A stretch of 64,000 nt of DNA from Candidatus Zhuqueibacterota bacterium. GTDB taxonomy: Bacteria > Zhuqueibacterota > Zhuqueibacteria > Zhuqueibacterales > Zhuqueibacteraceae. Under the pieces are notes generated by a model, which saw only the letters and a list, made by a program, of their open reading frames with translations, did no database searches and was not told where the DNA came from. The stretch is taken from the NCBI GenBank assembly GCA_022616415.1, contig JAKEEU010000105.1:1-64000 (forward strand), in the 5' to 3' direction. Positions 1 to 64,000 of the stretch are shown here, piece by piece; within the stretch, counting starts at the first letter, position 1; every line of letters starts with the position of its first letter. The translations under genes were made by a program, and so were the position numbers.

Positions 1-117
1 CCGATTATGACTGCTAAAAAACTTCTAACGGCGTACATGTTACCAATTATTCCACCTCAAAATTTTTCAAAAACCGGTATTTCTGGACAGACACTAACTA
101 TTCAGGCGTTTTTAGAA

Positions 118-185
118 GGCAAAACAATTGGGGGCAAAACTATTAAAGCTTTTAGGACAATTATTTTGCCCATAATGGTTTTGCC
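118..185. repeat. word-palindrome hairpin, GGCAAAAC type
   Basis: GGCAAAAC occurs at 118 and 133, and its complement ends (TTTTGCC) occur at 164 and 179, so both arms carry the word twice at a 15-base spacing and can fold into a long hairpin. The short ORF that reads through it looks spurious. No convincing gene is seen in the first 230 bases. Confidence 0.6.
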
Positions 186-230
186 TTGATTCCTTGGCTT
201 TCAACAATATCTCCGTAGTTGCTAATAATT

Positions 231-626
231 TTACTTTTTCAACTCTTCCGCTGCGCGTGCAGCGAGGGGATGCTCCGGCCATAAATTTACCGCATTTCTC
301 CACATCCGTTCCGCTTCGTCGATCCGGCCCTCCTGTTTCAATGTCAAGCCGTAGAAATAATAGGCCTGCACGCGTTCGCTTTTTTCCAGATTGGAAGAAT
401 CCGCGTGCGCGACAATAAAGGCAAAATCAACCGCTTTTTCCACCGCCTTTTCATCGCCGTCACCGCCGCGGTTGTGATAATGGATGCCGAGCTTGAGCAG
501 CGCTTCCTGCTTGTTGTGATTGGCGGCCAGGCGCGCCTCATACTCTTTGAGCTGTTGCTCGTTGAGTTGGGCCAGCGCCGGAAAAGCAAGAAAGAAAAGC
601 GCCAGCATCAGCATGAGCTTGTTCAT
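231..626 (-). CDS. small secreted TPR-like protein
   Basis: A 131-residue protein of unknown role. Residues 1-19 form a Sec signal peptide (lysine, hydrophobic core, cleavage near ALA-Q). The rest is helical with TPR character: a LLKLGIHYHNRG segment near 45-56, and a YYFYGLTLKQEGRIDEAERM segment near 90-109 matching a classic TPR helix pair. It probably acts as a periplasmic scaffold. The start is supported by GGAG seven bases upstream. No operon partner is visible; the next gene on this strand is about 290 bases upstream. Confidence 0.8.
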   Translation of the reverse strand: MNKLMLMLALFFLAFPALAQLNEQQLKEYEARLAANHNKQEALLKLGIHYHNRGGDGDEKAVEKAVDFAFIVAHADSSNLEKSERVQAYYFYGLTLKQEGRIDEAERMWRNAVNLWPEHPLAARAAEELKK

Positions 627-914
627 TTTGATTCTCCGTTGCGAAGAGTTCGATCTGATTACCTTATTGTTGTTACGCTGAAAATATACGCAGGAAGGGC
701 GGGAAAGATAAGCTCGATCCGACGAATGGTCGATTGGGTGGGATGAATGGGATTTTGAGCGGATATTTGAGCTTATGAATCGAAGAAAAAAGCAATTTTC
801 ACCAACTTGACACTCGGAATACTGTCGCGGCGCAATTAAAACCCTTGCAGCCGTTCCCCTTTAAAGGAGCGCGCCCCCCCATGGGAAAATGAAAATCTGG
901 GTGCTCCATCATCG

Positions 915-2252
915 TCACGCTTTCAGTTCGTATCCTTCGGATCGCGCAATATAGGCCGCACAGGTCACGTCGCCGGTCACGTTCAGCACGGTTCGGCACA
1001 TATCGAGAATGCGGTCGACGCCGAGAATGATGGCGATGCCCTCGCCGGGGACGCCGACCATTTGCATGACGATGATCAACAACGGAATCGAGCCGGAGGG
1101 TACGCCGGCGGCGCCGACGGCGGTCAATACGCTCATGATCACAACGATGAGCTGCGACCCCAGATCTAATTGCACGCCGAACACCTGCGCGAGAAACAGC
1201 ACCGTCACCCCTTCAAAGAGCGCGGTGCCGTTCATGTTCATCGTGGCGCCGAGGGGCAGCACGAAGCCGGTTATTTTCGCGGGAATGCCGAGATTTTGCT
1301 GCGAGATCATGATCGTCGTCGGCAGGGTCGCGTTGCTCGAGCTGGTCGAGAACGCCGTGAGCATGATGGTTTCCACTTTCTTGAAAAAGGCCAATGGATT
1401 GATTTTGGCGAAGAGGCGCACGAGAACAGAGAACGTGCCGATTTGATGGAGAATAAGGCCAAGCAAAACGGTGACGACGTACCACGCCAGCGCCTTCAAC
1501 AGATCGAAGCCGAAGCGCGCGGTGACGCTAAAAATGAGTCCGGCCACGCCATAAGGCGCGAGTTTCATGGCGAGATTGATGATAACGACGGCCACGTCGT
1601 AGATCGCCTCCAAAACACGCATGAGCGGTTGCGCGCGCTCCGGTTTGATGAGCGTCAAGGCCACGCCGACCATCAACGCAAAAAAGATCACCGCCAGCAT
1701 GTCGGGATTGCCATTGGTGCTTTCTTTGCCGGCCATCGCATAGAACGGGTTGCGCGGCACGATATTCACCAGCGTTTGAATGCCGAACGTCGTCTCTTTG
1801 GCGCGGCCTTGCATTTCGGCGGCTTGTTGGCCGTAAACGCTCATCAGGCCGTTTTTCGTTTCTTCCGGCAGGGCGTCGCCGGGTTGAATGGTGTTGACCA
1901 AAACCAGCCCGATGGTTACCGCCGCAGCCGTGACGAGCAGAAAATAGAGCATCGTCCGCAGGCCGATGCGGCCGAGCTGCTTGAGGTTGCCGATTCCCGC
2001 GACGCCGAGGCTCAGGCTGGCAAAGACGAGCGGGATGACGACCATGATCAGCATATTGAGAAAAATTCTTCCCACCGGCTCGCTGACGTATTTGATGAAT
2101 CCGAGCAGCACTGGATCGTTCTTCATAAAGGTGTTGCAAAGAATCCCGCCGGCGGCGCCGGCGACCAACCCAATAAAAATCTTGGTGTGCAGCGGCATGC
2201 CGGAGTTTTTGCTTTCGTTTTGATTGGCTCCAATCGTCGGCGCGTCAGCCAT
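915..2252 (-). CDS. dicarboxylate/amino acid:cation symporter (DAACS family)
   Basis: A 445-residue inner-membrane secondary transporter of the GltP/DctA type, importing acidic amino acids or C4-dicarboxylates with Na+ or H+. Family landmarks are in order: a serine-rich STSSSNATLP hairpin near residue 303, MNGTALFEG near 341, a GVPSGSIPLL re-entrant loop near 380, and the final transmembrane motif DRILDMCRTVLNVTGD near 411-426. An extra loop at 140-185 lies between early helices, as in several bacterial homologues. The start has a strong AAGGGAG site. Substrate cannot be fixed from sequence alone. It appears to be a single-gene transcript. Confidence 0.92.
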   Translation of the reverse strand: MADAPTIGANQNESKNSGMPLHTKIFIGLVAGAAGGILCNTFMKNDPVLLGFIKYVSEPVGRIFLNMLIMVVIPLVFASLSLGVAGIGNLKQLGRIGLRTMLYFLLVTAAAVTIGLVLVNTIQPGDALPEETKNGLMSVYGQQAAEMQGRAKETTFGIQTLVNIVPRNPFYAMAGKESTNGNPDMLAVIFFALMVGVALTLIKPERAQPLMRVLEAIYDVAVVIINLAMKLAPYGVAGLIFSVTARFGFDLLKALAWYVVTVLLGLILHQIGTFSVLVRLFAKINPLAFFKKVETIMLTAFSTSSSNATLPTTIMISQQNLGIPAKITGFVLPLGATMNMNGTALFEGVTVLFLAQVFGVQLDLGSQLIVVIMSVLTAVGAAGVPSGSIPLLIIVMQMVGVPGEGIAIILGVDRILDMCRTVLNVTGDVTCAAYIARSEGYELKA

Positions 2253-2573
2253 GGCGAACTCCCTTCGGTTAGTAACGTTCAGTCAGCAGCTTTACTGCCG
2301 GGTAAATTGTCCACAATCTAAAAAGTTTCGATTTGAAGTCAATAAAAAAATCACTTGCGCTTTATGATGAAACTTATTAATTGTAGTTTTATCACGTTTT
2401 TAAACATATCTTATTGTTTGCCTAGCTTAGTACCTGTCTAAGTCTTTGTTTTTTCATATTAAAGAAAGCTGGAATTCAGATTTTTTATATTTAACAAAAC
2501 TAAAATAGAGTGGAGCTAAATTACCCCAGTAACGACATACACCCTCAGGGTGGGTTAGCAAAAAGGACATATT
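2253..2573. other. AT-rich intergenic region, no gene seen
   Basis: This 321-base spacer separates the divergent symporter and the following plus-strand gene, so it should hold promoters for both. I see AT-rich stretches but no convincing -35/-10 pair, hairpin or small ORF. Confidence 0.4.
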
Positions 2574-3056
2574 ATGAATAATTCCATACTGTTTATCATT
2601 ATCTTTGTTGTTCTTATTGCAGCCGGATGGTATGCAAAAATCTATTTTACCCGTTTCATGCCTAAAAAGGACGAAAAAGACCTGTGGAAAAAACAGGCGC
2701 AAAACGTCAACAAACAACTGGAAGATGCGCTTACAAAAAAGAAAGAAGATGAGTATAAAAGCTTTCTTCACCCAAAGGTTTCTCGCTACCAACAGAAGCT
2801 GCCTCATCGTGTCGAAGGAATCAATGAGGTGATGAAATGGATCAAAAACGAGATGGAAATGCCAGCGGGTCCTACTAGTATCGTACAAGCTGGCGCCGAA
2901 TTGTACGATGGCAAGACGGTCGTGCTAACTTTTAATTATATGACACAGACCAAGGTTGGCGACAAATTTACTGAAGGCGCTGGCAAGGTGACTCGCGTGT
3001 GGATTCATGGTCGAGATGGTTGGAAATTAGTGCACGAGCACGTTAGCTCCGGATAA
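2574..3056 (+). CDS. membrane-anchored NTF2/SnoaL-like protein
   Basis: A 160-residue protein of unknown function. Residues 4-24 form one transmembrane helix, followed by a charged, coiled stretch (35-60). The C-terminal part (about 55-160) has the alternating strand pattern of an NTF2-like/SnoaL fold: FLHPKVSRYQ, then a GAELYDGKTVVLTFNYM strand pair, and a closing GRDGWKLVHEHVS. That ending (W-K-hydrophobic-H-x-H) is typical of small NTF2-like domains. AAAGGAC precedes the ATG. It stands alone. Confidence 0.65.
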   Translation: MNNSILFIIIFVVLIAAGWYAKIYFTRFMPKKDEKDLWKKQAQNVNKQLEDALTKKKEDEYKSFLHPKVSRYQQKLPHRVEGINEVMKWIKNEMEMPAGPTSIVQAGAELYDGKTVVLTFNYMTQTKVGDKFTEGAGKVTRVWIHGRDGWKLVHEHVSSG

Positions 3057-3145
3057 GCATATCACTGGCAAACAGCTAATTGGAATGGTTGCAGAAATGA
3101 AATTAAAAAACATAAAAGTTTGACGTTCAATTTTCTCGAAAAAAT

Positions 3146-3700
3146 ATGAGACACATGACGATTCTCAATCGCCAGCAAACGGCGCTGCTGGTGATCGACA
3201 TTCAGGATCGCGTTCACGCGGTCATGCGCTATCGCGAAGAGGTCGAGAGCAATGCGCAGAAGCTGATTCGCGGCTGCCAGCTTTTGCAGGTGCCGATTTT
3301 TTTGACCGAGCAATACCCCAAGGGGCTTGGCCATACGATCTCGTCGATTCGTTACGCTTTGCAAGCCGCCTTGCCGATTCAAAAGATGACGTTCAGTTGC
3401 TGCGGCAGTGATGAGCTGATGCTAGCTTTGCGAGAGAAGGGAATCCGGCAGGTGATTTTGGCGGGCATCGAAACGCACGTTTGCGTGCTGCAAACCGCGC
3501 TCGATCTTTTGGCCAACGATTTTCAGGTGCATGTAGCGCGCGACGCCGTTTCTTCACGGCGGGAGCTCGATCATCAAACGGCGTTGCAGCGCTTGACGCA
3601 AGCCGGCGCCATCATCACTACGGTGGAAATGGCGCTGTTCGAGCTGATGGTGCGCGCCAGCTCGGCCGAGTTTAAAGAGGTGTCCAAGCTGATCAAATAA
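3146..3700 (+). CDS. isochorismatase family hydrolase
   Basis: A 184-residue cysteine hydrolase of the YcaC/isochorismatase family. The catalytic Asp lies in LLVIDIQDR (about residues 14-22), the general-base region is in KMTFSCCG near 92, and the nucleophile is in GIETHVCVLQTALDL near 112-126. The family cleaves amides, imides or vinyl ethers; the substrate cannot be predicted. Codon 1 or the ATG three codons later could be the start, and neither has a clear ribosome site. It is convergent with the class A PBP gene and separated from it by a hairpin array. Confidence 0.85.
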   Translation: MRHMTILNRQQTALLVIDIQDRVHAVMRYREEVESNAQKLIRGCQLLQVPIFLTEQYPKGLGHTISSIRYALQAALPIQKMTFSCCGSDELMLALREKGIRQVILAGIETHVCVLQTALDLLANDFQVHVARDAVSSRRELDHQTALQRLTQAGAIITTVEMALFELMVRASSAEFKEVSKLIK

Positions 3701-3790
3701 ATGAATGGATGACTGGAGTGATGGATCATTGGAGTAATGGAGTTATAAAGCTCCCAATACTCCATTAATCCAACACTCCATCACTCCAAG
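3701..3790. repeat. octamer-phased palindrome (TGGAKTNN family, copy 1)
   Basis: The left arm is five octamers beginning TGGA (TGGATGAC, TGGAGTGA, TGGATCAT, TGGAGTAA, TGGAGTTA). The right arm is their approximate reverse complement. It fills the gap between two convergent stop codons, where the transcript would form a long hairpin in either direction, so bidirectional termination is plausible. Confidence 0.8.
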
Positions 3791-3795
3791 TGGGG

Positions 3796-5946
3796 TTAGG
3801 ATCGCCGGCGGCGGCTGTCACGCTCGCGGCCCTTGTGGATGCTGCAATGGCTGTTGGGTTCGAAGCCGGCTTTGAAGACTTCATAAGTAACGCTCGGGCA
3901 CTCGTCGTTGGCAAGTCTCTTGCTCGTCGTGCAAATCTCGGCGCGCACGATGCCCGGGGGCGGAATAAAATCTTCTTCCGGCAGTCCAAGCGAATCATGC
4001 ACGGTTTTCATATACGGCGCCCAAATCGGCAGCGCCACCGCGGCGCCGGTCTCGCCTCTTTCGAATGACATATCCTGCCGATCGAAGCCGACCCAAACGC
4101 CGGTGGCCAATTGCGGCGTGAAGCCGATAAACCAGGCGTCGCGATAATCGTTCGTGGTGCCGGTTTTTCCCGCGGCGGGGCGATAAAATTGATGCCGTGA
4201 GCGCGCGCCGGCCCCGGTGCCGCGGCCATAATCCATCACCGAGCGCAGCATGTCAGCCATAATATAAGCCGTCTCTTTGCTCAAAACTTCTTTCCCGCTC
4301 GGCCGATTGTCTTCCAACACATTACCGTCTTTGTCTTCAACTTTTAATATCGCCAACGGCTCCATGCGCACGCCTTGATTGGCAAACGATGAAAACGCCG
4401 AGGTGATTTCGAGCGGGATGACTTCGCCAGCGCCGAGCGCGATGGCGTCATAAGGTGGAATGTTGGTCGTCAGCCCCATGCGATGGCAGTAGTCTACAAT
4501 CACAGCGGGCCGGGTCACTTGTTGCACGAGACGAACGGTCGGCAAATTCAGCGAGCGCGCCAAAGCCTCGCGCAAGGTGACGTAACCGCTGATCGAATTG
4601 TCGTAATTGTGCGGCCGCCATTCTGTTCCATCAACCAGCTTCACCACCACCGGCTGATTGATCACCTCGTAAGTCGGCGAATAGCCGTTGTCGATGACCG
4701 CGGTGTAGACAAACGGCTTGAACGCCGAGCCGGGTTGGCGTTGCGCCTGCACCACGCGGTTGAATTTGTTCTCGTCGAAGTCGCGGCCGCCGACCATGGC
4801 GAGAATGCGCCCGGTGCGCGTTTCGATCGTCACCAGGGCGGCTTGTACCGGCCGCCGTTTGCTGAGCATGCCGTTCAACAGCGCCGAATCGGCCAACGCT
4901 TCCTTCAGGGTCATGCCGAGCGTGTCGAGCATGGCTTGGTCGAAAATTTTCAGGTGCTCTTTGTCGGCCAACAGGCGTTTATTGGCGCGCCGCTGCATTT
5001 CCTGCAGTTGCAGGGCCACGTATTTTTCAGCCAGTGCTTGCGCGCGTGTGTCCAACGAGGTGTAAATTTTGAGGCCGCGGGTCAACAACTCCTCGCCATA
5101 TTTTTGCCACATCAGTTGCCGGACGTATTCGGTAAAATAGGGGGCAATGCCGTAGTGCTCGTTGGCCGGACGGTCGAGCACACCCAGAGGGATGGTTTTG
5201 TAGGTTTCGTAGTCACCCTTTTCGAGTTTGGCGGTGCGATACATATTGGCCATCACCAAGTTGCGGCGCGCCAGGCAGCCCGAGGGATTGCGGAGCGGTG
5301 AAAGCGTTTCCGGCCTCTGCACCATCGCCACCAACATGGCTGATTCGTGAGGCAGCAGTTGCTCGACATTTTTGCCGAAATACTTTTGCGATGCCATTTG
5401 CACGCCGTGCGTGCCGTGCCCAAGATAAACCTGGTTCAGATACATCTCTATAATTTCATCTTTGGTGTAAGTGCGCTCGATCTGAATGGCGGTCAGCAGC
5501 TCGCGGATTTTCCGCGTGATCGTCTTCTCGGTGGTGAAATAAAGGACGCGCGCGAGTTGTTGGGTGATCGTGCTGGCGCCCTGGCGTTTTTCCATATAGA
5601 TGAGATCGATGGCAATCGCTTGCGTGAACCGCAAGGCATTGAAGCCCCAATGATGATAAAAATTGCGGTCTTCGGTTGCCAGCAAGGCGTCTTTCAAATG
5701 CTGCGGCATCCGCTCGAGCGGAACGTAGGAGCGCCGCTCTTCGAAAAACTCTTTGATGACGTTGCCATCGGCGGAATAAACTTTCGAGACCAGCTTGGGC
5801 CGATAGTCTTCGAGCTGGGTAAGCGAAGGCAAATCCTGGCTGAGCTGGTAGACGTAGATGAGTCCGGGAATGACGATCGCCGCCAACAGGACGCCGAAAA
5901 TGGTCCAGGTGGTTTTGGATTTTAGCGTAACCGATGAAAAATTCAT
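3796..5946 (-). CDS. class A penicillin-binding protein (PBP1A type)
   Basis: A bifunctional murein synthase of about 716 residues. It has a short cytoplasmic tail, one TM helix (about 12-34), then a GT51 glycosyltransferase with the catalytic Glu in ATEDRNFYHHWG (near 91) and GASTITQQLAR. The transpeptidase follows, with nucleophile SAFK near 407, SLN near 456 and KTGT near 592. The ATG at 5946 is chosen because GAGGA lies eight bases upstream; an ATG at 6054 would add 36 residues without a ribosome site. It polymerises and cross-links peptidoglycan on the periplasmic face. It differs strongly in layout from the second PBP at 17.7 kb. Confidence 0.95.
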   Translation of the reverse strand: MNFSSVTLKSKTTWTIFGVLLAAIVIPGLIYVYQLSQDLPSLTQLEDYRPKLVSKVYSADGNVIKEFFEERRSYVPLERMPQHLKDALLATEDRNFYHHWGFNALRFTQAIAIDLIYMEKRQGASTITQQLARVLYFTTEKTITRKIRELLTAIQIERTYTKDEIIEMYLNQVYLGHGTHGVQMASQKYFGKNVEQLLPHESAMLVAMVQRPETLSPLRNPSGCLARRNLVMANMYRTAKLEKGDYETYKTIPLGVLDRPANEHYGIAPYFTEYVRQLMWQKYGEELLTRGLKIYTSLDTRAQALAEKYVALQLQEMQRRANKRLLADKEHLKIFDQAMLDTLGMTLKEALADSALLNGMLSKRRPVQAALVTIETRTGRILAMVGGRDFDENKFNRVVQAQRQPGSAFKPFVYTAVIDNGYSPTYEVINQPVVVKLVDGTEWRPHNYDNSISGYVTLREALARSLNLPTVRLVQQVTRPAVIVDYCHRMGLTTNIPPYDAIALGAGEVIPLEITSAFSSFANQGVRMEPLAILKVEDKDGNVLEDNRPSGKEVLSKETAYIMADMLRSVMDYGRGTGAGARSRHQFYRPAAGKTGTTNDYRDAWFIGFTPQLATGVWVGFDRQDMSFERGETGAAVALPIWAPYMKTVHDSLGLPEEDFIPPPGIVRAEICTTSKRLANDECPSVTYEVFKAGFEPNSHCSIHKGRERDSRRRRS

Positions 5947-6066
5947 ATCCTGATTCCTCGAAATATCTTTCCGGCCTGCGGTTGACTGAGACGGTTGTTG
6001 TGCTGGGCGGCGAAGCAGGCCGTTTTTGTCTTGATGGCGAAAATAGCGCTTCATGAAAATTTAAAA

Positions 6067-6444
6067 CTATCCGAGCAGTTTGACCTCGGCTTTGTCGAAA
6101 TCGACGATGAGTTGGGAACAGGCTTTTTCTAGAAACTTCATACCGATCAACTCGTCGCCCGGGATGATTTCCACTTTCACTCGCTTGCGTTTGATTTTAA
6201 CCCATCCCTCGAAAACCGGCAAAACGATGGGCTTGTTGGTTGCCAACACGAACTTATCATAGCCAAGAAATTTGAGATTTAGTTTCGGAAGCATTGTATA
6301 CGGTACGGCAATGTCACCAGCGAAACCTGTATCCACGATGAAGCGATGCTTGCTATTGGAAGAAAGTTTTAGATTCCCACTTCCATCAACCGTCGCAGAC
6401 ACAAGTGGCTCCTGATATTTGATCACTCCCTTGAAGATAATCAT
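6067..6444 (-). CDS. clan AA retropepsin-like aspartic protease
   Basis: A 125-residue protein with the single aspartic-protease half-site of retropepsins: the catalytic motif FIVDTGFAGDIAVP near residues 35-48 (DTG triad) and, near the C-terminus, the hydrophobic-Gly motif ELIGMKFLE (about 99-107). Such single-domain proteases act as homodimers. It overlaps the upstream small gene by four bases (ATGA), so the two are translationally coupled. Its target is unknown; pairing with a small conserved partner resembles a regulated-protease or toxin-antitoxin-like arrangement, but that is inference. Confidence 0.75.
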   Translation of the reverse strand: MIIFKGVIKYQEPLVSATVDGSGNLKLSSNSKHRFIVDTGFAGDIAVPYTMLPKLNLKFLGYDKFVLATNKPIVLPVFEGWVKIKRKRVKVEIIPGDELIGMKFLEKACSQLIVDFDKAEVKLLG

Positions 6445-6692
6445 AGCTTATGGAATCCCCCTCGAAGCTTATATACTCCAGGATAACCAATGCGAATACA
6501 GTAAAACACTGCGTTTGGTGCTTTCTTTCTTCCTTTTTCAACGGCATCAATAGTATCTTTGCCGAGAAAATACGCGCCGCTATCCGGATCGATGGCGGCG
6601 ATCATGCCCTTGTGTTTGGCCTCCAGCGCCTCAATTTTTTTAATGAGCGCTTTGGGCGGCTTTTTGAGAGGGGGAATTTCGCTCAAATTCAT
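6441..6692 (-). CDS. small partner of the retropepsin-like protease
   Basis: An 83-residue protein that I do not recognise as a named family. It begins with a proline/lysine-rich helix (IPPLKKPPKALIKKIEALEA), then a compact segment with GMIAAIDPDSGAYFLGKDTI and a C-terminal RIGYPGVYKLRGG. The ATG at 6692 is preceded by GGAGG at a five- to six-base spacing; the longer in-frame extension runs into the lpxH gene and is rejected. Stop and start overlap with the protease gene, indicating one operon. It could be a binding partner, substrate or antitoxin of the protease. Confidence 0.7.
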   Translation of the reverse strand: MNLSEIPPLKKPPKALIKKIEALEAKHKGMIAAIDPDSGAYFLGKDTIDAVEKGRKKAPNAVFYCIRIGYPGVYKLRGGFHKL

Positions 6693-6747
6693 AATAGCCT
6701 CCTTACGGGGAGTGCATCGCGGACAGGAAAGTCCGCGCTCCCGTATA

Positions 6748-7536
6748 TTAGAACGCCTGCACCGATGCTTTTGATTCCTGGCGAGGTGATGGCGTCGTTG
6801 CAAAGTACGGCTTCTGCTCCGGCCAGGTTAGCATTTGCGGTCCGCTTTCGTCGAATTGGCAATACGTAAAATGCTCCATCCAGTCGCCGAGGTTGATGAA
6901 AATTTTTTCGCCCACGGTTTCAAACAACGGTTTGTGGGTGTGGCCCATGATCACGACGTCGTGTCCCTCGGCGAATTTGGCTTCAGCGTAACTGCGGTAA
7001 TCGCGCTCCCAGGTGTTGGGATTGTCTTTGACGGATCGGCTGGTGTGCGAGACAAGTTTCGCCAGGGGAATGCCGACATCCGGATGTATCCAGCGATAAA
7101 GCTCGACGTTGATCGGGTTCTTGAAGATGCGTTTCATCAACCTATAACCGCCGTCGTTTTTGGCCACGCCGTCGCCGTGGATAATATAACAATTGTAGCC
7201 GCACAAATCACGGATTACGTAATTTTCGTGCAGCGCCAATCCAACCTCGTGCCGCAAGAAATCGCCCATCCACAGATCATGATTGCCGGCCACATAATCT
7301 ATCGGAACGCCCGCCGCGCGCAGCTCGTAAAGCTTGGCCAACACCGCAAAATTGCGGTTGGGAATGGCGTGGCGATATTCAAACCAAAAATCGAACAGAT
7401 CGCCGACGATGAACAACCCGGCGCCGCGCGTTTTGGCGTGCTCGAGAAAATCCAGAACCCAGCGCTGGCGGAGCGCTTCGTCATCGCGGTTGGGCGCGCC
7501 CAGGTGCGCGTCGGAGAAAAAAAAGTACGCGGACAT
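6748..7536 (-). CDS. lpxH: UDP-2,3-diacylglucosamine diphosphatase
   Basis: A 262-residue calcineurin-like metallophosphoesterase of lipid A synthesis that hydrolyses UDP-2,3-diacylglucosamine to lipid X and UMP at the inner face of the inner membrane. All five metal-binding blocks are visible: SDAHLG (8-13), GDLFDFWFE (about 44-52), GNHD (about 84), IHGDG (about 118) and GHTHKP (about 197). FDFWFEYR is typical of LpxH rather than LpxI/LpxG. Its presence indicates a lipopolysaccharide outer membrane. The C-terminus ends in a short variable tail. No strong ribosome site precedes the ATG. Confidence 0.9.
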   Translation of the reverse strand: MSAYFFFSDAHLGAPNRDDEALRQRWVLDFLEHAKTRGAGLFIVGDLFDFWFEYRHAIPNRNFAVLAKLYELRAAGVPIDYVAGNHDLWMGDFLRHEVGLALHENYVIRDLCGYNCYIIHGDGVAKNDGGYRLMKRIFKNPINVELYRWIHPDVGIPLAKLVSHTSRSVKDNPNTWERDYRSYAEAKFAEGHDVVIMGHTHKPLFETVGEKIFINLGDWMEHFTYCQFDESGPQMLTWPEQKPYFATTPSPRQESKASVQAF

Positions 7537-7637
7537 TGCAGACCAAACGACTGAATTCGCGCGGAATGCTCTTCCGTGGTGATTTTTAGCATAATTTATG
7601 GAAACGCGCCGTCAAATGCAAGTTTTCCTTTTCTCAT

Positions 7638-7666
7638 TTGCTTTTTTGCCGTCCGTATGGTATATT
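7638..7666 (+). promoter_or_regulatory. sigma70-like promoter of the ABC exporter operon
   Basis: TTGCTT and TATATT are separated by exactly 17 bases and lie about 40 bases upstream of the ATPase start codon, in the divergent gap with lpxH. Confidence 0.6.
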
Positions 7667-7708
7667 AAACAAATTTAACTTTCGCCATTACAGAAGGTGA
7701 GGAGGAAC

Positions 7709-8608
7709 ATGCAAACCCTGCAGATTGACGGCATCGGCAAATCTTTCGGCAAGCTGGAGGCCGTAAAAGATTTGAGCCTGGCAGTGTCGCCAGGAACGAT
7801 GTATGGCTTTCTCGGGCCGAACGGCGCCGGCAAGACCACGACGATCCGCATGATCATGGAAATCATTTTGCCGGATCACGGCCAAATTCTGATCAACAGC
7901 CGGCCAAACACCTCTCGGGAGGTTCTCGACCGCGTCGGCTACTTGCCGGAAGAGCGCGGCGTGTATCCTAAAATGAAAGTGATCGAAGCGCTGGAGTTCT
8001 TCGCCGAGCTTAAGGGCATGAAGAAGCGCGATCACGCCCCCAAAATCAACGCGTGGCTGGCGCGCTTCGGCATGGCGGAAGTGCGCGACAAAAAAATGAA
8101 CGAGCTTTCCAAAGGCAACCAGCAGAAAATTCAATTTCTCACCACGGTGTTGCACTCACCCGATCTCATCATCCTCGACGAGCCGTTCATGGGGCTTGAT
8201 CCGCTCAACGCCGACTTGATAAAGGACGTGATGTTGGAGCAAACGGGGCGCGGCGCGGCGATTGTCTTTTCCACCCATCAAATGGATTCGGCGGAAAAAC
8301 TTTGCGACGCCATCTGCCTGATCAACAAGGGCCAAAAAGTTTTGGACGGCGAGGTGAAACGCATCAAACGCAACTTCGGCCATAACAACGTGATTTTGGC
8401 TTATGACGGCAAATCGGATTTTCTCAAGCAAAACGGCCTGGTGAAAGATTATAACGACTTCGGCAATTACGTCGAAGTGCACTTGCAGGAGGGCGCCAGC
8501 CCGCAAGCCCTGCTCGCCGCCGCCATGCAGCAAGCCGAGATTTCGCGCTTCGAGATCGTCGAGCCGTCATTGCACGAAATTTTCGTGGCGACGGTGAAAG
8601 AGAATTGA
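7709..8608 (+). CDS. ABC transporter ATP-binding protein (NatA-like)
   Basis: A 299-residue ATPase energising the two permeases that follow. Walker A GPNGAGKTT is near residue 36, the Q-loop follows, signature LSKGNQQK is near 133, Walker B LIILDEPF near 152 and the switch His in STHQ near 188. The C-terminal 80 residues form the extra domain typical of NatA/DUF4162 exporters. The ATG at 7709 is chosen because GAGGAGG sits just upstream; an in-frame GTG four codons earlier lacks one. Exported substrate (Na+, lipid or peptide) is not determinable. Confidence 0.9.
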   Translation: MQTLQIDGIGKSFGKLEAVKDLSLAVSPGTMYGFLGPNGAGKTTTIRMIMEIILPDHGQILINSRPNTSREVLDRVGYLPEERGVYPKMKVIEALEFFAELKGMKKRDHAPKINAWLARFGMAEVRDKKMNELSKGNQQKIQFLTTVLHSPDLIILDEPFMGLDPLNADLIKDVMLEQTGRGAAIVFSTHQMDSAEKLCDAICLINKGQKVLDGEVKRIKRNFGHNNVILAYDGKSDFLKQNGLVKDYNDFGNYVEVHLQEGASPQALLAAAMQQAEISRFEIVEPSLHEIFVATVKEN

Positions 8609-8618
8609 AATTTTATAG

Positions 8619-8699
8619 TAGTCCTGCCCCTTTGTGGGGCACTTTTGATCTTCGAACTTCTCACCTTCAATAGCCGCCCAATAAGGGGCGGGGACTACC
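8619..8699. repeat. AGTCC...GGACTAC hairpin element, copy 1
   Basis: About 80 bases bounded by AGTCC and GGACTAC ends, with inner GCCCCTTTGTGGGGC and GCCGCCCAATAAGGGGC arms. Related elements lie at 42581 and 62635. This copy sits between the ATPase and first permease genes, so the operon mRNA would carry the hairpin. Confidence 0.7.
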
Positions 8700-8732
8700 T
8701 CTCATGCTGGCAAATGTTCACCGAGAAAAAAC

Positions 8733-10019
8733 ATGGACAAACTGCTCACCGTAATGCGCCGGGAGTTTCTCTCGCGCGTCAAAACCAAAGGTTTCATCAT
8801 CGGCACGATTCTCACGCCGGTCTTTCTGATCGCGATGATGGTGGTGCCGGGCTTGCTCTTGTTTCTCAAATCGGACAAACCCAAACAAATTGCCGTCATC
8901 GATCAGACCGGCGCCATTTTGGATTCCTTGACGTCTACTTTGAGCGAGAAGAATAAAGCGGGTGAACGTCTCTACAGTTTTATCAAACATGAAACCCAGC
9001 CGGAAAAAATTGAGGAAGAGAAAAAAGCGTTGTCCGAGCGAGTCAACCGCGGCGAGCTGGATGGTTACATCATCATTCCGGCGTCAATCTATGAGGACGG
9101 CCAGGCCGCTTACCGCGGCAAAAGCGTGACCAATTTCCGCGACAATAGCCGCATCGCGAACGCTATCAGCCGCGCGGTAACGGCGCGCCGCATTCAACAG
9201 AGCGGCTTGGAGGCGAAACAGGTTCGTCAATTAGTCCGCCGCGTGAATTTGAAGACTTTTCGCATCGCCGCAGGCGGCAAAGAGGAGGAAGACCAGGGGC
9301 GCACGAAAACGGTGGTTTGGATTTTGGTGGCGTTCATTTATATGGCGATGCTCGTTTATGGCCAAATGGTGATGCGAAGCGTGATTGAAGAAAAAAGCTC
9401 GCGCGTGATCGAAGCGGTGATTTCTTCGGTCAAGCCCTTTCATTTGATGGCCGGCAAAATTTTCGGCATCGGCGCGCTCGGCTTGGCGCAATATTCGCTC
9501 TGGGCGCTCGTCATGGGGCTGCTGTCGCATTATGGCGTCAAGATCATGGGCCTATCCGCCTCCAAGCTGACCAACGCCAAGTTTGCCATGCCGTCGCTCC
9601 CACCGGAAATCCTCGTATTCTTCATCGTCTTTTTTGTGTTGGGCTATCTTCTTTTCGCCGCCATGTATGCCGGCCTCGGCGCCATGGTTAATTCCGACCA
9701 AGAGGCGCAACAACTGGTTTTCCCGCTGGTGATGCTGGTCATCATTCCTTTCTTGTGTACCTTTTATATTATCGGCAGTCCCAACAGCCAATTGTCAGTG
9801 ATTCTCTCGCTCATTCCATTTTTTGCGCCCATCACCATGTTTGCGCGCATTGCGGCGCAAACGCCGCCGGCCTGGCAAATTGCGCTTTGCCTGACGTTGT
9901 TGGTGGCGACGATTTTTGGCACGATTTGGATCGTCGGCCGCATTTACCGCGTCGGCGTGTTGATGTATGGCAAGCGCCCGAATCTGCCGGAAGTGATCAA
10001 GTGGATCAAGTACGCCTGA
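8733..10019 (+). CDS. ABC transporter permease (NatB-like), first paralogue
   Basis: A 428-residue ABC-2 type permease. One N-terminal TM helix (about 20-46, after a REFLSRVKTKGFIIGT amphipathic entry) is followed by a large periplasmic domain (about 48-195) and five or six TM helices (about 200-410). The conserved EEKSSRVIEAVISSVKP loop near 217-233 is the coupling segment of the NatB family. It ends in YGKRPNLPEVIKWIKYA, nearly the same as its neighbour. It likely forms a heterodimer with the next gene product. Confidence 0.88.
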   Translation: MDKLLTVMRREFLSRVKTKGFIIGTILTPVFLIAMMVVPGLLLFLKSDKPKQIAVIDQTGAILDSLTSTLSEKNKAGERLYSFIKHETQPEKIEEEKKALSERVNRGELDGYIIIPASIYEDGQAAYRGKSVTNFRDNSRIANAISRAVTARRIQQSGLEAKQVRQLVRRVNLKTFRIAAGGKEEEDQGRTKTVVWILVAFIYMAMLVYGQMVMRSVIEEKSSRVIEAVISSVKPFHLMAGKIFGIGALGLAQYSLWALVMGLLSHYGVKIMGLSASKLTNAKFAMPSLPPEILVFFIVFFVLGYLLFAAMYAGLGAMVNSDQEAQQLVFPLVMLVIIPFLCTFYIIGSPNSQLSVILSLIPFFAPITMFARIAAQTPPAWQIALCLTLLVATIFGTIWIVGRIYRVGVLMYGKRPNLPEVIKWIKYA

Positions 10020-10021
10020 AG

Positions 10022-10118
10022 CACTGGAGTGTTGGATTGATGGATTACTGGATTATTGGATTGATAAAATACTGCAAACCCCAACAATCCAATAATCCAA
10101 CAATCCATCACTCCAAGA
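10022..10118. repeat. octamer-phased palindrome (TGGAKTNN family, copy 2)
   Basis: The left arm reads as TGGA-initial octamers (TGGAGTGT, TGGATTGA, TGGATTAC, TGGATTAT, TGGATTGA); the right arm carries ATCCA words at eight-base spacing. It lies between the two co-directional permease genes. Confidence 0.8.
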
Positions 10119-10142
10119 TTTATTTAAGCAAGGAATAAACTC

Positions 10143-11423
10143 ATGGATAAGATGTGGACGGTGTTGCGGCGGGAATATCTTTCGCGCGTCAAAACCAAGG
10201 GATTTATCATTGGAACGATTACCTTGCCGCTTTTTATGCTGGCCATGTTTGTCGTGCCGGTGTTGTTGGTGTTTCTTAAAACGGACGAGTCGAAGGACAT
10301 CGTGGTGGTCGATCAAACCGGCGCCGTTTTTGATTCGCTCTACGCCGCATTGGATGAAACGAATGAGGCCGGAAAGCGGCTTTACAATTTTATCAAACAA
10401 GATGTCCTGGCCGCAGAGCTTGACACGGTTAAAGCCTCTTTGTCCGCGCGAGTGGATAGGGGCGGATTAGACGGTTATATCATCATCCCGGCTGCGGTTT
10501 TTGACAGTGCCGCGGCGGAATATTACGGCAAAAACGTGAGCAACGAGATCGAGAACGACGATTTTGAAGACGCCATCTCGGACATTGTGACGGCAATGCG
10601 CATCGAACGCAGCGGCTTGAACGCCGAGCAGGTCCATAAAATGGTTCGTCCGATCAACTTGAGCGTGAAAACCAGCGGCGAGGAGGAAAAGGATCCGGGC
10701 TTTACTTTTGTGATCGCCTATTTTCTCGGATTCTTCATCTATATCGCCATGTTCATTTACGGCGCCATCGTCATGCGCAGCGTGATCGAGGAGAAAGTCT
10801 CACGCGTCATCGAAGCGGTGATCTCCTCGTTGAAGCCGTTTCATCTTATGGCGGGAAAAATTTTCGGCGTCGGCGCCGTTGGGCTGACGCAATTTTTGAT
10901 TTGGGCGCTGGCGATGGGCTTGCTTTCTCTTTATGGCTTGCAGCTTGCGGGGCTCTTCGTTTCCGACCCGTCGAAGGTTCAAAGTGTCGATCTCCCCAGT
11001 ATCTCGCTGATGACTCTGGGGTTTTTCGTGCTCTTTTTCGTGCTCGGTTATTTTCTTTATTCGACTTTGTATGCCGGCGTCGGCGCGATGGTCAACTCCG
11101 AGCAGGAAGCGCAACAATTTCTGATTCCGGTCAGCTTGTTCATCGTGGTGCCGATTTTGATGATGACGTACATCATTACCAACCCCAGCAGTCAAACCTC
11201 GGTGATCATGTCTTTGATACCGTTTTTCGCGCCGATTATCATGCTGGCTCGCATCGTGGTGGAACCTCCGCCGTTCTGGCAAATCGCGCTCTCCATCCTG
11301 CTGATGGTCGCGGCGATTCTCGGCATGATTTGGGTGGTCGGCCGCATTTACCGCGTCGGCGTGTTGATGTACGGCAAGCGCCCGACCCTGCCGGAAATCA
11401 TCAAATGGATTAGATACGCCTAG
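10143..11423 (+). CDS. ABC transporter permease (NatB-like), second paralogue
   Basis: A 426-residue paralogue of the preceding permease, with the same layout: TM helix near 20-46, periplasmic domain (about 48-190), the EEKVSRVIEAVISSLKP coupling loop near 217-233, and a multi-TM C-terminal half ending in YGKRPTLPEIIKWIRYA. The two copies are closely similar end to end, indicating tandem duplication followed by divergence, mostly in the periplasmic region. The ATPase plus two permeases would make an asymmetric exporter. Confidence 0.88.
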   Translation: MDKMWTVLRREYLSRVKTKGFIIGTITLPLFMLAMFVVPVLLVFLKTDESKDIVVVDQTGAVFDSLYAALDETNEAGKRLYNFIKQDVLAAELDTVKASLSARVDRGGLDGYIIIPAAVFDSAAAEYYGKNVSNEIENDDFEDAISDIVTAMRIERSGLNAEQVHKMVRPINLSVKTSGEEEKDPGFTFVIAYFLGFFIYIAMFIYGAIVMRSVIEEKVSRVIEAVISSLKPFHLMAGKIFGVGAVGLTQFLIWALAMGLLSLYGLQLAGLFVSDPSKVQSVDLPSISLMTLGFFVLFFVLGYFLYSTLYAGVGAMVNSEQEAQQFLIPVSLFIVVPILMMTYIITNPSSQTSVIMSLIPFFAPIIMLARIVVEPPPFWQIALSILLMVAAILGMIWVVGRIYRVGVLMYGKRPTLPEIIKWIRYA

Positions 11424-11430
11424 CGCGAAG

Positions 11431-11537
11431 ATGGAGTAATGGAGCGATGGAGTATTGGATTGTTGGAGTGATGGATTAATGGGTTTCCAGCAATCCAACA
11501 ATCCAGTACTCCAATACTCCAGCCAACCAACAATCCG
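11431..11537. repeat. octamer-phased palindrome (TGGAKTNN family, copy 3)
   Basis: Seven TGGA/TGGG-initial octamers on the left arm, then complementary ATCCA/CTCCA words on the right, immediately after the second permease gene. The reading frame running through it into the radical SAM gene gives a spurious N-terminal extension. Confidence 0.8.
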
Positions 11538-11742
11538 ACACCGACACCGTTTTTCATTTTGCGTGTGGAGATGCCTATGTAAAAAAACCCGTTGTGTTTT
11601 AGCGACAAATCTCAATAAACTTCAACGCTCATTGCAGCCCGCCGCGGGGCGGGGCGAATTTAATTCCTCAATCATTTCGATATTCCAAGCGGATGCGGTG
11701 ACGAGCGTGAAATGCTGCAAATCCATTTACCCAGGAGGTCTC

Positions 11743-13374
11743 ATGCGTAAACTCCGTATCGGCGTCGTCGATCTCGTCACCAAAGCGCCGACGCGCGCCT
11801 TATTCGCGCGCGTCATGCATGCCAATCTCGTGAGCATCATGCCCCAAGTCGTCGCCACGTGGTGTGAAGAAGAAGGTCATGACGTCACGTTCGTGTGTTA
11901 CACCGGTTTTGAAAATCTGCTCGAGGAGTTGCCGGATGACGTCGATCTCGTTTTCATCGGCGCGTTCTCGCAAGCGGCGCAGCTCGCGTACGCGTTGAGC
12001 AATCTTTTCCGATCCAAAGGCGCCGTAACCGTGCTCGGCGGCCCGCACGCGCGCTGCTACCCGCAGGACGCGCAGAAGTACTTCGACTACGTGCTCGGCT
12101 TCACAGACAAGGCCTTGATCCGCGACGTCTTGCAAGACTGTTCGGCGCACCGCCCCGCCGGCGTTTACCTCGCGGCAAGCCAGCAGCCGCTCGCACTCCC
12201 CGGCGTGCGCGAGCGCTGGAGGTTCATCGAGCCGACGCTCCGCAAAGCACCCCTGATCAAAATCGTTCCGATGCTCGGCAGCTTGGGATGTCCATATACC
12301 TGCAGTTTTTGCATCGATGCGACGGTACCTTATCAGCCGCTGGATTTCGAGCAGATGAGGGGAGACCTGCGCTTTCTTTTGCAAAAGTTTCCGCGGCCAC
12401 GCGTCGGCTGGCACGACCCGAACTTCGGGGTTCGCTTCGACGATTACATGGACGCGATCGAAGAGGCCGTTCCTGCGAACAGCATCGATTTTATTGCCGA
12501 GAGCAGTCTGTCCTTGCTGGCGGAGCCGCATCTCAAGCGCCTGCAGCGAAACGGCTTCAAAGCCATCCTGCCCGGCATCGAGTCGTGGTATGACCTCGGC
12601 AACAAATCCAAAAGTGGCGCGCTGAAGGGCATGGACAAAGTCCGGCAGGTCGCTGACCACGTCAATATGATTTTGCGGTACATCCCTTACATACAAACCA
12701 ATTTCGTGCTCGGACTCGACGTGGACGAAGGGCCGGAACCTTTCGAGTTGACTAAACGATTTATAGATATGGCGCCCGGCGCGTTTCCCGGCTATTCTTT
12801 GCTCTCGGCGTTTGGTCAGGCTGCGCCGCTCAATCTTGAATATCAGAGCGCCGGCCGCGTCATACCCTTTCCCTTCCACTTTTTGAACAACAATCACGCC
12901 ATGAACGTCAAGCCGAAGAACTATTCCTGGCCGGAATTTTACGACCATGTCGTCGATCTGACCACGTACACCTTTTCGTGGCGCGCGATCTACAACCGCT
13001 ACAAAGCAATCGGCGATACGATTCCGCGTTGGATGAATGTCGTGCGGGGCGTATCGTCGGAAGGCTTTGGCCGGATCAAGTATCATAAACAGGTACGCCA
13101 CCTGCTTGGCGCCGACCCGCAGTTCCGCAGCTATTTCGAACAGGGAACAGCCGAACTGCCACGGTTCTTTGCTGAACGGCTACGCAATGACCTGGGGGAA
13201 ATGTGGGAATGGCTTCCGAAAGGGGCGTTGCACCACGATCCCAATGCCTATCTCAAATCACAGAACGGCCACGCACCAACCCCGGTCAGCGTTAGAGGCA
13301 CAAGGATCTCGACAAATCCAAGCGCTGCGACCGCCGCCCCGATGTCCGGTTCAGCCGTCGCTGTTTCGGCATGA
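11743..13374 (+). CDS. radical SAM protein with B12-binding-like N-terminal domain
   Basis: A 543-residue protein. Residues 1-150 form a Rossmann-like cobalamin-binding-type domain (DVDLVFIGAFSQAAQLAY, VLGGPHARCYPQDA) as in MiaB-unrelated B12-radical SAM enzymes. The cluster motif CPYTCSFC (CX3CX2C) is near 183-190, followed by a TIM-barrel with GWHDPNFGVRFD and FVLGLDVDEGPEP. A DxHxxG cobalamin motif is not evident, so cobalamin use is unproven. The ATG at 11743 follows AGGAGG; the upstream extension is repeat-derived. The C-terminal ~50 residues are low-complexity. The substrate is unknown. Confidence 0.85.
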   Translation: MRKLRIGVVDLVTKAPTRALFARVMHANLVSIMPQVVATWCEEEGHDVTFVCYTGFENLLEELPDDVDLVFIGAFSQAAQLAYALSNLFRSKGAVTVLGGPHARCYPQDAQKYFDYVLGFTDKALIRDVLQDCSAHRPAGVYLAASQQPLALPGVRERWRFIEPTLRKAPLIKIVPMLGSLGCPYTCSFCIDATVPYQPLDFEQMRGDLRFLLQKFPRPRVGWHDPNFGVRFDDYMDAIEEAVPANSIDFIAESSLSLLAEPHLKRLQRNGFKAILPGIESWYDLGNKSKSGALKGMDKVRQVADHVNMILRYIPYIQTNFVLGLDVDEGPEPFELTKRFIDMAPGAFPGYSLLSAFGQAAPLNLEYQSAGRVIPFPFHFLNNNHAMNVKPKNYSWPEFYDHVVDLTTYTFSWRAIYNRYKAIGDTIPRWMNVVRGVSSEGFGRIKYHKQVRHLLGADPQFRSYFEQGTAELPRFFAERLRNDLGEMWEWLPKGALHHDPNAYLKSQNGHAPTPVSVRGTRISTNPSAATAAPMSGSAVAVSA

Positions 13375-13411
13375 AGTGCTCTTTCGTGCTGCTTTAAAAA
13401 ATGCGTCGCAC

Positions 13412-13442
13412 CCGGCGGAGCCGATTTATTGGGCTCCGCCGG
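13412..13442 (+). terminator. perfect 11-bp hairpin after the radical SAM gene
   Basis: CCGGCGGAGCC and GGCTCCGCCGG are perfectly complementary around a nine-base loop, 38 bases past the stop codon. There is no T tract, so it may terminate weakly or protect the mRNA 3' end. The rest of the 13375-13761 spacer holds the regulated promoter described next. Confidence 0.6.
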
Positions 13443-13659
13443 TTAAGGATTCAAAGACAGAAATGAAGTTGTTCGTGCCGCCGTCAATTGATCACGTGAT
13501 TACTTAAAGCGGCAAAGCTTGAGAGAGTCGATGGAGTTGATAGATTTTGGTTTAAGCAATAAATGAGATTAATGGGGCAAGTCAAGCTGGCCATAAAAAC
13601 CCACCTCAAATTACCACGCGGAAAATAACCTGGCCAATTTGCTGGACACAAAAGCAGAG

Positions 13660-13713
13660 ATGAAAAACTTTTCATCTTGTTTTCACCCCGATTTCATGTT
13701 TCGGCTTTATCTT
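13660..13713 (+). promoter_or_regulatory. PhoB-like triple direct-repeat promoter, copy 1
   Basis: ATGAAAA at 13660, then TTTCA at 13670, 13681 and 13692 (exact 11-base steps, one helical turn), then a -10-like TATCTT at 13708. Two further sites (17520 and 20978) share the same internal distances. The layout matches activator boxes of OmpR/PhoB regulators that replace the -35. It lies about 50 bases upstream of the gene at 13762 and could drive the two-component operon, implying autoregulation. Confidence 0.65.
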
Positions 13714-13761
13714 GAAAGCGTGTTTTAGCCAATCCTTCCGGCAGAATAATGGAGCCATATT

Positions 13762-14184
13762 ATGCAAAAGAGCCTAAGAGTTGTCGAGCTTGAATGCAAG
13801 GAGCTCAAGAACAAACAAAAGATGACTCGAATCGGATATTCGGATGATCGGGAGATGGTTTGGTTTCGATGCCAGGGGTGCGGGATGAATCATGCTTTTC
13901 CATTCGCCACCATGATGCGCGACGGCCTCATCCCGCAGTCTAAAAAGAAAAAAACAGAAAATAATTCCGAACCACTCTCGACGGCGCCGGTCGAATATTC
14001 ACCCTCCGGAGTCTATCAGGTTGGGCAGCGAATTCATCATGCCGTTTTGAACGACATCGGCAAGATTATCTCTGAAAACACCGCGAACGGCCACGGCAAA
14101 ATCGTGGTGGCCTTTGAAAAGTCCGGAAAGAAAATTTTGGTACACGGCTTAACTACCAGCCTGGAAGAATATGTAAATCAGTAA
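13762..14184 (+). CDS. small protein with PcrA-tail/Tudor-like C-terminal domain
   Basis: A 140-residue protein without a named family that I can fix. The N-terminal part has one CxxC pair in FRCQGCGMNHAF near 35-46. After a lysine-rich linker (about 58-66), residues 85-137 read YQVGQRIHHAVLNDIGKI ... GKIVVAFEKSGKKILVHGL, which closely resembles the UvrD/PcrA C-terminal RNA polymerase-interacting Tudor-like domain. This suggests a transcription-associated accessory protein. GGAG precedes the ATG. It is the first gene behind the putative PhoB-like promoter. Confidence 0.65.
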   Translation: MQKSLRVVELECKELKNKQKMTRIGYSDDREMVWFRCQGCGMNHAFPFATMMRDGLIPQSKKKKTENNSEPLSTAPVEYSPSGVYQVGQRIHHAVLNDIGKIISENTANGHGKIVVAFEKSGKKILVHGLTTSLEEYVNQ

Positions 14185-14206
14185 AATTTTGCGGACAAGG
14201 TTTCCC

Positions 14207-14491
14207 ATGACGGAAACAAGACTGAAAGAGAATCCGGCGCAACAGCCCTTGCGGGCGGCGAAGAACTTGCGAGAGCTTATTCAGCCGGCCATAGCAGGAA
14301 TGTTGATCGATCGCTTCTTTCGGGGCGATGCGGAAAGCTATTTTCTGTTCCTCGAGATTCTGGACAGCGCCCAAACCTGGACGGAGGCGGTGGAGTTGAT
14401 CGACGAGGAAGCCATCCGACGAGAGATTCACCCCTCGACGTTGCCGGCCATGAAACTCAAGCGCCTAATCAAGCGCAAATTTGGTGTTTAG
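14207..14491 (+). CDS. small hypothetical helical protein
   Basis: A 94-residue, largely helical and charged protein that I do not recognise. It has a central AGMLIDRFFRGDAESYFLFL segment and a basic C-terminus (MKLKRLIKRKFGV). ATG at 14207 is preferred over an in-frame TTG 18 bases earlier because AAGG lies upstream. It follows the previous gene by 22 bases and is probably cotranscribed. Function is unknown. Confidence 0.55.
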   Translation: MTETRLKENPAQQPLRAAKNLRELIQPAIAGMLIDRFFRGDAESYFLFLEILDSAQTWTEAVELIDEEAIRREIHPSTLPAMKLKRLIKRKFGV

Positions 14492-14521
14492 CGATGCCGA
14501 TCTACGAAAAGGAGGTGTTTG

Positions 14522-14699
14522 ATGAAGCGTGTGTTGATCATCGAATCGGAAATCGTCCCGCCAACAAGTCTATGCGGCGTTAACGCCGGATTTGACGATC
14601 CTGGTTGATGACGCCAAGCGCTTGGTCGACAGGAACGCCAAAATACCAACACCAAATCTCTTCACTTCAGCTCGCAATGGCAAGTTGGGCCGTTACTGA
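14522..14699 (+). pseudogene. short frameshifted gene remnant
   Basis: A strong AAGGAGG site and ATG open a frame reading MKRVLIIESEIVP that stops after 28 codons. A one-base frame change near 14560 gives a longer continuation containing VYAALTPDLTILVDDAKRL and ending at 14699. This looks like a decayed small gene between the hypothetical gene and the response regulator. The original family is not recognisable. Confidence 0.4.
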
Positions 14700-14843
14700 G
14701 ACATGACCACAGCTCAACTTTGGGCTTGCTTTCTTCAAGTAGAGATGTTAAATCTATGTAACCTGGTGAGTGAAACCATGCCAGTCCATGAATTGCTTTC
14801 AACCGCTGCACCAGAACTTGAATATCATTTGGAAGACAAGCCC

Positions 14844-15521
14844 ATGCGCCTGTTGGTGGTTGAAGATGAAAAGAAAGTGGCGGCGTTCCTGCGCAAAGGT
14901 TTGGAGCAGGAAGCCTATACCGTCGAGGTCGCCGGCAACGGCAAGCGCGCGCTGGAGCTGGCACTGAGCGAGCCGTATGATCTGATCATTCTCGATCTGC
15001 TGCTGCCGGGTTTGGATGGCATCAGCGTTTTGCGGGAATTGCGGCGGCAGCACGTTTCGGCGCCGGTGCTCATTCTCACCGCCCGCAAGGAAGTGGATGA
15101 TCGCGTCAGCGGCCTGGATGCCGGCGCTGATGATTATCTGGTCAAGCCGTTCGCTTTTGCAGAATTGTTGGCGCGGGTACGGGCCCTGTTGCGCCGCCAG
15201 GGCTCCGACCGCAGCGCGATTCTGCAAATAGCCGATCTCACCGTCGATCCGGTGACGCATCGGGTAACGCGCGGCGAGCGCGAGATCGAGCTGACGCCGC
15301 GCGAATATGCGGTGTTGGATTATCTCTTGCGCAATGCCGGCCGCGTGATGACGCGCACGCTCATTGCCGAGCACGTGTGGGATTATCATTTTGACAGCGA
15401 CACCAATCTCATCGACGTGTACGTGAAACGCTTGCGCGAGAAATTGGAAGCCGGCGGCGAGAAACGGCTGCTGCACACCGTGCGCGGCATCGGTTACGTC
15501 ATGCGCGAGGACGGGCGATGA
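14844..15521 (+). CDS. OmpR/PhoB-family response regulator
   Basis: A 225-residue transcription factor. The receiver domain (1-115) begins MRLLVVEDEKK, with phospho-acceptor Asp51 in IILDLLLPG and the conserved Lys in LVKPF near 102. The winged-helix DNA-binding domain (about 128-223) has LTPREYAVLDYLLRN and the recognition-helix region NLIDVYVKRLREKL, ending in HTVRGIGYVM. ATG at 14844 follows GGAAG; the long upstream extension lacks domain content. It overlaps the kinase start by four bases. It is the obvious candidate to bind the three 11-base-phased boxes in this region. Confidence 0.93.
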   Translation: MRLLVVEDEKKVAAFLRKGLEQEAYTVEVAGNGKRALELALSEPYDLIILDLLLPGLDGISVLRELRRQHVSAPVLILTARKEVDDRVSGLDAGADDYLVKPFAFAELLARVRALLRRQGSDRSAILQIADLTVDPVTHRVTRGEREIELTPREYAVLDYLLRNAGRVMTRTLIAEHVWDYHFDSDTNLIDVYVKRLREKLEAGGEKRLLHTVRGIGYVMREDGR

Positions 15522-16933
15522 AGGCGATCTCGTTGCGCGCGAAACTGACGCTGTGGTACTCGGCGCTGTTTGCGGTCACGGTGATCGCCTTTGCCTTCGC
15601 GGCGCAAGCGCTCCGCAGCCGCGCGCTGCTCAATCAATTCGACAACGAATTGCGCGACGAATTGCAGTGGGCGGAAATTCTGCTGACCACGATCAAAGTG
15701 GAGGCCTTGCTCACCGATGGCGAGGTGAAAGCCTCGTTGGTCACCCGAATTCGCGACGACATCGCCCAGCATTTTATGCTCAACCGCTCGACGCATTTGC
15801 TGGAGATTCGCGCGCGCAGCGGTCAGCTCATTTATCGCTCAGTTTCGCCTGATGACACACTGTCCCAACTCTTTGATGCGGAGGCACTGTTTGCTGATCC
15901 AACGACCGTGACTTACGGCAAGGATGATTTTCGCGTTTTGCAAAAGCAAACGCCGAAATATCTAATCAATTTGGCGGTGTCGCTGCGGCCACTTTACGAC
16001 ATTCAATGGCAGCTCGCGCGTACCTTTCTTTGGTTGGTACCGTTGGCGATGGCGGTAGCCGTCGGCGGCGGCTGGCTCCTGGCGAAATATTCGATGCGGC
16101 CGGTGACGCGCGTGATTCAAGCGGTGCGGCAAATCACCGCCACCAATTTGAGCCAACGCCTGCCAACCTATGCGGCGCAAGACGAAATCGGCGCGTTGGT
16201 GGAAACGGTGAATGATTTGATTGCGCGTATCGAACAGGGCGTCGGACGCCTCGAACAATTTTCGCAAAACGTGGCGCACGAGCTGCGCACGCCGCTAACC
16301 ATCTTGCGCGGTGAAATGGAGCTGGCGCTTTCCGGCAACGCCGGCGCTCCCGAATTGCGCCGCATCATTGCCAGCGCAATGGAAGAGATCAGCCGCGCCG
16401 CCAAAATTGTCGAGAGCCTGCTTTTTCTCGCGCACGTGGATGCCGGCAAGATGGAAACGAAAAAAGAGCGCGTCGCACTTGACCTCCTGGCTGCCGAGGT
16501 ATTTGAAGATGCGCAAGCGCTCGCAGAAGGTCGCCCGCTGCATCTGACGCTGACGGCGCCGGAGCAGGTGGTGGTGGCCGGCGATGCGAGCCGCTTGCGC
16601 CGGCTGTTGTTGAATTTGGTGGAGAACGCCATCAAATATACGCCCGAAGGTAAGGTGGAAATTGCCGTGCAGCGCGCCGACGCGCAGGCGATCATCACCG
16701 TGAGCGACACCGGCATCGGTATTGCGCCGGAGCATCTCGAACACATTTTCGAACGCTTTTATCGTATTGATCCCGACCGCAGCCGCGAAACCGGCGGCAG
16801 TGGCTTGGGGCTTTCCATCTGCGCGGCGATTGCCCACGCGCATGGCGGCGAGATTCACGTTGTCAGCGCGGTAGGCAAAGGCAGTACATTTGAAGTGAAA
16901 CTGCCGTTGGCAGAAAGTCGAAAAGAAGTTTAA
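15518..16933 (+). CDS. sensor histidine kinase of the adjacent two-component system
   Basis: A 471-residue inner-membrane kinase. TM helices at about 10-32 and 165-188 flank a periplasmic sensor of about 130 residues, followed by HAMP (about 190-240), HisKA with phospho-acceptor His in VAHELRTPLT near 253, and a complete HATPase (LLNLVENAIKY, VSDTGIGIAPEH, GGSGLGLSICAAIAHAHGG). This matches the QseC/CusS-like kinase class. The stimulus is unknown; the putative targets (a peptidoglycan synthase and the Ehr complex) would fit envelope or ion stress. Confidence 0.92.
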   Translation: MKAISLRAKLTLWYSALFAVTVIAFAFAAQALRSRALLNQFDNELRDELQWAEILLTTIKVEALLTDGEVKASLVTRIRDDIAQHFMLNRSTHLLEIRARSGQLIYRSVSPDDTLSQLFDAEALFADPTTVTYGKDDFRVLQKQTPKYLINLAVSLRPLYDIQWQLARTFLWLVPLAMAVAVGGGWLLAKYSMRPVTRVIQAVRQITATNLSQRLPTYAAQDEIGALVETVNDLIARIEQGVGRLEQFSQNVAHELRTPLTILRGEMELALSGNAGAPELRRIIASAMEEISRAAKIVESLLFLAHVDAGKMETKKERVALDLLAAEVFEDAQALAEGRPLHLTLTAPEQVVVAGDASRLRRLLLNLVENAIKYTPEGKVEIAVQRADAQAIITVSDTGIGIAPEHLEHIFERFYRIDPDRSRETGGSGLGLSICAAIAHAHGGEIHVVSAVGKGSTFEVKLPLAESRKEV

Positions 16934-16957
16934 GCCGGCTTCCATTTATCCTCCCAG

Positions 16958-17017
16958 GCGGATTGCAGATATAATCGCTGATCTGTCGCCCCGCAGAAAA
17001 GCGTCTCTGCAATCCGC
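16958..17017. repeat. 12-bp perfect inverted repeat
   Basis: GCGGATTGCAGA at 16958 and its exact complement at 17006, with an inner partial copy (CGCAGA) in the loop. It lies 25 bases past the kinase stop and may act as a terminator or belong to the word-palindrome class. Confidence 0.5.
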
Positions 17018-17131
17018 ATTTTGAAAATTAATAGGCTCCGATAGGTCGGGGTTTTATGCTGGCATAACCAACGGCGCTTGGATTTTCAAAGCGTCTAATC
17101 AAAACGAGTGAACTCAATTTGGAGATTGTCT

Positions 17132-17506
17132 ATGGCTATACTAAGTGCTACCCAATTGCTCGAGCAATGGGTGATGACTTTCAATCGTGGCGATGTTGAG
17201 GGCGCACAAAAATTGTATGCTCCGACTGCGGTGCAGGAAGAAATTGGCACCGGTCGCAAATTGAAAAAGGAAGAAATTCCGGCGGTGTTTCAGGGTTGGC
17301 GCAACGCTTTTCCCGATGCTGCCGGTAAAGTCACCCGCGTCATCGCCAGCCGCAACGAGATTTTTGCCGCGCTGCCGCTTGAAATGGGGACCAACCCAAC
17401 GGTTTTGGGGTTGCGGCCATTTCTCAAAGTAAAAAGTAGCAGGCGCGTTTTTACCATCGGCATATTGCTGGTCATGTTGATTTGGCTGATCAAGACGCTC
17501 GTTTAA
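17132..17506 (+). CDS. SnoaL/NTF2-like protein with unusual membrane tail
   Basis: A 124-residue protein. The first ~75 residues resemble a SnoaL-like polyketide-cyclase/ester-cyclase fold (LLEQWVMTFNRGDVEGAQKLY ... IPAVFQGWRNAFPDAAGKVTRVIAS). The final strands are replaced by a proline/lysine-rich stretch and one TM helix (FTIGILLVMLIWLIKTLV). Either the 3' end shifted frame, or it is a real tail-anchored variant. ATG at 17132 is preceded by GGAGA; an upstream GTG is less likely. Function is unknown. Confidence 0.55.
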   Translation: MAILSATQLLEQWVMTFNRGDVEGAQKLYAPTAVQEEIGTGRKLKKEEIPAVFQGWRNAFPDAAGKVTRVIASRNEIFAALPLEMGTNPTVLGLRPFLKVKSSRRVFTIGILLVMLIWLIKTLV

Positions 17507-17519
17507 ATCTTTTGAAAAG

Positions 17520-17573
17520 ATGAAAATTTTTTTATCTGGCTTTCATTCCAAATTCATTTTTGCACTTCATATT
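17520..17573 (+). promoter_or_regulatory. PhoB-like triple direct-repeat promoter, copy 2
   Basis: ATGAAAA at 17520, then TTTTA, TTTCA and ATTCA at 17530, 17541 and 17552, then CATATT at 17568. All internal distances equal those of the sites at 13660 and 20978. The first unit has one mismatch. It lies about 130 bases upstream of the large PBP gene. Confidence 0.6.
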
Positions 17574-17705
17574 TCTTGCAGGTACTTTGACGAATAAACG
17601 ACATCATCGGCGATGCAACGGAAACCGTCGCGGGTGATGCCATTGCAGCAGAAAATGATCTAACAACTTCGCCTAAACAGCACATTGTAGGACGGTGTCT
17701 GTAGG

Positions 17706-20700
17706 ATGCGCACTATTTCTGAGCTCTCGCGAGGGCTGCTCGTCAGAGACTCTTCGCCGGCAAAGGATACGCCGGAACAGCGGAGATCAAAAGCCCGCCC
17801 TCGATTTGCCGCACGGGTCACGATTTTCCTTCGATTTTGTTCAACAAAAGCCCGAGCGCTCAGTGCTAATATTCGGCGCGGAGCAATTGCCTTTTTAACG
17901 TGGGCGCGTCACCTTCTCCGTCAGCTCTTGCCCAAGCTGGATAAAGCGGTGGATGTTTTTGGCGATCACAGTTTCGCACTGGCTAAATCAAGCTGGGCGC
18001 TGCTGCGCAAAATCTTTGCCTTCATCAGGCGGTTGCCGCGGCCAGTAGTGATCGCAATTGCCGTTTTGCTTTTTGTCGCAGTCGTGATTTTGGAGCTGCG
18101 TACTTCCTGGTTCGAGGCTCACTACTTGGCCAGCGCCGCGCGCAAGCTGACCTACCAAGTGGAACCAGGGCCAAGCCCAGCGATTCGCTTTCCCAGAACC
18201 GGCCCTTATGACGAGCGCCTCGGTTATACGCGCCTGCCGGATTTCATGGCTAAATTACACGCCAAAGGATACGCGGTTACAGCGCAAGCCCGCTTTGCTC
18301 CGCCGCTGCTCACGCTGATTGATATGGGTTTCTTTCCGATCTATCGCGAAAAAAGCCAGGCGCAGCTTGACATTTTGGGGCAGAATGACGAGCGTCTCTT
18401 TGTCTTTCAGAGTCCGCAGCGCGTCTATCCTGCGTATGATTCCATTCCAGATCTCGTCGTCAAGACTTTGCTCTTTATCGAAGATCAGGAACTGCTGGAT
18501 GACCGCCATCGCTATCGCAATCCGGCCATCGAATGGGATCGTCTGGGCAAGGCGACGTTCGATCAAAGCCGGAAGCTCGTGGATTGGGATTATCAGGCCG
18601 GCGGCGGCAGCACGCTGGCCATCCAGATTGAAAAATTCCGTCATTCGCCGGAGGGACGAACGGTGGGTGCGCGCGAGAAATTTCGCCAAATCGTTTCTGC
18701 TTCCTATCGCGCTTATCTCGATGGCGCGGAGACGCTCCAGGCCCGGCGCCAAATCGTTCTCGATTACATCAACTCGGTACCGTTGGCTGCCGTACCTGGT
18801 TACGGCGAAGTCAATGGCTTGCCGGATGGCTTGTGGGCGTGGTACGGCGTTGATTTTGAGACAGTCAATCGTCTGCTCCAAAACGGCTCGCCCCTCGGCA
18901 ATGAAGAGTGGGCGCGCGCGTACCGCCAGGTGTTGAGCTTGTTTCTCGCGCAACGCCGGCCCGATTACTATCTGCGCGAAAATCCCCAGGCGCTCACCTC
19001 GCTTACCGATGCTTACCTGCATTTATTGGCACAAGCCGGCATCATCTCAGCGCCAATGCGCGAAGCCGTGCTGAAAACCCAATTGGAGTTGCGTCGAACC
19101 GCGCCGCCAATCTCTGAAATTTCTTTCACGCAACACAAAGCCACCAATGCCATTCGCGCTGATCTGCTTAGGCTTTTGGAATTGCCTAGCTTGTACGAGG
19201 TGGATCGTCTGGATTTGACGGTGAAAAGCACGCTGCACCGCCAGACGCAGAAAGAAGTTTCGAGTTTTTTGCAACAACTGCGCGATGCGACACAAGTGCA
19301 CGGGGCGGGGCTGCAAGGTGACCATCTGTTGAATGGACGCGACCCCTCGGCCATCGTTTGCAGCGTGACGCTTTACGAGGCCGGACGGAACGCCAACTAC
19401 CTCCGCGTGCAAGCCGATAACTTTGACCAGCCATTGGATATTAATGAAGGCGTCAAGCTCGAGCTGGGATCGACCGCCAAGCTGCGCACGCTGATTACTT
19501 ATTTGGAGATCGTTGCGGATTTGCACAAAAGCTACGTGAGTTTTTCGCCGGCACAATTGCGCAAAACTCGCGTCCCCGCTGCCGACCATTTGAGCCAATG
19601 GGCGCTGCAGTATCTGGCGACGACGAAGGACAGTAGCTTGTCCGCGATATTGGACGCCGCCATGAATCGCCGCTATGCCGCCAGTCCGGCAGAGGCGTTC
19701 TTCACCGGCGGCGGCCTGCATACTTTTGAAAATTTCAACCGCCAGGACAATGGCCGCGTCCTGCCGGTACGCGAGGCGTTTCACCACTCCGTCAATCTGG
19801 TCTTCATTCGACTCATGCGCGACATCGTCAATTACTACATGTTTCAAGACTCGGCTGCCACCGCGCAGCTTCTGCAAAACGGCCAAGACCCCAATCGCAA
19901 GGCTTACCTGGCGCGGTTCGCGGATTACGAAGGCCGCAAGTTCGTGTCGCGTTTTTATCGCAAATATCGCGGCAAGCACGCGGACGAGGCGATGGAAGTG
20001 CTGCTGCAAAGCGTTTCGCCGACACCGGTTCGCCTGGCTACGATTTATCGCTCCGTTGAGCCGAATGGGGATACTACCGCGTTCGCCGCGTTCATGCAAC
20101 ATCGCCTGCCCAATGTGAAATTTTCGGACGAGCAAATCCGCCAACTCTATGCGAGCTATTCTCCGGCGGCCTACAGTCTGGCCGACCGCGGTGTTTTGGC
20201 GCACGTTCATCCGTTGGAGCTGTGGACGGTGGCCTATCTGCGCCACCATCCACAGGCTGGCCTCACCGAAGTCATCAATGCCGGGGCCGAAGTGCGGCAG
20301 GAGGTGTACGCGTGGCTATTCAATACCCAACAAAAGAATACGCAAGATAATCGCATTCGGACGATGCTTGAGATCGAAGCGTTTGAGGAGATTCACCGCG
20401 CCTGGCAGCGTCTCGGTTATCCGTTTGAAGCGTTGGTGCCGTCCTATGCGACGGCCATTGGCAGCTCGGCGGACCGGCCTGCCGCGCTCGCGGAGCTGAT
20501 GGGCATTCTCCTCAACGATGGCATTCGCCAACCCACGTTGCGAATTCGACAATTGCGTTTCGCCACAGGCACGCCTTACGAGACGATTTTGCAGCCGGAG
20601 CTGAAAGCAGGGGAACAGGTTTTGTTGCCGGAAATTGCGCGGCTGGTGCGGCAGGAATTGATCGGCGTGGTGGAGCAAGGCACGGCGCAGCGGGTGCGGA

Positions 20701-20981
20701 GCGCGTTCCAATTGCCGGATGGCCGCACGCTCGCCGTGGGTGGGAAAACCGGCACTGGCGACAATCGCTATGAGATTTACCGTCCCGAAACCCAATCCAA
20801 ATCCTGGCTGGAAAATCGCACCGCCACGTTTGTTTTCTTTGTCGGCGATCATTTCTTTGGCACGCTGACGGTGTACGTGCCCGGAGCCGAAGCACGCCAT
20901 TTCAGCTTCACCAGCGCGCTGCCGGTGCAGCTCCTCAAAATTCTCGCCCCCAAGCTCATGCCAATGGTGAGCGCCGAATGA
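17706..20981 (+). CDS. atypical bifunctional transglycosylase/transpeptidase PBP
   Basis: A 1091-residue inner-membrane murein synthase, far longer than standard class A PBPs. It has a basic N-terminal cytoplasmic region (1-110) and a TM helix (about 113-133). The GT51-like domain has catalytic Glu in LLFIEDQELLD near 257 and GGGSTLAIQIEK near 300. The transpeptidase shows STAK near 587, SVN near 694 and KTGT near 1013, all intact. Long insertions separate the transpeptidase motifs. The start has only a weak ribosome site, so the N-terminus may be shorter. A PhoB-like box upstream suggests inducible expression, perhaps for envelope repair. Confidence 0.85.
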   Translation: MRTISELSRGLLVRDSSPAKDTPEQRRSKARPRFAARVTIFLRFCSTKARALSANIRRGAIAFLTWARHLLRQLLPKLDKAVDVFGDHSFALAKSSWALLRKIFAFIRRLPRPVVIAIAVLLFVAVVILELRTSWFEAHYLASAARKLTYQVEPGPSPAIRFPRTGPYDERLGYTRLPDFMAKLHAKGYAVTAQARFAPPLLTLIDMGFFPIYREKSQAQLDILGQNDERLFVFQSPQRVYPAYDSIPDLVVKTLLFIEDQELLDDRHRYRNPAIEWDRLGKATFDQSRKLVDWDYQAGGGSTLAIQIEKFRHSPEGRTVGAREKFRQIVSASYRAYLDGAETLQARRQIVLDYINSVPLAAVPGYGEVNGLPDGLWAWYGVDFETVNRLLQNGSPLGNEEWARAYRQVLSLFLAQRRPDYYLRENPQALTSLTDAYLHLLAQAGIISAPMREAVLKTQLELRRTAPPISEISFTQHKATNAIRADLLRLLELPSLYEVDRLDLTVKSTLHRQTQKEVSSFLQQLRDATQVHGAGLQGDHLLNGRDPSAIVCSVTLYEAGRNANYLRVQADNFDQPLDINEGVKLELGSTAKLRTLITYLEIVADLHKSYVSFSPAQLRKTRVPAADHLSQWALQYLATTKDSSLSAILDAAMNRRYAASPAEAFFTGGGLHTFENFNRQDNGRVLPVREAFHHSVNLVFIRLMRDIVNYYMFQDSAATAQLLQNGQDPNRKAYLARFADYEGRKFVSRFYRKYRGKHADEAMEVLLQSVSPTPVRLATIYRSVEPNGDTTAFAAFMQHRLPNVKFSDEQIRQLYASYSPAAYSLADRGVLAHVHPLELWTVAYLRHHPQAGLTEVINAGAEVRQEVYAWLFNTQQKNTQDNRIRTMLEIEAFEEIHRAWQRLGYPFEALVPSYATAIGSSADRPAALAELMGILLNDGIRQPTLRIRQLRFATGTPYETILQPELKAGEQVLLPEIARLVRQELIGVVEQGTAQRVRSAFQLPDGRTLAVGGKTGTGDNRYEIYRPETQSKSWLENRTATFVFFVGDHFFGTLTVYVPGAEARHFSFTSALPVQLLKILAPKLMPMVSAE

Positions 20982-21031
20982 AAATTTTTTCATTTTGCTT
21001 TCACCAAAAATTCATTTTGCGGCGGTAAAAT
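20978..21031 (+). promoter_or_regulatory. PhoB-like triple direct-repeat promoter, copy 3
   Basis: ATGAAAA at 20978 overlaps the stop of the PBP gene. TTTCA at 20988 and 20999 and ATTCA at 21010 follow at exact 11-base steps, then TAAAAT at 21026. Geometry is identical to copies 1 and 2. It would drive the EIIA-Ehr operon with a leader of roughly 190 bases. Confidence 0.65.
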
Positions 21032-21150
21032 AACTGTTTGAGCAAAAAAACTTGCTAAACAGATCGAATTAGAAAAACGAAAACCCAGCCATGATTCCCC
21101 GTTCATCTTGAAGAAAATCGGGGCCGACGGAAAATCCGCCGAAAAAAATC

Positions 21151-21179
21151 TTGCAAATTATGAATTGAATGAGTATAAT
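21151..21179 (+). promoter_or_regulatory. second, sigma70-like promoter of the Ehr operon
   Basis: TTGCAA and a perfect TATAAT are separated by exactly 17 bases, with the -10 about 47 bases before the ATG at 21226. Together with the box at 20978 this gives the operon a basal and a regulated promoter. Confidence 0.6.
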
Positions 21180-21225
21180 TTTATGTTGTTGAAAATGTTA
21201 TATCGTACCAATTTGGAGTAACAGG

Positions 21226-21939
21226 ATGCAACTCAGCGTGAGGGATGCAGCGCAGTTGCTGCACGTCTCAGAAAAAACCGTTTACCGCTGGATTCATAAA
21301 GAAGATTTGCCGCATCATCGTGTCAACGAGCAGTATCGCTTCAACCGAGTAGAACTACTGCAGTGGGCCACTGAGAACCGCCGCAAAGTCGCGGCTGATA
21401 TTTTTCAAGAACCGGAAAACGGCAACGGGACTCCCCTGAAACTTTCCGACGCCATTCTCAACGGCGGAATTTTTTACCGCCTCTCCGGCAACGATAAAAA
21501 ATCCGTGCTCGAAGCCGTGGTCGAAACCATGCCGCTGCCGCACGAAGTGGATCGCGAGTTTCTCTTGCACGTCATGTTGGCGCGCGAAGAGCTTGGCTCC
21601 ACCGGCATCGGTGACGGCATTGCGATTCCGCACGCGCGCAATCCCATCGTTTTGCACGTCAAAAAGCCGAGCGTCTCGCTCTGCTTTTTGGAGAAACCCA
21701 TCGACTTTCAGGCGTTGGACGGCAAGCCGGTGTCGATTTTGTTTACCCTGCTCAGCCCCAGCGTGAGGGTGCACCTCAATCTGCTGGCGAAATTATCTTA
21801 CGCCTTGCGTGATGAAAAACTGTTGGCATTGCTCAAAGCGCCTGGCAGCTCCGAGGAAATTCTCGCCGAAATTCGCCGTATCGAAGACGCTCTGCCGCAG
21901 CCGCAAGCGACCCGCGCGGAAGGAGCGCTGTCCGAATGA
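21226..21939 (+). CDS. HTH-EIIA(fructose/PtsN-type) fusion regulator
   Basis: A 237-residue fusion. Residues 1-55 are an excisionase/MerR-like helix-turn-helix (VRDAAQLLHVSEKTVYRWI, then HHRVNEQYRFNRVELLQW). Residues 65-225 are a PTS EIIA domain of the PtsN/FruA type with the phospho-His in GIAIPHARNP near 135. No sugar transporter follows; instead the gene overlaps the first Ehr membrane subunit by four bases. It may sense the PTS(Ntr) phosphorylation state and regulate, or bind, the membrane complex. Confidence 0.85.
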   Translation: MQLSVRDAAQLLHVSEKTVYRWIHKEDLPHHRVNEQYRFNRVELLQWATENRRKVAADIFQEPENGNGTPLKLSDAILNGGIFYRLSGNDKKSVLEAVVETMPLPHEVDREFLLHVMLAREELGSTGIGDGIAIPHARNPIVLHVKKPSVSLCFLEKPIDFQALDGKPVSILFTLLSPSVRVHLNLLAKLSYALRDEKLLALLKAPGSSEEILAEIRRIEDALPQPQATRAEGALSE

Positions 21940-23927
21940 CAATTTTTCTCGGTGCGCTCGCCATCATGGTGGTTGGCGGCGTCATGGCGTTATTTTTCCA
22001 ACGCCAACCTCGCAGCGCTTTGACGATTGGTTTTGGCAGCGCCGCACTCGGATGTATCGCCGGCTTGTTTCCGGCAATACAAACGCTCTTCGACGGCGAG
22101 GTGCTCATGTTTCGCCAGCCGTGGCGCGTGCCTTACGGCGAGCTTTTCTTGCAAGTGGACGCGCTGTCGGCGTTTTTCCTGCTCGCCATTTTCGGCCTCG
22201 CGTTCTTTGCTGCAATATACGGCCACGAATATTTGCAAGCATATCAGGAACGCAAACGCCTCGGCGCCGCGCTCTTCTTTTTTAACCTGCTCATTGCGGC
22301 CATGGCAATCGTGGTGACGGCGCGCAACGGCATGCTTTTTCTCGTGGCGTGGGAAGTCATGTCCCTGGCCTCATATTTTTTGGTGAGCTTCGAGCACGAG
22401 CGTCCCGAAGTGCGCGCCGCCGGCTTTACCTACTTGGTCGCCACCCACCTCGGCACCGCATTTCTCTTGGCCATGTTCGTTTTGGCGGCACGCGAGACTG
22501 GCTCGATGAGCTTCGATCTATTCCACCAGCTTGCCGCGCTCTCGCCCGCCACTGCCGGCGCATTGTTTGTTTTGGCCATCATCGGCTTTGGCACCAAAGC
22601 CGGTTTCGTGCCGTTCCATGTTTGGCTGCCGGAAGCGCATCCCGCCGCACCCAGCCACGTTTCCGCGCTGATGTCCGGCGTCATGATCAAAACCGGCATC
22701 TACGGCATTCTGCGGATGCTGACTTTTCTCGGCCCGCCGCCGGCGTGGTGGGGCGTCGTGCTTTTGGTGATCGGCGCGGTCTCCGGCATTCTGGGCGTCA
22801 TCTTTGCACTGGCGCAGCACGATCTCAAGCGCCTGTTGGCGTATCACAGCGTGGAGAATATCGGCATTATCGCCCTCGGCATGGGGGTGGGCTTGCTCGG
22901 GCAAACAACGGAGCAGCCGCTTGTGAGTGTTGCCGGTTACGCGGGCGCGTTGTTTCACGTGCTCAATCACGCCATGTTCAAAGGCTTGCTCTTTTTCGGC
23001 GCGGGTTCGGTCTTGCACGCGACTTCGACGCGCGACATGGATCATCTCGGCGGCTTGTTGAAGCACATGCCACGCACGGGTATCACCTTTTTGATCGGCG
23101 CGGTGGCGATTAGTGGCTTGCCGCCGCTCAACGGCTTCGCCAGCGAATGGCTGATTTACAACGGCATGTTGCGTGGCGGCTTGCTCATCAATGGAACCAA
23201 AGATTTGCTTTTGGTTTTCTCCGCCGTCGCTCTCGCTTTCATCGGCGGTCTGGCGCTGGCCTGTTTCACCAAAGCCTTTGGCATCGTCTTTCTCGGCGAG
23301 CCGCGCAGCGGCCACGCGCAGCACGCACACGAAGCCGGCTGGCGCATGCGTCTTGCGATGACCGCGCTCGCGGCCGGCTGCGTGATTTTCGGTCTCCTCC
23401 CGATGTCAGCCATGTTTTTGGTTTTGCCGGCCGTGCGCTTGCTGGCGTCATTTCCCGAAGATGTGCTAACACCGTTGTTGCAGCCTTTGTGGTACATCAG
23501 CCTCGGCGCGGCAGGCATAGTCGCGGGCATTCTCTTTTTCGTTTGGCTGCGTCGCGCCATCCTCCGCCGCCGTGCCGTCTCCACTACCGTCACGTGGGGT
23601 TGTGGCTATGCTCTTCCCACCGCGCGCATGCAATACACCTCATCTTCGTTTGCGCAGCCGGTGGTACAATTTCTCACCACGGTTTTGCGCCCACAGGAAA
23701 AAATCGAACGGCTGGCGGGATATTTTCCCCCGCCGCGTGGAGCCACTTTTGCGACGGCAGCAGCCGATTTCGCGAAGCACCTTTTTTATCAACCCGTATT
23801 TGTCAAGATCAAAAATCTCACCCATCGTCTGCACTGGCTGCAGCACGGGCGCGTTCATCTTTATCTGCTTTATATTTTTCTCACGTTGATCGCGCTCTTG
23901 CTGTGGAAAGGAGGCGTGCTAAGATGA
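21936..23927 (+). CDS. Ehr complex antiporter-like subunit (HyfB/HycC type)
   Basis: A 663-residue, roughly 16-TM proton/sodium-conducting subunit of the NuoL/MrpA superfamily. Core motifs include SLASYFLVSFEHE near 145, FGTKAGFVPFHVWLPEAHPAAPSHVSALMSG split across about 211-241, and HVLNHAMFKGLLFFGAGS near 344. The key Lys and Glu residues of the translocation path are present. The long C-terminal part matches HyfB rather than NuoL. It overlaps the regulator before it and the next subunit after it (ATGA), so translation is coupled. It would couple redox or conformational change to ion movement. Confidence 0.88.
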   Translation: MTIFLGALAIMVVGGVMALFFQRQPRSALTIGFGSAALGCIAGLFPAIQTLFDGEVLMFRQPWRVPYGELFLQVDALSAFFLLAIFGLAFFAAIYGHEYLQAYQERKRLGAALFFFNLLIAAMAIVVTARNGMLFLVAWEVMSLASYFLVSFEHERPEVRAAGFTYLVATHLGTAFLLAMFVLAARETGSMSFDLFHQLAALSPATAGALFVLAIIGFGTKAGFVPFHVWLPEAHPAAPSHVSALMSGVMIKTGIYGILRMLTFLGPPPAWWGVVLLVIGAVSGILGVIFALAQHDLKRLLAYHSVENIGIIALGMGVGLLGQTTEQPLVSVAGYAGALFHVLNHAMFKGLLFFGAGSVLHATSTRDMDHLGGLLKHMPRTGITFLIGAVAISGLPPLNGFASEWLIYNGMLRGGLLINGTKDLLLVFSAVALAFIGGLALACFTKAFGIVFLGEPRSGHAQHAHEAGWRMRLAMTALAAGCVIFGLLPMSAMFLVLPAVRLLASFPEDVLTPLLQPLWYISLGAAGIVAGILFFVWLRRAILRRRAVSTTVTWGCGYALPTARMQYTSSSFAQPVVQFLTTVLRPQEKIERLAGYFPPPRGATFATAAADFAKHLFYQPVFVKIKNLTHRLHWLQHGRVHLYLLYIFLTLIALLLWKGGVLR

Positions 23928-24841
23928 ACACCCGCATCGTGGCCTGGTTCTTCGTTCTGCTCGCGCTGCTTGTGGCGCCTTTGCTGTTGGGAATCATCAA
24001 TAAGACCAAAGCGCTGTTCGCCGGACGCCGCGGCGCGCCGTTGTTGCAACCGTATTATGACGTAATCAAGCTCCTGGGCAAGGGCGCGGTTTACAGCCAG
24101 AGCACCACGTTTCTTTTCCGCGCCGGCCCCATCATCTCGCTTGTCTCTATTATCATTGCCCTGCTGCTGCTCCCGCTTGGCGGAAAAACTGCCGCGCTGG
24201 CATTTACCGGCGATCTGATTCTCTTTGCGTACGTGCTCGGCTTGGTACGCTTTTTTACCGTAACGGCAGCATTGGATACGGCTTCGAGCTTCGAAGGCAT
24301 GGGCGCCAGCCGCGAGGTGTTCTTTTCCGCGTTCGCCGAGCCGGCGTTGTTTTGCGGTCTCATCGTTTTGGCCAAAAGCACCGGCGCGTTATCGCTGAGC
24401 GAAATGCTCGGCCCGGCTCTCGCGCCGGTTTGGAAAGTGAACGCCGCGCCGCTGGTTCTGATCGTGCTCAGCTTGTTGGCGATTTTACTGGCGGAAAACT
24501 CGCGCATTCCCGTGGACGATCCCAACACGCACCTCGAGCTCACCATGATTCACGAAGTGATGGTGCTCGACCACAGCGGCCCGGATTTCGCTTTCGTGCA
24601 ATACGGCGCCGCGCTGAAATTGCTGCTCTCCGAAGCCCTGCTCGTGCGCATACTCATGCCGGTTGCCAGCGACAATTTGTATGTGGCCACGGGAGTTTTT
24701 CTCGCGGGCCTGGCGGGAATCTCCATTCTCGTCGGTGTCGTCGAATCCGTCATGGCGAGATTGCGCTTGCTCGTCGTGTCGCGATTTTTAGTGGCGGCAA
24801 CGATTATCGCGGCGTTTGCGATTGCGTTAGTTGTAAAATGA
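23924..24841 (+). CDS. Ehr complex NuoH-like subunit (HyfC/HycD type)
   Basis: A 305-residue, eight-TM subunit that links the soluble arm to the ion pump. LFAGRRGAPLLQPYYDVIKLL near 28-48 and the acidic loop ENSRIPVDDPNTHLELTMIH near 190-209 are hallmarks of the NuoH/HycD family. It starts at an ATG preceded by AGGAGG and overlapping the previous stop. It probably sits at the quinone-cavity-like interface, although no quinone site can be assigned. Confidence 0.88.
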   Translation: MNTRIVAWFFVLLALLVAPLLLGIINKTKALFAGRRGAPLLQPYYDVIKLLGKGAVYSQSTTFLFRAGPIISLVSIIIALLLLPLGGKTAALAFTGDLILFAYVLGLVRFFTVTAALDTASSFEGMGASREVFFSAFAEPALFCGLIVLAKSTGALSLSEMLGPALAPVWKVNAAPLVLIVLSLLAILLAENSRIPVDDPNTHLELTMIHEVMVLDHSGPDFAFVQYGAALKLLLSEALLVRILMPVASDNLYVATGVFLAGLAGISILVGVVESVMARLRLLVVSRFLVAATIIAAFAIALVVK

Positions 24842-24894
24842 CGGGCTTTCTTATACAACCAAATTCAGAAAAAATTCTAAAAATTTTATGCCAC

Positions 24895-24946
24895 CAACTG
24901 ATAGATGAAGACCAACGGATAATCCCGCCACAGCGGGACCAACGGT
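24895..24946. repeat. CAACGGAT word repeat, partial copy
   Basis: CAACTGAT and CCAACGGAT words, then a CCCGC/GCGGG mini-hairpin and CCAACGGTT. It is related to the full palindromes at 25038 and 61298. Together with that second copy and a small GC hairpin near 24973 it fills the 334-base gap between two operon genes. Confidence 0.55.
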
Positions 24947-25037
24947 TTAATCAATTTACCGTAATGATCCAGCGAAGCCCACGGCCGTAGGCTTTGCTTT
25001 AAATCTTACAGGCGCAGCCGACGAAAAATAATTTTCC

Positions 25038-25119
25038 CAACTGATAGAAACAACGCAACGGATGAAAAAATTATATCCGTTGCGTTGTTTCAATCCGTTG
25101 GCCAGTTTTATCCGTTGGG
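25038..25119. repeat. CAACGGAT word palindrome, copy 2
   Basis: The left arm has CAACTGAT then CAACGGAT 18 bases later; the right arm has ATCCGTTG three times. The element is closely similar to one at 61298 between ahcY and metK. It lies inside the Ehr operon, upstream of the HyfE-like gene. Confidence 0.75.
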
Positions 25120-25175
25120 TAATTTCTTTAAAACCCAAAACCGCCCCTGAAGGGACTACTACAAACGAAATAAAC

Positions 25176-25817
25176 ATGCAAGCGCTCAACACCATTCTCA
25201 TCGGCATCATTCTGATCGACTTTTTTCTGTTGGCCACCGGCCGCCTCTCCGCCTTCATCAACGCGACGGCGTTGCAGGGGGCAGTGCTCGGCGTCGCGAT
25301 TCTCCTAATTGCCGGCACCTTGTCTTCGTGGCATACCGTGTTGTTGGCCGGCGGCATGGTGGGATTGAAAGGCTTTATTATTCCGCGATTGCTCTTTCGC
25401 GCCATTCGTCAGGCGAAAATCCGCCGCGAGGTCGAGCCGCTCATCGGTTTCACGGCCTCGCTGCTCATCGGCATTCTCATCGTGTTCTTCGCCTTCTGGC
25501 TGGCGGCGCGATTGCCTTTGCCCATGCCGACGCCGGCGCCATTGCTCGTTCCGGCCGCTTTCACGACGTTGATGATTGGCCTGCTGATCATCGTCAGCCG
25601 CACCAAAGCCTTGACGCAAGTGGTCGGCTATCTCGTCATGGAAAACGGCATCTTCCTTTTTGGACTCGCCCTCGCCGAAGGCATGCCCCTTCTCGTCGAG
25701 CTTGGCATCTTGCTGGACGTGTTCGTCGCCGTGTTCGTGATGGGCATCGCCATCTATCACATCAATCACGCCTTCGATGACATCGATGCGGAGAAGATGA
25801 CGATGTTGCGGGGGTGA
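25176..25817 (+). CDS. Ehr complex HyfE-like membrane subunit
   Basis: A 213-residue, six- to seven-TM protein of HyfE/NuoK-like type, matching the usual HyfE length. ALTQVVGYLVMENGIFLFG near 145-163 carries the buried Glu typical of NuoK-like subunits. ATG at 25176 is chosen; upstream codons in this frame derive from the repeat element. It would form an additional ion half-channel between the HyfB- and HyfF-like pumps. Confidence 0.85.
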   Translation: MQALNTILIGIILIDFFLLATGRLSAFINATALQGAVLGVAILLIAGTLSSWHTVLLAGGMVGLKGFIIPRLLFRAIRQAKIRREVEPLIGFTASLLIGILIVFFAFWLAARLPLPMPTPAPLLVPAAFTTLMIGLLIIVSRTKALTQVVGYLVMENGIFLFGLALAEGMPLLVELGILLDVFVAVFVMGIAIYHINHAFDDIDAEKMTMLRG

Positions 25818-25824
25818 AAAAACT

Positions 25825-25935
25825 TTGGAGTGATGGATTGATGGAGTGATGGATTGATGGAGTGATGGATTACTGGAGTATTGGAGACGCATCAATCCAT
25901 TAATCCAACGATCCAAAAATCCAGTAATCCAACCA
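25825..25935. repeat. octamer-phased palindrome (TGGAKTNN family, copy 4)
   Basis: The cleanest copy: eight consecutive octamers (TGGAGTGA, TGGATTGA, repeated, then TGGAGTGA, TGGATTAC, TGGAGTAT, TGGAGACG) facing five complementary AATCCANN octamers. It lies between the HyfE- and HyfF-like genes, 12 bases before the next ATG. Confidence 0.85.
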
Positions 25936-25947
25936 TTTTGTGAATTT

Positions 25948-27387
25948 ATGTTGCTAATTGCATTGGTGCTCACGCCGATGGTTGCGGCGGCAATGGCTTT
26001 TTTGCTGCGCTCACGGTCGTTGGGCCGGATCTTGTTGATTGGAACCGCTGTTGTGCACGCCGCGCTCGTTGCCGCGTGCTGGTGGCAAAATCCCGCGCCG
26101 GATTTCAGCGGCTGGCTGATGCTTGATGCGTTGGGGCTGGTGTTCCTGAGCATCACCAGCGCGCTCTTTTTGTTGGTGGCGATTTACACGCTCGGCTATT
26201 TGCGCGAAGAGACGCACGGTAATCAAGGCGTCTTCATTGCCTCGTTGCTCTTTTTTCTCGCCGCGATGACACTGGTCACCATCAGCCATCACATCGGCCT
26301 GCTGTGGGTCGCCATCGAGGCCACCACTTTGGCCAGCGCGCCGCTGATTTATTTTCATCGCTCACCCCGCTCTCTTGAAGCGATGTGGAAATACCTGCTC
26401 ATCTGCTCGGTCGGCATCGGCCTGGCCTTGCTCGGCACGCTGTTTCTCGGCGTCGCCGCGACTGATGCCAGCCATGAAAGCATACCGATCGTCCTGAATA
26501 GTCTGGTGGAGCAGGCGAGCCGGTTACATTTAAATTGGCTCAAGCTCGCCTTCATTTTTCTGCTCATCGGCTACGGCACAAAAATGGGGCTGGTGCCATT
26601 GCACACCTGGCTGCCGGACGCCCACAGTGAAGCGCCTTCACCGGCCTCGGCGTTGCTCTCCGGCGCGCTGCTCAACTGCGCGTTTCTCGGCGTGTTGCGC
26701 TTCTATCAAATTTGCATGGCTGCCGGCATTGCCGAGTTTGTCCAACAATTGTTGGTGTTGTTCGGATTGTTGTCGCTCGGCGTCGCTGCGGCTTTCATCG
26801 TCGGCCAGAGCGATTTCAAGCGCATGCTGGCGTATTCGAGCGTCGAGCACATCGGCATTCTTTCGCTCGGCGCCGGCCTTGGTGGCGCCGGTGTTTATGG
26901 CGCCATGCTGCACGCCGTCAATCATTCCGTCACCAAAGGCCTGCTGTTTTTGGTGGCGGGTAATCTTCTGCTTTTTTATCGCAGCAAAATGATCAACGAT
27001 GTGCAGGGCGTGCTCCGGCATTTGCCGATCACCGGCATTTTGCTGCTGGCGGGATTTCTCGCCATCACCGGCTCGCCGCCCTTTGGCCTGTTCCTGAGCG
27101 AACTCACGATTTTAAAATCCGCGTTCGATGGCGGCCACACATTGGCCGCGGCGCTTTATCTGCTCTTTCTCGCCGTCGCGTTTATCGGCATGGCCGCCGC
27201 GGTGATCAAAATGGCCCTCGGTGAGGCCCGCGCTCCTGAAACCTCGGCAAAACCGCGCGAGTCGTTCTTGCTGATTTTTTCACCGATAACGCTCGCGGGA
27301 ATCGTGCTGCTGTTGGGCCTCTATATTCCGGCGCCGCTCGAGGCCCTTCTCCGCCGCGCCGCCGAAATTTTGGGAGGTGGCTTGTGA
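25948..27387 (+). CDS. Ehr complex second antiporter-like subunit (HyfF type)
   Basis: A 479-residue, about 14-TM subunit of the NuoN/HyfF type. Motifs include WVAIEATTLASAPLIYF near 119-135, YGTKMGLVPLHTWLPDAHSE near 210-229 and MLHAVNHSVTKGLLFLVAGN near 318-337. Start MLLIALVLTP follows the repeat. It overlaps the next gene by four bases (GTGA). With HyfB and HyfE types it makes three ion-channel modules. Confidence 0.88.
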   Translation: MLLIALVLTPMVAAAMAFLLRSRSLGRILLIGTAVVHAALVAACWWQNPAPDFSGWLMLDALGLVFLSITSALFLLVAIYTLGYLREETHGNQGVFIASLLFFLAAMTLVTISHHIGLLWVAIEATTLASAPLIYFHRSPRSLEAMWKYLLICSVGIGLALLGTLFLGVAATDASHESIPIVLNSLVEQASRLHLNWLKLAFIFLLIGYGTKMGLVPLHTWLPDAHSEAPSPASALLSGALLNCAFLGVLRFYQICMAAGIAEFVQQLLVLFGLLSLGVAAAFIVGQSDFKRMLAYSSVEHIGILSLGAGLGGAGVYGAMLHAVNHSVTKGLLFLVAGNLLLFYRSKMINDVQGVLRHLPITGILLLAGFLAITGSPPFGLFLSELTILKSAFDGGHTLAAALYLLFLAVAFIGMAAAVIKMALGEARAPETSAKPRESFLLIFSPITLAGIVLLLGLYIPAPLEALLRRAAEILGGGL

Positions 27388-28904
27388 ACGAAAAGCATTA
27401 TGCCCAAATTCGCAACGGCCAGGCCATTAGCGTCGCGCAAATGCCGGCTTTGCCGATTGAAATTTTTCGCCAAGCCATTTTGGCCGCCGTGCAAGAAGGT
27501 TGCCGGCTGGCCGCCTATTTTGGCGCCGCGCCCTCGTCAAAGCAGGTGAAAATTTTTGCTGTACTGGCGAACGACATCAATAACGAGCTTTTCGTGCTGT
27601 CGACGCCTGTTGGCGAATCTTATCCCGCACTAACGCCGGATTGCCCGCAGGCACATCTCTTCGAGCGCGAGCTGGCGGAGAATTTCGGCGTGCGACCGGA
27701 AGGGCATCCGTGGCTGAAGCCGGTGCGCTATCACCAATCCTATCGCAGCGGCCATACCTTATGGCCCGAAGTTGAAAACAAAGTCATCCCAGGCGACTAT
27801 CCTTTTTTCCAGCTCGAGGGCGAAGAAGTCCACGAAGTGGCCGTCGGCCCGATTCACGCGGGGATTATCGAGCCTGGACATTTTCGTTTTCAATGCCACG
27901 GCGAAAAAGTTTTTCATTTGGAAATTCAACTCGGCTATCAACACCGCGGCGTCGAGCCGGCGATGAGAGGCGGGCCGAGTAAGCGGTCTCTCGTGCTCGC
28001 GGAATCCATCGCCGGTGACACGGTGATCGGCCATGCTTCGGCGTATTGCCAGGCGGTGGAAGCGTTGGCCGCCTGCCACATTTCACCCCGCGCTCAAGCG
28101 CTGCGGGCGATAGCGTTGGAGTTGGAGCGCACCGCCAACCACGTCGGCGATCTCGGCGCGCTTGCCAATGATGTCGGCTTTTTGCCCGGCGCTTCCTATT
28201 TCGGACGCGCGCGGGGTGACATACTCAACTTGTCCGGCGTGCTGTGCGGCAATCGTTATGGCCGCGGTATGTTGCGGCCCGGCGGCGTGCATTTTGATTT
28301 GCCGCCGGAAATAGAAAACGATTTTTTGCGCCGATTGGAGCGCGCTGACAAGCAGCTCACCGAGATAGCCGTGATGCTTTTTGAAAAGCCGTCAGTGCTC
28401 TCTCGTTTTGAAAATACCGGCCCAGTGAACGCCAATGATGCCAAAGCTCTTGGCTTGGTCGGTCCGGCAGCGCGCGCCTGCGGGTTGGAAATTGACGTAC
28501 GCCACGATCATCCGCATGGCATTTATCGCGTCGCGCATATTCCAGTGGCGCGCGGCGAAACCGGCGACGTGCATGCCCGCGCGTTGGTGCGTTGGCTCGA
28601 AGTGCAGCGCTCGCTCGAGTTTCTCCAATCGCAAATTCGCGATCTGCCGGAAGGCCAATTGCACAAAGAATGCGGAACGATGCGGCCCGAGCATTTCGTC
28701 GTGAGCATGGTCGAAGGCTGGCGCGGGGAAATCGTGCACATGGCACAAACCGATGCCGCCGGCAAATTTTCACATTACAAAATTATCGATCCCTCGTTTC
28801 ACAATTGGACCGGCCTGGCGATGGCCTTGCGCAATCAACAGATTTCGGATTTTCCATTGTGCAATAAGAGTTTCAATTTGTCGTATGCAGGACATGATCT
28901 GTAG
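27384..28904 (+). CDS. Ehr complex fused 30-kDa/49-kDa subunit lacking NiFe cysteines
   Basis: A 506-residue fusion of a NuoC-like domain (about 1-165) and a NuoD/HycE-like large subunit (about 170-506), starting at GTG after GGAGG. In NiFe hydrogenases the N-terminal motif is CGxC and the C-terminal one DPCxxC. Here they read ESIAGDTVIGH (about 207-217) and DPSFHNW (about 469-475), so all four metal ligands are absent and the protein cannot carry a NiFe centre. This matches energy-converting hydrogenase-related (Ehr) complexes, whose catalytic reaction is unknown. Confidence 0.88.
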   Translation: MNEKHYAQIRNGQAISVAQMPALPIEIFRQAILAAVQEGCRLAAYFGAAPSSKQVKIFAVLANDINNELFVLSTPVGESYPALTPDCPQAHLFERELAENFGVRPEGHPWLKPVRYHQSYRSGHTLWPEVENKVIPGDYPFFQLEGEEVHEVAVGPIHAGIIEPGHFRFQCHGEKVFHLEIQLGYQHRGVEPAMRGGPSKRSLVLAESIAGDTVIGHASAYCQAVEALAACHISPRAQALRAIALELERTANHVGDLGALANDVGFLPGASYFGRARGDILNLSGVLCGNRYGRGMLRPGGVHFDLPPEIENDFLRRLERADKQLTEIAVMLFEKPSVLSRFENTGPVNANDAKALGLVGPAARACGLEIDVRHDHPHGIYRVAHIPVARGETGDVHARALVRWLEVQRSLEFLQSQIRDLPEGQLHKECGTMRPEHFVVSMVEGWRGEIVHMAQTDAAGKFSHYKIIDPSFHNWTGLAMALRNQQISDFPLCNKSFNLSYAGHDL

Positions 28905-28906
28905 GA

Positions 28907-28954
28907 AGTTTGCCAGTTGGCCGGTTTGCCAGTTGGCCTGTTGATCAGTCGAGT
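28907..28954. repeat. octamer-phased array, RGTTKGCC type
   Basis: Six octamers in register: AGTTTGCC, AGTTGGCC, GGTTTGCC, AGTTGGCC, TGTTGATC, AGTCGAGT. It sits between the last two Ehr genes and, unlike the others, has no clear opposing arm. Confidence 0.7.
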
Positions 28955-28993
28955 GTTTTTAAAATTTTACGTTTTTCGCCTTACGTCTTACAC

Positions 28994-29752
28994 ATGCTAA
29001 AAGTTCTTCAAACCCGAATCCACCAACCCTCGATAAAACGTTTCCCTCAGAACGATGTCGAATGGCCCGAGCGCTTTCGGGGGCGTCCGACTATTGATGC
29101 CACCAAATGCCCGGACGGCTGCCGTGCGTGCGCCGATGCTTGCCCGACGGATGCGATTATTTTTAATGGCAAAGCAACGATCGATCTCGGTCGCTGCTTG
29201 TTCTGCCAGGAATGTGTGGCAGCCTGTCCCGAAGGCGCGATTCAATATACCAAAGATTATCGTCTTTCCACTCGTGCGCGCCAGGATTTGATTTTGCACG
29301 ACAACGAAATGAAATTGGCGCAAGCGCTCGACGAAAAAATGCGCCAACTCTTCGGCCGCTCGCTGAAGCTGCGCTCAGTTACCGCCGGAAGCTGCAATGG
29401 CTGCGACCTCGAGCTGCAAGCGCTGAATAATGTCGTTTTTGATATGCTGCGCTTCGGCATCGACATCGTTGCATCGCCGCGCCACGCCGACGGCCTGATC
29501 GTCACCGGCCCGGTGAGCCATAACATGGCGTTTGCGTTGCGCGAGGCTTACGCGGCAGTTCCGGAGCCGAAAATCGTCATCGCTGTTGGCGCCTGCGCTC
29601 TCAGCGGCGGCCCATTCCGCGATTTGCCGGAAGTCCACAACGGCGTTGATGCCTTTCTGCCGGTTGATCTTTACATCGCCGGCTGCCCCCCGCATCCGAT
29701 AACGATATTGGATGGTTTGTTGCGGCTATTGGGGAAGCTGGCAAAAAGCTGA
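28994..29752 (+). CDS. Ehr complex ferredoxin-NuoB-like fusion subunit
   Basis: A 252-residue electron-transfer subunit fusing what are normally HycF and HycG. The N-terminal ferredoxin domain has two 4Fe-4S motifs, CPDGCRACADACP (about 41-53) and CLFCQECVAACP (about 71-82). The C-terminal NuoB-like domain keeps all four N2-cluster ligands: CNGCDLE near 137, VGACALSGG near 200 and AGCPPHP near 232. Electron wiring is therefore intact even though the NiFe site is gone. ATG at 28994 avoids the repeat-encoded upstream codons. Confidence 0.88.
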   Translation: MLKVLQTRIHQPSIKRFPQNDVEWPERFRGRPTIDATKCPDGCRACADACPTDAIIFNGKATIDLGRCLFCQECVAACPEGAIQYTKDYRLSTRARQDLILHDNEMKLAQALDEKMRQLFGRSLKLRSVTAGSCNGCDLELQALNNVVFDMLRFGIDIVASPRHADGLIVTGPVSHNMAFALREAYAAVPEPKIVIAVGACALSGGPFRDLPEVHNGVDAFLPVDLYIAGCPPHPITILDGLLRLLGKLAKS

Positions 29753-29770
29753 AATGGCCACCAGAATAAA

Positions 29771-29997
29771 GTTTTAGTGCTCTCTGGCGTTCACGCGCTA
29801 TCGCTTTATGCCATGCAGTAAGCAGGCTTCCTCGAAAAAATTGGCGAAGAGAACGTTCGCGGCCATTTTACGGCAATATCGACGATGCTTTGAATCATGC
29901 CCGCGCCATTCTTGGGCTGCCGCCGGTGGAGTGGTCGGAGTCGTTTGTCCCAACCGTGGCGCGGGAGATGAATAAAAACTTGATTGAACAGAGTTAA
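29771..29997 (+). pseudogene. SulP-type transporter STAS-domain remnant
   Basis: Conceptual translation gives VLVLSGVHALSLYAMQ, a stop, AGFLEKIGEENVRG, then after a frame change GNIDDALNHARAILGLPPV and a tail ending at 29997. This is the C-terminal STAS portion of a SulP anion permease with one nonsense and one frameshift lesion. The membrane part is gone. It directly follows the Ehr operon, hinting that an anion transporter was once part of it. Confidence 0.6.
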
Positions 29998-30010
29998 ATA
30001 TGCGGCGGTA

Positions 30011-30946
30011 TCAAGCTTGAGGCATGATGCGGGTGTCGGTCTTCGATTCGTGGGGTAGAAGAGGAATCTCGATAATAGGCTCTTTTTTAACAATATCGTG
30101 AAGCTGATAACGCTCCATCAGTTGACGCCAATTGGCTTCGCTTAGCTTGCCGCCATTGATAAGGATACGACAGTAGTGCCATAAACTGCGATAATAGCTG
30201 ACAAACAAATCAGCCGCGGCTTTCGAGTTCATATAAATGCGATGATCGTTGAAATGGTCTTCACCGAGGTTGAGTAGAAAGATGGTTCGTCGGTCGATGA
30301 TTTGCACGCTGACGGGGGAAATAAAGCGTTCATCATCATATTCGATGTAGGCCAAGCTCATTTGAAAGCGTCCGTGGAACTCCTGCACCATGTCGTGTAT
30401 CCACTTCGCAGTTGCTGGCGTGGCCCGGACAATGCGTGTGATCTTGAGGTCGGGTCGCTGCTCAATGATGTTTTGCAATTGTTCGAGATATTGAATTTTT
30501 TCAGCGATTGAGGTGTGGTTAGGCGCATGCGCAGAAAGGTAGGTGATCAGCAGCTCATTGTCGGCTTTGTTCATGCTGTCTTTCAAGCGCACATAAAATT
30601 CGCGCTCGTCAATGACTTCAACTCGCTCCTGATTCCTGATCAAGTTGATCAGAATATTTGAATATTGCTCGAAAGAGTGGTGCCGTTGTTCGGTAAAGTT
30701 CACAAACGCCTCATGACGCTGCTCGGTGAAATTCAGATAGATGCTGATCGCGAACAGATTCAACGAGGCAATGACGCCGATGATCGTGGTGGAATACTCG
30801 GCAATGAAGCGCTTGTCGGCATCCGGATAGACGTCGAGCCAGATAGAAATGACCAGGGTAAGAATCGAAAAAAGCTGAAAAGTATAAACCAAATACTTGG
30901 TGCTACCCATGGTCTTGGGAGCTATAGGGGAAAGGTTGAGAATCAT
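30011..30946 (-). CDS. two-TM protein with PLD-like cytoplasmic domain, unknown function
   Basis: A 311-residue protein that I do not recognise. Two TM helices (about 18-38 and 50-72) are followed by a coiled region with a repeated FTEQRH motif. A C-terminal domain of about 190 residues contains LLITYLSAHAP, LKITRIVRATPATAKWIHDM and RRTIFLLNLGE, a strand pattern like the half-domain of phospholipase D-like proteins but without HKD motifs. It overlaps the upstream GNAT-like gene by 44 bases, and AGGAGG precedes its ATG. They form an operon of unknown role. Confidence 0.65.
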   Translation of the reverse strand: MILNLSPIAPKTMGSTKYLVYTFQLFSILTLVISIWLDVYPDADKRFIAEYSTTIIGVIASLNLFAISIYLNFTEQRHEAFVNFTEQRHHSFEQYSNILINLIRNQERVEVIDEREFYVRLKDSMNKADNELLITYLSAHAPNHTSIAEKIQYLEQLQNIIEQRPDLKITRIVRATPATAKWIHDMVQEFHGRFQMSLAYIEYDDERFISPVSVQIIDRRTIFLLNLGEDHFNDHRIYMNSKAAADLFVSYYRSLWHYCRILINGGKLSEANWRQLMERYQLHDIVKKEPIIEIPLLPHESKTDTRIMPQA

Positions 30947-32132
30947 GGTGGACCTCCTGAAGCATGATGCTATAGAGTTCCATATTGATTCCCGGATGAT
31001 AGGGCTCGTGCAACAAGCCCTCGCGCGCGAAGTGGTGGGCGAGAAGAACGTCCTTGAGCTGCGTATCCAGTTCGGGAACTATGGCATACACTTTCCGGCG
31101 GCCGAGTTGGCGCAGCCGGGCAACAGCGTCTTTTATAATCTTGTCGCCTTCGTCCAGGTGGCCGCTGACGATGAACGGTCCGAGAAAAACCGCGCCACCC
31201 CGTTTGGGCGTCGCGACGATGACGGCAAGTATTTCCTCCCTTCGCTTACGTAGATAAGCAAAGCGCCGGCGTTCGAGATAAAAGCGATCGTCGATCAGAG
31301 TGGTATCAGGGCAGGTCGCGTTAATGATCGCGTCGGCATAGTCAGAATCAAAACCGCCATAGCAATGGTTCTCGTGTGCCGGATAAATCGTTTCCAGCAA
31401 ATAATACTTGAACTGCTCGGCAACTAAAAAATCGGATTTGTCAAGGACGCAAGTAGATTCCGATGAGGAACCGTGTCGACGCTCATAAGCCGCATTCACC
31501 TCAGCAATGGCTTCGCTTGTTTTGGCAGCGTAATTGACGCCAGTGTTGAGCGGCTTATAAAGGATAACCTCATCGCGATTAGCATCGTAATGCTTTAATA
31601 ACTTAAACTCAACATTATATTTGTAAGTTCCCTTGGTGAATACTCTTAAAGCTTCCCCGCCGTCACAAACCGTTGAATAGGCTCGCCGGTAGCCGCCGTG
31701 ATGAGCATAGAATTGTTCGATTTTGGCCTTCATCCGGCTTGTTAATCCCTGGTGCCTGAAGCGCTCTTCCAATACGGTCGGGCCGAATTTAATGGCGCCT
31801 CCCCGCTTTTCTGTAACCACCGTGTATCCGTGTGCGGGATAAATGCTGTTCTTTTCCAGATGCCGCAAGACCCAAATCATTTTACGCATGCTGCCGCATC
31901 CGTAATAGTCTTTTTTTGCCACATGGGCGTTAACGATGTAATCAAGATAAGAACGCTGGGTTTCAGCGTAGTGCACGCTTACATTATTGTAAGCGAGCTC
32001 TTTGAATTTCTTGAGATCGTTTTCAGTAAGTTGGTTGGTGACAATCCAATCGTCGTTAGCGAACAGGTAGACTGGTTCCGCTGCCAGATTGATTTTCGCA
32101 GGTGCAAGTGCCAAGCTGTCTTTCGTTTCCAT
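30903..32132 (-). CDS. tandem GNAT-like protein, unknown function
   Basis: A 409-residue protein with two acetyltransferase-like halves. The first half has GPTVLEERFRHQGLTSRMKA, a GNAT motif-A-like segment, then FTKGTYKYNVEF. The second half repeats the theme with GGAVFLGPFIVSGHLDEGDKII and LLAHHFAREGLL. The ATG at 32132 follows GGGGAG at six bases; an ATG 66 bases upstream lacks a site. No donor or acceptor can be predicted. Translational overlap with the downstream membrane gene suggests a two-protein module. Confidence 0.6.
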   Translation of the reverse strand: METKDSLALAPAKINLAAEPVYLFANDDWIVTNQLTENDLKKFKELAYNNVSVHYAETQRSYLDYIVNAHVAKKDYYGCGSMRKMIWVLRHLEKNSIYPAHGYTVVTEKRGGAIKFGPTVLEERFRHQGLTSRMKAKIEQFYAHHGGYRRAYSTVCDGGEALRVFTKGTYKYNVEFKLLKHYDANRDEVILYKPLNTGVNYAAKTSEAIAEVNAAYERRHGSSSESTCVLDKSDFLVAEQFKYYLLETIYPAHENHCYGGFDSDYADAIINATCPDTTLIDDRFYLERRRFAYLRKRREEILAVIVATPKRGGAVFLGPFIVSGHLDEGDKIIKDAVARLRQLGRRKVYAIVPELDTQLKDVLLAHHFAREGLLHEPYHPGINMELYSIMLQEVHHDSQPFPYSSQDHG

Positions 32133-32458
32133 GTTCGGCTCCCCTTGGGGTTTGCTCACAGTTTCAGATGCTGAGTCAGTCACTGCTAATGAATTCATGT
32201 TGCAGTATCCATTCCGTACATTGCAGGCCGATCATTTGCGTATCGACGCTACAAAATTTTACAAAAAAAATTGTTTGGTGCTTCGCTGGTGCGAAGGATT
32301 TGAAACACTCGATTGGGGTGTATCGGTTGCGGAGGAATGAAGGTGAGATCAGACTGCATGGCAAGATGGTCTGAAATACCACCGGTTTAGTATCCGGTTC
32401 GCGGGAATTCATACAGCTACCTTTTGCTTTGTCACACTCTTGAAAACAATCAAGAATG
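32133..32458. other. intergenic region, no gene seen
   Basis: About 326 bases upstream of the GNAT-like operon and downstream of the ASCH gene. I see no convincing promoter pair, hairpin or ORF with a ribosome site here. Confidence 0.35.
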
Positions 32459-32809
32459 TTAAATTTTTTTAACCTTAATAGCAAACAACCGGCTCTGCGT
32501 ATTGCCAAAACGATGGCGGTATTGTTTCACCGCGTCCTCGAAGCTATTCACGTATGGCACAAAATTCTCATATCCCCAATCATTCAATGCTGCTTCAATC
32601 GTATCAAAATATCGCAAATCGACAATGCGTGTTTCGATTTGCCGATTATTTCTGCCGTCTTTAAAAATGAGATGATCCCCGATTTGATAGTGGGCAAATT
32701 TCGCTTCATCTTGGCGCAAATCTACGGTCTTGCTGCCACTCTCTATTGCCGCAAAGGGTTTTTCATCGATTTTTAGCTTGTGCACACCCACAGACACTGG
32801 CTGACTCAA
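32459..32809 (-). CDS. ASCH-domain protein
   Basis: A 116-residue single-domain ASCH/PUA-like protein. KLKIDEKPFAAIESGSKTVD near 11-30 followed by LRQDE is the family signature (I-x-x-G-x-K-x-x-x-x-R), then IGDHLIFKD. Such domains bind RNA or modified nucleotides; some are N4-acetylcytidine amidohydrolases. The frame opens with TTG, and three in-frame GTG codons (32797, 32791, 32785) are alternative starts. It is not in an operon. Confidence 0.75.
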   Translation of the reverse strand: MSQPVSVGVHKLKIDEKPFAAIESGSKTVDLRQDEAKFAHYQIGDHLIFKDGRNNRQIETRIVDLRYFDTIEAALNDWGYENFVPYVNSFEDAVKQYRHRFGNTQSRLFAIKVKKI

Positions 32810-32914
32810 AAAAACACTCTACTCATAGTTATTTTGAAACACGGCTAACGCGATAATATACAAAAATGAAAAAGCCGATGCAAGCTGAATTTGGGTTTAG
32901 CATAGAATTTCTCC

Positions 32915-32943
32915 TTGACTTTGTGCGCGCGAATCGCTATTTT
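32915..32943 (+). promoter_or_regulatory. promoter of the tRNA gene
   Basis: TTGACT and TATTTT with exactly 17 bases between, ending 17 bases before the mature tRNA 5' end. Confidence 0.7.
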
Positions 32944-32960
32944 CCAAATACGCCAGACCA

Positions 32961-33034
32961 GGGCGATTAGCTCAGTTGGTTAGAGCGCCAGTATCACAAA
33001 CTGGAGGTCACTGGTTCAATTCCAGTATCGCCCA
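32961..33034 (+). tRNA. tRNA-Val (anticodon CAC)
   Basis: A complete cloverleaf: acceptor stem GGGCGAT pairs with ATCGCCC, the D-arm has GCTC/GAGC, and the anticodon stem CCAGT/ACTGG encloses loop ATCACAA with anticodon CAC at 32995-32997 (reads GUG). The T-arm is ACTGG TTCAATT CCAGT. The CCA end is not encoded. A consensus promoter precedes it and a terminator follows. Confidence 0.95.
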
Positions 33035-33053
33035 CTTTGTCAAGAGACTGCCG

Positions 33054-33085
33054 GCAGCGTGAGCTTGTATGACACGCTGCTTTTT
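33054..33085 (+). terminator. rho-independent terminator of the tRNA
   Basis: GCAGCGTG and CACGCTGC form an eight-base-pair stem followed by five T residues and an AT-rich tail. Confidence 0.8.
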
Positions 33086-33151
33086 ATTTTTAAACTAATC
33101 TTTAATGGTGAACTAATTCCCCACTATAAAACCCAGAACCCGACAATCTAC

Positions 33152-33180
33152 TTGACAATGTTGGCAAAGAGTGCTATATT
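33152..33180 (+). promoter_or_regulatory. consensus promoter of the ProRS gene
   Basis: A perfect TTGACA -35 and TATATT -10 separated by 17 bases. The leader of about 160 bases contains GGACA/TGTCC and GGGC/GCCC short inverted repeats but no recognisable T-box. Confidence 0.75.
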
Positions 33181-33345
33181 TTCTATTTATGAGTCAGCAG
33201 GGTAGCAAAACTACAAAAGGGAATTGAGCACCGTCAGTAAATGATGGACAGTTGAGCCGAGGCTGTGTGGTAAGTTGTCCGTTAGCATGGTCGGCCCTTC
33301 GTGTCCATATTTTTTATCTGGGCTACGCCCGTAGGAAAAAACGTA

Positions 33346-34860
33346 ATGGCACGATCGAACAATGCAGGAGCAAAGGCAGGCGCCGCAGGAGCGGAACAAG
33401 CCAAAAACACCGCCAGTGAACGAATTACCAAGCGCGAGGAAGATTATTCGCGCTGGTACACCGATGTGATCGCCGCGGCGGAATTGGCCGACTATGCGCC
33501 GGTCAAAGGCTGCATGGTGATTCGGCCCAATGGCTATGCGATTTGGGAAAAAATGCAGGCGGCGCTGGATCGGCTTTTCAAAGAAACCGGCCACGTCAAC
33601 GCCTATTTCCCGCTGTTCATTCCGGAAAGCTTCATGAAAAAAGAAGCCGAGCACGTTGCAGGCTTCGCGCCGGAATGCGCGGTGGTGACGCACGGCGGCG
33701 GCAAGAAGCTCGAAGAACCGCTGTACATTCGCCCCACTTCCGAGACCATCATTTGGTCGATGTACAAAAAGTGGATTCAATCTTATCGCGATCTGCCGAT
33801 TCTAATCAACCAATGGGCGAACATCGTGCGCTGGGAGATGCGCACGCGCCTGTTTTTGCGCACCACCGAATTTCTTTGGCAGGAAGGCCACACCGCCCAC
33901 GCGACTTACGAAGAGGCCGAAAAAGAGACCTTGCAAATGTTGGAGGTTTACCGCACGTTTGCCGAAAACTATATGGCCGTGCCGGTTATTCCCGGTGTCA
34001 AAACCGAGAAGGAAAAATTTGCCGGCGCGCTGCGGACGTATTGCATCGAAGCGATGATGCAGGACCGCAAAGCCCTGCAAGCCGGTACTTCGCACAATCT
34101 CGGCCAAAACTTCGCCAAAGCGTTCGACGTCCAATATCTCGACGAGCAAGGCAAGCTCGAATACGTGTGGGCCACGAGCTGGGGCGTTTCGACCCGGCTG
34201 GTGGGCGCGCTGATCATGACCCACAGCGACGACAACGGCTTGATCGTGCCGCCCAAGCTGGCGCCATTGGAAGTGGTGCTCGTGCCGATTTGGAAGGGCG
34301 CCGACGAGCAAGCCGCGGTTTTGGAGCGCGCCAATAAAATCACGGCGGACTGGAAGGGCAAATTCAGCTTCAAGCTGGACGACCGCGACAACTATCGCCC
34401 CGGATGGAAATTCAATGAGTGGGAGAAGCGCGGTGTGCCGGTTCGGGTCGAGATGGGGCCGAAGGATTTGCAAAACAACAACGCCGTGCTCGTGCGCCGC
34501 GATACCGGCGAGAAGCGCGTGGTGCCGCAGGCGAGTTTGACGGAGGAAATTCAGCGCACGCTGGAGAGAATGCAAGCCGACCTGTTCAACCGCGCGCGCG
34601 ACTATCGAGATCGTTATTCGAAAGCGATCTACGATTATGAGCAATTCAAAAAAGAAATTGAAGATCCCGACAAGTCGGGATTTTTCTGGACGCACTGGTG
34701 CGGCAATCGCCAGTGTGAGGACCGTCTGCAAGAAGAAACCAAAGCGACGATTCGCTGCCTGCCGCGCATTGAAACCGGCGTCGTGCTGGCGCCGGAAGGC
34801 AAATGCCTGATGTGCGGCACGGCGGCGAAAGAAAGAGTCGTCATTGCAAAAGCTTATTGA
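33346..34860 (+). CDS. proS: prolyl-tRNA synthetase, archaeal/eukaryote-like type
   Basis: A 504-residue class II synthetase charging tRNA-Pro. Motif 2 is seen in [20 protein letters not shown], preceded by [14 protein letters not shown]; motif 3 is in [16 protein letters not shown]. There is no bacterial editing insertion. The C-terminal zinc-binding extension ([11 protein letters not shown] ... [19 protein letters not shown]) marks the archaeal-type ProS. ATG at 33346 has AGGA upstream; the GTG at 33301 would add 15 poorly conserved residues. A strong promoter precedes it. Confidence 0.93.
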
Positions 34861-34863
34861 ATA

Positions 34864-35066
34864 TTGCAACGAAAAGAGAACCGCAACGAAAAAGCCTTTT
34901 AATACGGCTCTGAAAATTCTTGTTACACAACTTGAAAAAACATCAGGTGAATAATAGCCAGTCTCTACTTTACAGTTTTTTTTCGTTGCAGTTCCATTTT
35001 TGTTGCAAGCATTTCAAAGCGCAAAATCAAGGTTGAAGTTTATGTTGCTGCAGTTACATTTTCGTT
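34864..35066. repeat. word-palindrome, GCAACGAAAA type, 17-base period
   Basis: The left arm has GCAACGAAAA twice, 17 bases apart (34864-34893). The right arm has CGTTGCAGTTCCATTTT words at a 17-base spacing (34976-35007) and a degenerate third word near 35044-35066. It occupies most of the gap between proS and the next gene. Confidence 0.65.
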
Positions 35067-35103
35067 CATTGAGAAGTCAAATCTTCCAACGGAAGGAGGA
35101 AGC

Positions 35104-35820
35104 TTGAGAAAGTCACTTTTTGTCACGGTGATGGCGACCATCGCGTGTGGCATGCTATGGATTCTATTTTTGGCGGCCACGCGCCAAAGCCCGGTGTTGG
35201 ATGCCGGCGAGATGGTGCGGGTCGAGGGCGGCGATTTGGTTGACCCGAATCAATCCGGACGGCTGATAAAAGTCGCACCGTTCAGAATTGACAAATACGA
35301 AGTCACCAACGCGCAGTATGCGCGCTTTCGGCCGGATCATCAATACCCGGAAATACAAGCGGATTTTCCCGTTACGAACGTTGCGTGGGAAGAGGCCAGG
35401 GCTTACGCCGAGTGGGCCGGCAAGGATCTTCCGACTGAAGCCGAGTGGGAATTTGCGGCCGGCGCGGCTGATGGGCGCCGTTTCCCCTGGGGGACTGAAA
35501 GGCGAGTCCCGCCCATCAAAAAGGCTCATGAGCTGGATCGCGTTGGCAGCTATCGCGACAATGCGAGCCCGGCCGGTTGCTTCGATATGGAAGGCAACGT
35601 TTGGGAATGGACGAGCGATGAGGTTGTTGCGAGTTCGGTTCTACTTATGGCTTCAGCCAACGGCGCTCATGCAGCCGCCGCCCCGAAAAAGATTCTCAAA
35701 GGCGGATGGCGCCAACTCAAAACATCCGTTGCACCGGCAGCAGTAAGCGAGCGCTGGACTTTGGAAGCGACGACGCGCTCGCCGCAAGTGGGATTTCGCT
35801 GCGTACAGCGCATGCAATAA
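35104..35820 (+). CDS. secreted SUMF1/FGE-fold protein lacking catalytic cysteines
   Basis: A 238-residue protein with an N-terminal signal anchor (about 5-24) and a formylglycine-generating-enzyme fold: FRIDKYEVTNAQYARF near 60-75, LPTEAEWEFAAGAADGRRFPWG split across about 109-130, and CFDMEGNVWEWTSDE near 160-174. At the C-terminus, where true FGEs carry two copper-binding cysteines, it reads KGGWRQLKTSV, so enzymatic oxidation of sulfatases is unlikely. It starts at TTG with a strong GGAAGGAGG site. It probably has a binding or structural role in the periplasm. Confidence 0.8.
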   Translation: MRKSLFVTVMATIACGMLWILFLAATRQSPVLDAGEMVRVEGGDLVDPNQSGRLIKVAPFRIDKYEVTNAQYARFRPDHQYPEIQADFPVTNVAWEEARAYAEWAGKDLPTEAEWEFAAGAADGRRFPWGTERRVPPIKKAHELDRVGSYRDNASPAGCFDMEGNVWEWTSDEVVASSVLLMASANGAHAAAAPKKILKGGWRQLKTSVAPAAVSERWTLEATTRSPQVGFRCVQRMQ

Positions 35821-36001
35821 AGTCGCGGGCTGGCAAAAGTTAAAAAAAATTTTGATCTCTCGGCGAATCGGCTCAGTGCAGGTACAATCTAATGGTATAG
35901 ACAAATGACGGTAAGTTCCGGAACTTTCATCCGGCGAACGCAATCCTGGAAAAACGTCCCGATCTCCCTTATCCAACAAAATTAAGGAAGATCGGGAAAC
36001 C

Positions 36002-37165
36002 GTGAGTGAGAATTTCGTGGAAAACCTGATGATTTCGCCTGAGCCACATAAGCCGACCTCCACGAGCTTTTCGGAGCCAACGGATGATGGACCTCATGAG
36101 GCATCCGTTTCGACACCCGCCATTGTGAATTTGGCTGAAGGGAAGTCGGAAAAAACTTCTGATTCTGTGTTAGCAGAAAATGCGGCCATGGCGCCGCAAA
36201 CGGAAAATTCCAACCATCGCCCGACCTTCAAAGCGGAAACACCGGAAGGCTCGGCGACGGTGCAAAACCAAAACAGCGCCGCGCCTTTTAAAGCCGGATA
36301 CGTTGCCATCCTCGGGCAACCGAACGTCGGCAAATCGACGCTGCTCAATGCGCTTTTGCAATTCAAATTATCGATCGTTTCCCCCAAACCGCAGACCACT
36401 CGCAAGCGCATCCTCGGCATTTTAAACCGGCCGGGCAGCCAGATGATTTTTTTCGATACGCCCGGCATTTTGGAGGCGCATTATCGCTTGCAACAGGCGC
36501 TGGTGCGTGCCGCTTTTCAAGCGATGAAAGATGCGAACGTACACATCTTGATGGTGGAACCGGTCGCCGCGCTGCAACCGGCCGATCTGGGGATTCTCAA
36601 CCGGCTTGCCGATACCGGCAAACCGATCATCATCGCCGTCAACAAAATTGACACGATTCCCAAGGACCATCTGCTGCCGGTTATCGACCAGTTTCGCGAC
36701 AAGCGCAACGTCAAAGAGATTATCCCGATTTCGGCTTTGCAGCAAGACGGCGTCGAGCGCTTGGCCGAAGTCGTGGAGCAATATCTGCCGGTGCAAGAAC
36801 CGTTCTACGACACCGATCAGATCACCAGCCACCCGGAGCGTTTTCTCGCGGCCGAGATCGTGCGCGAGAAAATCTTTTTGCGCTACGGCGAAGAGATTCC
36901 GTATTCGACGAGCGTGCAGATCGAGGAATTTGTCGAGCGGCCGGGACACAAGGATTATATCCGCGCCATCATTTACGTCGAGCGCGAATCACAGAAAGGC
37001 ATTATGATCGGAAAAGGCGGGCAAGCGTTGAAACAGGTTGGCAAGCTCGCGCGTGAAGAGCTTGAACAATTGCTGGGCCGGCCAGTCTATCTTGAGTTGT
37101 TCGTCGCGGTCAAGGAAAAATGGCGCGAGCGCGAGTCCGAGCTGCGGAGCTTGGGCTATTTGTAA
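36002..37165 (+). CDS. era: GTPase Era with long N-terminal extension
   Basis: A 387-residue ribosome-assembly GTPase acting on 16S rRNA. G1 GQPNVGKST is near 104, G3 FFDTPGI near 155, G4 NKID near 218, and the C-terminal KH domain carries GIMIGKGGQALKQVG near 337-351. Era is usually near 300 residues; here about 95 extra residues, rich in Ser, Thr, Glu and Pro and likely disordered, precede the G domain. The frame opens with GTG after a GGAAG-like site; the extension is in frame throughout, but a start closer to the G domain cannot be excluded. Confidence 0.92.
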   Translation: MSENFVENLMISPEPHKPTSTSFSEPTDDGPHEASVSTPAIVNLAEGKSEKTSDSVLAENAAMAPQTENSNHRPTFKAETPEGSATVQNQNSAAPFKAGYVAILGQPNVGKSTLLNALLQFKLSIVSPKPQTTRKRILGILNRPGSQMIFFDTPGILEAHYRLQQALVRAAFQAMKDANVHILMVEPVAALQPADLGILNRLADTGKPIIIAVNKIDTIPKDHLLPVIDQFRDKRNVKEIIPISALQQDGVERLAEVVEQYLPVQEPFYDTDQITSHPERFLAAEIVREKIFLRYGEEIPYSTSVQIEEFVERPGHKDYIRAIIYVERESQKGIMIGKGGQALKQVGKLAREELEQLLGRPVYLELFVAVKEKWRERESELRSLGYL

Positions 37166-37166
37166 A

Positions 37167-37265
37167 GCAAACGGCAAAAAGAAAAAAGCAAATAACAAAA
37201 AGTAAACAACAACGCCAGTCCAGTTCATTTTAAGTGTGCTGTTTTCTTTTTGCTTTTTTCTTTTT
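37167..37265. repeat. word-palindrome, GCAAAAAGAAAAAA type
   Basis: The left arm has GCAAAAAGAAAAAA then GCAAATAACAAAAAG (14-base step). The right arm is TTTTCTTTTTGCTTTTTTCTTTTT-like complement with short TT-rich words. It lies between era and the small membrane-protein gene. Confidence 0.6.
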
Positions 37266-37297
37266 AACCGATACTTTCCCTTCGGCGCAGGTATGGA

Positions 37298-37657
37298 ATG
37301 AAGAATTTTATTTTTAAGCCAAAGCGTGAATGGCCGAGTCCGCCCGAGCTGGAAGTGACGAGTTCTTTGGAAGGAAGCGGTCCCGGCAATCGCCCGGCGC
37401 CACCAAGGTTCTTTCAGTCCAGCCTCGTGAAAGTCGGGACCATTTTTCTCTTTGGCTATTTGATTTATGTCACGAATTACGCCACCTGGGCGATGCGCCT
37501 GACGTTGTGCATGCTGTTTTGCAGCATGATCTACACGCGTGACAATTCGCCCTCCGGACGCTGGTTGGCGATCGGCATCATCGCCGTCGGCACGCTGCTG
37601 TCCATTTTGCTGCCGCTGGCGGGCATCGGCCCGAACTTTCTGCGCAGCGCGTTTTGA
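37298..37657 (+). CDS. small membrane protein, unknown
   Basis: A 119-residue protein. The proline-rich cytoplasmic N-terminus (1-42) is followed by three closely spaced hydrophobic segments (about 44-62, 64-78 and 88-109). I do not recognise the family. It is followed by a strong terminator, so it is the last gene of any era-linked transcript. Confidence 0.6.
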   Translation: MKNFIFKPKREWPSPPELEVTSSLEGSGPGNRPAPPRFFQSSLVKVGTIFLFGYLIYVTNYATWAMRLTLCMLFCSMIYTRDNSPSGRWLAIGIIAVGTLLSILLPLAGIGPNFLRSAF

Positions 37658-37704
37658 AACGGCGATCACCCTGGTTTTGTGCAAATGCGAAAGCTGTTCC
37701 AATG

Positions 37705-37734
37705 AAACGCCACGAAATTTTTCGTGGCGTTTTT
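37705..37734 (+). terminator. strong rho-independent terminator
   Basis: AAACGCCACGAAA pairs with TTTCGTGGCGTTT around a minimal loop and continues into a T-rich tract. Confidence 0.85.
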
Positions 37735-37799
37735 GTTTTATCTGCTCTTTAAAGTTTGGCTCGTCGGGAGTCTTTGAGAGCGACAATCCGCAATGGACG

Positions 37800-38366
37800 A
37801 TGACGGATGGCGCGAATTGGCGCTATCCCCGCGGGCCCGGGAAACCACCGGCGCCGCTTGATCATCCGGTGACACAAGTTTCGTGGAATGACGCCGTCGC
37901 TTACTGCAAATGGATTGGCAAACGTTTGCCAACGGAAGTGGAATGGGAGCATGCCGCGCGCAATGCGCAGAACGGCGGGCCGCGTTATGCGTGGGGAGAT
38001 GAGCTGGTCGTAAACGGCGCGTACATGGCCAACACCTGGCAAGGCCATTTTCCTGTGGAAAATATCATTGAAGACGGGTACGAATACACGGCACCGGTCG
38101 GCTTAACCGGGCGCTCACCGCTGGGGCTTACCGATATGGGGGGGAATGTCTGGCAGTGGTGTGAAGATTGGTATCGGCCTTACGAGCTGCGCCAAGAGCC
38201 ATTTGCGCCGGATGAAAATAGCGAGAAGGTGATGCGCGGCGGTTCGTTCCTGTGCGACCCGAAAGTTTGCCACGGCTTCCGCGTTTCGGCGCGCTCTTCG
38301 TCGACGCCGGAAACCGGGCTGAATCACGTGGGCTTTCGCTGCGCCATGGATTTGCCGGCGCATTGA
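37800..38366 (+). pseudogene. 5'-truncated formylglycine-generating enzyme
   Basis: The 188 codons cover only the C-terminal two-thirds of an FGE domain: HPVTQVSWNDAVAYCKWIGK, RLPTEVEWEHAARNAQ, LTDMGGNVWQWCEDWY and the active-site end GGSFLCDPKVCHGFRVSAR with both catalytic copper-binding cysteines, then NHVGFRCA. The usual N-terminal GG-x-F-x-MG region is missing, and the gene starts just after a terminator. A deletion or insertion near 37750 probably removed the 5' part. The remaining frame is intact. Confidence 0.65.
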
Positions 38367-38402
38367 CCGCTCATCTAATTTGCATTTACGAAACTAAGCG
38401 TA

Positions 38403-39662
38403 TCAGAAAAAGCGCACGCTTATCCCTCGGAATTTGGTCTTGCCAAGAGGATGTCCTTCGCCGGCGTTTAGGTTGCTGGAGTGATATTGAATATCGAGGT
38501 GATTGGTGAGAAAAGCAATGACACCGCTATTTTCGGATTGCGGACTCAGATGCCAAATCGCTTTGAGCACGCCGCTGAGACCAAGACCGATTCCTTCGGT
38601 GTCATAATAAACCTTGCCAAGCGCATCTTCGTGGCGACCTTGCTGGTAGGAAAAGATCTCAAACAAGCGCAACTCCCATCCCCTCTTCGTGATAATGGTC
38701 GCACCGCTTTTTCCCCTAATGACATGATTCCAAATGTCGATGTCTCCCAAGAGCTTGGCATACGTGACACTTCCGCTGCCCGTTCGTACCAGAAGTTGTT
38801 CCGCTTCGTTTAAGTGCTCATAAGAAAAAATGTGCCAGATTTGTTTTGCTGAAACAAGCAGAAGGCCGGCGTTTAAGCTGAAGCCGACCCGGGCAATTCG
38901 CGGAAGCGGATCGGCTTGCGAAGCATCGATATAGGTGATCTTATCCCCGATATTGCTTTTCGAATAACCGAAGCCCAAACCTAACGAGGGACGAACGCCG
39001 GGGTAGGGTTCGAATGAGATTTTGCCCAGCTTGGAAATGGCTTCGTCGATCGGCAAATGCACTACCAGTCCCCAATCATGCGCGGTTGCACTTGCTTGGC
39101 CGCCACTCTGTTCGGCGCCGGCGACGGGAGGCGCTAAGTTCGATTCGATGTCTTTTAAACTCAAGCCAATGCCGGCTTTCACGAGATGATCGACGCCAAC
39201 GCCGAACGTCCATACATTGGCGCGCTCTGTGCTGCGAAAGCGACCTAACGGCGTCGGATCATTTTCTCCCGTAATGATTTGTTCGCCCAAGTCGATGAAG
39301 ATTCGAGTATATCCAATGCCAAAGCTAATCGGCATTCCCTTTTCGAGCCGCTTGAAATTATAGCCGAAAAGCACGGTTCTGGCATTATAGCGAATATCGG
39401 GGGCAAGCTGCGGCAACCATGCGGTTTTATTCGGATAGAACTCCCCAACGAAATACTTGTCGAGCGCGGCGACACCAAGACGAGCGGGATTAAAAGCAAT
39501 CCCAATAGCATCTGTTTTAATCGAAGCAACCGAACCGCCTCCCATGCCGATGGCGCGTGGCGAAGGCTGGATTAAAAGAAACACAACTCCGGCCGAGCCT
39601 GGGCCTTGTGCCAGTACTGACGAGGCGATAGTGAGAAATAAACAAATCATGAGCTTTTTCAT
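38403..39662 (-). CDS. PorV/UPF0164-like outer-membrane beta-barrel protein
   Basis: A 419-residue protein with signal peptide (1-19, SSVLA-Q) followed by PSPRAIGMGGGSVASIKTD, the characteristic N-terminal hairpin of PorV/PorQ and FadL-like barrels. The rest alternates amphipathic strands with many aromatic girdle residues and ends in Phe (VRFF), as expected for Bam-assembled barrels. PorV homologues serve as the type IX secretion shuttle; whether this one does is unknown. ATG at 39662 follows AAGGGAG. Confidence 0.8.
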   Translation of the reverse strand: MKKLMICLFLTIASSVLAQGPGSAGVVFLLIQPSPRAIGMGGGSVASIKTDAIGIAFNPARLGVAALDKYFVGEFYPNKTAWLPQLAPDIRYNARTVLFGYNFKRLEKGMPISFGIGYTRIFIDLGEQIITGENDPTPLGRFRSTERANVWTFGVGVDHLVKAGIGLSLKDIESNLAPPVAGAEQSGGQASATAHDWGLVVHLPIDEAISKLGKISFEPYPGVRPSLGLGFGYSKSNIGDKITYIDASQADPLPRIARVGFSLNAGLLLVSAKQIWHIFSYEHLNEAEQLLVRTGSGSVTYAKLLGDIDIWNHVIRGKSGATIITKRGWELRLFEIFSYQQGRHEDALGKVYYDTEGIGLGLSGVLKAIWHLSPQSENSGVIAFLTNHLDIQYHSSNLNAGEGHPLGKTKFRGISVRFF

Positions 39663-39752
39663 GACTTCTCCCTTGGATTTTTTGTCTAAGCGTTGGGGGC
39701 GAATGATGAATATGCCCCCACAATTATATAGACAAAAAATTTCCAAAAATAC

Positions 39753-40616
39753 TCACGCGCGTTTGAAAATATTAATCAACCCCTGCGTTCCTTGTTCCCC
39801 CAATCCCGCTTCAACCGCCTTCGTAAATAGTGAATACGTCAGCGCCGTGCCCGGGAAATCCTCGCCGAGTGTTTTGATCAGCTCCATCGCCAGACGCAAA
39901 TCTTTCTGCTGCAGTTTGATCATAAAGCCGGGCTGAAAATCATTTTGCAAAATGCGCGGCGCTAAGTTACTCAACATCCACGAGCCGGCGGCGCCGCTGG
40001 ATACGACTTGCAAAACTTTTTCAGCATCCAAACCGATGCGTTCGGCGAGATGCAACCCTTCGCTCATCGCCAGAATGTTCAGCGCGCAGATCACTTGATT
40101 CACCAGCTTGGTGCGCTGGCCGTTGCCGTTGGCGCCGAGATGAACGATGTTCCTGCCCATCGCCTGAAACAGCGGCAGGCACTTTTGAAATGCCTGCTCG
40201 TCGCCGCCAACCATGATCGTCAGCGTTCCGGCCATCGCGCCGTTCTCCCCGCCGCTCACCGGCGCATCGAGCAGCTCGCATTGTTTCTCGCGCAACCGCG
40301 CCGCAAACTGCGCCGTCGCTTCCGGCGAAATGGTGCTCATATCGACGACGATCTTGCCGGCGCTCAAGCCTTCGTACACGCCATTTTCTCCGAACAGCAC
40401 GGCTTCAACCTCCGGCGTATCGGGCAACATGGTGATGATAATCTTGCTGGCAGCGGCAACAGCGGCGGGTGAGTTGGCGAGCTTCGCGCCCATTTCGATC
40501 AACGCTTGCGCTTTGCTCGCGGTGCGATTATAGACGGTGAGAGAAAATCCCGCTTGCAGCAGATGGCGTGACATCGGCTGCCCCATGATTCCCAGGCCTA
40601 TAAAGCCGACGTTCAT
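39753..40616 (-). CDS. beta-hydroxyacid dehydrogenase (GarR/MmsB family)
   Basis: A 287-residue NAD(P)-dependent oxidoreductase. It begins with the Rossmann motif GFIGLGIMGQPMSRHL, has DAPVSGGENGAMAGTLTIMVGG near 115-136 (substrate-binding block) and the catalytic Lys in GQRTKLVNQVI near 168. This is the 2-hydroxy-3-oxopropionate reductase/3-hydroxyisobutyrate dehydrogenase family; the exact substrate is undetermined. It has no operon partner on its strand within 100 bases except the toxin-antitoxin pair 20 bases upstream. Confidence 0.9.
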   Translation of the reverse strand: MNVGFIGLGIMGQPMSRHLLQAGFSLTVYNRTASKAQALIEMGAKLANSPAAVAAASKIIITMLPDTPEVEAVLFGENGVYEGLSAGKIVVDMSTISPEATAQFAARLREKQCELLDAPVSGGENGAMAGTLTIMVGGDEQAFQKCLPLFQAMGRNIVHLGANGNGQRTKLVNQVICALNILAMSEGLHLAERIGLDAEKVLQVVSSGAAGSWMLSNLAPRILQNDFQPGFMIKLQQKDLRLAMELIKTLGEDFPGTALTYSLFTKAVEAGLGEQGTQGLINIFKRA

Positions 40617-40635
40617 TTGTTCTTCTTTTTAGTTT

Positions 40636-40986
40636 TTATAGCCCCATGAGAATGCGAAGCCTGTCTTCAACCGCTACCAGCGTCGATAAAAATACCTTTC
40701 CCCATCGGCGCAGAAGCCGTTCTTTTGCTATTGAGCGAACGGCTTCACACAAGATCACACAGGGATTTTTTACGCCACCTTCCGGTGGTTTGATGAGAAC
40801 ATGAGAAGGCACACCGCGATGCGTCGAAGTTATTGGCAAAACAATGACCAGATCAGCCGGTCCTTTGTTAAAAATGTCTTCCGAAATCACAAGAACGGGA
40901 CGCTGTCTCCCGCCGTGGCGGGATTCATGTCCGCGAGTGGGATTGAGATCTGCCAACCAAATTTCGCCGCGAGAGGGATCAGCCAC
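40636..40986 (-). CDS. MazF/PemK-type mRNA interferase toxin
   Basis: A 116-residue toxin: RGEIWLADLNPTRGHE (6-21), RPVLVISEDIFN near 28-39, and LPITSTHRGVPSHVLI near 50-65 carry the family's Arg, Thr and Ser active-site pattern. These enzymes cut mRNA at short sequences. It overlaps the antitoxin gene by eight bases, downstream of it, the usual order. Confidence 0.88.
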   Translation of the reverse strand: MADPSRGEIWLADLNPTRGHESRHGGRQRPVLVISEDIFNKGPADLVIVLPITSTHRGVPSHVLIKPPEGGVKNPCVILCEAVRSIAKERLLRRWGKVFLSTLVAVEDRLRILMGL

Positions 40987-41284
40987 GCCGCTTTCTCCTT
41001 TCCTTGCGGATCATTTTTCCGTTTTCAGTTCCTTCCTCTTCGGGTTCGAGCCCATCTCCAAGCGTGGCCTCCCATTCCGCGCGTTCTTTCTCCACTTGCG
41101 CCCACGCCTTTGGGTCTTGCCGAAGCGCAGCGTAAGCCTTATTGACTTCTGTGAGAAAAAGCTGCCGGCGATAGGACTCGAGAGCTTTGTCAAGGATTGC
41201 CTGCATGGAAGCTTTTTCCTTGGCGGCAAGCTCTCGAAGGATGGTGCGGCTGTTGTCGCTAATTCTGACGGTCAGGGTGCTCAT
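40979..41284 (-). CDS. antitoxin of the MazF/PemK-type pair
   Basis: A 101-residue protein. The N-terminal 45 residues (MSTLTVRISDNSRTILRELA ... AILDKALESYRRQ) form a ribbon-helix-helix-type DNA-binding domain. The acidic tail (EWEATLGDGLEPEEEG) is suited to toxin neutralisation. ATG at 41284 is chosen since GGAGA lies eight bases upstream, within an alternative upstream ATG. It probably autoregulates the pair. Confidence 0.82.
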   Translation of the reverse strand: MSTLTVRISDNSRTILRELAAKEKASMQAILDKALESYRRQLFLTEVNKAYAALRQDPKAWAQVEKERAEWEATLGDGLEPEEEGTENGKMIRKERRKRRG

Positions 41285-41443
41285 AAAGTCGTTCTCCATA
41301 ATGTCTACGTTTGAATATACAATTTTGTATCCTTTTATGCAAGCAATTTTGTCGAGATTTCTTAACTCACGGATATTGTCCGATCATTTTTGCATTGCTG
41401 CATAAAAACGAGTAACCCCCTCCCATTTCCCGTCTTTGTGGCG

Positions 41444-42529
41444 TCAATCGAGCACGACTTGATAAACTCTGATCGGGTCTTTCTTGCCTTTCACGGCCAA
41501 CAACTCAAATTCTTTGGTCGCGACCACGTCTTTAACTTGTTGGTAAATTGCTTCACTCATTAAAACGGTATTGGGATAGTCTTTGGTGATGGTTTCTATT
41601 CTTTTGCCGGTGTTGACCGTGTCGCCGGTCAGGGCATAGTCGATTTTGTGCTCCGAGCCCAAGTTGCCCGCCACCACTTCGCCGTAGTTGATGCCGATGC
41701 CCACCAACGTGTCTCTGCCGATGCGGTCGCGGTATTTGTGATTGAGCGTTTCGAGCCGGCGCATCATTTCCATGGCGCAGAAAACCGCGCTTTTCTCCAT
41801 GTCGGCGATCGCCACCGGCGCGCCAAAGGCGGCGAAAACCTCGTCGCCGACGTATTGGATGACCGTGCCGTTGTGCCGTTTGACCGCTTCGGACATGATG
41901 CTGTAATAATCGTTGAGAAACGAGACGACTTCTTTGGGCGAGAGCTGCTCGCACAAGGGGGTGAAGCCGCGGATGTCGCAAAACAAGATGGCAACGGTTT
42001 TGATCTCGCCGTCAAAAATGGAGTCGCCCGAATCAGAGAGCGCTTTCTCAACGACGGGCTCGGGGACGTATTTCATAAAAAGCCGCAGCGTCTTCTCCTG
42101 CTCTTTCACTTGTTGTTGCAGTATCGCCAGCAGCACTTTGTTGCTCTTCATCAAGCTTGACAAGCGCCGGGCGTTTTCAATCGTCATGCGCAGGTCGTTT
42201 TCATCCCACGGCTTGGTGATGTAGCGGAACACGCGGCCCGTGTTGATGGCGCCGATGATGGCCTCCACGTCGCTGAATCCCGTCAGGATCATGCGGATGG
42301 TGTCGGGATACTCCGGCACAACGCGCTCCAAAAACTGAATGCCCGTCATCCGCGGCATGCGCTGGTCGGTGATGATGAGATCAACCGTATGGTTTCGAAT
42401 GATCTCGAGACCCTCTTCACCGCTGGTTGCCGTATGGATTTCGTATTCCTTTCTGAAAACGGCTTTAAAAGAAATGAGATTGTGTTCTTCGTCGTCGACG
42501 TATAAAATGACGAAATCTTTTTTGTCCAT
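41444..42529 (-). CDS. response regulator with class III nucleotide cyclase output
   Basis: A 361-residue protein. The receiver domain (1-120) has phospho-acceptor Asp in LIITDQRMPRMTG near 55 and KPWDE near 106, the CheY-like/RpfG type. A helical linker is followed by a class III adenylate/guanylate cyclase domain (about 178-350) with both metal aspartates, in FCDIRGFTPL near 188 and YVGDEVFAAFG near 229, and YALTGDTVNTGKRIE near 295. Phosphorylation would switch cAMP or cGMP synthesis. It is the last gene of the signalling operon and likely partner of the kinase upstream. Confidence 0.9.
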   Translation of the reverse strand: MDKKDFVILYVDDEEHNLISFKAVFRKEYEIHTATSGEEGLEIIRNHTVDLIITDQRMPRMTGIQFLERVVPEYPDTIRMILTGFSDVEAIIGAINTGRVFRYITKPWDENDLRMTIENARRLSSLMKSNKVLLAILQQQVKEQEKTLRLFMKYVPEPVVEKALSDSGDSIFDGEIKTVAILFCDIRGFTPLCEQLSPKEVVSFLNDYYSIMSEAVKRHNGTVIQYVGDEVFAAFGAPVAIADMEKSAVFCAMEMMRRLETLNHKYRDRIGRDTLVGIGINYGEVVAGNLGSEHKIDYALTGDTVNTGKRIETITKDYPNTVLMSEAIYQQVKDVVATKEFELLAVKGKKDPIRVYQVVLD

Positions 42530-42580
42530 TTTTTGTTCCTTAAATTTGGAATGAACATATTCATAAATTTGCCATTCTTA

Positions 42581-42663
42581 AGTCCTCGCCCCTTGTGGGC
42601 GACTGTTTACAGTCAATTGCAACAACGACCCACAAGGCTACGCCCGGAGGGGTCGGGACTACC
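42581..42663. repeat. AGTCC...GGACTAC hairpin element, copy 2
   Basis: AGTCCTCGCCCCTTGTGGGC at the left and GGTCGGGACTACC at the right, with inner CCCACAAGG and GCCCGGAGGGG arms. It lies between the histidine kinase and response-regulator genes of one operon. Confidence 0.75.
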
Positions 42664-42681
42664 GAAGGGGTTGTGTATGCC

Positions 42682-44298
42682 TCATTTCGCCGGCAGCGTA
42701 ATCACAAACTCGCTGCCTTTGCCAGGCTCGCTGTAGACTTCGATATTGCCGTCGTGCTCTTCAATAATGCCATACGTGATCGGCAAGCCGAGGCCGGTCC
42801 CTTCGCCAACCGGTTTGGTGGTGAAAAACGGTTCGAAGAGATGCTTTTTGACTTCCTCGGTCATGCCTTTGCCGGTATCCCTGATGGCGATCGTAACGAT
42901 CTCACCGTCATACGAAGTTTTGATAAAAATCTTGCCGGGCCCGTCGATCGCCTGGGTGGCGTTGGCCAGAATGTTGAGAAAAGCCTGATTGAGCTTGCCC
43001 GGATAACACACAATCTCCGGGATCTCGCCAAAATCTTTAATTACTTCAACGCGATTTTTGAGCTGGTGTTTCAACATTAACAGCGTTGATTCGAGGCCTT
43101 TGTTGATGTCTGCCGGTTTGCGCACGTCCTCCTCCAAGCGCGTGAAGTTGCGCAGGCCCCGGACGATCTCGGAAGTGCGGTGCGCACCTTCCTGAATGCC
43201 GTTGAGGAGACTTTCCACTTCCTCCTTCAAATAGGAAAAATCCACGCTCTTTTTTAACTCCTCGACGGCGCTGAATTTTTCGCGCAGTTGCTGCGCGGCG
43301 ATTACGTCCTCATATTTCTGGGTGATAGCGAGAATGTCCGCCAGGTCCCGGCGCAGCGGGCTGACGTTCGATGACACGAAGTTGACGGGATTATTGATCT
43401 CATGCGCGATGCCGGCGGTGAGCTGGCCCAATGAAGCCATTTTTTCGGAGTGCACCAATTGGATTTGCGTTTTCTTCATCTTTTCCCGCGCTTCGCGCAA
43501 CGAGGCCGTCATTTGATTGAAAGAATGCGCCAGCTTGCCGATTTCATCATGGCTGTCGATTTTCAGATGCACCTCGAGATTGCCGCCGGCAACACTGCCG
43601 GCCGCTTTGACGAGCTGGTGCATGGAAATGGTGATATATCGCGCCTGGCCCACGGCGATAAAGGCAGACACCAGAATCGCCACGATCATAAGAATGGTCG
43701 TGATGTTGCGGGTGGATTGATAGGTAATTTCGGCACGTTTGGCGGCCTCGTAAGAATCCTTTTTGTTGACATCGACCAGCTTGACCAAATCCGTGCTGAA
43801 GTCCTTAAAGACGTGCTGAGCTTCTTCGTTCAACAAAGCGAGGGCTTCCCGGGTTTTGTGGCCGTCCAGCAGGTCGAAGAACGTAAAGCTCAAATCCTGA
43901 TATTCTCCCCATTTCCGGTCGAATTCCGCGTAAAGCCGGCGCTCTTCTTCCGTATAGAATTGGCGCGCCTCAGACTCGGTTCTCAGCCGTTCGTAGGTGT
44001 CGATGTTCCCGTTGATCTGGTCGATCAATTGGATCATCTGCTTCTTCCGCTGTTGTTGGGCAGCGGCATCGGTGGTGAAAGCATGTTGCAACTGATTGAT
44101 GCGCAGATCGGCGGTATTGAGATTCAAGTCGGAAATCGCCAGCGCCCGCGGCAAGCGGTTGGCGGTGACTTCGTCGATTTCCGCTTTGATCGCCGCCATT
44201 TTCCTGATGGAAAAAAAATTCGCGCCGGCCATGAAGGCAAGAATAAGGCCGAAGCCGATGGCTTGCTTGGCGCCTAATTTTAGGTCTTTGAATTTCAT
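42682..44298 (-). CDS. sensor histidine kinase with 4HB-MCP-like periplasmic domain
   Basis: A 538-residue kinase. TM helices are near 12-32 and 185-208, enclosing an all-helical ligand-binding domain. HAMP follows, then HisKA with the acceptor His in LTAGIAHEINNPVNFVSS near 303, and HATPase with FLNILANATQAID, IRDTGKGM and GTGLGLPITYGIIEEHDG. ATG at 44298 is preceded by AAGGG; an upstream ATG is possible. It is adjacent to a substrate-binding protein and the RR-cyclase, so it may sense ligand through that protein. Confidence 0.9.
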   Translation of the reverse strand: MKFKDLKLGAKQAIGFGLILAFMAGANFFSIRKMAAIKAEIDEVTANRLPRALAISDLNLNTADLRINQLQHAFTTDAAAQQQRKKQMIQLIDQINGNIDTYERLRTESEARQFYTEEERRLYAEFDRKWGEYQDLSFTFFDLLDGHKTREALALLNEEAQHVFKDFSTDLVKLVDVNKKDSYEAAKRAEITYQSTRNITTILMIVAILVSAFIAVGQARYITISMHQLVKAAGSVAGGNLEVHLKIDSHDEIGKLAHSFNQMTASLREAREKMKKTQIQLVHSEKMASLGQLTAGIAHEINNPVNFVSSNVSPLRRDLADILAITQKYEDVIAAQQLREKFSAVEELKKSVDFSYLKEEVESLLNGIQEGAHRTSEIVRGLRNFTRLEEDVRKPADINKGLESTLLMLKHQLKNRVEVIKDFGEIPEIVCYPGKLNQAFLNILANATQAIDGPGKIFIKTSYDGEIVTIAIRDTGKGMTEEVKKHLFEPFFTTKPVGEGTGLGLPITYGIIEEHDGNIEVYSEPGKGSEFVITLPAK

Positions 44299-44308
44299 GC
44301 AGCGCCCT

Positions 44309-44890
44309 TCATTTTTTTTCAACGATCACGATCATCCTCACTTCGGGAGTTGCCTTCGCTTTGCTGACAAATCCGATGGCCCCCGGTGTGGCGGCAACTT
44401 TTTTCAAGACTTCCTCTTCCGATGGCAGCGCCTCCGGCGGATCGCCCTCGCCCATGAGCATCTTCTTCAGCCAGATGGACTTCATGCGAGAGGGCGTTTT
44501 GCCGAGAAGCTTGTAAAACGCTTCTTTGGCCTCGCCGGCGGGCTTGAGATCGAAGACCACCGCCCGCACTTTATTGCTCCAGGATTTGACCTCGCCGCTA
44601 TAGAAATCAAACAACTGCGTCTGGCTGAGCGTATCAACAGGAACGGCTTTGTGGGCGATGACCGCAACTTGTGCGAAAGCGAGCCTCGTGCAAGTACAAA
44701 GGCAAAAAACTGCTATGCTTATATGCTTAGTCCGTAGAGGCCTGAATCCTAAAAGCGCGCGCAAAGACCCCGCCACGGCGGGGCAAAGTATCGCAAAGAA
44801 AATCAATTGGCGTATTCTTTGCTTTGCATCTTTACGTAATAGATTTGCGCTTAAAATGTCGATTAACATAAAAATCAAGTCATGCTCCAA
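44309..44890 (-). CDS. small phosphate-binding-like (PBP-fold) protein with repeat-derived N-terminus
   Basis: The conserved part (from about residue 55) is a signal-peptide-like stretch (ISIAVFCLCTCTRLAFA-Q) followed by VIAHKAVPVDTLSQTQLFDF and GAIGFVSKAKA, typical of short PstS-like substrate-binding domains. Residues 1-50 are encoded by a dispersed palindrome (44752-44853) and have no family counterpart; no in-frame ATG, GTG or TTG lies between it and the signal peptide. Thus a repeat insertion appears to have replaced the original start. Whether the protein is still exported is uncertain. Confidence 0.6.
   Translation of the reverse strand: MEHDLIFMLIDILSANLLRKDAKQRIRQLIFFAILCPAVAGSLRALLGFRPLRTKHISIAVFCLCTCTRLAFAQVAVIAHKAVPVDTLSQTQLFDFYSGEVKSWSNKVRAVVFDLKPAGEAKEAFYKLLGKTPSRMKSIWLKKMLMGEGDPPEALPSEEEVLKKVAATPGAIGFVSKAKATPEVRMIVIVEKK
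44752..44853. repeat. word-palindrome, GCGCAAAGA type, inside a gene 5' end
   Basis: Left-arm words CGCGCAAAGA and TCGCAAAGA face TTCTTTGC, TTTGCATCTTTACG and TTTGCGC on the right, with a CCCCGCC/GGCGGGG core. It overlaps the first third of the substrate-binding protein ORF. Confidence 0.65.
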
Positions 44891-44903
44891 CTTTGATCGC
44901 TGC

Positions 44904-46010
44904 TCAAAAAATCACCGAAATCGCGAGATAATAGTAATCCGCCCTATTTTCCGCCGTCGCCGGCGCTGAAGACTCGAAACGAACGGGGCCATATTGGGCT
45001 TTGAGGAAAATTGCCTCCGAGAAATTATAGGCAGCGCCCACCGTTGGTGCGATGACATCCAAGTCGTCTACTGGCAGGGCATTTTCACCGATGAACCAAT
45101 AGCCGCCGTAGGCAAAGAGGCGCTCGGTAAAATGATATCCGAGCGTGCCGTAATAAAATTTTTTATCTATATTGAGCTCCGGATGATCGTCGTCATAAGT
45201 CACTCGAATGAATTCCGACTCCCACATCCATTTGCCCGCATACAAAGAAAGATCTCCGCCCAGCCGCAGGCGCAGCACTTTTTTGAAGCTGGAGGTTGGG
45301 TATCGCTGTGCCAACGCGGTGCGGCTAAAATCGAGGTGATCGTAAGTCGCGGAGACGCCCAACTTGAAATTGCCGGTGCGCAGGCCGAACCGCCCGCCCA
45401 CCAAAAACAGCTTCGTCGTATCGACGCCGGTTTGGCCCCGTGTAGGGTCGCTATTGATGTTCGGGCTATTGCCGGCAAACGCGGCGTAATCGACTTTCAA
45501 TCCCTTCGCCGGGATGAAACCATATAACTGCACAAAAGCCTGTCTTGGCGCAAACTCTTCGAGCGCAATGATTTCATTAAATGACGATTCGTAAGCCAAA
45601 GGCCGAATGATATAGGGCAGCAACGGTGTTTTGTTTTTTATTTCGTTGAGGTTGTTGAACGTGGGAACTTGCAGGCCCAATTTTAATTTGAATTGGGCGT
45701 TGCGGCGGTAACTCACCCACGCCTCTTCGAGATTGTGCGCCCCCCAATTGCGGAAAGACGAAAACGAATTCACCATCTCGAAATTGATGAAAATCGTCCA
45801 CCTTTGCGCCAGCTCTTTTTGCAGAAACAGATTGAGCTGCTGCAAGCTGAAGGATTTATTTTCCACCGGACCGTCGAGATCTTTCCGATATCCGAACGAA
45901 GCCTGAAAATAGCCGAAGACTTTGATATCCGATCCGGCAAGTTGGGCATGGATGGGGGAAACGCCACACGATAACAACAGGGCGAAGGCGATGGTTTTAA
46001 GACGTATCAT
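44904..46010 (-). CDS. outer-membrane porin, phosphate-porin-like
   Basis: A 368-residue protein with a signal peptide (1-22, SPIHA-Q) and a 16-strand-like series of amphipathic strands ending in AISVIF. The early region (VFGYFQASFGYRKD, SLQQLNLFLQKELAQRW, AWVSYRRNAQFKLKLGLQVP) resembles OprP/OprO-type and related porins. It is the first gene of the operon with a PBP-like protein, kinase and RR-cyclase, so it may admit the ligand sensed by the pathway. Confidence 0.75.
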   Translation of the reverse strand: MIRLKTIAFALLLSCGVSPIHAQLAGSDIKVFGYFQASFGYRKDLDGPVENKSFSLQQLNLFLQKELAQRWTIFINFEMVNSFSSFRNWGAHNLEEAWVSYRRNAQFKLKLGLQVPTFNNLNEIKNKTPLLPYIIRPLAYESSFNEIIALEEFAPRQAFVQLYGFIPAKGLKVDYAAFAGNSPNINSDPTRGQTGVDTTKLFLVGGRFGLRTGNFKLGVSATYDHLDFSRTALAQRYPTSSFKKVLRLRLGGDLSLYAGKWMWESEFIRVTYDDDHPELNIDKKFYYGTLGYHFTERLFAYGGYWFIGENALPVDDLDVIAPTVGAAYNFSEAIFLKAQYGPVRFESSAPATAENRADYYYLAISVIF

Positions 46011-46173
46011 TATCTTTCCTCAAAATTTGCCTTCAAATAAAATAATGGCAGTTTTGGGTAAAGTCAAGGGCTTCCGGCGGGAAAAAATGGAAGGGAATTA
46101 TGAGGAAAAAGCAACGCTCACCGTCAGGATGGTTACCTGAGATTTTGAGCCAAAAAACTTGTACAAACAGAGC

Positions 46174-46243
46174 AACTTTTCTCTCCCACGAAATCGGTAC
46201 TCCCACGAAAAAAGCAAGAAATCTTTTTCGTGGGAGAAAAGTT
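46174..46243. repeat. word-palindrome, CTCCCACGAAA type, 17-base period
   Basis: CTCCCACGAAATCGGTA and CTCCCACGAAAAAAGCA are consecutive 17-base words on the left; the right arm is TTTCGTGGGAG, and AACTTTTC/GAAAAGTT close the ends. It lies between the porin gene and the LVIVD remnant. Confidence 0.65.
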
Positions 46244-46257
46244 TTACGCATTACGCT

Positions 46258-47215
46258 TTACCTCGTCAACACCATCTTCCGCGTCTGCTTCAAATCCCCC
46301 GCGGTCAAGGTGTAAAAATAGATGCCGGAGGGTAAGCTTGAAGTGTTAAAATTCACCACATGCTCTCCGGCAGGTTTGGAACCTTTCACCAGCATCGTGA
46401 CTTTCTCGCCCAACATGTTGTAAACTTCCAGCGTAACGTTGGCGGCTTTGCTCAATGTAAAAGTAATCGTCGTGCCGGAGTTGGAGAGAGATGCCCGTAG
46501 GGGATTGGGATAGCTCTGGCGCAAGTGAAATCGCTCCGGCGCGCGGTCGGAAGGTGATTTGACGACGGTTGGCACAAAATCATTGCGGATAATGTATAAT
46601 CCATTTTCCTCGTCTGCCACATAAGCCAGGTTTCCACTCACCGCCACGCGACCGGCACTACCATCGGTATCGAAAAAGCCGACTTCTTTTGGAGTGGCTG
46701 GATTGCTGACATCGATGATCCGCAGGCCATTCGGCCCATCAGCCACATAAGCCAGGTTTTCAATTACTTTCACCTCCGCAGCACTTCCCGGTGTATCGAA
46801 AAAGCCGACTTCTTTGGGGCTAGTCGGATTGCTCACATCAATGATGTGCAAGCCGTCAAAATAACTCACCAAATAGGCGAAATTGCCGCGCACCTCCACA
46901 TCTAAGACAGAAATGAAAAGGGTAGTATTGAAAGAACCGACTTGACGGGGGTTGGCGGGATTGCTGACATCGATGATGCGCAGACTATCTCCTCCGGCCC
47001 CCGCATAAGCATAATTGCCGCTGACGGCCACGGCACCAATAAAGCTGCCCGCACCGAAAGTGCTGACTTCGGTGGGGCTGGCAGGATTGCTCACATCAAT
47101 GATTCGTAATCCATAATATCCAGAGCTGCGTCCGCCAGAAGGACTCTTCCCAATTCAGTCGGTTTGCTGGGATCGGAAATATCGGCAATCATGAAATAAG
47201 GGCCGATAAAATTCA
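46258..47215 (-). pseudogene. secreted LVIVD-repeat protein with type IX-like sorting domain (5' truncated, frameshifted)
   Basis: The main frame (46258-47094 and extending upstream without a start) encodes four LVIVD beta-propeller repeats of the form GLRIIDVSNPA-PKEVGFFDT. A C-terminal domain of about 85 residues (LRQSYPNP ... VTLEVYNMLGEKV ... LPSGIYFYTLTAG ... KMVLTR) is characteristic of FCB-group secretion/sorting tails. Further upstream, YFMIADISDPSKPTELG continues the repeat in another frame, so at least one frameshift is present. No signal peptide remains; the upstream junction runs directly into the TIR-domain gene. Confidence 0.65.
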
Positions 47216-48516
47216 TAATCCGGTATGCTCTGCAGCTCTTGGGGTTGCGATTCGCGCGGCACGTGCGTCTTAATCGCTTTGAAAATTCTTGCCTGGTTGT
47301 TGATCCATAGTCCTTCACTCTGCTCGGCAGCCTGGTAAAATTCCCTCACTTCTTGCACGCACTTTTCCGATTTAACATACTGCGGCGATACGATCGATAC
47401 CATAATAGCGGCATTGGGGAATGCCGTCACGCGCGCGGCGCCGGAAAATTTTTGATCCATCGCCCGATCTTCGCGCCAGATTCTGGTGTCTGCGCCAAGC
47501 AATTGTTCGAGCCGGATTTCCAAAGCCTGATGGAAATGCGCAATCCAACCTTTTTGGCCTGTGGTAAGGGGCTTGTCATCGATGTGCGCGTAGCTTACAA
47601 AGACATCGTTCTGATAATCGGGAAGGTAACCGGTTTTCTTGGATTCCGCGCCCTCCACCCGGGGCCGGGCCTCTGCAAGGCTGGTGTCGCTCAGCCCTCG
47701 CAGATCGGCAAGCATCTCGCGAACGGATTGGTAACGAGCGGCAGGATTTTTTTCCACCGCGCGGTCGAGAATAATCTGGAGGTTTGGCGACAGGTCGGGA
47801 CGGAAGCTTTACAACGGCTCGTGCGGCTCGTGCACAATCTCATAGAGCAACGCGGCTTCATACTCACCTCGAAAAGGCAATCGCCCACACAACATTTCAT
47901 AAAGAACAACCCCCAACGACCAGATATCAGTCCGGTGATCGATTTCTTCGCCGTGCGCCTGTTGCGGGGACATATAAGCTACAGTGCCCGCGATCGTGCC
48001 GACCTTGGAGAGCCGGGATCTCCCGGCCAATTTGGCGAGGCCAAAATCGATGATTTTGACCTCGCCACGTACCGTGACAATGATATTTTCCGGCTTGATA
48101 TCACGGTGCGTAATGCCGGCTTCGTGTGCTCGTGCCAGACCCTGGGCAATTTGGATTGCAATGTCAACGGAATTGTCTACGGATAGCCCGGCGGGCGTAG
48201 CCTGTATTTTGTTCAATTTCTGCCGCAGGGTTTCGCCCTCATAGTGCGCCATGGCAATAAACCACTGCTCTTCCTCGGTCTTATCAATTTGGTAAATGGT
48301 GCAAATGTTGGCGTGGTCGAGCGCCGACGTCATTTGCGCCTCATTGATAAAACGTTGAATGGCGTTTTCGTCATGGGTCAATTCCTGCGACAAAAATTTC
48401 AGGGCAACCGGCCGGTTTAACTTGGTGTCCTGGGCTTTATACACCACGCCCATCCCACCACGGCCGAGCTCTGCAAGGATTCTATAGTGAAAAATTGTTT
48501 TACCGATCATTTTCAA
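47155..48516 (-). pseudogene. Ser/Thr protein kinase-TIR protein with internal stop
   Basis: Residues 1-235 form a PKN-type kinase: GRGGMGVVYKAQD, catalytic HRDIKPENIIV, DFGLAKLAG and SPQQAHGEEIDHRTDIWSLG. A TAA at 47809-47811 interrupts the C-lobe, but the same frame continues with SFRPDLSPNLQIILDRAVEK. It then enters a TIR_2-like domain (YQNDVFVSYAHIDDKPLTTG ... ADTRIWREDRAMDQ ... VSIVSPQYVKSEKC). A CAA-to-TAA change would explain the stop. The 3' end is lost where the LVIVD remnant begins. A functional truncated kinase is possible but lacks its last helices. Confidence 0.7.
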
Positions 48517-51500
48517 AACAATCCCAGTTGATTCTCATCTCCGCGCTTCTTAGGCTCTTTTCGCATGGGCGCCTGCCATTTTTCATAAGCTTTGAGCTGC
48601 TCTTCGATATTGGCGAGAAAACGCGAGGGCGGATTTTCACCGACCCGGCCAAAGAGCGGGCGGCGCTTGGCGCGCAAAAGATAGAGCTGTTCTTTGGCGC
48701 GCGTCATGCCGACGTAAAAAAGCCGGCGCTCTTCATCCACTTCGGTAACGAGGCTGGGGAGTTGCATCGGCAGCAGCGTCTCCTCGCAGCCAACGATGAA
48801 GACGACCGGAAATTCCAAGCCTTTGGCGGCGTGCAAAGTCATCAAGGCGATTTTTTCGGCGCGGTGATCGAAGTGATCGGCAGCGCCTTCGAGAGACAAG
48901 GCATCGAAAAAGGCGCGGACAGACGCGCTGCTGCCGGAAGCATCGTAACCTCGTGCCAGGTTGAGCACGCGCTGAAAATTGGCGGACAGCGCGTCATCAG
49001 CGCCGAGCAAGCTTTTCCAAGTGGGAAGATTGAAAAGAAACCGCAGCGCCTCCGCCAGCCCATTCGTTGACAGGCGGCGGCCGGCTTCCTGCAATTCACA
49101 TGAAAAAGCTAACAACGCCAACTTTTGTTTTTCCACCAAACTGTGCTCGTGGCGCATGAACTCATCCAACGCGCTCGCTTCCAGTTCGTGCAAATTTTGA
49201 AAAAACACTGCGACGCGCGGTGCGGTCTGCTCGCCGACGCCGGAAACGGCGAATTGCAGCAGTCGCGCCAAATTTTTAGGATCTATTTTTACGGCGGCTT
49301 CTGGCTCAGTTGAATTCGCCATGTTAAAAAAACAGCGTATCGCCGTCGCCAGCTCGCGCACGCCGCGGCGGCTTAACAACGGCGTGTCGCCGGAAATTTG
49401 ATACGGCATGCCGGATCGCGCCAGCGCTTCCTCCAACGCCGGACGTAAGGCATTCAAGCGATACAGCACCGCGAAGTCGCCGAACGAACGCTCGCCGCCG
49501 CGCTCCTTTTCGACGCGGCCGGAATCTTGTGAGAACATGCTGGTGCCGCCCACCATTTTTTCGATTTGATGCACCACGTATTCCGCTTCGGCCTTCTCCG
49601 TCGGCGCGGCGTGAATGGTCAGACGTCCCGGTGTGAGCAGAGTTGGAGAAAGCGGCATCGCGACACTCGCACTGCCGGCATCGATGACCTGCGCCGACGC
49701 GGAAAGAATCGTCGGCGCCGAGCGATAGTTTTCCGCCAAGCGCAATTCGGCAGCGCCGTGAAAATCTTCTTTGAAACGCGAGAAGTAAGTTACGTCCGCG
49801 CCGCGAAAACCATAGATCGCTTGATTGGGATCGCCGATGGCGGTGAGCACGGCTTGCTCGTGAACGAGCAGCTTGAGCAAACGGTGCTGTGCCGGATTGA
49901 GGTCTTGATATTCGTCAACAAAAATCCAGTGATAGCGGTGATGGATTCCGCTTTTCACTGCCTCGTTATTTTCAAGCAGGCGAGCCGCTTTCACCAAAAG
50001 ATCGTCGAAATCCAATTGGCCGCGCTGCCGCAAAGCCGCGTCGTAGATTTCGCGAGCGGCATGTTCTTCCGCGCTCTCCTCGCCGGTTGCTTTCCATCTT
50101 GAAATTTTTTCCAACAAGTTTTCGCGTTCGGCCGTGCTCACTGCCGGCCATAGCGCTTTGGCCAGCTCACGCTGCTCATCTTCGCCAATGATCTCAAAGT
50201 CCCGCGGCAGATTAGCTTGCTGATGATGCTCACGCAATAGGCCAAGACAAAAAGCGTGGAACGTTCCCACCGTCATCTTGGCGGCGGAGCCAACCAGCTT
50301 TGCCACGCGTTGGCGCATTTCTTCCGCAGCTTTGTTGGTAAAGGTAATCGCGAGAATTTCCTCGGGTTTGACAAAATATTCGGCCACGTAAGCGAGGCGA
50401 TGCGCCAATGTATGTGTTTTCCCCGTGCCCGGTCCGGCGACGATAAGCAGATGGCCACGGCCGTGAGTGACGGCTTGCTGCTGCGAAGAATTGAGCCCTT
50501 GATGCTGGATGCTGGATGCTTGATGCTCGATGCTCGATCCTGGGAGGTGGCCGCTGGTTGCTGGTACCTCGTTGCTGGTTGTTTGAGGCCGGGAATCGAT
50601 GCCTTGTGTTTGTGAGTTGTTCTTTTGAGCCCGATACGGTTCTTCGATTGCATCGCGTATCGTCGTGACACGCGGCGCTTCCGCTTCCGCGTAACGTGAT
50701 TTCGTGCCGTCCGTGTCAGCCCATCCTCTCCGCGGTTCTATCGTTGCTTGATCTAAGAGGCTCACTTGCGTCGTCAGCCGCTCGCGCTCCTCCGGCGTGA
50801 ACAAATGGATCGTGCCGTATTCGCCGTCGTAGCCGGCGGCAATTTTTACCTCGCCGGCGCGCATGCGTTTAATGCCTTCCGCGGCCACGCCGCCGGCAAT
50901 GCGCTCGATATTTTCCAACGGCGCTTCGCGGAGAATGAACAACTCGTTGCCAAGTCCCGCCAGCAGGCGCTGAAAAAGCTCTTCCACACCTTTCGTTCCC
51001 GGCTTTTGATTCTTCGCTTCGCCGATGATCTCCGGCAATGGAATGAGATTTTCGTAATGCCGCGCCCGCGGCGATTTTTCACCTTCGGGACGATCCGCCA
51101 ATTCCTTGACTCTCGCCATCACGCCGACGGTGACGGGCTTGCCGCAAACCGGGCAATTGCCGTGGTTGGCTTGCGTCTCGGCCGGGTGCAAGCGCGCTTT
51201 GCACAGGCGATGGCCGTCGTAATGATACTTGCCTTCTTCCGGAAAAAATTCGATCGTGCCGAGAAAGCCGGGATTAGTCTGATCTTTGAGCGCCTGCAAA
51301 ATCGCCGGATAGGAAAGCTCGGTATCGAACAAATTCGCTTCGCGCGCGAGTTTTTGCGGCGAGTGCGCATCCGAGTTGGAAACCAGCACAAAACGGTCGA
51401 GCTGTTGCAGCCGCCAGTTCATCGGCGGATCGGAGGAGAGGCCGGTTTCCACCGCAAAAATGTGCGGCGTCAGATCGGCAAAACAATCTTCGACGCTGTC

Positions 51501-52037
51501 AAATCCCCCTTTCGAGCCAAGCATGGAAAACCACGGTGTCCAAATATGCGCGGGAATGAAAAAGGCGAGCGGGTCGGCTTCGAGGGTGATTTCGAGAAGA
51601 TCGCGCGAGTCGAGGCCGAGAATGGGCCGGCCATCCGAGCGAATGTTGCCGATGGTTTCGAGCCTGGCTTGAATTTTTCGCGCCGTCGCCGTGCTCGGTG
51701 CAAAAATGAGATTGTGAACCTTGCGAACTTTTTCGAGACGTTTATAGATGTTGGAGATTTCCGCCGTCAGCAGAAAACGCACTTCGGCGCGGCAGGCTTT
51801 GGGAACTTCGGCAGCCGTGACTCGGGCAAATTCATCTTTCAGCTTGAACAATCCGTCTTCCGCCGGTTCCAACTTTTTTTCCACTTCATCCAGCCAGCCT
51901 GGATGCGTGAAATCGCCGGTGCCGACGACGGTCACGCCCTTGAGCTGCGCCCATTTGCTCAAATGCTCGAGATCGAGCTGCTTGCTGGTGGCGCGGGAGA
52001 AATGCGAGTGGAGATGAAGATCCGCGACGAATTTCAT
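48513..52037 (-). CDS. EndoQ-like PHP nuclease fused to UvrD-type helicase
   Basis: A 1174-residue fusion. Residues 1-430 match the endonuclease Q/TIGR00375 type: PHP start FVADLHLHSHFSRATS, GTGDFTHPGWLDE, SNSDAHSP and a zinc site with Cys near 281, then CPVCGKP near 293. EndoQ nicks 5' to deaminated bases. Residues 515-1170 are an SF1A helicase: GPGTGKT near 535, TFTNKAAEEM, DEYQD near 708, GDPNQAIYGFRGAD, TLHAAKGLEFPVVF and VGMTRAKEQLYLL. The linker (about 482-512) is encoded by a heptamer repeat. The fusion would couple damage incision to unwinding. It overlaps the kinase pseudogene by four bases. Confidence 0.9.
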   Translation of the reverse strand: MKFVADLHLHSHFSRATSKQLDLEHLSKWAQLKGVTVVGTGDFTHPGWLDEVEKKLEPAEDGLFKLKDEFARVTAAEVPKACRAEVRFLLTAEISNIYKRLEKVRKVHNLIFAPSTATARKIQARLETIGNIRSDGRPILGLDSRDLLEITLEADPLAFFIPAHIWTPWFSMLGSKGGFDSVEDCFADLTPHIFAVETGLSSDPPMNWRLQQLDRFVLVSNSDAHSPQKLAREANLFDTELSYPAILQALKDQTNPGFLGTIEFFPEEGKYHYDGHRLCKARLHPAETQANHGNCPVCGKPVTVGVMARVKELADRPEGEKSPRARHYENLIPLPEIIGEAKNQKPGTKGVEELFQRLLAGLGNELFILREAPLENIERIAGGVAAEGIKRMRAGEVKIAAGYDGEYGTIHLFTPEERERLTTQVSLLDQATIEPRRGWADTDGTKSRYAEAEAPRVTTIRDAIEEPYRAQKNNSQTQGIDSRPQTTSNEVPATSGHLPGSSIEHQASSIQHQGLNSSQQQAVTHGRGHLLIVAGPGTGKTHTLAHRLAYVAEYFVKPEEILAITFTNKAAEEMRQRVAKLVGSAAKMTVGTFHAFCLGLLREHHQQANLPRDFEIIGEDEQRELAKALWPAVSTAERENLLEKISRWKATGEESAEEHAAREIYDAALRQRGQLDFDDLLVKAARLLENNEAVKSGIHHRYHWIFVDEYQDLNPAQHRLLKLLVHEQAVLTAIGDPNQAIYGFRGADVTYFSRFKEDFHGAAELRLAENYRSAPTILSASAQVIDAGSASVAMPLSPTLLTPGRLTIHAAPTEKAEAEYVVHQIEKMVGGTSMFSQDSGRVEKERGGERSFGDFAVLYRLNALRPALEEALARSGMPYQISGDTPLLSRRGVRELATAIRCFFNMANSTEPEAAVKIDPKNLARLLQFAVSGVGEQTAPRVAVFFQNLHELEASALDEFMRHEHSLVEKQKLALLAFSCELQEAGRRLSTNGLAEALRFLFNLPTWKSLLGADDALSANFQRVLNLARGYDASGSSASVRAFFDALSLEGAADHFDHRAEKIALMTLHAAKGLEFPVVFIVGCEETLLPMQLPSLVTEVDEERRLFYVGMTRAKEQLYLLRAKRRPLFGRVGENPPSRFLANIEEQLKAYEKWQAPMRKEPKKRGDENQLGLF
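50499..50585. repeat. heptamer-phased array inside the EndoQ-UvrD gene
   Basis: Six heptamers in register (TTGATGC, TGGATGC, TGGATGC, TTGATGC, TCGATGC, TCGATCC), then GCTGGTT-type heptamers. The array keeps the reading frame open and encodes the interdomain linker. Reverse-complement words of the same type recur at 53184. Confidence 0.75.
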
Positions 52038-52111
52038 GATTTTAATCCTTATTTTTTCGTCCGGAAGGCATGTTTTAAAATGTGTAGCAGTATTTCAAGA
52101 AAACAAAAAAT

Positions 52112-52987
52112 TCACGCATGATTGGATAGCTTGCTTCCATCTTTCCCCCGCAATTTCTCCAATTCGGCCTCAAGACGTGCCGCGCGTTCTTCAGCCGCTT
52201 TTCGCGCTTCGGCCTCAGCTTTTCGCGCATAGGCCTCGGCGACGGCACGGGCATCCGCTTCGCGCGCCTGCCTTTCAAACGACTCGCATTCGATCATGGC
52301 CTGATCTGGACCAATCAACCACTTTCCAGCCGCCGGATCATAAAAACGCAGGTCATAAGGCTTGTTCGGCTGGTTAGGCGCCAAAGCCCAGATTTCGAGT
52401 TTCAGCCATTCGCTCGTCAGCCGCCAGCCCTGTGAATAATCGCCGGAAGGCAACCCGGCGTCCCTGCCATCAAACGAAGGCGGCAGAAGGGCTTCAATCG
52501 GTCGCAGCACATACTCATCGCCGGCGAGCTGGTAGCCGCGCAACGGCGGGTTGAGATATTCCCCAAAGGGATCGAACAGGTAATATTCCGCTACGCCAAG
52601 ACGGGCGTAGAGAAATCTTTTTTTGCCTAAATCCACAGTTTGCGTTTCGCGCGAAGTGATCTCAAAAATCACTTGTGGCGCCTGTTGTTCCTCCCAGAGC
52701 TTGTAACTGCGGCGCAGCTCGTCATAAGGAACACCCCAAACTACAAAGACGTCCGGTGCCACCCGGGCCTTGGGATGGCCCTCGCGGTAGTAGATGAACA
52801 TGTCCGCATAGACGCATGCTTTCTCCACTGGTCGCAACCAATGGCGCAAAATCTGGCGCACATGAATAATGAACGAAACATGAGGGTTGGTTTCGGCCAT
52901 GGGCTTTCCATCTCCATCAGGATAGTACACCGCCCGCCGGCGGCGAGAGGCGGCACCCGCACGAGGGGCAAGAAGCTCTGTTGACAT
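52112..52987 (-). CDS. Uma2-family (DUF820) PD-(D/E)XK protein with coiled-coil tail
   Basis: A 291-residue protein. The nuclease-like core (about 30-200) has VAPDVFVVWGVP and VIFEITSRETQTVDLGKK, the D...E-x-T/S arrangement of Uma2 proteins. A C-terminal tail (about 235-285) is rich in Ala, Glu, Arg and Lys and predicted coiled coil. The family is widespread in multicopy form, and its cellular role is not established. GAGGA precedes the ATG. A second, shorter member lies at 56.5 kb. Confidence 0.82.
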   Translation of the reverse strand: MSTELLAPRAGAASRRRRAVYYPDGDGKPMAETNPHVSFIIHVRQILRHWLRPVEKACVYADMFIYYREGHPKARVAPDVFVVWGVPYDELRRSYKLWEEQQAPQVIFEITSRETQTVDLGKKRFLYARLGVAEYYLFDPFGEYLNPPLRGYQLAGDEYVLRPIEALLPPSFDGRDAGLPSGDYSQGWRLTSEWLKLEIWALAPNQPNKPYDLRFYDPAAGKWLIGPDQAMIECESFERQAREADARAVAEAYARKAEAEARKAAEERAARLEAELEKLRGKDGSKLSNHA

Positions 52988-53183
52988 AACTTCCTCTCAT
53001 TGATGATAAACTGTTTCTTGCAGGAAATTTTATCTGTCGCGCCAACAATATATCCCCTTTTATCGAATTCGGAATAATTCCAGAAAGCCAAGCAGACTTA
53101 CATCATATCGATGACAAAATATAACCAATTTTTTCTTGATAAGCAAGCCCATAAACGAAGCACAATCATCGCTGTGGTGCCAA

Positions 53184-53222
53184 GCCAACCGGCAACCAGC
53201 GACCAGCATCTAACATCCAGCC
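53184..53222. repeat. heptamer array GCAACC/AGCATCT type
   Basis: Consecutive heptamers GCCAACC, GGCAACC, AGCGACC, AGCATCT, AACATCC. They are the reverse complement type of the array found inside the EndoQ-UvrD gene. It lies upstream of the diadenylate cyclase gene. Confidence 0.65.
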
Positions 53223-53268
53223 AAATTTCCTCTTGTTCAATTCCCTTGTTCTGCGTAAATTGGTTTCG

Positions 53269-54051
53269 ATGAACGGACTCGAATTGTTTCGCATTGCTTT
53301 TCTGCGGGTGACGTTGCTCGATGTGCTCGATATTTTTATCATCGGCTACGTCCTCTATCGGTTTTATTTATTCATTCGGGGCTCGCGCGCGGCGCAGATG
53401 GCCGTGGGCCTGGTGCTGATCTTGTTCGTTTCCTGGCTCGCGCACCTATCCAACATGAGCGGTATCAGTTGGATTTTTGCCAAGCTGGAGACCATCTGGC
53501 TCATCGCCTTCGTCATTTTGTTTCAGCCGGAGCTTCGCCGCATGTTGGTGTACCTCGGTCAAAGCCCGTTGATTCGTTTTTTCGTCAAAGTTTCCGGCTC
53601 ACGGGCGATTGACGAGATCGTGCGCGCGGCGCAAGAGCTGTCGCGGCTGCGCTACGGCGGCTTGATCGTTTTAGTGCGCGATGACAGCCTCAAAGCCATT
53701 GTAGAGACTGGCATTAAAATTCAAGCCGAAGTGTCGGCGGCCTTGCTCGTTTCGCTGTTCAGTCCCAAGTCGCCGTTGCACGACGGCGCGGTGGTTATAG
53801 AAAACGACGTGATCGTGACGGCGAAATGCATTTTGCCGCTGACGCAGAACGACCGCGTTGACAAACGCTTGGGGACGCGGCACCGCGCCGCGGTCGGCCT
53901 GTCGGAAGAATCCGATGCCGTCGTGCTCGTGATCTCGGAAGAGACCGGCAAGCTATCGATTGCAATGGACGAACGTTTGCTCTTCGATCTCAGCCTCGAC
54001 GAAGTTGAAGGCATTCTCATGGCGGCGTTGCGGCCCAGTCTGCGCGTTTGA
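53269..54051 (+). CDS. cdaA: diadenylate cyclase (CdaA type)
   Basis: A 260-residue enzyme making c-di-AMP from two ATP at the membrane. Three N-terminal TM segments (about 18-36, 45-63 and 67-88) precede the DAC domain, which carries DGAVVIEND near 171-179 and GTRHRAAVGLSEESDA near 201-216. Both DGA and RHR catalytic motifs are intact. ATG at 53269 begins MNGLELF; an upstream TTG frame is less likely. The usual neighbours cdaR and glmM are absent here. c-di-AMP typically controls potassium, osmolyte and wall homeostasis. Confidence 0.92.
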   Translation: MNGLELFRIAFLRVTLLDVLDIFIIGYVLYRFYLFIRGSRAAQMAVGLVLILFVSWLAHLSNMSGISWIFAKLETIWLIAFVILFQPELRRMLVYLGQSPLIRFFVKVSGSRAIDEIVRAAQELSRLRYGGLIVLVRDDSLKAIVETGIKIQAEVSAALLVSLFSPKSPLHDGAVVIENDVIVTAKCILPLTQNDRVDKRLGTRHRAAVGLSEESDAVVLVISEETGKLSIAMDERLLFDLSLDEVEGILMAALRPSLRV

Positions 54052-54375
54052 ATTGCGATTATTTTGTCCGCGAAGATTTTGAATGGTCAATTGATATTTA
54101 ACAATTGTCAATTCTTTTGGTTGCGGTTTGAATCCCACGTTATGTCACTCTGACTCAATCGTATTTCTTGTTCCACGCCGAGACATTCCCTCCTTTTTGA
54201 CTCTGCGATAAGTGTTGATTTTTAATGCGTTTTTTTCCTCTGGTCGTTGGCACCAGTTTTGAATAGGATTCTTTCACAATTTTTAACGTGATTTTTATCA
54301 ATTACAATAACGTTATCAATCGATGCGCCGGCGCTGAACCGTCACGTGTGCACGAGAATTTTTTTGGAACCGATT

Positions 54376-55671
54376 ATGGAATTGGGCGCACCCTCGCTTT
54401 ACTCGAACAAATCATTCTCGAATATTTTTCCTGCCGATGTCATGTCGTCGCCTCCGGAGGCGGAGAATTTTGCGAAGAAAAAAATGCGCGAACCGGCCGA
54501 CGGGCTGATCGAAGAAGCCTGGGCGCCGATGTCCGCTTTTCTCGACGCCATGCAAGAGGCCGTCAGCGGTGTTGACGAGTATTTGTGCGTGAAATATTGG
54601 AATGCGCCGATGGCGCGCCTCACCGGCGTGGCGCCGGAAGAAGCCTTGCACCGGCCGCTCTTTTCGCTGCTGCCGCGTGATTTTGAGCGCCACCTCGAAG
54701 CGAATCTTCGGCAGCTTTTTCACCAGCAAACGCCTCGCCATGGCGGCGCTCAGGGACAAAACGCCGAGGTGGTCGAGGGCGAATTTGCCCAAAGCCACGG
54801 CAACAGCGAGTTTTTTGATTTCTCCTACCGCATGCGCATTCTGCCGACGAGCGGCAACCGCGGCCTGGTGATCCTCACGCTGCGTCCGGCTTCGGAAAGA
54901 CGCAGCCGGCAGCGCCGCTTCAAGCCGCAAGAACCTCTCGGCCTGCTCGGCACCTTGAGCGCCGGAATCGCGCAGGAGCTCACCAATCCTTTGGAGGCGA
55001 TTTGCAGCCGCATCGATAACATCATTTTGCTCACCGGCAATAACTGGGACGCGCGCCTGGAAGACGAACTGCACAGCATTATCACCGAAGTCTACCGCAT
55101 CAGTTATCTCGTCAACAATATTTTAACGCTTTCAAGCCACCAGGCTTTCAAAGCTGCGCAAGTGAACATCAATCACCTCGTTCCGGAATCCATCATTTTG
55201 TTGGAGCACACGCTCAATCGTAAAATCGCCTGTGCGACAGTCCTGCAAGATGATTTGCCGCTGGTGAGTGGCGACCCGGTTTTATTGCAAACCGTGCTGC
55301 AAAATATTTTGCGCTACGCCGTCGAAGCCGCCGGCGACGACACGGTGCCGAAGATCCAAACTGCTGTGAGCGATCCGCTGCAACGCGGCGGCCGCCAGGC
55401 GCGTGGAAATTCATCCAAGCCGGCGTTGGCGAAAGGGAACAAGAAACCATCGCCGCAAATCGTCGTTAAGATTGAAGACCGCGGCGCGGTGATGGCGCCG
55501 AAAATTCTCGCGCAATTGTTCGATCCGATTGCCAGCAGCAAGCAATTCGGCATCGCGGTCGGCCTCGGCCTGTTCCTCAGCAAGAAGATCGTCGAATCTC
55601 ATCACGGCATGCTGCAAGTGAGCAGCGAGCCGGGGCGGGGGACGATTTTTACGATAACGTTGAATGTTTGA
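54376..55671 (+). CDS. PAS-containing histidine-kinase-like protein lacking the phospho-acceptor His
   Basis: A soluble sensor of about 431 residues. A PAS domain (about 55-175; AVSGVDEYLCVKYWNAPMARLTG) is followed by a HisKA-like helix pair reading LSAGIAQELTNPLEAI, where the normal H of AHE is Gln (codon CAG at 54973), near residue 200. The ATPase region is also degraded: the N-box reads LQNILRYAVEA and the D-box DRGAVM, although GLGLFLSKKIVESHHG remains. It is probably a signalling scaffold or pseudokinase. ATG at 54376 or GTG at 54346 could start it. It lies about 325 bases downstream of cdaA. Confidence 0.78.
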   Translation: MELGAPSLYSNKSFSNIFPADVMSSPPEAENFAKKKMREPADGLIEEAWAPMSAFLDAMQEAVSGVDEYLCVKYWNAPMARLTGVAPEEALHRPLFSLLPRDFERHLEANLRQLFHQQTPRHGGAQGQNAEVVEGEFAQSHGNSEFFDFSYRMRILPTSGNRGLVILTLRPASERRSRQRRFKPQEPLGLLGTLSAGIAQELTNPLEAICSRIDNIILLTGNNWDARLEDELHSIITEVYRISYLVNNILTLSSHQAFKAAQVNINHLVPESIILLEHTLNRKIACATVLQDDLPLVSGDPVLLQTVLQNILRYAVEAAGDDTVPKIQTAVSDPLQRGGRQARGNSSKPALAKGNKKPSPQIVVKIEDRGAVMAPKILAQLFDPIASSKQFGIAVGLGLFLSKKIVESHHGMLQVSSEPGRGTIFTITLNV

Positions 55672-55713
55672 GCCCTGAAGGTGAAATCCTTGCAGAAAAA
55701 GCAAAAACTTTTA

Positions 55714-55789
55714 GCGCACGAAATGGAACTCACACGGAAGTAAAAGATTTTTATGATTTATTCCGTGAGCTGTTCCGCTTTTGTGAGCG
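55714..55789. repeat. word-palindrome, CACGAAA/CACGGAA type, 17-base period
   Basis: GCGCACGAAATGGAACT and CACACGGAAGTAAAAGA are consecutive 17-base words; TTCCGTGAGCTGTTCCG and CTTTTGTGAGCG form the opposing arm. Confidence 0.6.
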
Positions 55790-55832
55790 ATCAAATCTTT
55801 TTAGTCGCGGCTCGTCCGCGGTAGGGTAGCAG

Positions 55833-55873
55833 CAAGCCCCGAGTTCCGTCAGGAATTTCGGGGCTTGTTTTTT
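55833..55873 (+). terminator. strong rho-independent terminator
   Basis: CAAGCCCCGA pairs with TCGGGGCTTG, followed by six T residues. It lies 160 bases after the sensor gene and 60 bases before the cupin gene. Confidence 0.85.
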
Positions 55874-55934
55874 CGGAGAGTTTTATGTAGATTACATGGT
55901 GAGAAATCGTCACAACCAAAAGGATTGGCTCACC

Positions 55935-56294
55935 ATGTTGATCAAACACGAAAAAGACTGCAAAGAAATCATCGCCAACGACGGCTGCCGCTTGCGGGAA
56001 TTGTTGCACCCGGAGCGCGATGCGGCGGATATTTCCTATTCGCTGGCGATCGCCTACGTCGATCCCGGCAAATCGACTTACCCGCATTATTTGCGGCAAA
56101 CGGAGGTGTATTTTATTCTGCAAGGCATCGGCCGCATGCACCTCGGCGACGAGACGCAGGAGGTGCACGAAGACGATGCCATCGTCATTCCCAAAGAAAA
56201 GGAGCAATGGATCGAGAACATCGGCCAAAACGTGCTGGTGTTCGCGGCGATCGTGAACCCGCCGTGGCGCGCCGAAGATGATGTGCGGGTGTAA
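55935..56294 (+). CDS. small cupin-fold protein
   Basis: A 119-residue single cupin. YVDPGKSTYPHYLRQTEVYF near 41-60 is the first metal motif, with His, Glu and partial substitutions, and IGRMHLGDETQEVHEDDAI near 65-83 follows, with IPKEKEQWIENIG as the second motif, where the usual His is Gln. This resembles sugar-phosphate isomerase-like or mannose-6-phosphate-type cupins. ATG at 55935 has AAAAGGA upstream; an in-frame GTG 13 codons earlier is possible. The substrate is unknown. Confidence 0.75.
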   Translation: MLIKHEKDCKEIIANDGCRLRELLHPERDAADISYSLAIAYVDPGKSTYPHYLRQTEVYFILQGIGRMHLGDETQEVHEDDAIVIPKEKEQWIENIGQNVLVFAAIVNPPWRAEDDVRV

Positions 56295-56396
56295 CGCAGA
56301 CGGCCCGTCTGCTGAACTTTGCGCTTGCATTTCGGGGATTTTTTGTTATTTTTAAACGAATGCAGTTTGTCTTTAATTTGGCACACATAAAAGTCA

Positions 56397-56482
56397 AACC
56401 CCGACTGCGTCCGTAGGATTTTCATCTATTTGCTGAAATCCATTGGGTGGAAATTTCAGCCATGCAATGCAAAATCGGGGTT
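56397..56482. repeat. AACCCCGA...TCGGGGTT element, copy 1
   Basis: An 86-base element with eight-base terminal inverted repeats, starting AACCCCGACTGCGTCCGTAG. It contains an inner CTGAAATCC/GGAAATTTCAG palindrome. A second copy with the same left 21 bases lies at 63841. This copy ends 22 bases before a Uma2 gene start. Confidence 0.7.
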
Positions 56483-56504
56483 GTAAAAACTCGAAAGGTG
56501 AATC

Positions 56505-57158
56505 ATGGATGTCGATCTTTTGACCAAACCGCTTCCTCGCCAAACGCCGCCAAAAGAGCGCGTCACTTTCGACGAATTCTGTGAAATCATCAAAGAAGAT
56601 CAAAAGGCTGATCTCATTAACGGAGTTATTTATATGGCTACTCCCGCAACGCTCGAGCACGAAGACGAGTTTGGCTTCTTGTTGGCGGTCGTGCGAATTT
56701 TCGTCCGCCGAAAAAAGCTGGGATTCGTTCTCGGCTCGCGCGCGGCGATGCAATTATCCGACGAAGATGCGCCCGAGCCCGATTTGATGTTCATTAGCAA
56801 AGAAAAGCTGGCCAAGGCCAAAGGTAAAGCCTTTCCGGGAGCGGCAGATTTAGTCATTGAACTCATCTCGCCAAGCAGCCGATGGCTGGATTTGGGAGAA
56901 AAGAAGGAAGTGTACGCGAAATTCGGCGTGCTCGAATACTGGGCGATCGACCTTTTTCGGCAGGTCGCACACTTTTGGAAAAATAATAACGGGGTCTGGG
57001 AAGACCTGCCGGTTGACGACATGGGCATCGTGCGCTCCATAGCTCTTCCTGGCTTTTGGCTGCGGGTGGATTGGCTTTTTGCAGAACCGTTGCCGGATGA
57101 AGAAGCAATTATTGCTCTTATACTTTCAGGCGATCCGGCCAATTCAACGACGAATTGA
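56505..57158 (+). CDS. Uma2-family (DUF820) PD-(D/E)XK protein
   Basis: A 217-residue nuclease-fold protein. TFDEFCEIIKEDQKADLING (opening helix and first strand), EPDLMFISKEK near 90, VIELISPSSRWLDLGEKKEV near 120-139 and YAKFGVLEYWAID give the D...E-x-S arrangement with the conserved Lys of the family. ATG is preceded by GAAAGG. It is 18 bases upstream of the peptidase gene and may be cotranscribed. Biological role of the family is unsettled. Confidence 0.85.
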   Translation: MDVDLLTKPLPRQTPPKERVTFDEFCEIIKEDQKADLINGVIYMATPATLEHEDEFGFLLAVVRIFVRRKKLGFVLGSRAAMQLSDEDAPEPDLMFISKEKLAKAKGKAFPGAADLVIELISPSSRWLDLGEKKEVYAKFGVLEYWAIDLFRQVAHFWKNNNGVWEDLPVDDMGIVRSIALPGFWLRVDWLFAEPLPDEEAIIALILSGDPANSTTN

Positions 57159-57176
57159 TTTGAAAGGAGGCACGAG

Positions 57177-59195
57177 ATGATTCGCAACCGTTTTGCGCGA
57201 AGCGTATCGACGGCGGCTGTGATGTTGTTCGTCGCCGTCGCTGTTTATGCCCGGCAGCAAACCCTCACCCCCGAAATAGTGGTCTCTCTCAAAACCGTTT
57301 CTTCCGTCACCATCGACCCAACCGGCAAAAACATCGCGTATACTCTCACCACCCCTCGAGGCGCCGATGAAGAGACCGGCGGCCGCTACAGCGAGTTGTT
57401 CGTCATTCCCGCTGCCGGCGGCGCACCGCGGCAATTTACCTACAAGCCCAATAACGCTGGCTCGCCGCAGTGGGCGCCGGACGGCAAGTGGATTTATTTC
57501 ACCTCGCTCCGCAAAGGGTTTGACGAGCAAACCGAAGTCTACCGCATTCCCGTCGATGGCGGCGAGGCCGAATTGGTGAGCAGGAGCAGCAACGGCGTGC
57601 GCCAATTCAAGCTTGCGCCGAACGGTGAATGGATCGCCTACACGATGACCGACGCCGCGACCGCTGCCGAAAAGAGCGCAGCCAGAAAAGGCAACGATGT
57701 GCAAACCGTTGACAAAAATTTCAAGCAGCACCGTTTGTACGTGCAAGCGGTCGGAAGCAGTGAGGCTAAATCCGTTTCCGGCGAGATGTCGGTGTGGGAT
57801 TTTGAATGGTCGCCGGATGGGAGCCAGGTTGTCTTTCAAGCCAGCGCCACGCCGCGAACCGACGATTCGTATATGTTCAAAAAGCTTTATATGGGCTGGA
57901 GCAATGCCCACATGCCGCCGAAAGTTCTGACCGAAACCAAAGGCAAGCTCGGTAACATGGCGTGGTCGCCCGATGGGAAACAGATTGCATTTCTCGGCGG
58001 TGTTGATGAGAGTGACCCGACAAACGGCAGCATCTTCGTCGTTCCCGCCACCGGCGGTACGGCGAAAAATCTCTCACAGAATTACGAAGGCACCGTGACA
58101 TGGGTAGGCTGGTTGGATGCTACCACATTAATTTTTTCAGCCACCGAACGCAGCCACACCGCGTTGAAAACGATGTCCGTCAAGGACGGCGCGCTCAAAC
58201 GAATGATCGACTCCGGTTATGGCATGTCCAGTATCTCGGTAACCGCAGACGGCAAAACTTTGGCGCTGGTAGCCAATACGTACAAGCATCACAATGAGGT
58301 TTTCGTCTGCGCGCTCGTCACAAAGAAAGTGACCCGCCTCACCAACAGCAATCCGGAATTGGATAATCTGCGCTTTTCCGGCACCAAAGAAATTTCCTGG
58401 AAAGCCAAAGACGGCCTCGAAATCACCGGGCTGCTGATGTTGCCGCTGGATTATCAGCCCGGCACAAAATATCCGTGCATCGTGCAGGTTCATGGCGGGC
58501 CGGAGAGCGCGTATGTCGAGGGTTGGACGACCAGGTACGTGACGTGGAGCGAATTGCTGGCAGCGCGCGGCTACGTGGTGTTCAGCCCGAATTATCGCGG
58601 CAGCACCGGACGCGGCGTGGCGTACAGCAAGGCCGACCATCAAGATCTCGCCGGCAAAGAGTTTGACGACGTGATCGATGGCATCGATTTTCTCGTGCAA
58701 CAGGGCCAAGTCGATCCCGAGCGCGTTGGCATCGGTGGATTCTCATACGGTGGTTATTTCTCGGCGTGGGCGGCGACGCGCCACACCGAGCGCTTCAAAG
58801 CCGCGTCGATGGGCGCCGGTATTGCGAATTGGATTTCATTCACCGGCACCTCTGACATTCCCTACGAGAACTCGATGGTGCATTGGAATCTCGAGGTTTT
58901 CAAGAATATGGAAAAGGCGTGGAGCCGCTCGCCGCTGGCGCACGTGGAAAAATCGCAAACGGCGCTGCTCATTTCGCACGGCGACAAAGACGACCGCGTG
59001 CCAATCGGCCAAGGTTGGGAGATTTATACCGCGATGAAGCTGCTCGGCAAAACCGTCGAATTTGACATTTACCCGCGCGAAGCGCACGGCTGGGCGGAGC
59101 GCAATCATCAGCTCTATTCGATCAAGCGCAATCTGGAGTGGTTTGAGAAATACGTCAGAGGCGGGGCAACGAGCAAGGCGAGCAGTTTGCCGTGA
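57177..59195 (+). CDS. secreted S9 family prolyl-oligopeptidase-type peptidase
   Basis: A 672-residue periplasmic serine peptidase. Signal peptide 1-25 (VAVYA-R) is followed by a WD40/PD40-like propeller (about 35-400; repeated WSPDG motifs such as PQWAPDGKWIYF and MAWSPDGKQIAFLG). The alpha/beta-hydrolase domain has catalytic Ser in GIGGFSYGGYFSAW near 521, Asp in GDKDDRVPIG near 605 and His in REAHGW near 637. It resembles dipeptidyl/acylaminoacyl peptidases. AAAGGAGG precedes the ATG, and a strong terminator follows the stop. Confidence 0.93.
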   Translation: MIRNRFARSVSTAAVMLFVAVAVYARQQTLTPEIVVSLKTVSSVTIDPTGKNIAYTLTTPRGADEETGGRYSELFVIPAAGGAPRQFTYKPNNAGSPQWAPDGKWIYFTSLRKGFDEQTEVYRIPVDGGEAELVSRSSNGVRQFKLAPNGEWIAYTMTDAATAAEKSAARKGNDVQTVDKNFKQHRLYVQAVGSSEAKSVSGEMSVWDFEWSPDGSQVVFQASATPRTDDSYMFKKLYMGWSNAHMPPKVLTETKGKLGNMAWSPDGKQIAFLGGVDESDPTNGSIFVVPATGGTAKNLSQNYEGTVTWVGWLDATTLIFSATERSHTALKTMSVKDGALKRMIDSGYGMSSISVTADGKTLALVANTYKHHNEVFVCALVTKKVTRLTNSNPELDNLRFSGTKEISWKAKDGLEITGLLMLPLDYQPGTKYPCIVQVHGGPESAYVEGWTTRYVTWSELLAARGYVVFSPNYRGSTGRGVAYSKADHQDLAGKEFDDVIDGIDFLVQQGQVDPERVGIGGFSYGGYFSAWAATRHTERFKAASMGAGIANWISFTGTSDIPYENSMVHWNLEVFKNMEKAWSRSPLAHVEKSQTALLISHGDKDDRVPIGQGWEIYTAMKLLGKTVEFDIYPREAHGWAERNHQLYSIKRNLEWFEKYVRGGATSKASSLP

Positions 59196-59201
59196 AGTTC
59201 T

Positions 59202-59297
59202 TTATTTTTGGGATAAAAAAAGCCGAAGAGAATTTATTCTTCGGCTTTTTCTTTTCAGATATTTTATACAGGTGTTGGTGTCAAGCAAATACATCAT
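59202..59297 (-). pseudogene. VapC N-terminal remnant
   Basis: The frame begins MMYLLDTNTCIKYL, the classic first strand and acidic residue of VapC PIN-domain toxins, and then runs out of homology into the terminator, stopping after 31 codons. Only about a tenth of the toxin remains. Confidence 0.6.
59215..59250 (+). terminator. rho-independent terminator of the peptidase gene
   Basis: AAAAAAGCCGAAGA and TCTTCGGCTTTTT form a long stem. The minus strand of the same sequence forms the end of a VapC remnant. Confidence 0.85.
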
Positions 59298-59519
59298 TGC
59301 ATGGCCTCTCGAATTTCATTATGGCTACGCTTTTTGGCCTCGAGGCCGATCCCCTCGAAAGTGGTGGAGCAGTTCCTGAAAAACTCCGGAATCCGCGCAC
59401 GCTTCCATCTCACCTCTTCCAATCGATTCCAGAAAATTCAATGCTCTGCTTCGAAAAGGCGACTCCTTGCCTGTGGCATAGATAATAATGTTCGCATCTA
59501 CAAAAACCAACTCAGTCAA
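59294..59519 (-). pseudogene. truncated, frameshifted PIN-domain toxin
   Basis: It opens TELVFVDANIIIYATG (PIN strand 1 with the metal-binding Asp) and continues to FQELLHH. There the frame must shift by one base to continue FEGIGLEAKKRSHNEIREAM, ending at a TGA that overlaps the start of a second VapC remnant. The second half of the PIN domain is missing, so the toxin should be inactive. Confidence 0.65.
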
Positions 59520-59799
59520 AGAAGGTCTCCTCGTAATCTTTTTCCATCTCTTGCCAAGTCTTAAACGGGAAATCGGCTCGTTTCATTTCTTCAACAATTC
59601 CAAGCTTTTCGGCTTGCCGCTGACGTTTGGCAACACGAGAGTTGATTGCATACTGTTGCTGCACCGCTGCTCGCACCAACGCACTAACAGAAGTTTTCTG
59701 CGCTTTTGCTAATTTCTCCAAGGCAAGCAACAAATCCGATGGGAAAAGAACCGTGGTCTTTCTGGTCATGCTGGCTTTGGTTAATTGGCCATTTTGCAC
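59512..59799 (-). CDS. CopG-like antitoxin of the broken PIN toxin
   Basis: A 95-residue protein whose ribbon-helix-helix domain reads TRKTTVLFPSDLLLALEKLA ... SVSALVRAAVQQQY. The C-terminal tail (ADFPFKTWQEMEKDYEETFFD) is the likely toxin-binding segment. GTG at 59799 is chosen because GGAGG lies just upstream; the ATG at 59769 is an alternative. Its toxin gene overlaps its 3' end by eight bases but is truncated, leaving an orphan antitoxin. Confidence 0.75.
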   Translation of the reverse strand: MQNGQLTKASMTRKTTVLFPSDLLLALEKLAKAQKTSVSALVRAAVQQQYAINSRVAKRQRQAEKLGIVEEMKRADFPFKTWQEMEKDYEETFFD

Positions 59800-59915
59800 T
59801 TTGCACCTCCGAAAATTCAAACTTTCTCATAAGCTATTATTAGTTGTCTAAATGTAGCAAAAGCAACCAGTCTTCGCAAGCAAAAAAAAAAACAGGCCTA
59901 GGATAAGGAAGTTTT

Positions 59916-59955
59916 AGGGACTGGCACTTTTTCTCTCAATACTTGTCCAGCCCCT
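59916..59955. repeat. short inverted repeat
   Basis: AGGGACTGG faces CCAGCCCCT with one mismatch across a 22-base loop, in the gap between ahcY and the antitoxin gene. It may terminate the ahcY transcript. Confidence 0.4.
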
Positions 59956-59984
59956 ATACTCTAAACTAAAAACAAACGTTATTT

Positions 59985-61289
<1,305 letters not shown>

Positions 61290-61297
61290 TCAATTCT

Positions 61298-61394
61298 ACT
61301 GATGAAAAAATTTTCCAACGGATAGAAACAACGCAACAGATATAATTTTTTATCCGTTGCGTTGTTTCTATCCGTTGGGCGCTTTCATCAGTTG
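61298..61394. repeat. CAACGGAT word palindrome, copy 3
   Basis: The left arm carries ACTGAT, CAACGGAT and CAACAGAT words at 18-20-base steps; the right arm carries ATCCGTTG, ATCCGTTG and ATCAGTTG. It is closely similar to the element at 25038. It separates metK from ahcY. Confidence 0.78.
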
Positions 61395-61413
61395 TCAAAA
61401 ACTTGCAAAGAAC

Positions 61414-62547
61414 CTATCTTGCCAAATCCTCCGCCTTCTCCAATTTCTCCCAGGTGAAGCCCTCCTCGTCGCGGCCGAAGTGGCCATAGGCCGCGGTGGC
61501 CTTGTAAATCGGGCGGCGCAGATTGAAATACTCGATGATCGCTTTCGGCGTCAGGTCCCAATTTTTGCGGATCACTTTTTCGATTTCCTCATTCGGCATC
61601 GCGCCGGTGCCAAACGTATCGACTGAAATTGAAACCGGCTCGGCCACGCCGATGGCATACGCGACTTGCACTTCGCAGCGCTCGGCCAATTTCGCGGCGA
61701 CGATATTTTTGGCGACGTGGCGCATGGCATACGCGCCGGAGCGATCCACCTTCGTCGGGTCTTTGCCGGAGAAGGCGCCGCCGCCGTGCCGGCCCATGCC
61801 GCCATAACTATCGACAATAATTTTACGGCCGGTGAGGCCGGTGTCGCCTTGCGGACCGCCGACCACGAAACGTCCGGTCGGGTTGATGTGATAAACCATC
61901 TTGCGATCATCGATCATATCAGGCGGAACGACCGCTTTGATAACTTTGTCAATCACGTCCTGGCGAATCTGTTCTTGGGTGACATCCGGATCGTGTTGAG
62001 TGGAAATGACGACGTTCTCAACGGCGCGGGGCTTGCCGTCGACGTAACGCACGGAAACTTGCGACTTGCCGTCGGGGCGCAGATAAGAGACGAGTTTTTG
62101 CTTGCGGACTTCGGCCAGGCGGCGCGCCAGCTTGTGCGCCAGCATGATCGGCATCGGCATGAACTCTTTGGTCTCGTTGGTGGCGTAACCGAACATCATG
62201 CCTTGATCGCCGGCGCCGGCGCGGTCCACGCCCATCGCGATGTCGGGCGACTGCTTGTTGATCGAAGTCAGCACGGAGCAGGTGAGATAATCGTAGCCAT
62301 AGCTGGCATCGACATAGCCGATGTCTTTGATCGTCTGGCGCACCAGCGCTGGAATATCCACGTAACAGTCGGTGGTGATTTCGCCGCCCACAATGGCGAT
62401 TCCGGTCATGACGAAGGTTTCGCAGGCGACGCGGCCGCGCGGATCTTGGGCAAAAATCGCATCGAGCACCGCATCGGAAATTTGATCCGCGATTTTATCG
62501 GGATGACCCTCGGTGACGGATTCGGAGGTGAATAGCATCGAAGCCAT
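61414..62547 (-). CDS. metK: S-adenosylmethionine synthetase
   Basis: A 377-residue cytosolic enzyme making SAM from ATP and methionine. [20 protein letters not shown] (N-terminal His/Asp), [12 protein letters not shown] (signature 1), [21 protein letters not shown] split across about 249-269 and [19 protein letters not shown] (signature 2) are intact. ATG at 62547 has AAGGAG six bases upstream; a longer frame start is rejected. No SAM riboswitch is recognisable in the leader, which instead contains a hairpin element. Confidence 0.96.
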
Positions 62548-62634
62548 AAGGCTCTCCTTAAATGATTTGCTCAAAAGTGAAAATTGCTGCGGTTCGAGAT
62601 ACTACGGCTAGTATGGTGTTACTTTAATTTTTGC

Positions 62635-62693
62635 AGTCTCGACCCCTTGTGGGTCGCTGTTTTCAATAGCTGCCCACAAGGGCCAGGGACTAC
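62635..62693. repeat. AGTCC...GGACTAC hairpin element, copy 3
   Basis: A 59-base compact copy: AGTCTCGACCCCTTGTGGGT, a short TTTTCAATAGCT loop region, then GCCCACAAGGGCCAGGGACTAC-like right arm. Related to 8619 and 42581. It lies upstream of metK and just past the stop of the isomerase gene. Confidence 0.75.
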
Positions 62694-62724
62694 ATAATTC
62701 ATGGTAACAGTGTACTTAGGGTTG

Positions 62725-63828
62725 TCACGCCGGTTGCACTTTTGCCAATCGATTTTTCAAATACTCGATCTTTTCCACCGGGGTGGGATCGATGCCGTTG
62801 AGCACGGCCTCATAAACACTCGCGCCGTCTCCCAAAAAGATGAGCGAAAAGAATCGCGCCAACAGCGATTGCCCCTCGCTCGCCGCTTCGATGACCGGAA
62901 CGCCGGTTCGCTCGATCAGCTCGCGTGTCAAATCCATCCGCGTCTGTGCTTGGAGATGAATCTCGTTTGGCGCCGCCTGGCGATCGCGCAAATAAATCAC
63001 CTGAAAACGCTGATCCATCTCCCGGCGCTGGCCCCAGCCCACCAGCTCGTTGTGATTCATCTCCGGAAAAACATTGTGCCAGGCCAGCGTCTCGGCATTT
63101 TCACAAAATTGTTCCTTCCAGCGCCAGGCCACGGCTTCGTAAATTTCCGGCGCATAAATCAACGGCAGCCTTTCCCGCAACGCCAGCGCGAGCCGTTTGG
63201 CGGCATTTTGCGGCGCCCCGTTTTCAGGATGATATCGCCGGCCAAGTTGCTCCAACAAAGCGACTGTTTCTTTTATATCCGCTTCCGGGCTTGGAATGAA
63301 ACGGCAAGCGTACAACGTTTGCAATAGCGGCATGAAAAGATGAACCAACGCCGAGCGCGGCGGAAATCCGAGCGGCGGAGAAAACGTAGGCAATCCTTTA
63401 GCCGCGGCCATGCTGCCGATCTTGCCGCCGGAGGTGATGCAAACGATCTGTGCTTCACGCCGCAGCGCTTGCTCGAACATCGACAGCGTCTCCTCCGTAT
63501 TGCCGGAGTAGCTCGAAACGATCACCAGCGAATGGCGATCGACAAAATTCGGCAGATGATATGAGCGGCACACCGAGAGCGGGACCGGGAGTTGATTATA
63601 GGTGAGGCTCTTCGCCAGCTCGCCGCTGATGGCCGAGCCGCCCATGCCGGCAACCACGATATTTTGAATCCGGCTCGCGTTCAATTCGAGCCGCACGGAT
63701 TGCGCGCGCTGCAGCGCTTCGAGAAAATGCTGCGGCATGCTCAAAACCCGGCCGAGCATATCCGCGCGATCGATTTTCGCGATCATTTCGCGCGTCAAAT
63801 TTTCGTTCATTACACTTTGATTTTCCAT
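62725..63828 (-). CDS. bifunctional phosphoglucose/phosphomannose isomerase
   Basis: A SIS-domain enzyme of about 367 residues interconverting glucose-6-phosphate or mannose-6-phosphate with fructose-6-phosphate. VVAGMGGSAISGELAKSL near 58-75, VSSYSGNTEETLSMFEQA near 104-121, FCENAETLAWHNVFPEMNHN near 237-256 (Glu and His catalytic region) and a C-terminal Lys/Glu-rich helix match the archaeal/actinobacterial-type bifunctional family. ATG at 63828 is one of three close start choices, none with a clear ribosome site. A repeat element lies just upstream. Confidence 0.9.
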   Translation of the reverse strand: MENQSVMNENLTREMIAKIDRADMLGRVLSMPQHFLEALQRAQSVRLELNASRIQNIVVAGMGGSAISGELAKSLTYNQLPVPLSVCRSYHLPNFVDRHSLVIVSSYSGNTEETLSMFEQALRREAQIVCITSGGKIGSMAAAKGLPTFSPPLGFPPRSALVHLFMPLLQTLYACRFIPSPEADIKETVALLEQLGRRYHPENGAPQNAAKRLALALRERLPLIYAPEIYEAVAWRWKEQFCENAETLAWHNVFPEMNHNELVGWGQRREMDQRFQVIYLRDRQAAPNEIHLQAQTRMDLTRELIERTGVPVIEAASEGQSLLARFFSLIFLGDGASVYEAVLNGIDPTPVEKIEYLKNRLAKVQPA

Positions 63829-63840
63829 ATAAAAACCCAA

Positions 63841-63913
63841 AACCCCGACTGCGTCCGTAGGCTACGCCCGCAGGGATTTTCCTTAATAATCACATGATAT
63901 TAAATTCGGGGTT
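63841..63913. repeat. AACCCCGA...TCGGGGTT element, copy 2
   Basis: A 73-base element with the same eight-base terminal inverted repeats and left 21 bases as the copy at 56397, plus an inner GGCTACGCCCGCAGGG segment. Its right terminus reaches the stop codon of the partial gene at the window edge. Confidence 0.7.
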
Positions 63914-64000
63914 ATAAAGCCACGTCCTTAAATCGTCGCCGCATGTATTGCCGCATGAAATCGATGATTTCTTTGGCGGTGGAAAAATTCAAAACTTTTT
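63912..64000 (-). CDS. C-terminal end of an unidentified gene (partial)
   Basis: The last 28 codons of a minus-strand frame entering from beyond the window, reading VLNFSTAKEIIDFMRQYM then RRRFKDVAL and TAA at 63912-63914. It is helical and basic. Too little is present to identify the family. Confidence 0.5.
   Translation of the reverse strand, partial: KVLNFSTAKEIIDFMRQYMRRRFKDVAL

Follow-up and report, generated by a model that had tools for sequence, protein, structure and literature searches.

Ehr complexes and their relatives

The closest described counterparts of the operon reported here are the Ehr (Ech-hydrogenase-related) complexes of Geobacter and Methylacidiphilum, which share with it the same six subunit types and names, a HycE-like large subunit without NiFe ligands, and a small subunit. 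Gene content and order match the published ehrABCDLS clusters (PMC6688271, PMC7894505), and the operon is a member of this family. It had been assigned to the Ehr type, with no known reaction, in the initial annotation; published papers likewise describe its function as unknown. Available excerpts of PMC7894505 and PMC8691401 describe Geobacter Ehr proteins that are made and whose levels shift with growth condition. Geobacter has both an ehrA-1 and an ehrA-2 (excerpts of PMC7894505 and PMC13194489), whereas the present operon has a single ehrA. The operon also begins with a gene for a helix-turn-helix (HTH)-EIIA protein, here called REG, that the Geobacter-type loci L032 and L063 lack.

More distant relatives frame what Ehr has kept and lost. 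The Escherichia coli formate hydrogenlyase (Hyc) and hydrogenase-4 (Hyf) have homologous subunits, an Fe-S relay, and ion-path residues in common with Ehr. Unlike them, the Ehr complex described here lacks the NiFe cysteines and the cleaved C-terminal tail, and its operon has no counterpart of HyfA, HyfD, HycI, HyfJ, or HyfR. Complex I (NuoB, CD, H, K, L/M) shares the large-subunit fold and the membrane-arm subunit types. In contrast to complex I, the Ehr operon has no NADH module, the proximal cluster has CxxC in place of the tandem cysteines of NuoB, and the quinone-site His and Tyr of NuoD align to I162 and G211 of EhrL and are not kept. The Pyrococcus MBX/MBS-type complex is hydrogenase-derived with an altered NiFe site; it is compared here only through a weak EhrL sequence match to 6u8y_L (2.5e-16).

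Organization of the locus and spread of the family

The stretch analyzed, called the window, comprises 64,000 nucleotides of contig JAKEEU010000105.1 from a Candidatus Zhuqueibacterota bacterium. REG and ehrA-B-C-D-L-S occupy positions 21226-29752 as seven intact genes on the forward strand (Table 1). Profile matches bear out the six Hyf/Hyc-like subunit genes proposed earlier, to which Pfam adds REG, a seventh gene that had gone uncounted. ATG 23924 of ehrB is preceded by AAGGAGG. For ehrC, ATG 25176 is preferred over 25062, the profile match covering residues 39-251 of the longer reading; for ehrS, ATG 28994 is preferred over TTG 28910, which is also open.

Table 1. Genes of the ehr locus and EhrL segments discussed in the text
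Feature	Description	Position	Strand	Evidence
REG	HTH_17 + PTS EIIA_2 (PtsN-like) fusion	21226..21939	+	Pfam PF12728 E 7e-16, PF00359 E 7.5e-28
ehrA	HyfB/NuoL-like antiporter-type subunit, 663 aa	21936..23927	+	NCBIfam NF005086 E 2.1e-196
ehrB	HyfC/HycD/NuoH-like subunit joining arm to membrane	23924..24841	+	Pfam NADHdh E 6.6e-29
ehrC	HyfE-like (NuoK-like) subunit	about 25176..25817	+	NF008556 (hydrogenase 4 membrane subunit) E 2.1e-26
ehrD	HyfF/NuoM-like antiporter-type subunit	25948..27387	+	NF005044 E 4.6e-118
ehrL	Fused 30 kDa + large subunit, HycE/NuoCD-like, NiFe ligands lost	27384..28904	+	phmmer 7z0s_E HycE 2.8e-45
ehrS	HycF-like 2x[4Fe-4S] part fused to HycG/NuoB-like small subunit	about 28994..29752	+	Pfam Fer4; Oxidored_q6 E 4.7e-31
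EhrL 149-176	VHEVAVGPIHAGIIEPGHFRFQCHGEKV, top-conserved strand	27828..27911	+	mean column identity 0.93 vs 0.52 overall
EhrL A210-G-D-T213	Former N-terminal NiFe motif (HycE CGIC)	28011..28022	+	alignment
EhrL 487-506	ISDFPLCNKSFNLSYAGHDL, last 20 residues, equally conserved	28842..28901	+	mean column identity 0.94
EhrL S500-Y-A-G503	Former C-terminal NiFe motif (HycE CYSC)	28881..28892	+	alignment

One scan recovered Ehr relatives at 78 loci, which belong to 17 or more named phyla. The A-B-C-D-L-S order of the window is conserved in relatives. In a quick tree of 30 of the 71 rows of Ehr alignment A1 plus 12 other sequences, with long branches flagged, all 30 Ehr large subunits form one clade (support 99, subject to that flag), apart from hydrogenases and NuoD. 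Adding two divergent Ehr rows leaves this support at 99, with the same flag; support for the hydrogenases is 85.

Loss of the NiFe site

EhrL is HycE-like in both fold and sequence. Its AlphaFold model (mean pLDDT 92.7) superimposes on HycE (7z0s_E) by VIA-align with Z 44.2 and rmsd 2.5 over 490 aligned residues. HycE DPCYSC aligns to EhrL NLSYAG, so that the two C-terminal ligand cysteines become S500 and G503. The replacements named originally were Ala/Thr and Ser/Asn-Trp; the first pair stands as A210 and T213, but the alignment corrects the second to S500/G503.

The cysteines might have been displaced rather than lost, but among the 71 aligned family members Cys occurs at 500 or 503 in none of the 69 readable rows, at 210 in a single row (L070), and at 213 in another (L071), so they are lost. 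G211 and D212, lying between the first pair, are invariant (71/71). Nor does a separate NiFe large-subunit gene, the other circumstance raised against the Ehr assignment, recur in the flanks of relatives. No row runs past residue 506 (0/71), and EhrL ends three residues after G503, leaving no cleavable tail. Of the features of a group 4 [NiFe]-hydrogenase, the two NiFe CxxC motifs and the cleavable tail are missing, as is, among the Hyp maturation genes, HypD from the window's genome.

Several cysteines are nevertheless specific to Ehr: C171 (71/71 rows), C493 (69/70), and C502 (61/69 readable rows), the last adjoining an old ligand position. They could suggest that Ehr still acts on H2 through another kind of metal site, a reading that seems most improbable given that C171 is Val in a divergent Ehr clade, C502 is Ala in the window, the tail is gone, and HypD is missing from the window's genome and from 23 of 50 other Ehr genomes.

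The remaining 27 of these 50 genomes, a tally covering 50 of the 78 loci, do encode HypD. Ehr therefore neither needs nor excludes hydrogenases, and HypD was dropped as an Ehr marker.

Hydrogenases in related genomes yielded a separate observation: candidate selenocysteine group-4 enzymes with a TGA codon, in the motif CGI(TGA) (L106-L112). The hairpin following the TGA has weak folding energy (z -0.6 to -1.5 vs mononucleotide shuffles), so the selenocysteine case is built on the conserved position and SelA. The accessible part of PMC11291895 mentions selenocysteine in VhuU, not in group-4 hydrogenases, and that of PMC5317091 reports no group-4 hydrogenase in Caldithrix. Among the literature matches listed, no title concerns selenocysteine group-4 hydrogenases.

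Conservation around the vacated pocket

Sequence conservation shows no decay in the region of the former active site. The two most conserved windows of EhrL across the named phyla are the 149-176 strand, which retains the hydrogenase glutamate E163, and the C-terminal stretch; both border the former NiFe pocket. W446 and C493-N-K are Ehr-specific residues of this region. In a permutation comparison, the 10-mers flanking the ligand positions show no clear excess conservation over random 10-mer pairs (fraction 0.093), a result due to the merely moderate conservation of the first motif block.

A dN/dS of 0.09-0.25 in the 14 closest pairs shows purifying selection on Ehr. This bears on whether Ehr is a non-functional hydrogenase relic, as one might suppose from the vanished ligands and the missing HypD; indeed, an excerpt of one paper terms the Geobacter Ehr already nonfunctional (PMC13194489). 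The selection data argue against this recent view, as do the conserved pocket borders, the seven intact genes, and the conserved gene order, and a relic, which the selection data already contradict, is highly unlikely.

The Fe-S relay and ion path

The iron-sulfur ligands of EhrS had been described as kept, and the alignment agrees: the proximal [4Fe-4S] cysteines C162, C165, C229, and C259 (numbering from 28910) are present in 65-66 of 66-67 rows. Their arrangement is the hydrogenase-type CxxC...C...C, and both ferredoxin-type clusters are retained. The membrane arm keeps channel residues E140, K221, H228, K252, K349, and E404 in EhrA; the acidic path D122, E135, E143, E195, E209, E215, and E278 in EhrB; K103, E194, E213, and D219 (numbering from 25062) in EhrC; and E124, K148, K212, H219, and K330 in EhrD. 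The charged residues of the antiporter, NuoH-like, and NuoK-like subunits are mostly as in Hyf.

REG and its linkage to ehr

REG overlaps ehrA by 4 nt, with a ribosome-site-like sequence. Like PtsN (EIIA-Ntr), it has an EIIA_2 domain with a phospho-acceptor His and a link to an ion-transport operon; it differs in its fused N-terminal HTH_17 domain, and both DNA binding and phosphorylation of REG are predicted. His136 is kept (31/32 rows in this column) and the window's genome encodes HPr, EI, and four EIIA domains, so that control by the phosphotransferase system (PTS) would be feasible.

The one recurrent partner beside Ehr operons is REG, which adjoins ehrA in 30 of 59 assessable loci and is absent in 27, including both Geobacter-type loci examined. 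Isolates that carry REG include Pelovirga terrestris and Desulfuromusa kysingii. Among the window's relatives, full-length REG occurs in 9/11 canonical-Ehr genomes versus 2/49 others at a cut-off of E <= 1e-39 that was chosen after viewing the match list; weaker matches reaching into the HTH part occur in G068, G088, and G099. In those two other genomes, REG heads an operon with two ClC chloride channels. E. coli PtsN is described, in an excerpt of PMC11808508, as binding and inhibiting a K+/H+ antiporter. No title on an Ehr-PTS/EIIA linkage appears among the literature matches listed, although one may still be published.

Neighboring genes and electron donors

No redox enzyme recurs in the first two genes to either side of Ehr operons, by similarity clusters or Pfam. 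The scans covered 89/111 and 103/126 flank proteins, short ones and doubtful reading frames having been left out by eye. With no such partner, it is the Fe-S domain alone that points to ferredoxin as donor. A ferredoxin link through POR genes was dropped: in a tally of 73 of 110 genomes, these oxidoreductases are near-universal (71/73, with or without Ehr) and do not discriminate.

One alternative casts Ehr as a pump that is fed with electrons by a formate dehydrogenase from another locus and hands them on to quinone or another carrier; it draws on the homology of Ehr to formate hydrogenlyase. Excerpts from two papers point the same way: in Geobacter sulfurreducens, growth on formate goes with higher levels of Ehr subunits (PMC7894505), and a formate dehydrogenase-Ehr unit has been proposed for Riflemargulisbacteria and Saganbacteria (PMC6349859). 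Molybdopterin enzymes, however, are not among the 25 Pfam families that occur most often in the 89 and 103 flank proteins, and EhrL lacks the quinone-site residues, leaving the formate connection a minority possibility.

The lack of a recurrent redox partner would also suit an electron-independent ion exchanger, in which the complex carries out antiport and its Fe-S arm has a structural or redox-sensing role. An EIIA-type regulator with paralogues that lead ClC operons is the sole recurrent neighbor, and of 103 proteins from the downstream flanks 6 match MscS, 2 CitMHS, and 2 Na/H exchanger families. Retaining every Fe-S cysteine and the residues bordering the pocket across at least 17 phyla would be costly to selection if electrons never passed, and a pure exchanger is rather improbable.

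Proposed function

The reading proposed here, in which our confidence is middling, is that Ehr uses electron flow to pump ions under PTS control and that its remodelled pocket has a substrate other than H2; we infer the pumping, the donor, and the acceptor. Low-potential electrons, most likely from ferredoxin, would enter the 2x[4Fe-4S] part of EhrS, pass to the hydrogenase-type proximal cluster, and meet a small non-H2 substrate in the EhrL pocket. The pocket reaction would be relayed via NuoH-like EhrB to EhrC, EhrD, and EhrA, where it would drive translocation of H+ (or Na+), possibly reversibly. REG may couple Ehr expression or activity to the PTS phosphorylation state, as PtsN does for ion transporters.

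A bolder and more doubtful extension is that Ehr is a former hydrogenase that now serves as a PTS-controlled pump for ion homeostasis. The NiFe pocket would have given way to a new, conserved site for a substrate (W446-R447, C493-N-K, S500, D505, and mostly C171), and the HTH-EIIA protein would tune pump level or activity by the phosphoenolpyruvate:pyruvate balance, with ClC channels served elsewhere by the same family of regulators.

Ehr complexes are widespread, with no reaction assigned to them so far. The sharp conservation of residues that surround the vacated site singles out targets for mutation. The conserved linkage to REG offers a handle on when Ehr complexes are used.

A large subunit without its NiFe site

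The operon holds seven plus-strand genes, recognized from open reading frames and family scans, with 4-nt overlaps at the REG/ehrA and ehrD/ehrL junctions and plausible ribosome sites upstream of ehrA and of ehrB.

Features of the Ehr operon, its surroundings and related loci
Feature	Location	Strand	Assignment
REG	21226-21939	+	HTH_17 + PTS_EIIA_2 protein
ehrA		+	HyfB-like
ehrB		+	HyfC/NuoH
ehrC	start ATG 25176 preferred	+	HyfE
ehrD		+	HyfF
ehrL		+	30 kDa + large subunit
ehrS	start ATG 28994 preferred	+	2x[4Fe-4S] + NuoB/HycG
Gene just 5' of operon	17706-20981		Long, penicillin-binding-protein-1A-like, 1091 aa; transglycosylase and transpeptidase matches modest
Proteins of 311 and 431 aa after operon	30011-32198	-	No Pfam match at 1e-5
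Repeat protein	46258-47094	-	C-terminal end resembles a type IX secretion sorting tail, a hint of an FCB-group bacterium
Only EI + HPr genes found in the window's genome	G000:C325 65289-65985, just beyond window end
REG paralogue (HTH + EIIA) + two ClC chloride channels	L154 7002-11546		Pfam
REG paralogue + two ClC chloride channels	L155 6146-10677		Sequence resemblance

Escherichia coli HycE is the best solved-structure match of EhrL both by sequence (7z0s_E, 2.8e-45) and by fold (Z 44.2, rmsd 2.5, 490 residues); the EhrL model has a mean pLDDT of 92.7, and loop 157-162 is its only stretch of at least three residues under 50. The initial annotation held that the NiFe cysteines are missing from this subunit, and a local alignment to HycE that also includes HyfG, NuoCD and both NuoD-type proteins encoded by the window's genome bears this out: RVCGICG of HycE becomes SIAGDTV, and DPCYSC becomes NLSYAG. 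The former ligand positions are thus A210, T213, S500 and G503. No row of a 71-row EhrL alignment (drawn from 73 length-filtered sequences, L055 and L063 being left out) has Cys at 500 or 503, and Cys occurs at 210 in L070 alone and at 213 in L071 alone. The C-terminal extension of HycE, which is removed on maturation, is present in none of these 71 rows. HypD was not found in the window's genome (99.99% complete, 8% contamination), whose two other NuoD-type loci are read as complex I.

The iron-sulfur ligands of the fused small subunit were likewise correctly described as kept. All proximal cysteines of EhrS are retained (65-66 of 66-67 rows), with the CxxC of hydrogenase spacing in place of the CC of NuoB, as are the ferredoxin-type cysteines listed. 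In the membrane arm, EhrB retains the HyfC acidic path (E135, E143, E195, E209, E215 and E278), EhrC retains K103, E194, E213 and D219 (numbered from 25062), and EhrA and EhrD retain the channel Glu, Lys and His. A pumping role for such charged residues is established in relatives and putative in Ehr.

Conservation around the former pocket

Mean column identity in EhrL reaches 0.93 at 149-176 and 0.94 at 487-506, against 0.52 overall and 0.35 in the N-terminal domain. Conservation of the pocket region is suggestive rather than proven, since the average falls to 0.60 in the first motif block (205-219) and a permutation restricted to the exact 10-mers that flank the ligands gave 0.093. Several residues are specific to Ehr, including W446 (69/71 rows), where HycE has Pro, and C493 (69 of 70 readable rows) with the adjacent N494 and K495. 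C493-N-K and W446 are retained in the divergent Ehr clade (L102, L103); C171, found in all 71 rows, is Val there. An excerpt of one paper describes Ehr as nonfunctional (PMC13194489), but dN/dS of 0.09-0.25 among the nearest EhrL pairs speaks against this.

Distribution and phylogeny

This complex is a member of an already known family. One scan gave 78 Ehr loci in at least 17 named phyla, with operon order conserved. In a quick tree of 42 rows, in which long branches were flagged, the 30 Ehr sequences form one clade (99) that the two divergent Ehr join (99), separate from hydrogenases (85) and NuoD (100). Among 60 genomes of the window's relatives, 13 carry Ehr (11 canonical, two divergent), and nine more match solely via hydrogenase-type proteins with one TGA.

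The divergent Ehr (L102/L113 and L103/L114) come from two genomes that belong to the same family as the window, show 37-40% identity, and lack FQCHGE and full-length REG; in L113, ehrS stands before ehrA. Six of 103 downstream flank proteins of Ehr loci match MscS-type mechanosensitive channels. These are taken to be the 824-884 aa genes directly 3' of ehrS in L034, L036, L042, L046, L049 and L053, all from Riflebacteria or an Erysipelotrichia-labelled bin.

Candidate selenocysteine hydrogenases

A one-TGA hydrogenase match occurs in 14 of the 60 genomes, all 14 of which have SelA, and seven were read (L106-L112). These encode HycE-like group-4 large subunits, from genomes of the window's class, each with one in-frame TGA, placed between residues 247 and 299 of the frame as read. 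The TGA falls exactly where the N-terminal NiFe motif has its second Cys (RICGI-TGA-G), and DPCFSC and the C-terminal tail are intact. A GTGCACAGTACGG...TACTGTCA hairpin 3' of the TGA is conserved, with weak folding energy. By sequence, these loci are candidate group-4 [NiFeSe] hydrogenases. Operons of the Sec-type enzyme at L120, L121 and L122 include HyfB-, HyfD-, HyfE- or HyfF-like subunits; Pfam places in that of L120 a molybdopterin oxidoreductase, an FAD/NAD-binding subunit, a HycI-like protease and an iron-only-hydrogenase-like protein fused to a histidine kinase.

A PTS-type regulator linked to Ehr

REG lies immediately 5' of ehrA in 30 of 59 assessable loci (of 79; 20 left out), is nearby in two more and is absent in 27. 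Adjacency spans 11 named phyla, the window and two unplaced loci, and the phospho-His is present in 31/32 rows. Full-length REG, counted at E <= 1e-39 (a threshold chosen after the fact), occurs in 9/11 canonical-Ehr genomes of the 60-genome set of relatives versus 2/49 others (Fisher p 2e-7, which ignores kinship). The EhrL match is itself partial in the two canonical-Ehr genomes without full-length REG (G102, G104). Adjacency was read in eight of the nine with both (the window, L019, L115-L119 and L156; L019 is G105's assembly, by matching hits), and in the ninth, G083, positions alone are compatible with it.

In two genomes in which Ehr was not found (L154, L155), REG precedes two ClC-type channels; both of the L154 pair have Voltage_CLC with CBS, and one additionally TrkA_C (Pfam). 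EI was detected in 43/50 other Ehr genomes (42 above the cut-off), and in the window's genome the contig with the Ehr operon also carries EI and HPr, ~36 kb farther downstream. E. coli PtsN inhibits the K+/H+ antiporter YcgO, according to an excerpt of PMC11808508. Because REG adjoins ehrA or ClC genes, EI and HPr are present, and PtsN inhibits YcgO, EIIA-type control of ion transport by REG is, by analogy, a reasonable reading. REG may act on DNA, on the complex or on both. Neither the HTH-EIIA linkage to Ehr nor a residue map of the vacated site was found in print among open-licence papers.

Possible function of Ehr

Excerpts of three papers state that the function of Ehr is unknown (PMC10284858, PMC12342949, PMC4378227). 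Excerpts of others favor pH homeostasis in Methylacidiphilum (PMC6688271) and an FDH-Ehr in Margulisbacteria (PMC6349859), or report higher abundance of the Geobacter complex on formate (PMC7894505) and in syntrophic coculture (PMC8691401). Ferredoxin may be the electron donor, a point on which ferredoxin oxidoreductase genes are uninformative because they are too common. Electrons would pass to a non-H2 substrate in the remodelled EhrL pocket, the complex would translocate an ion, and the PTS would control the pump via REG. The best reading is that Ehr would be an electron-driven ion pump that acts on a non-H2 substrate in a remodelled pocket, under PTS control.
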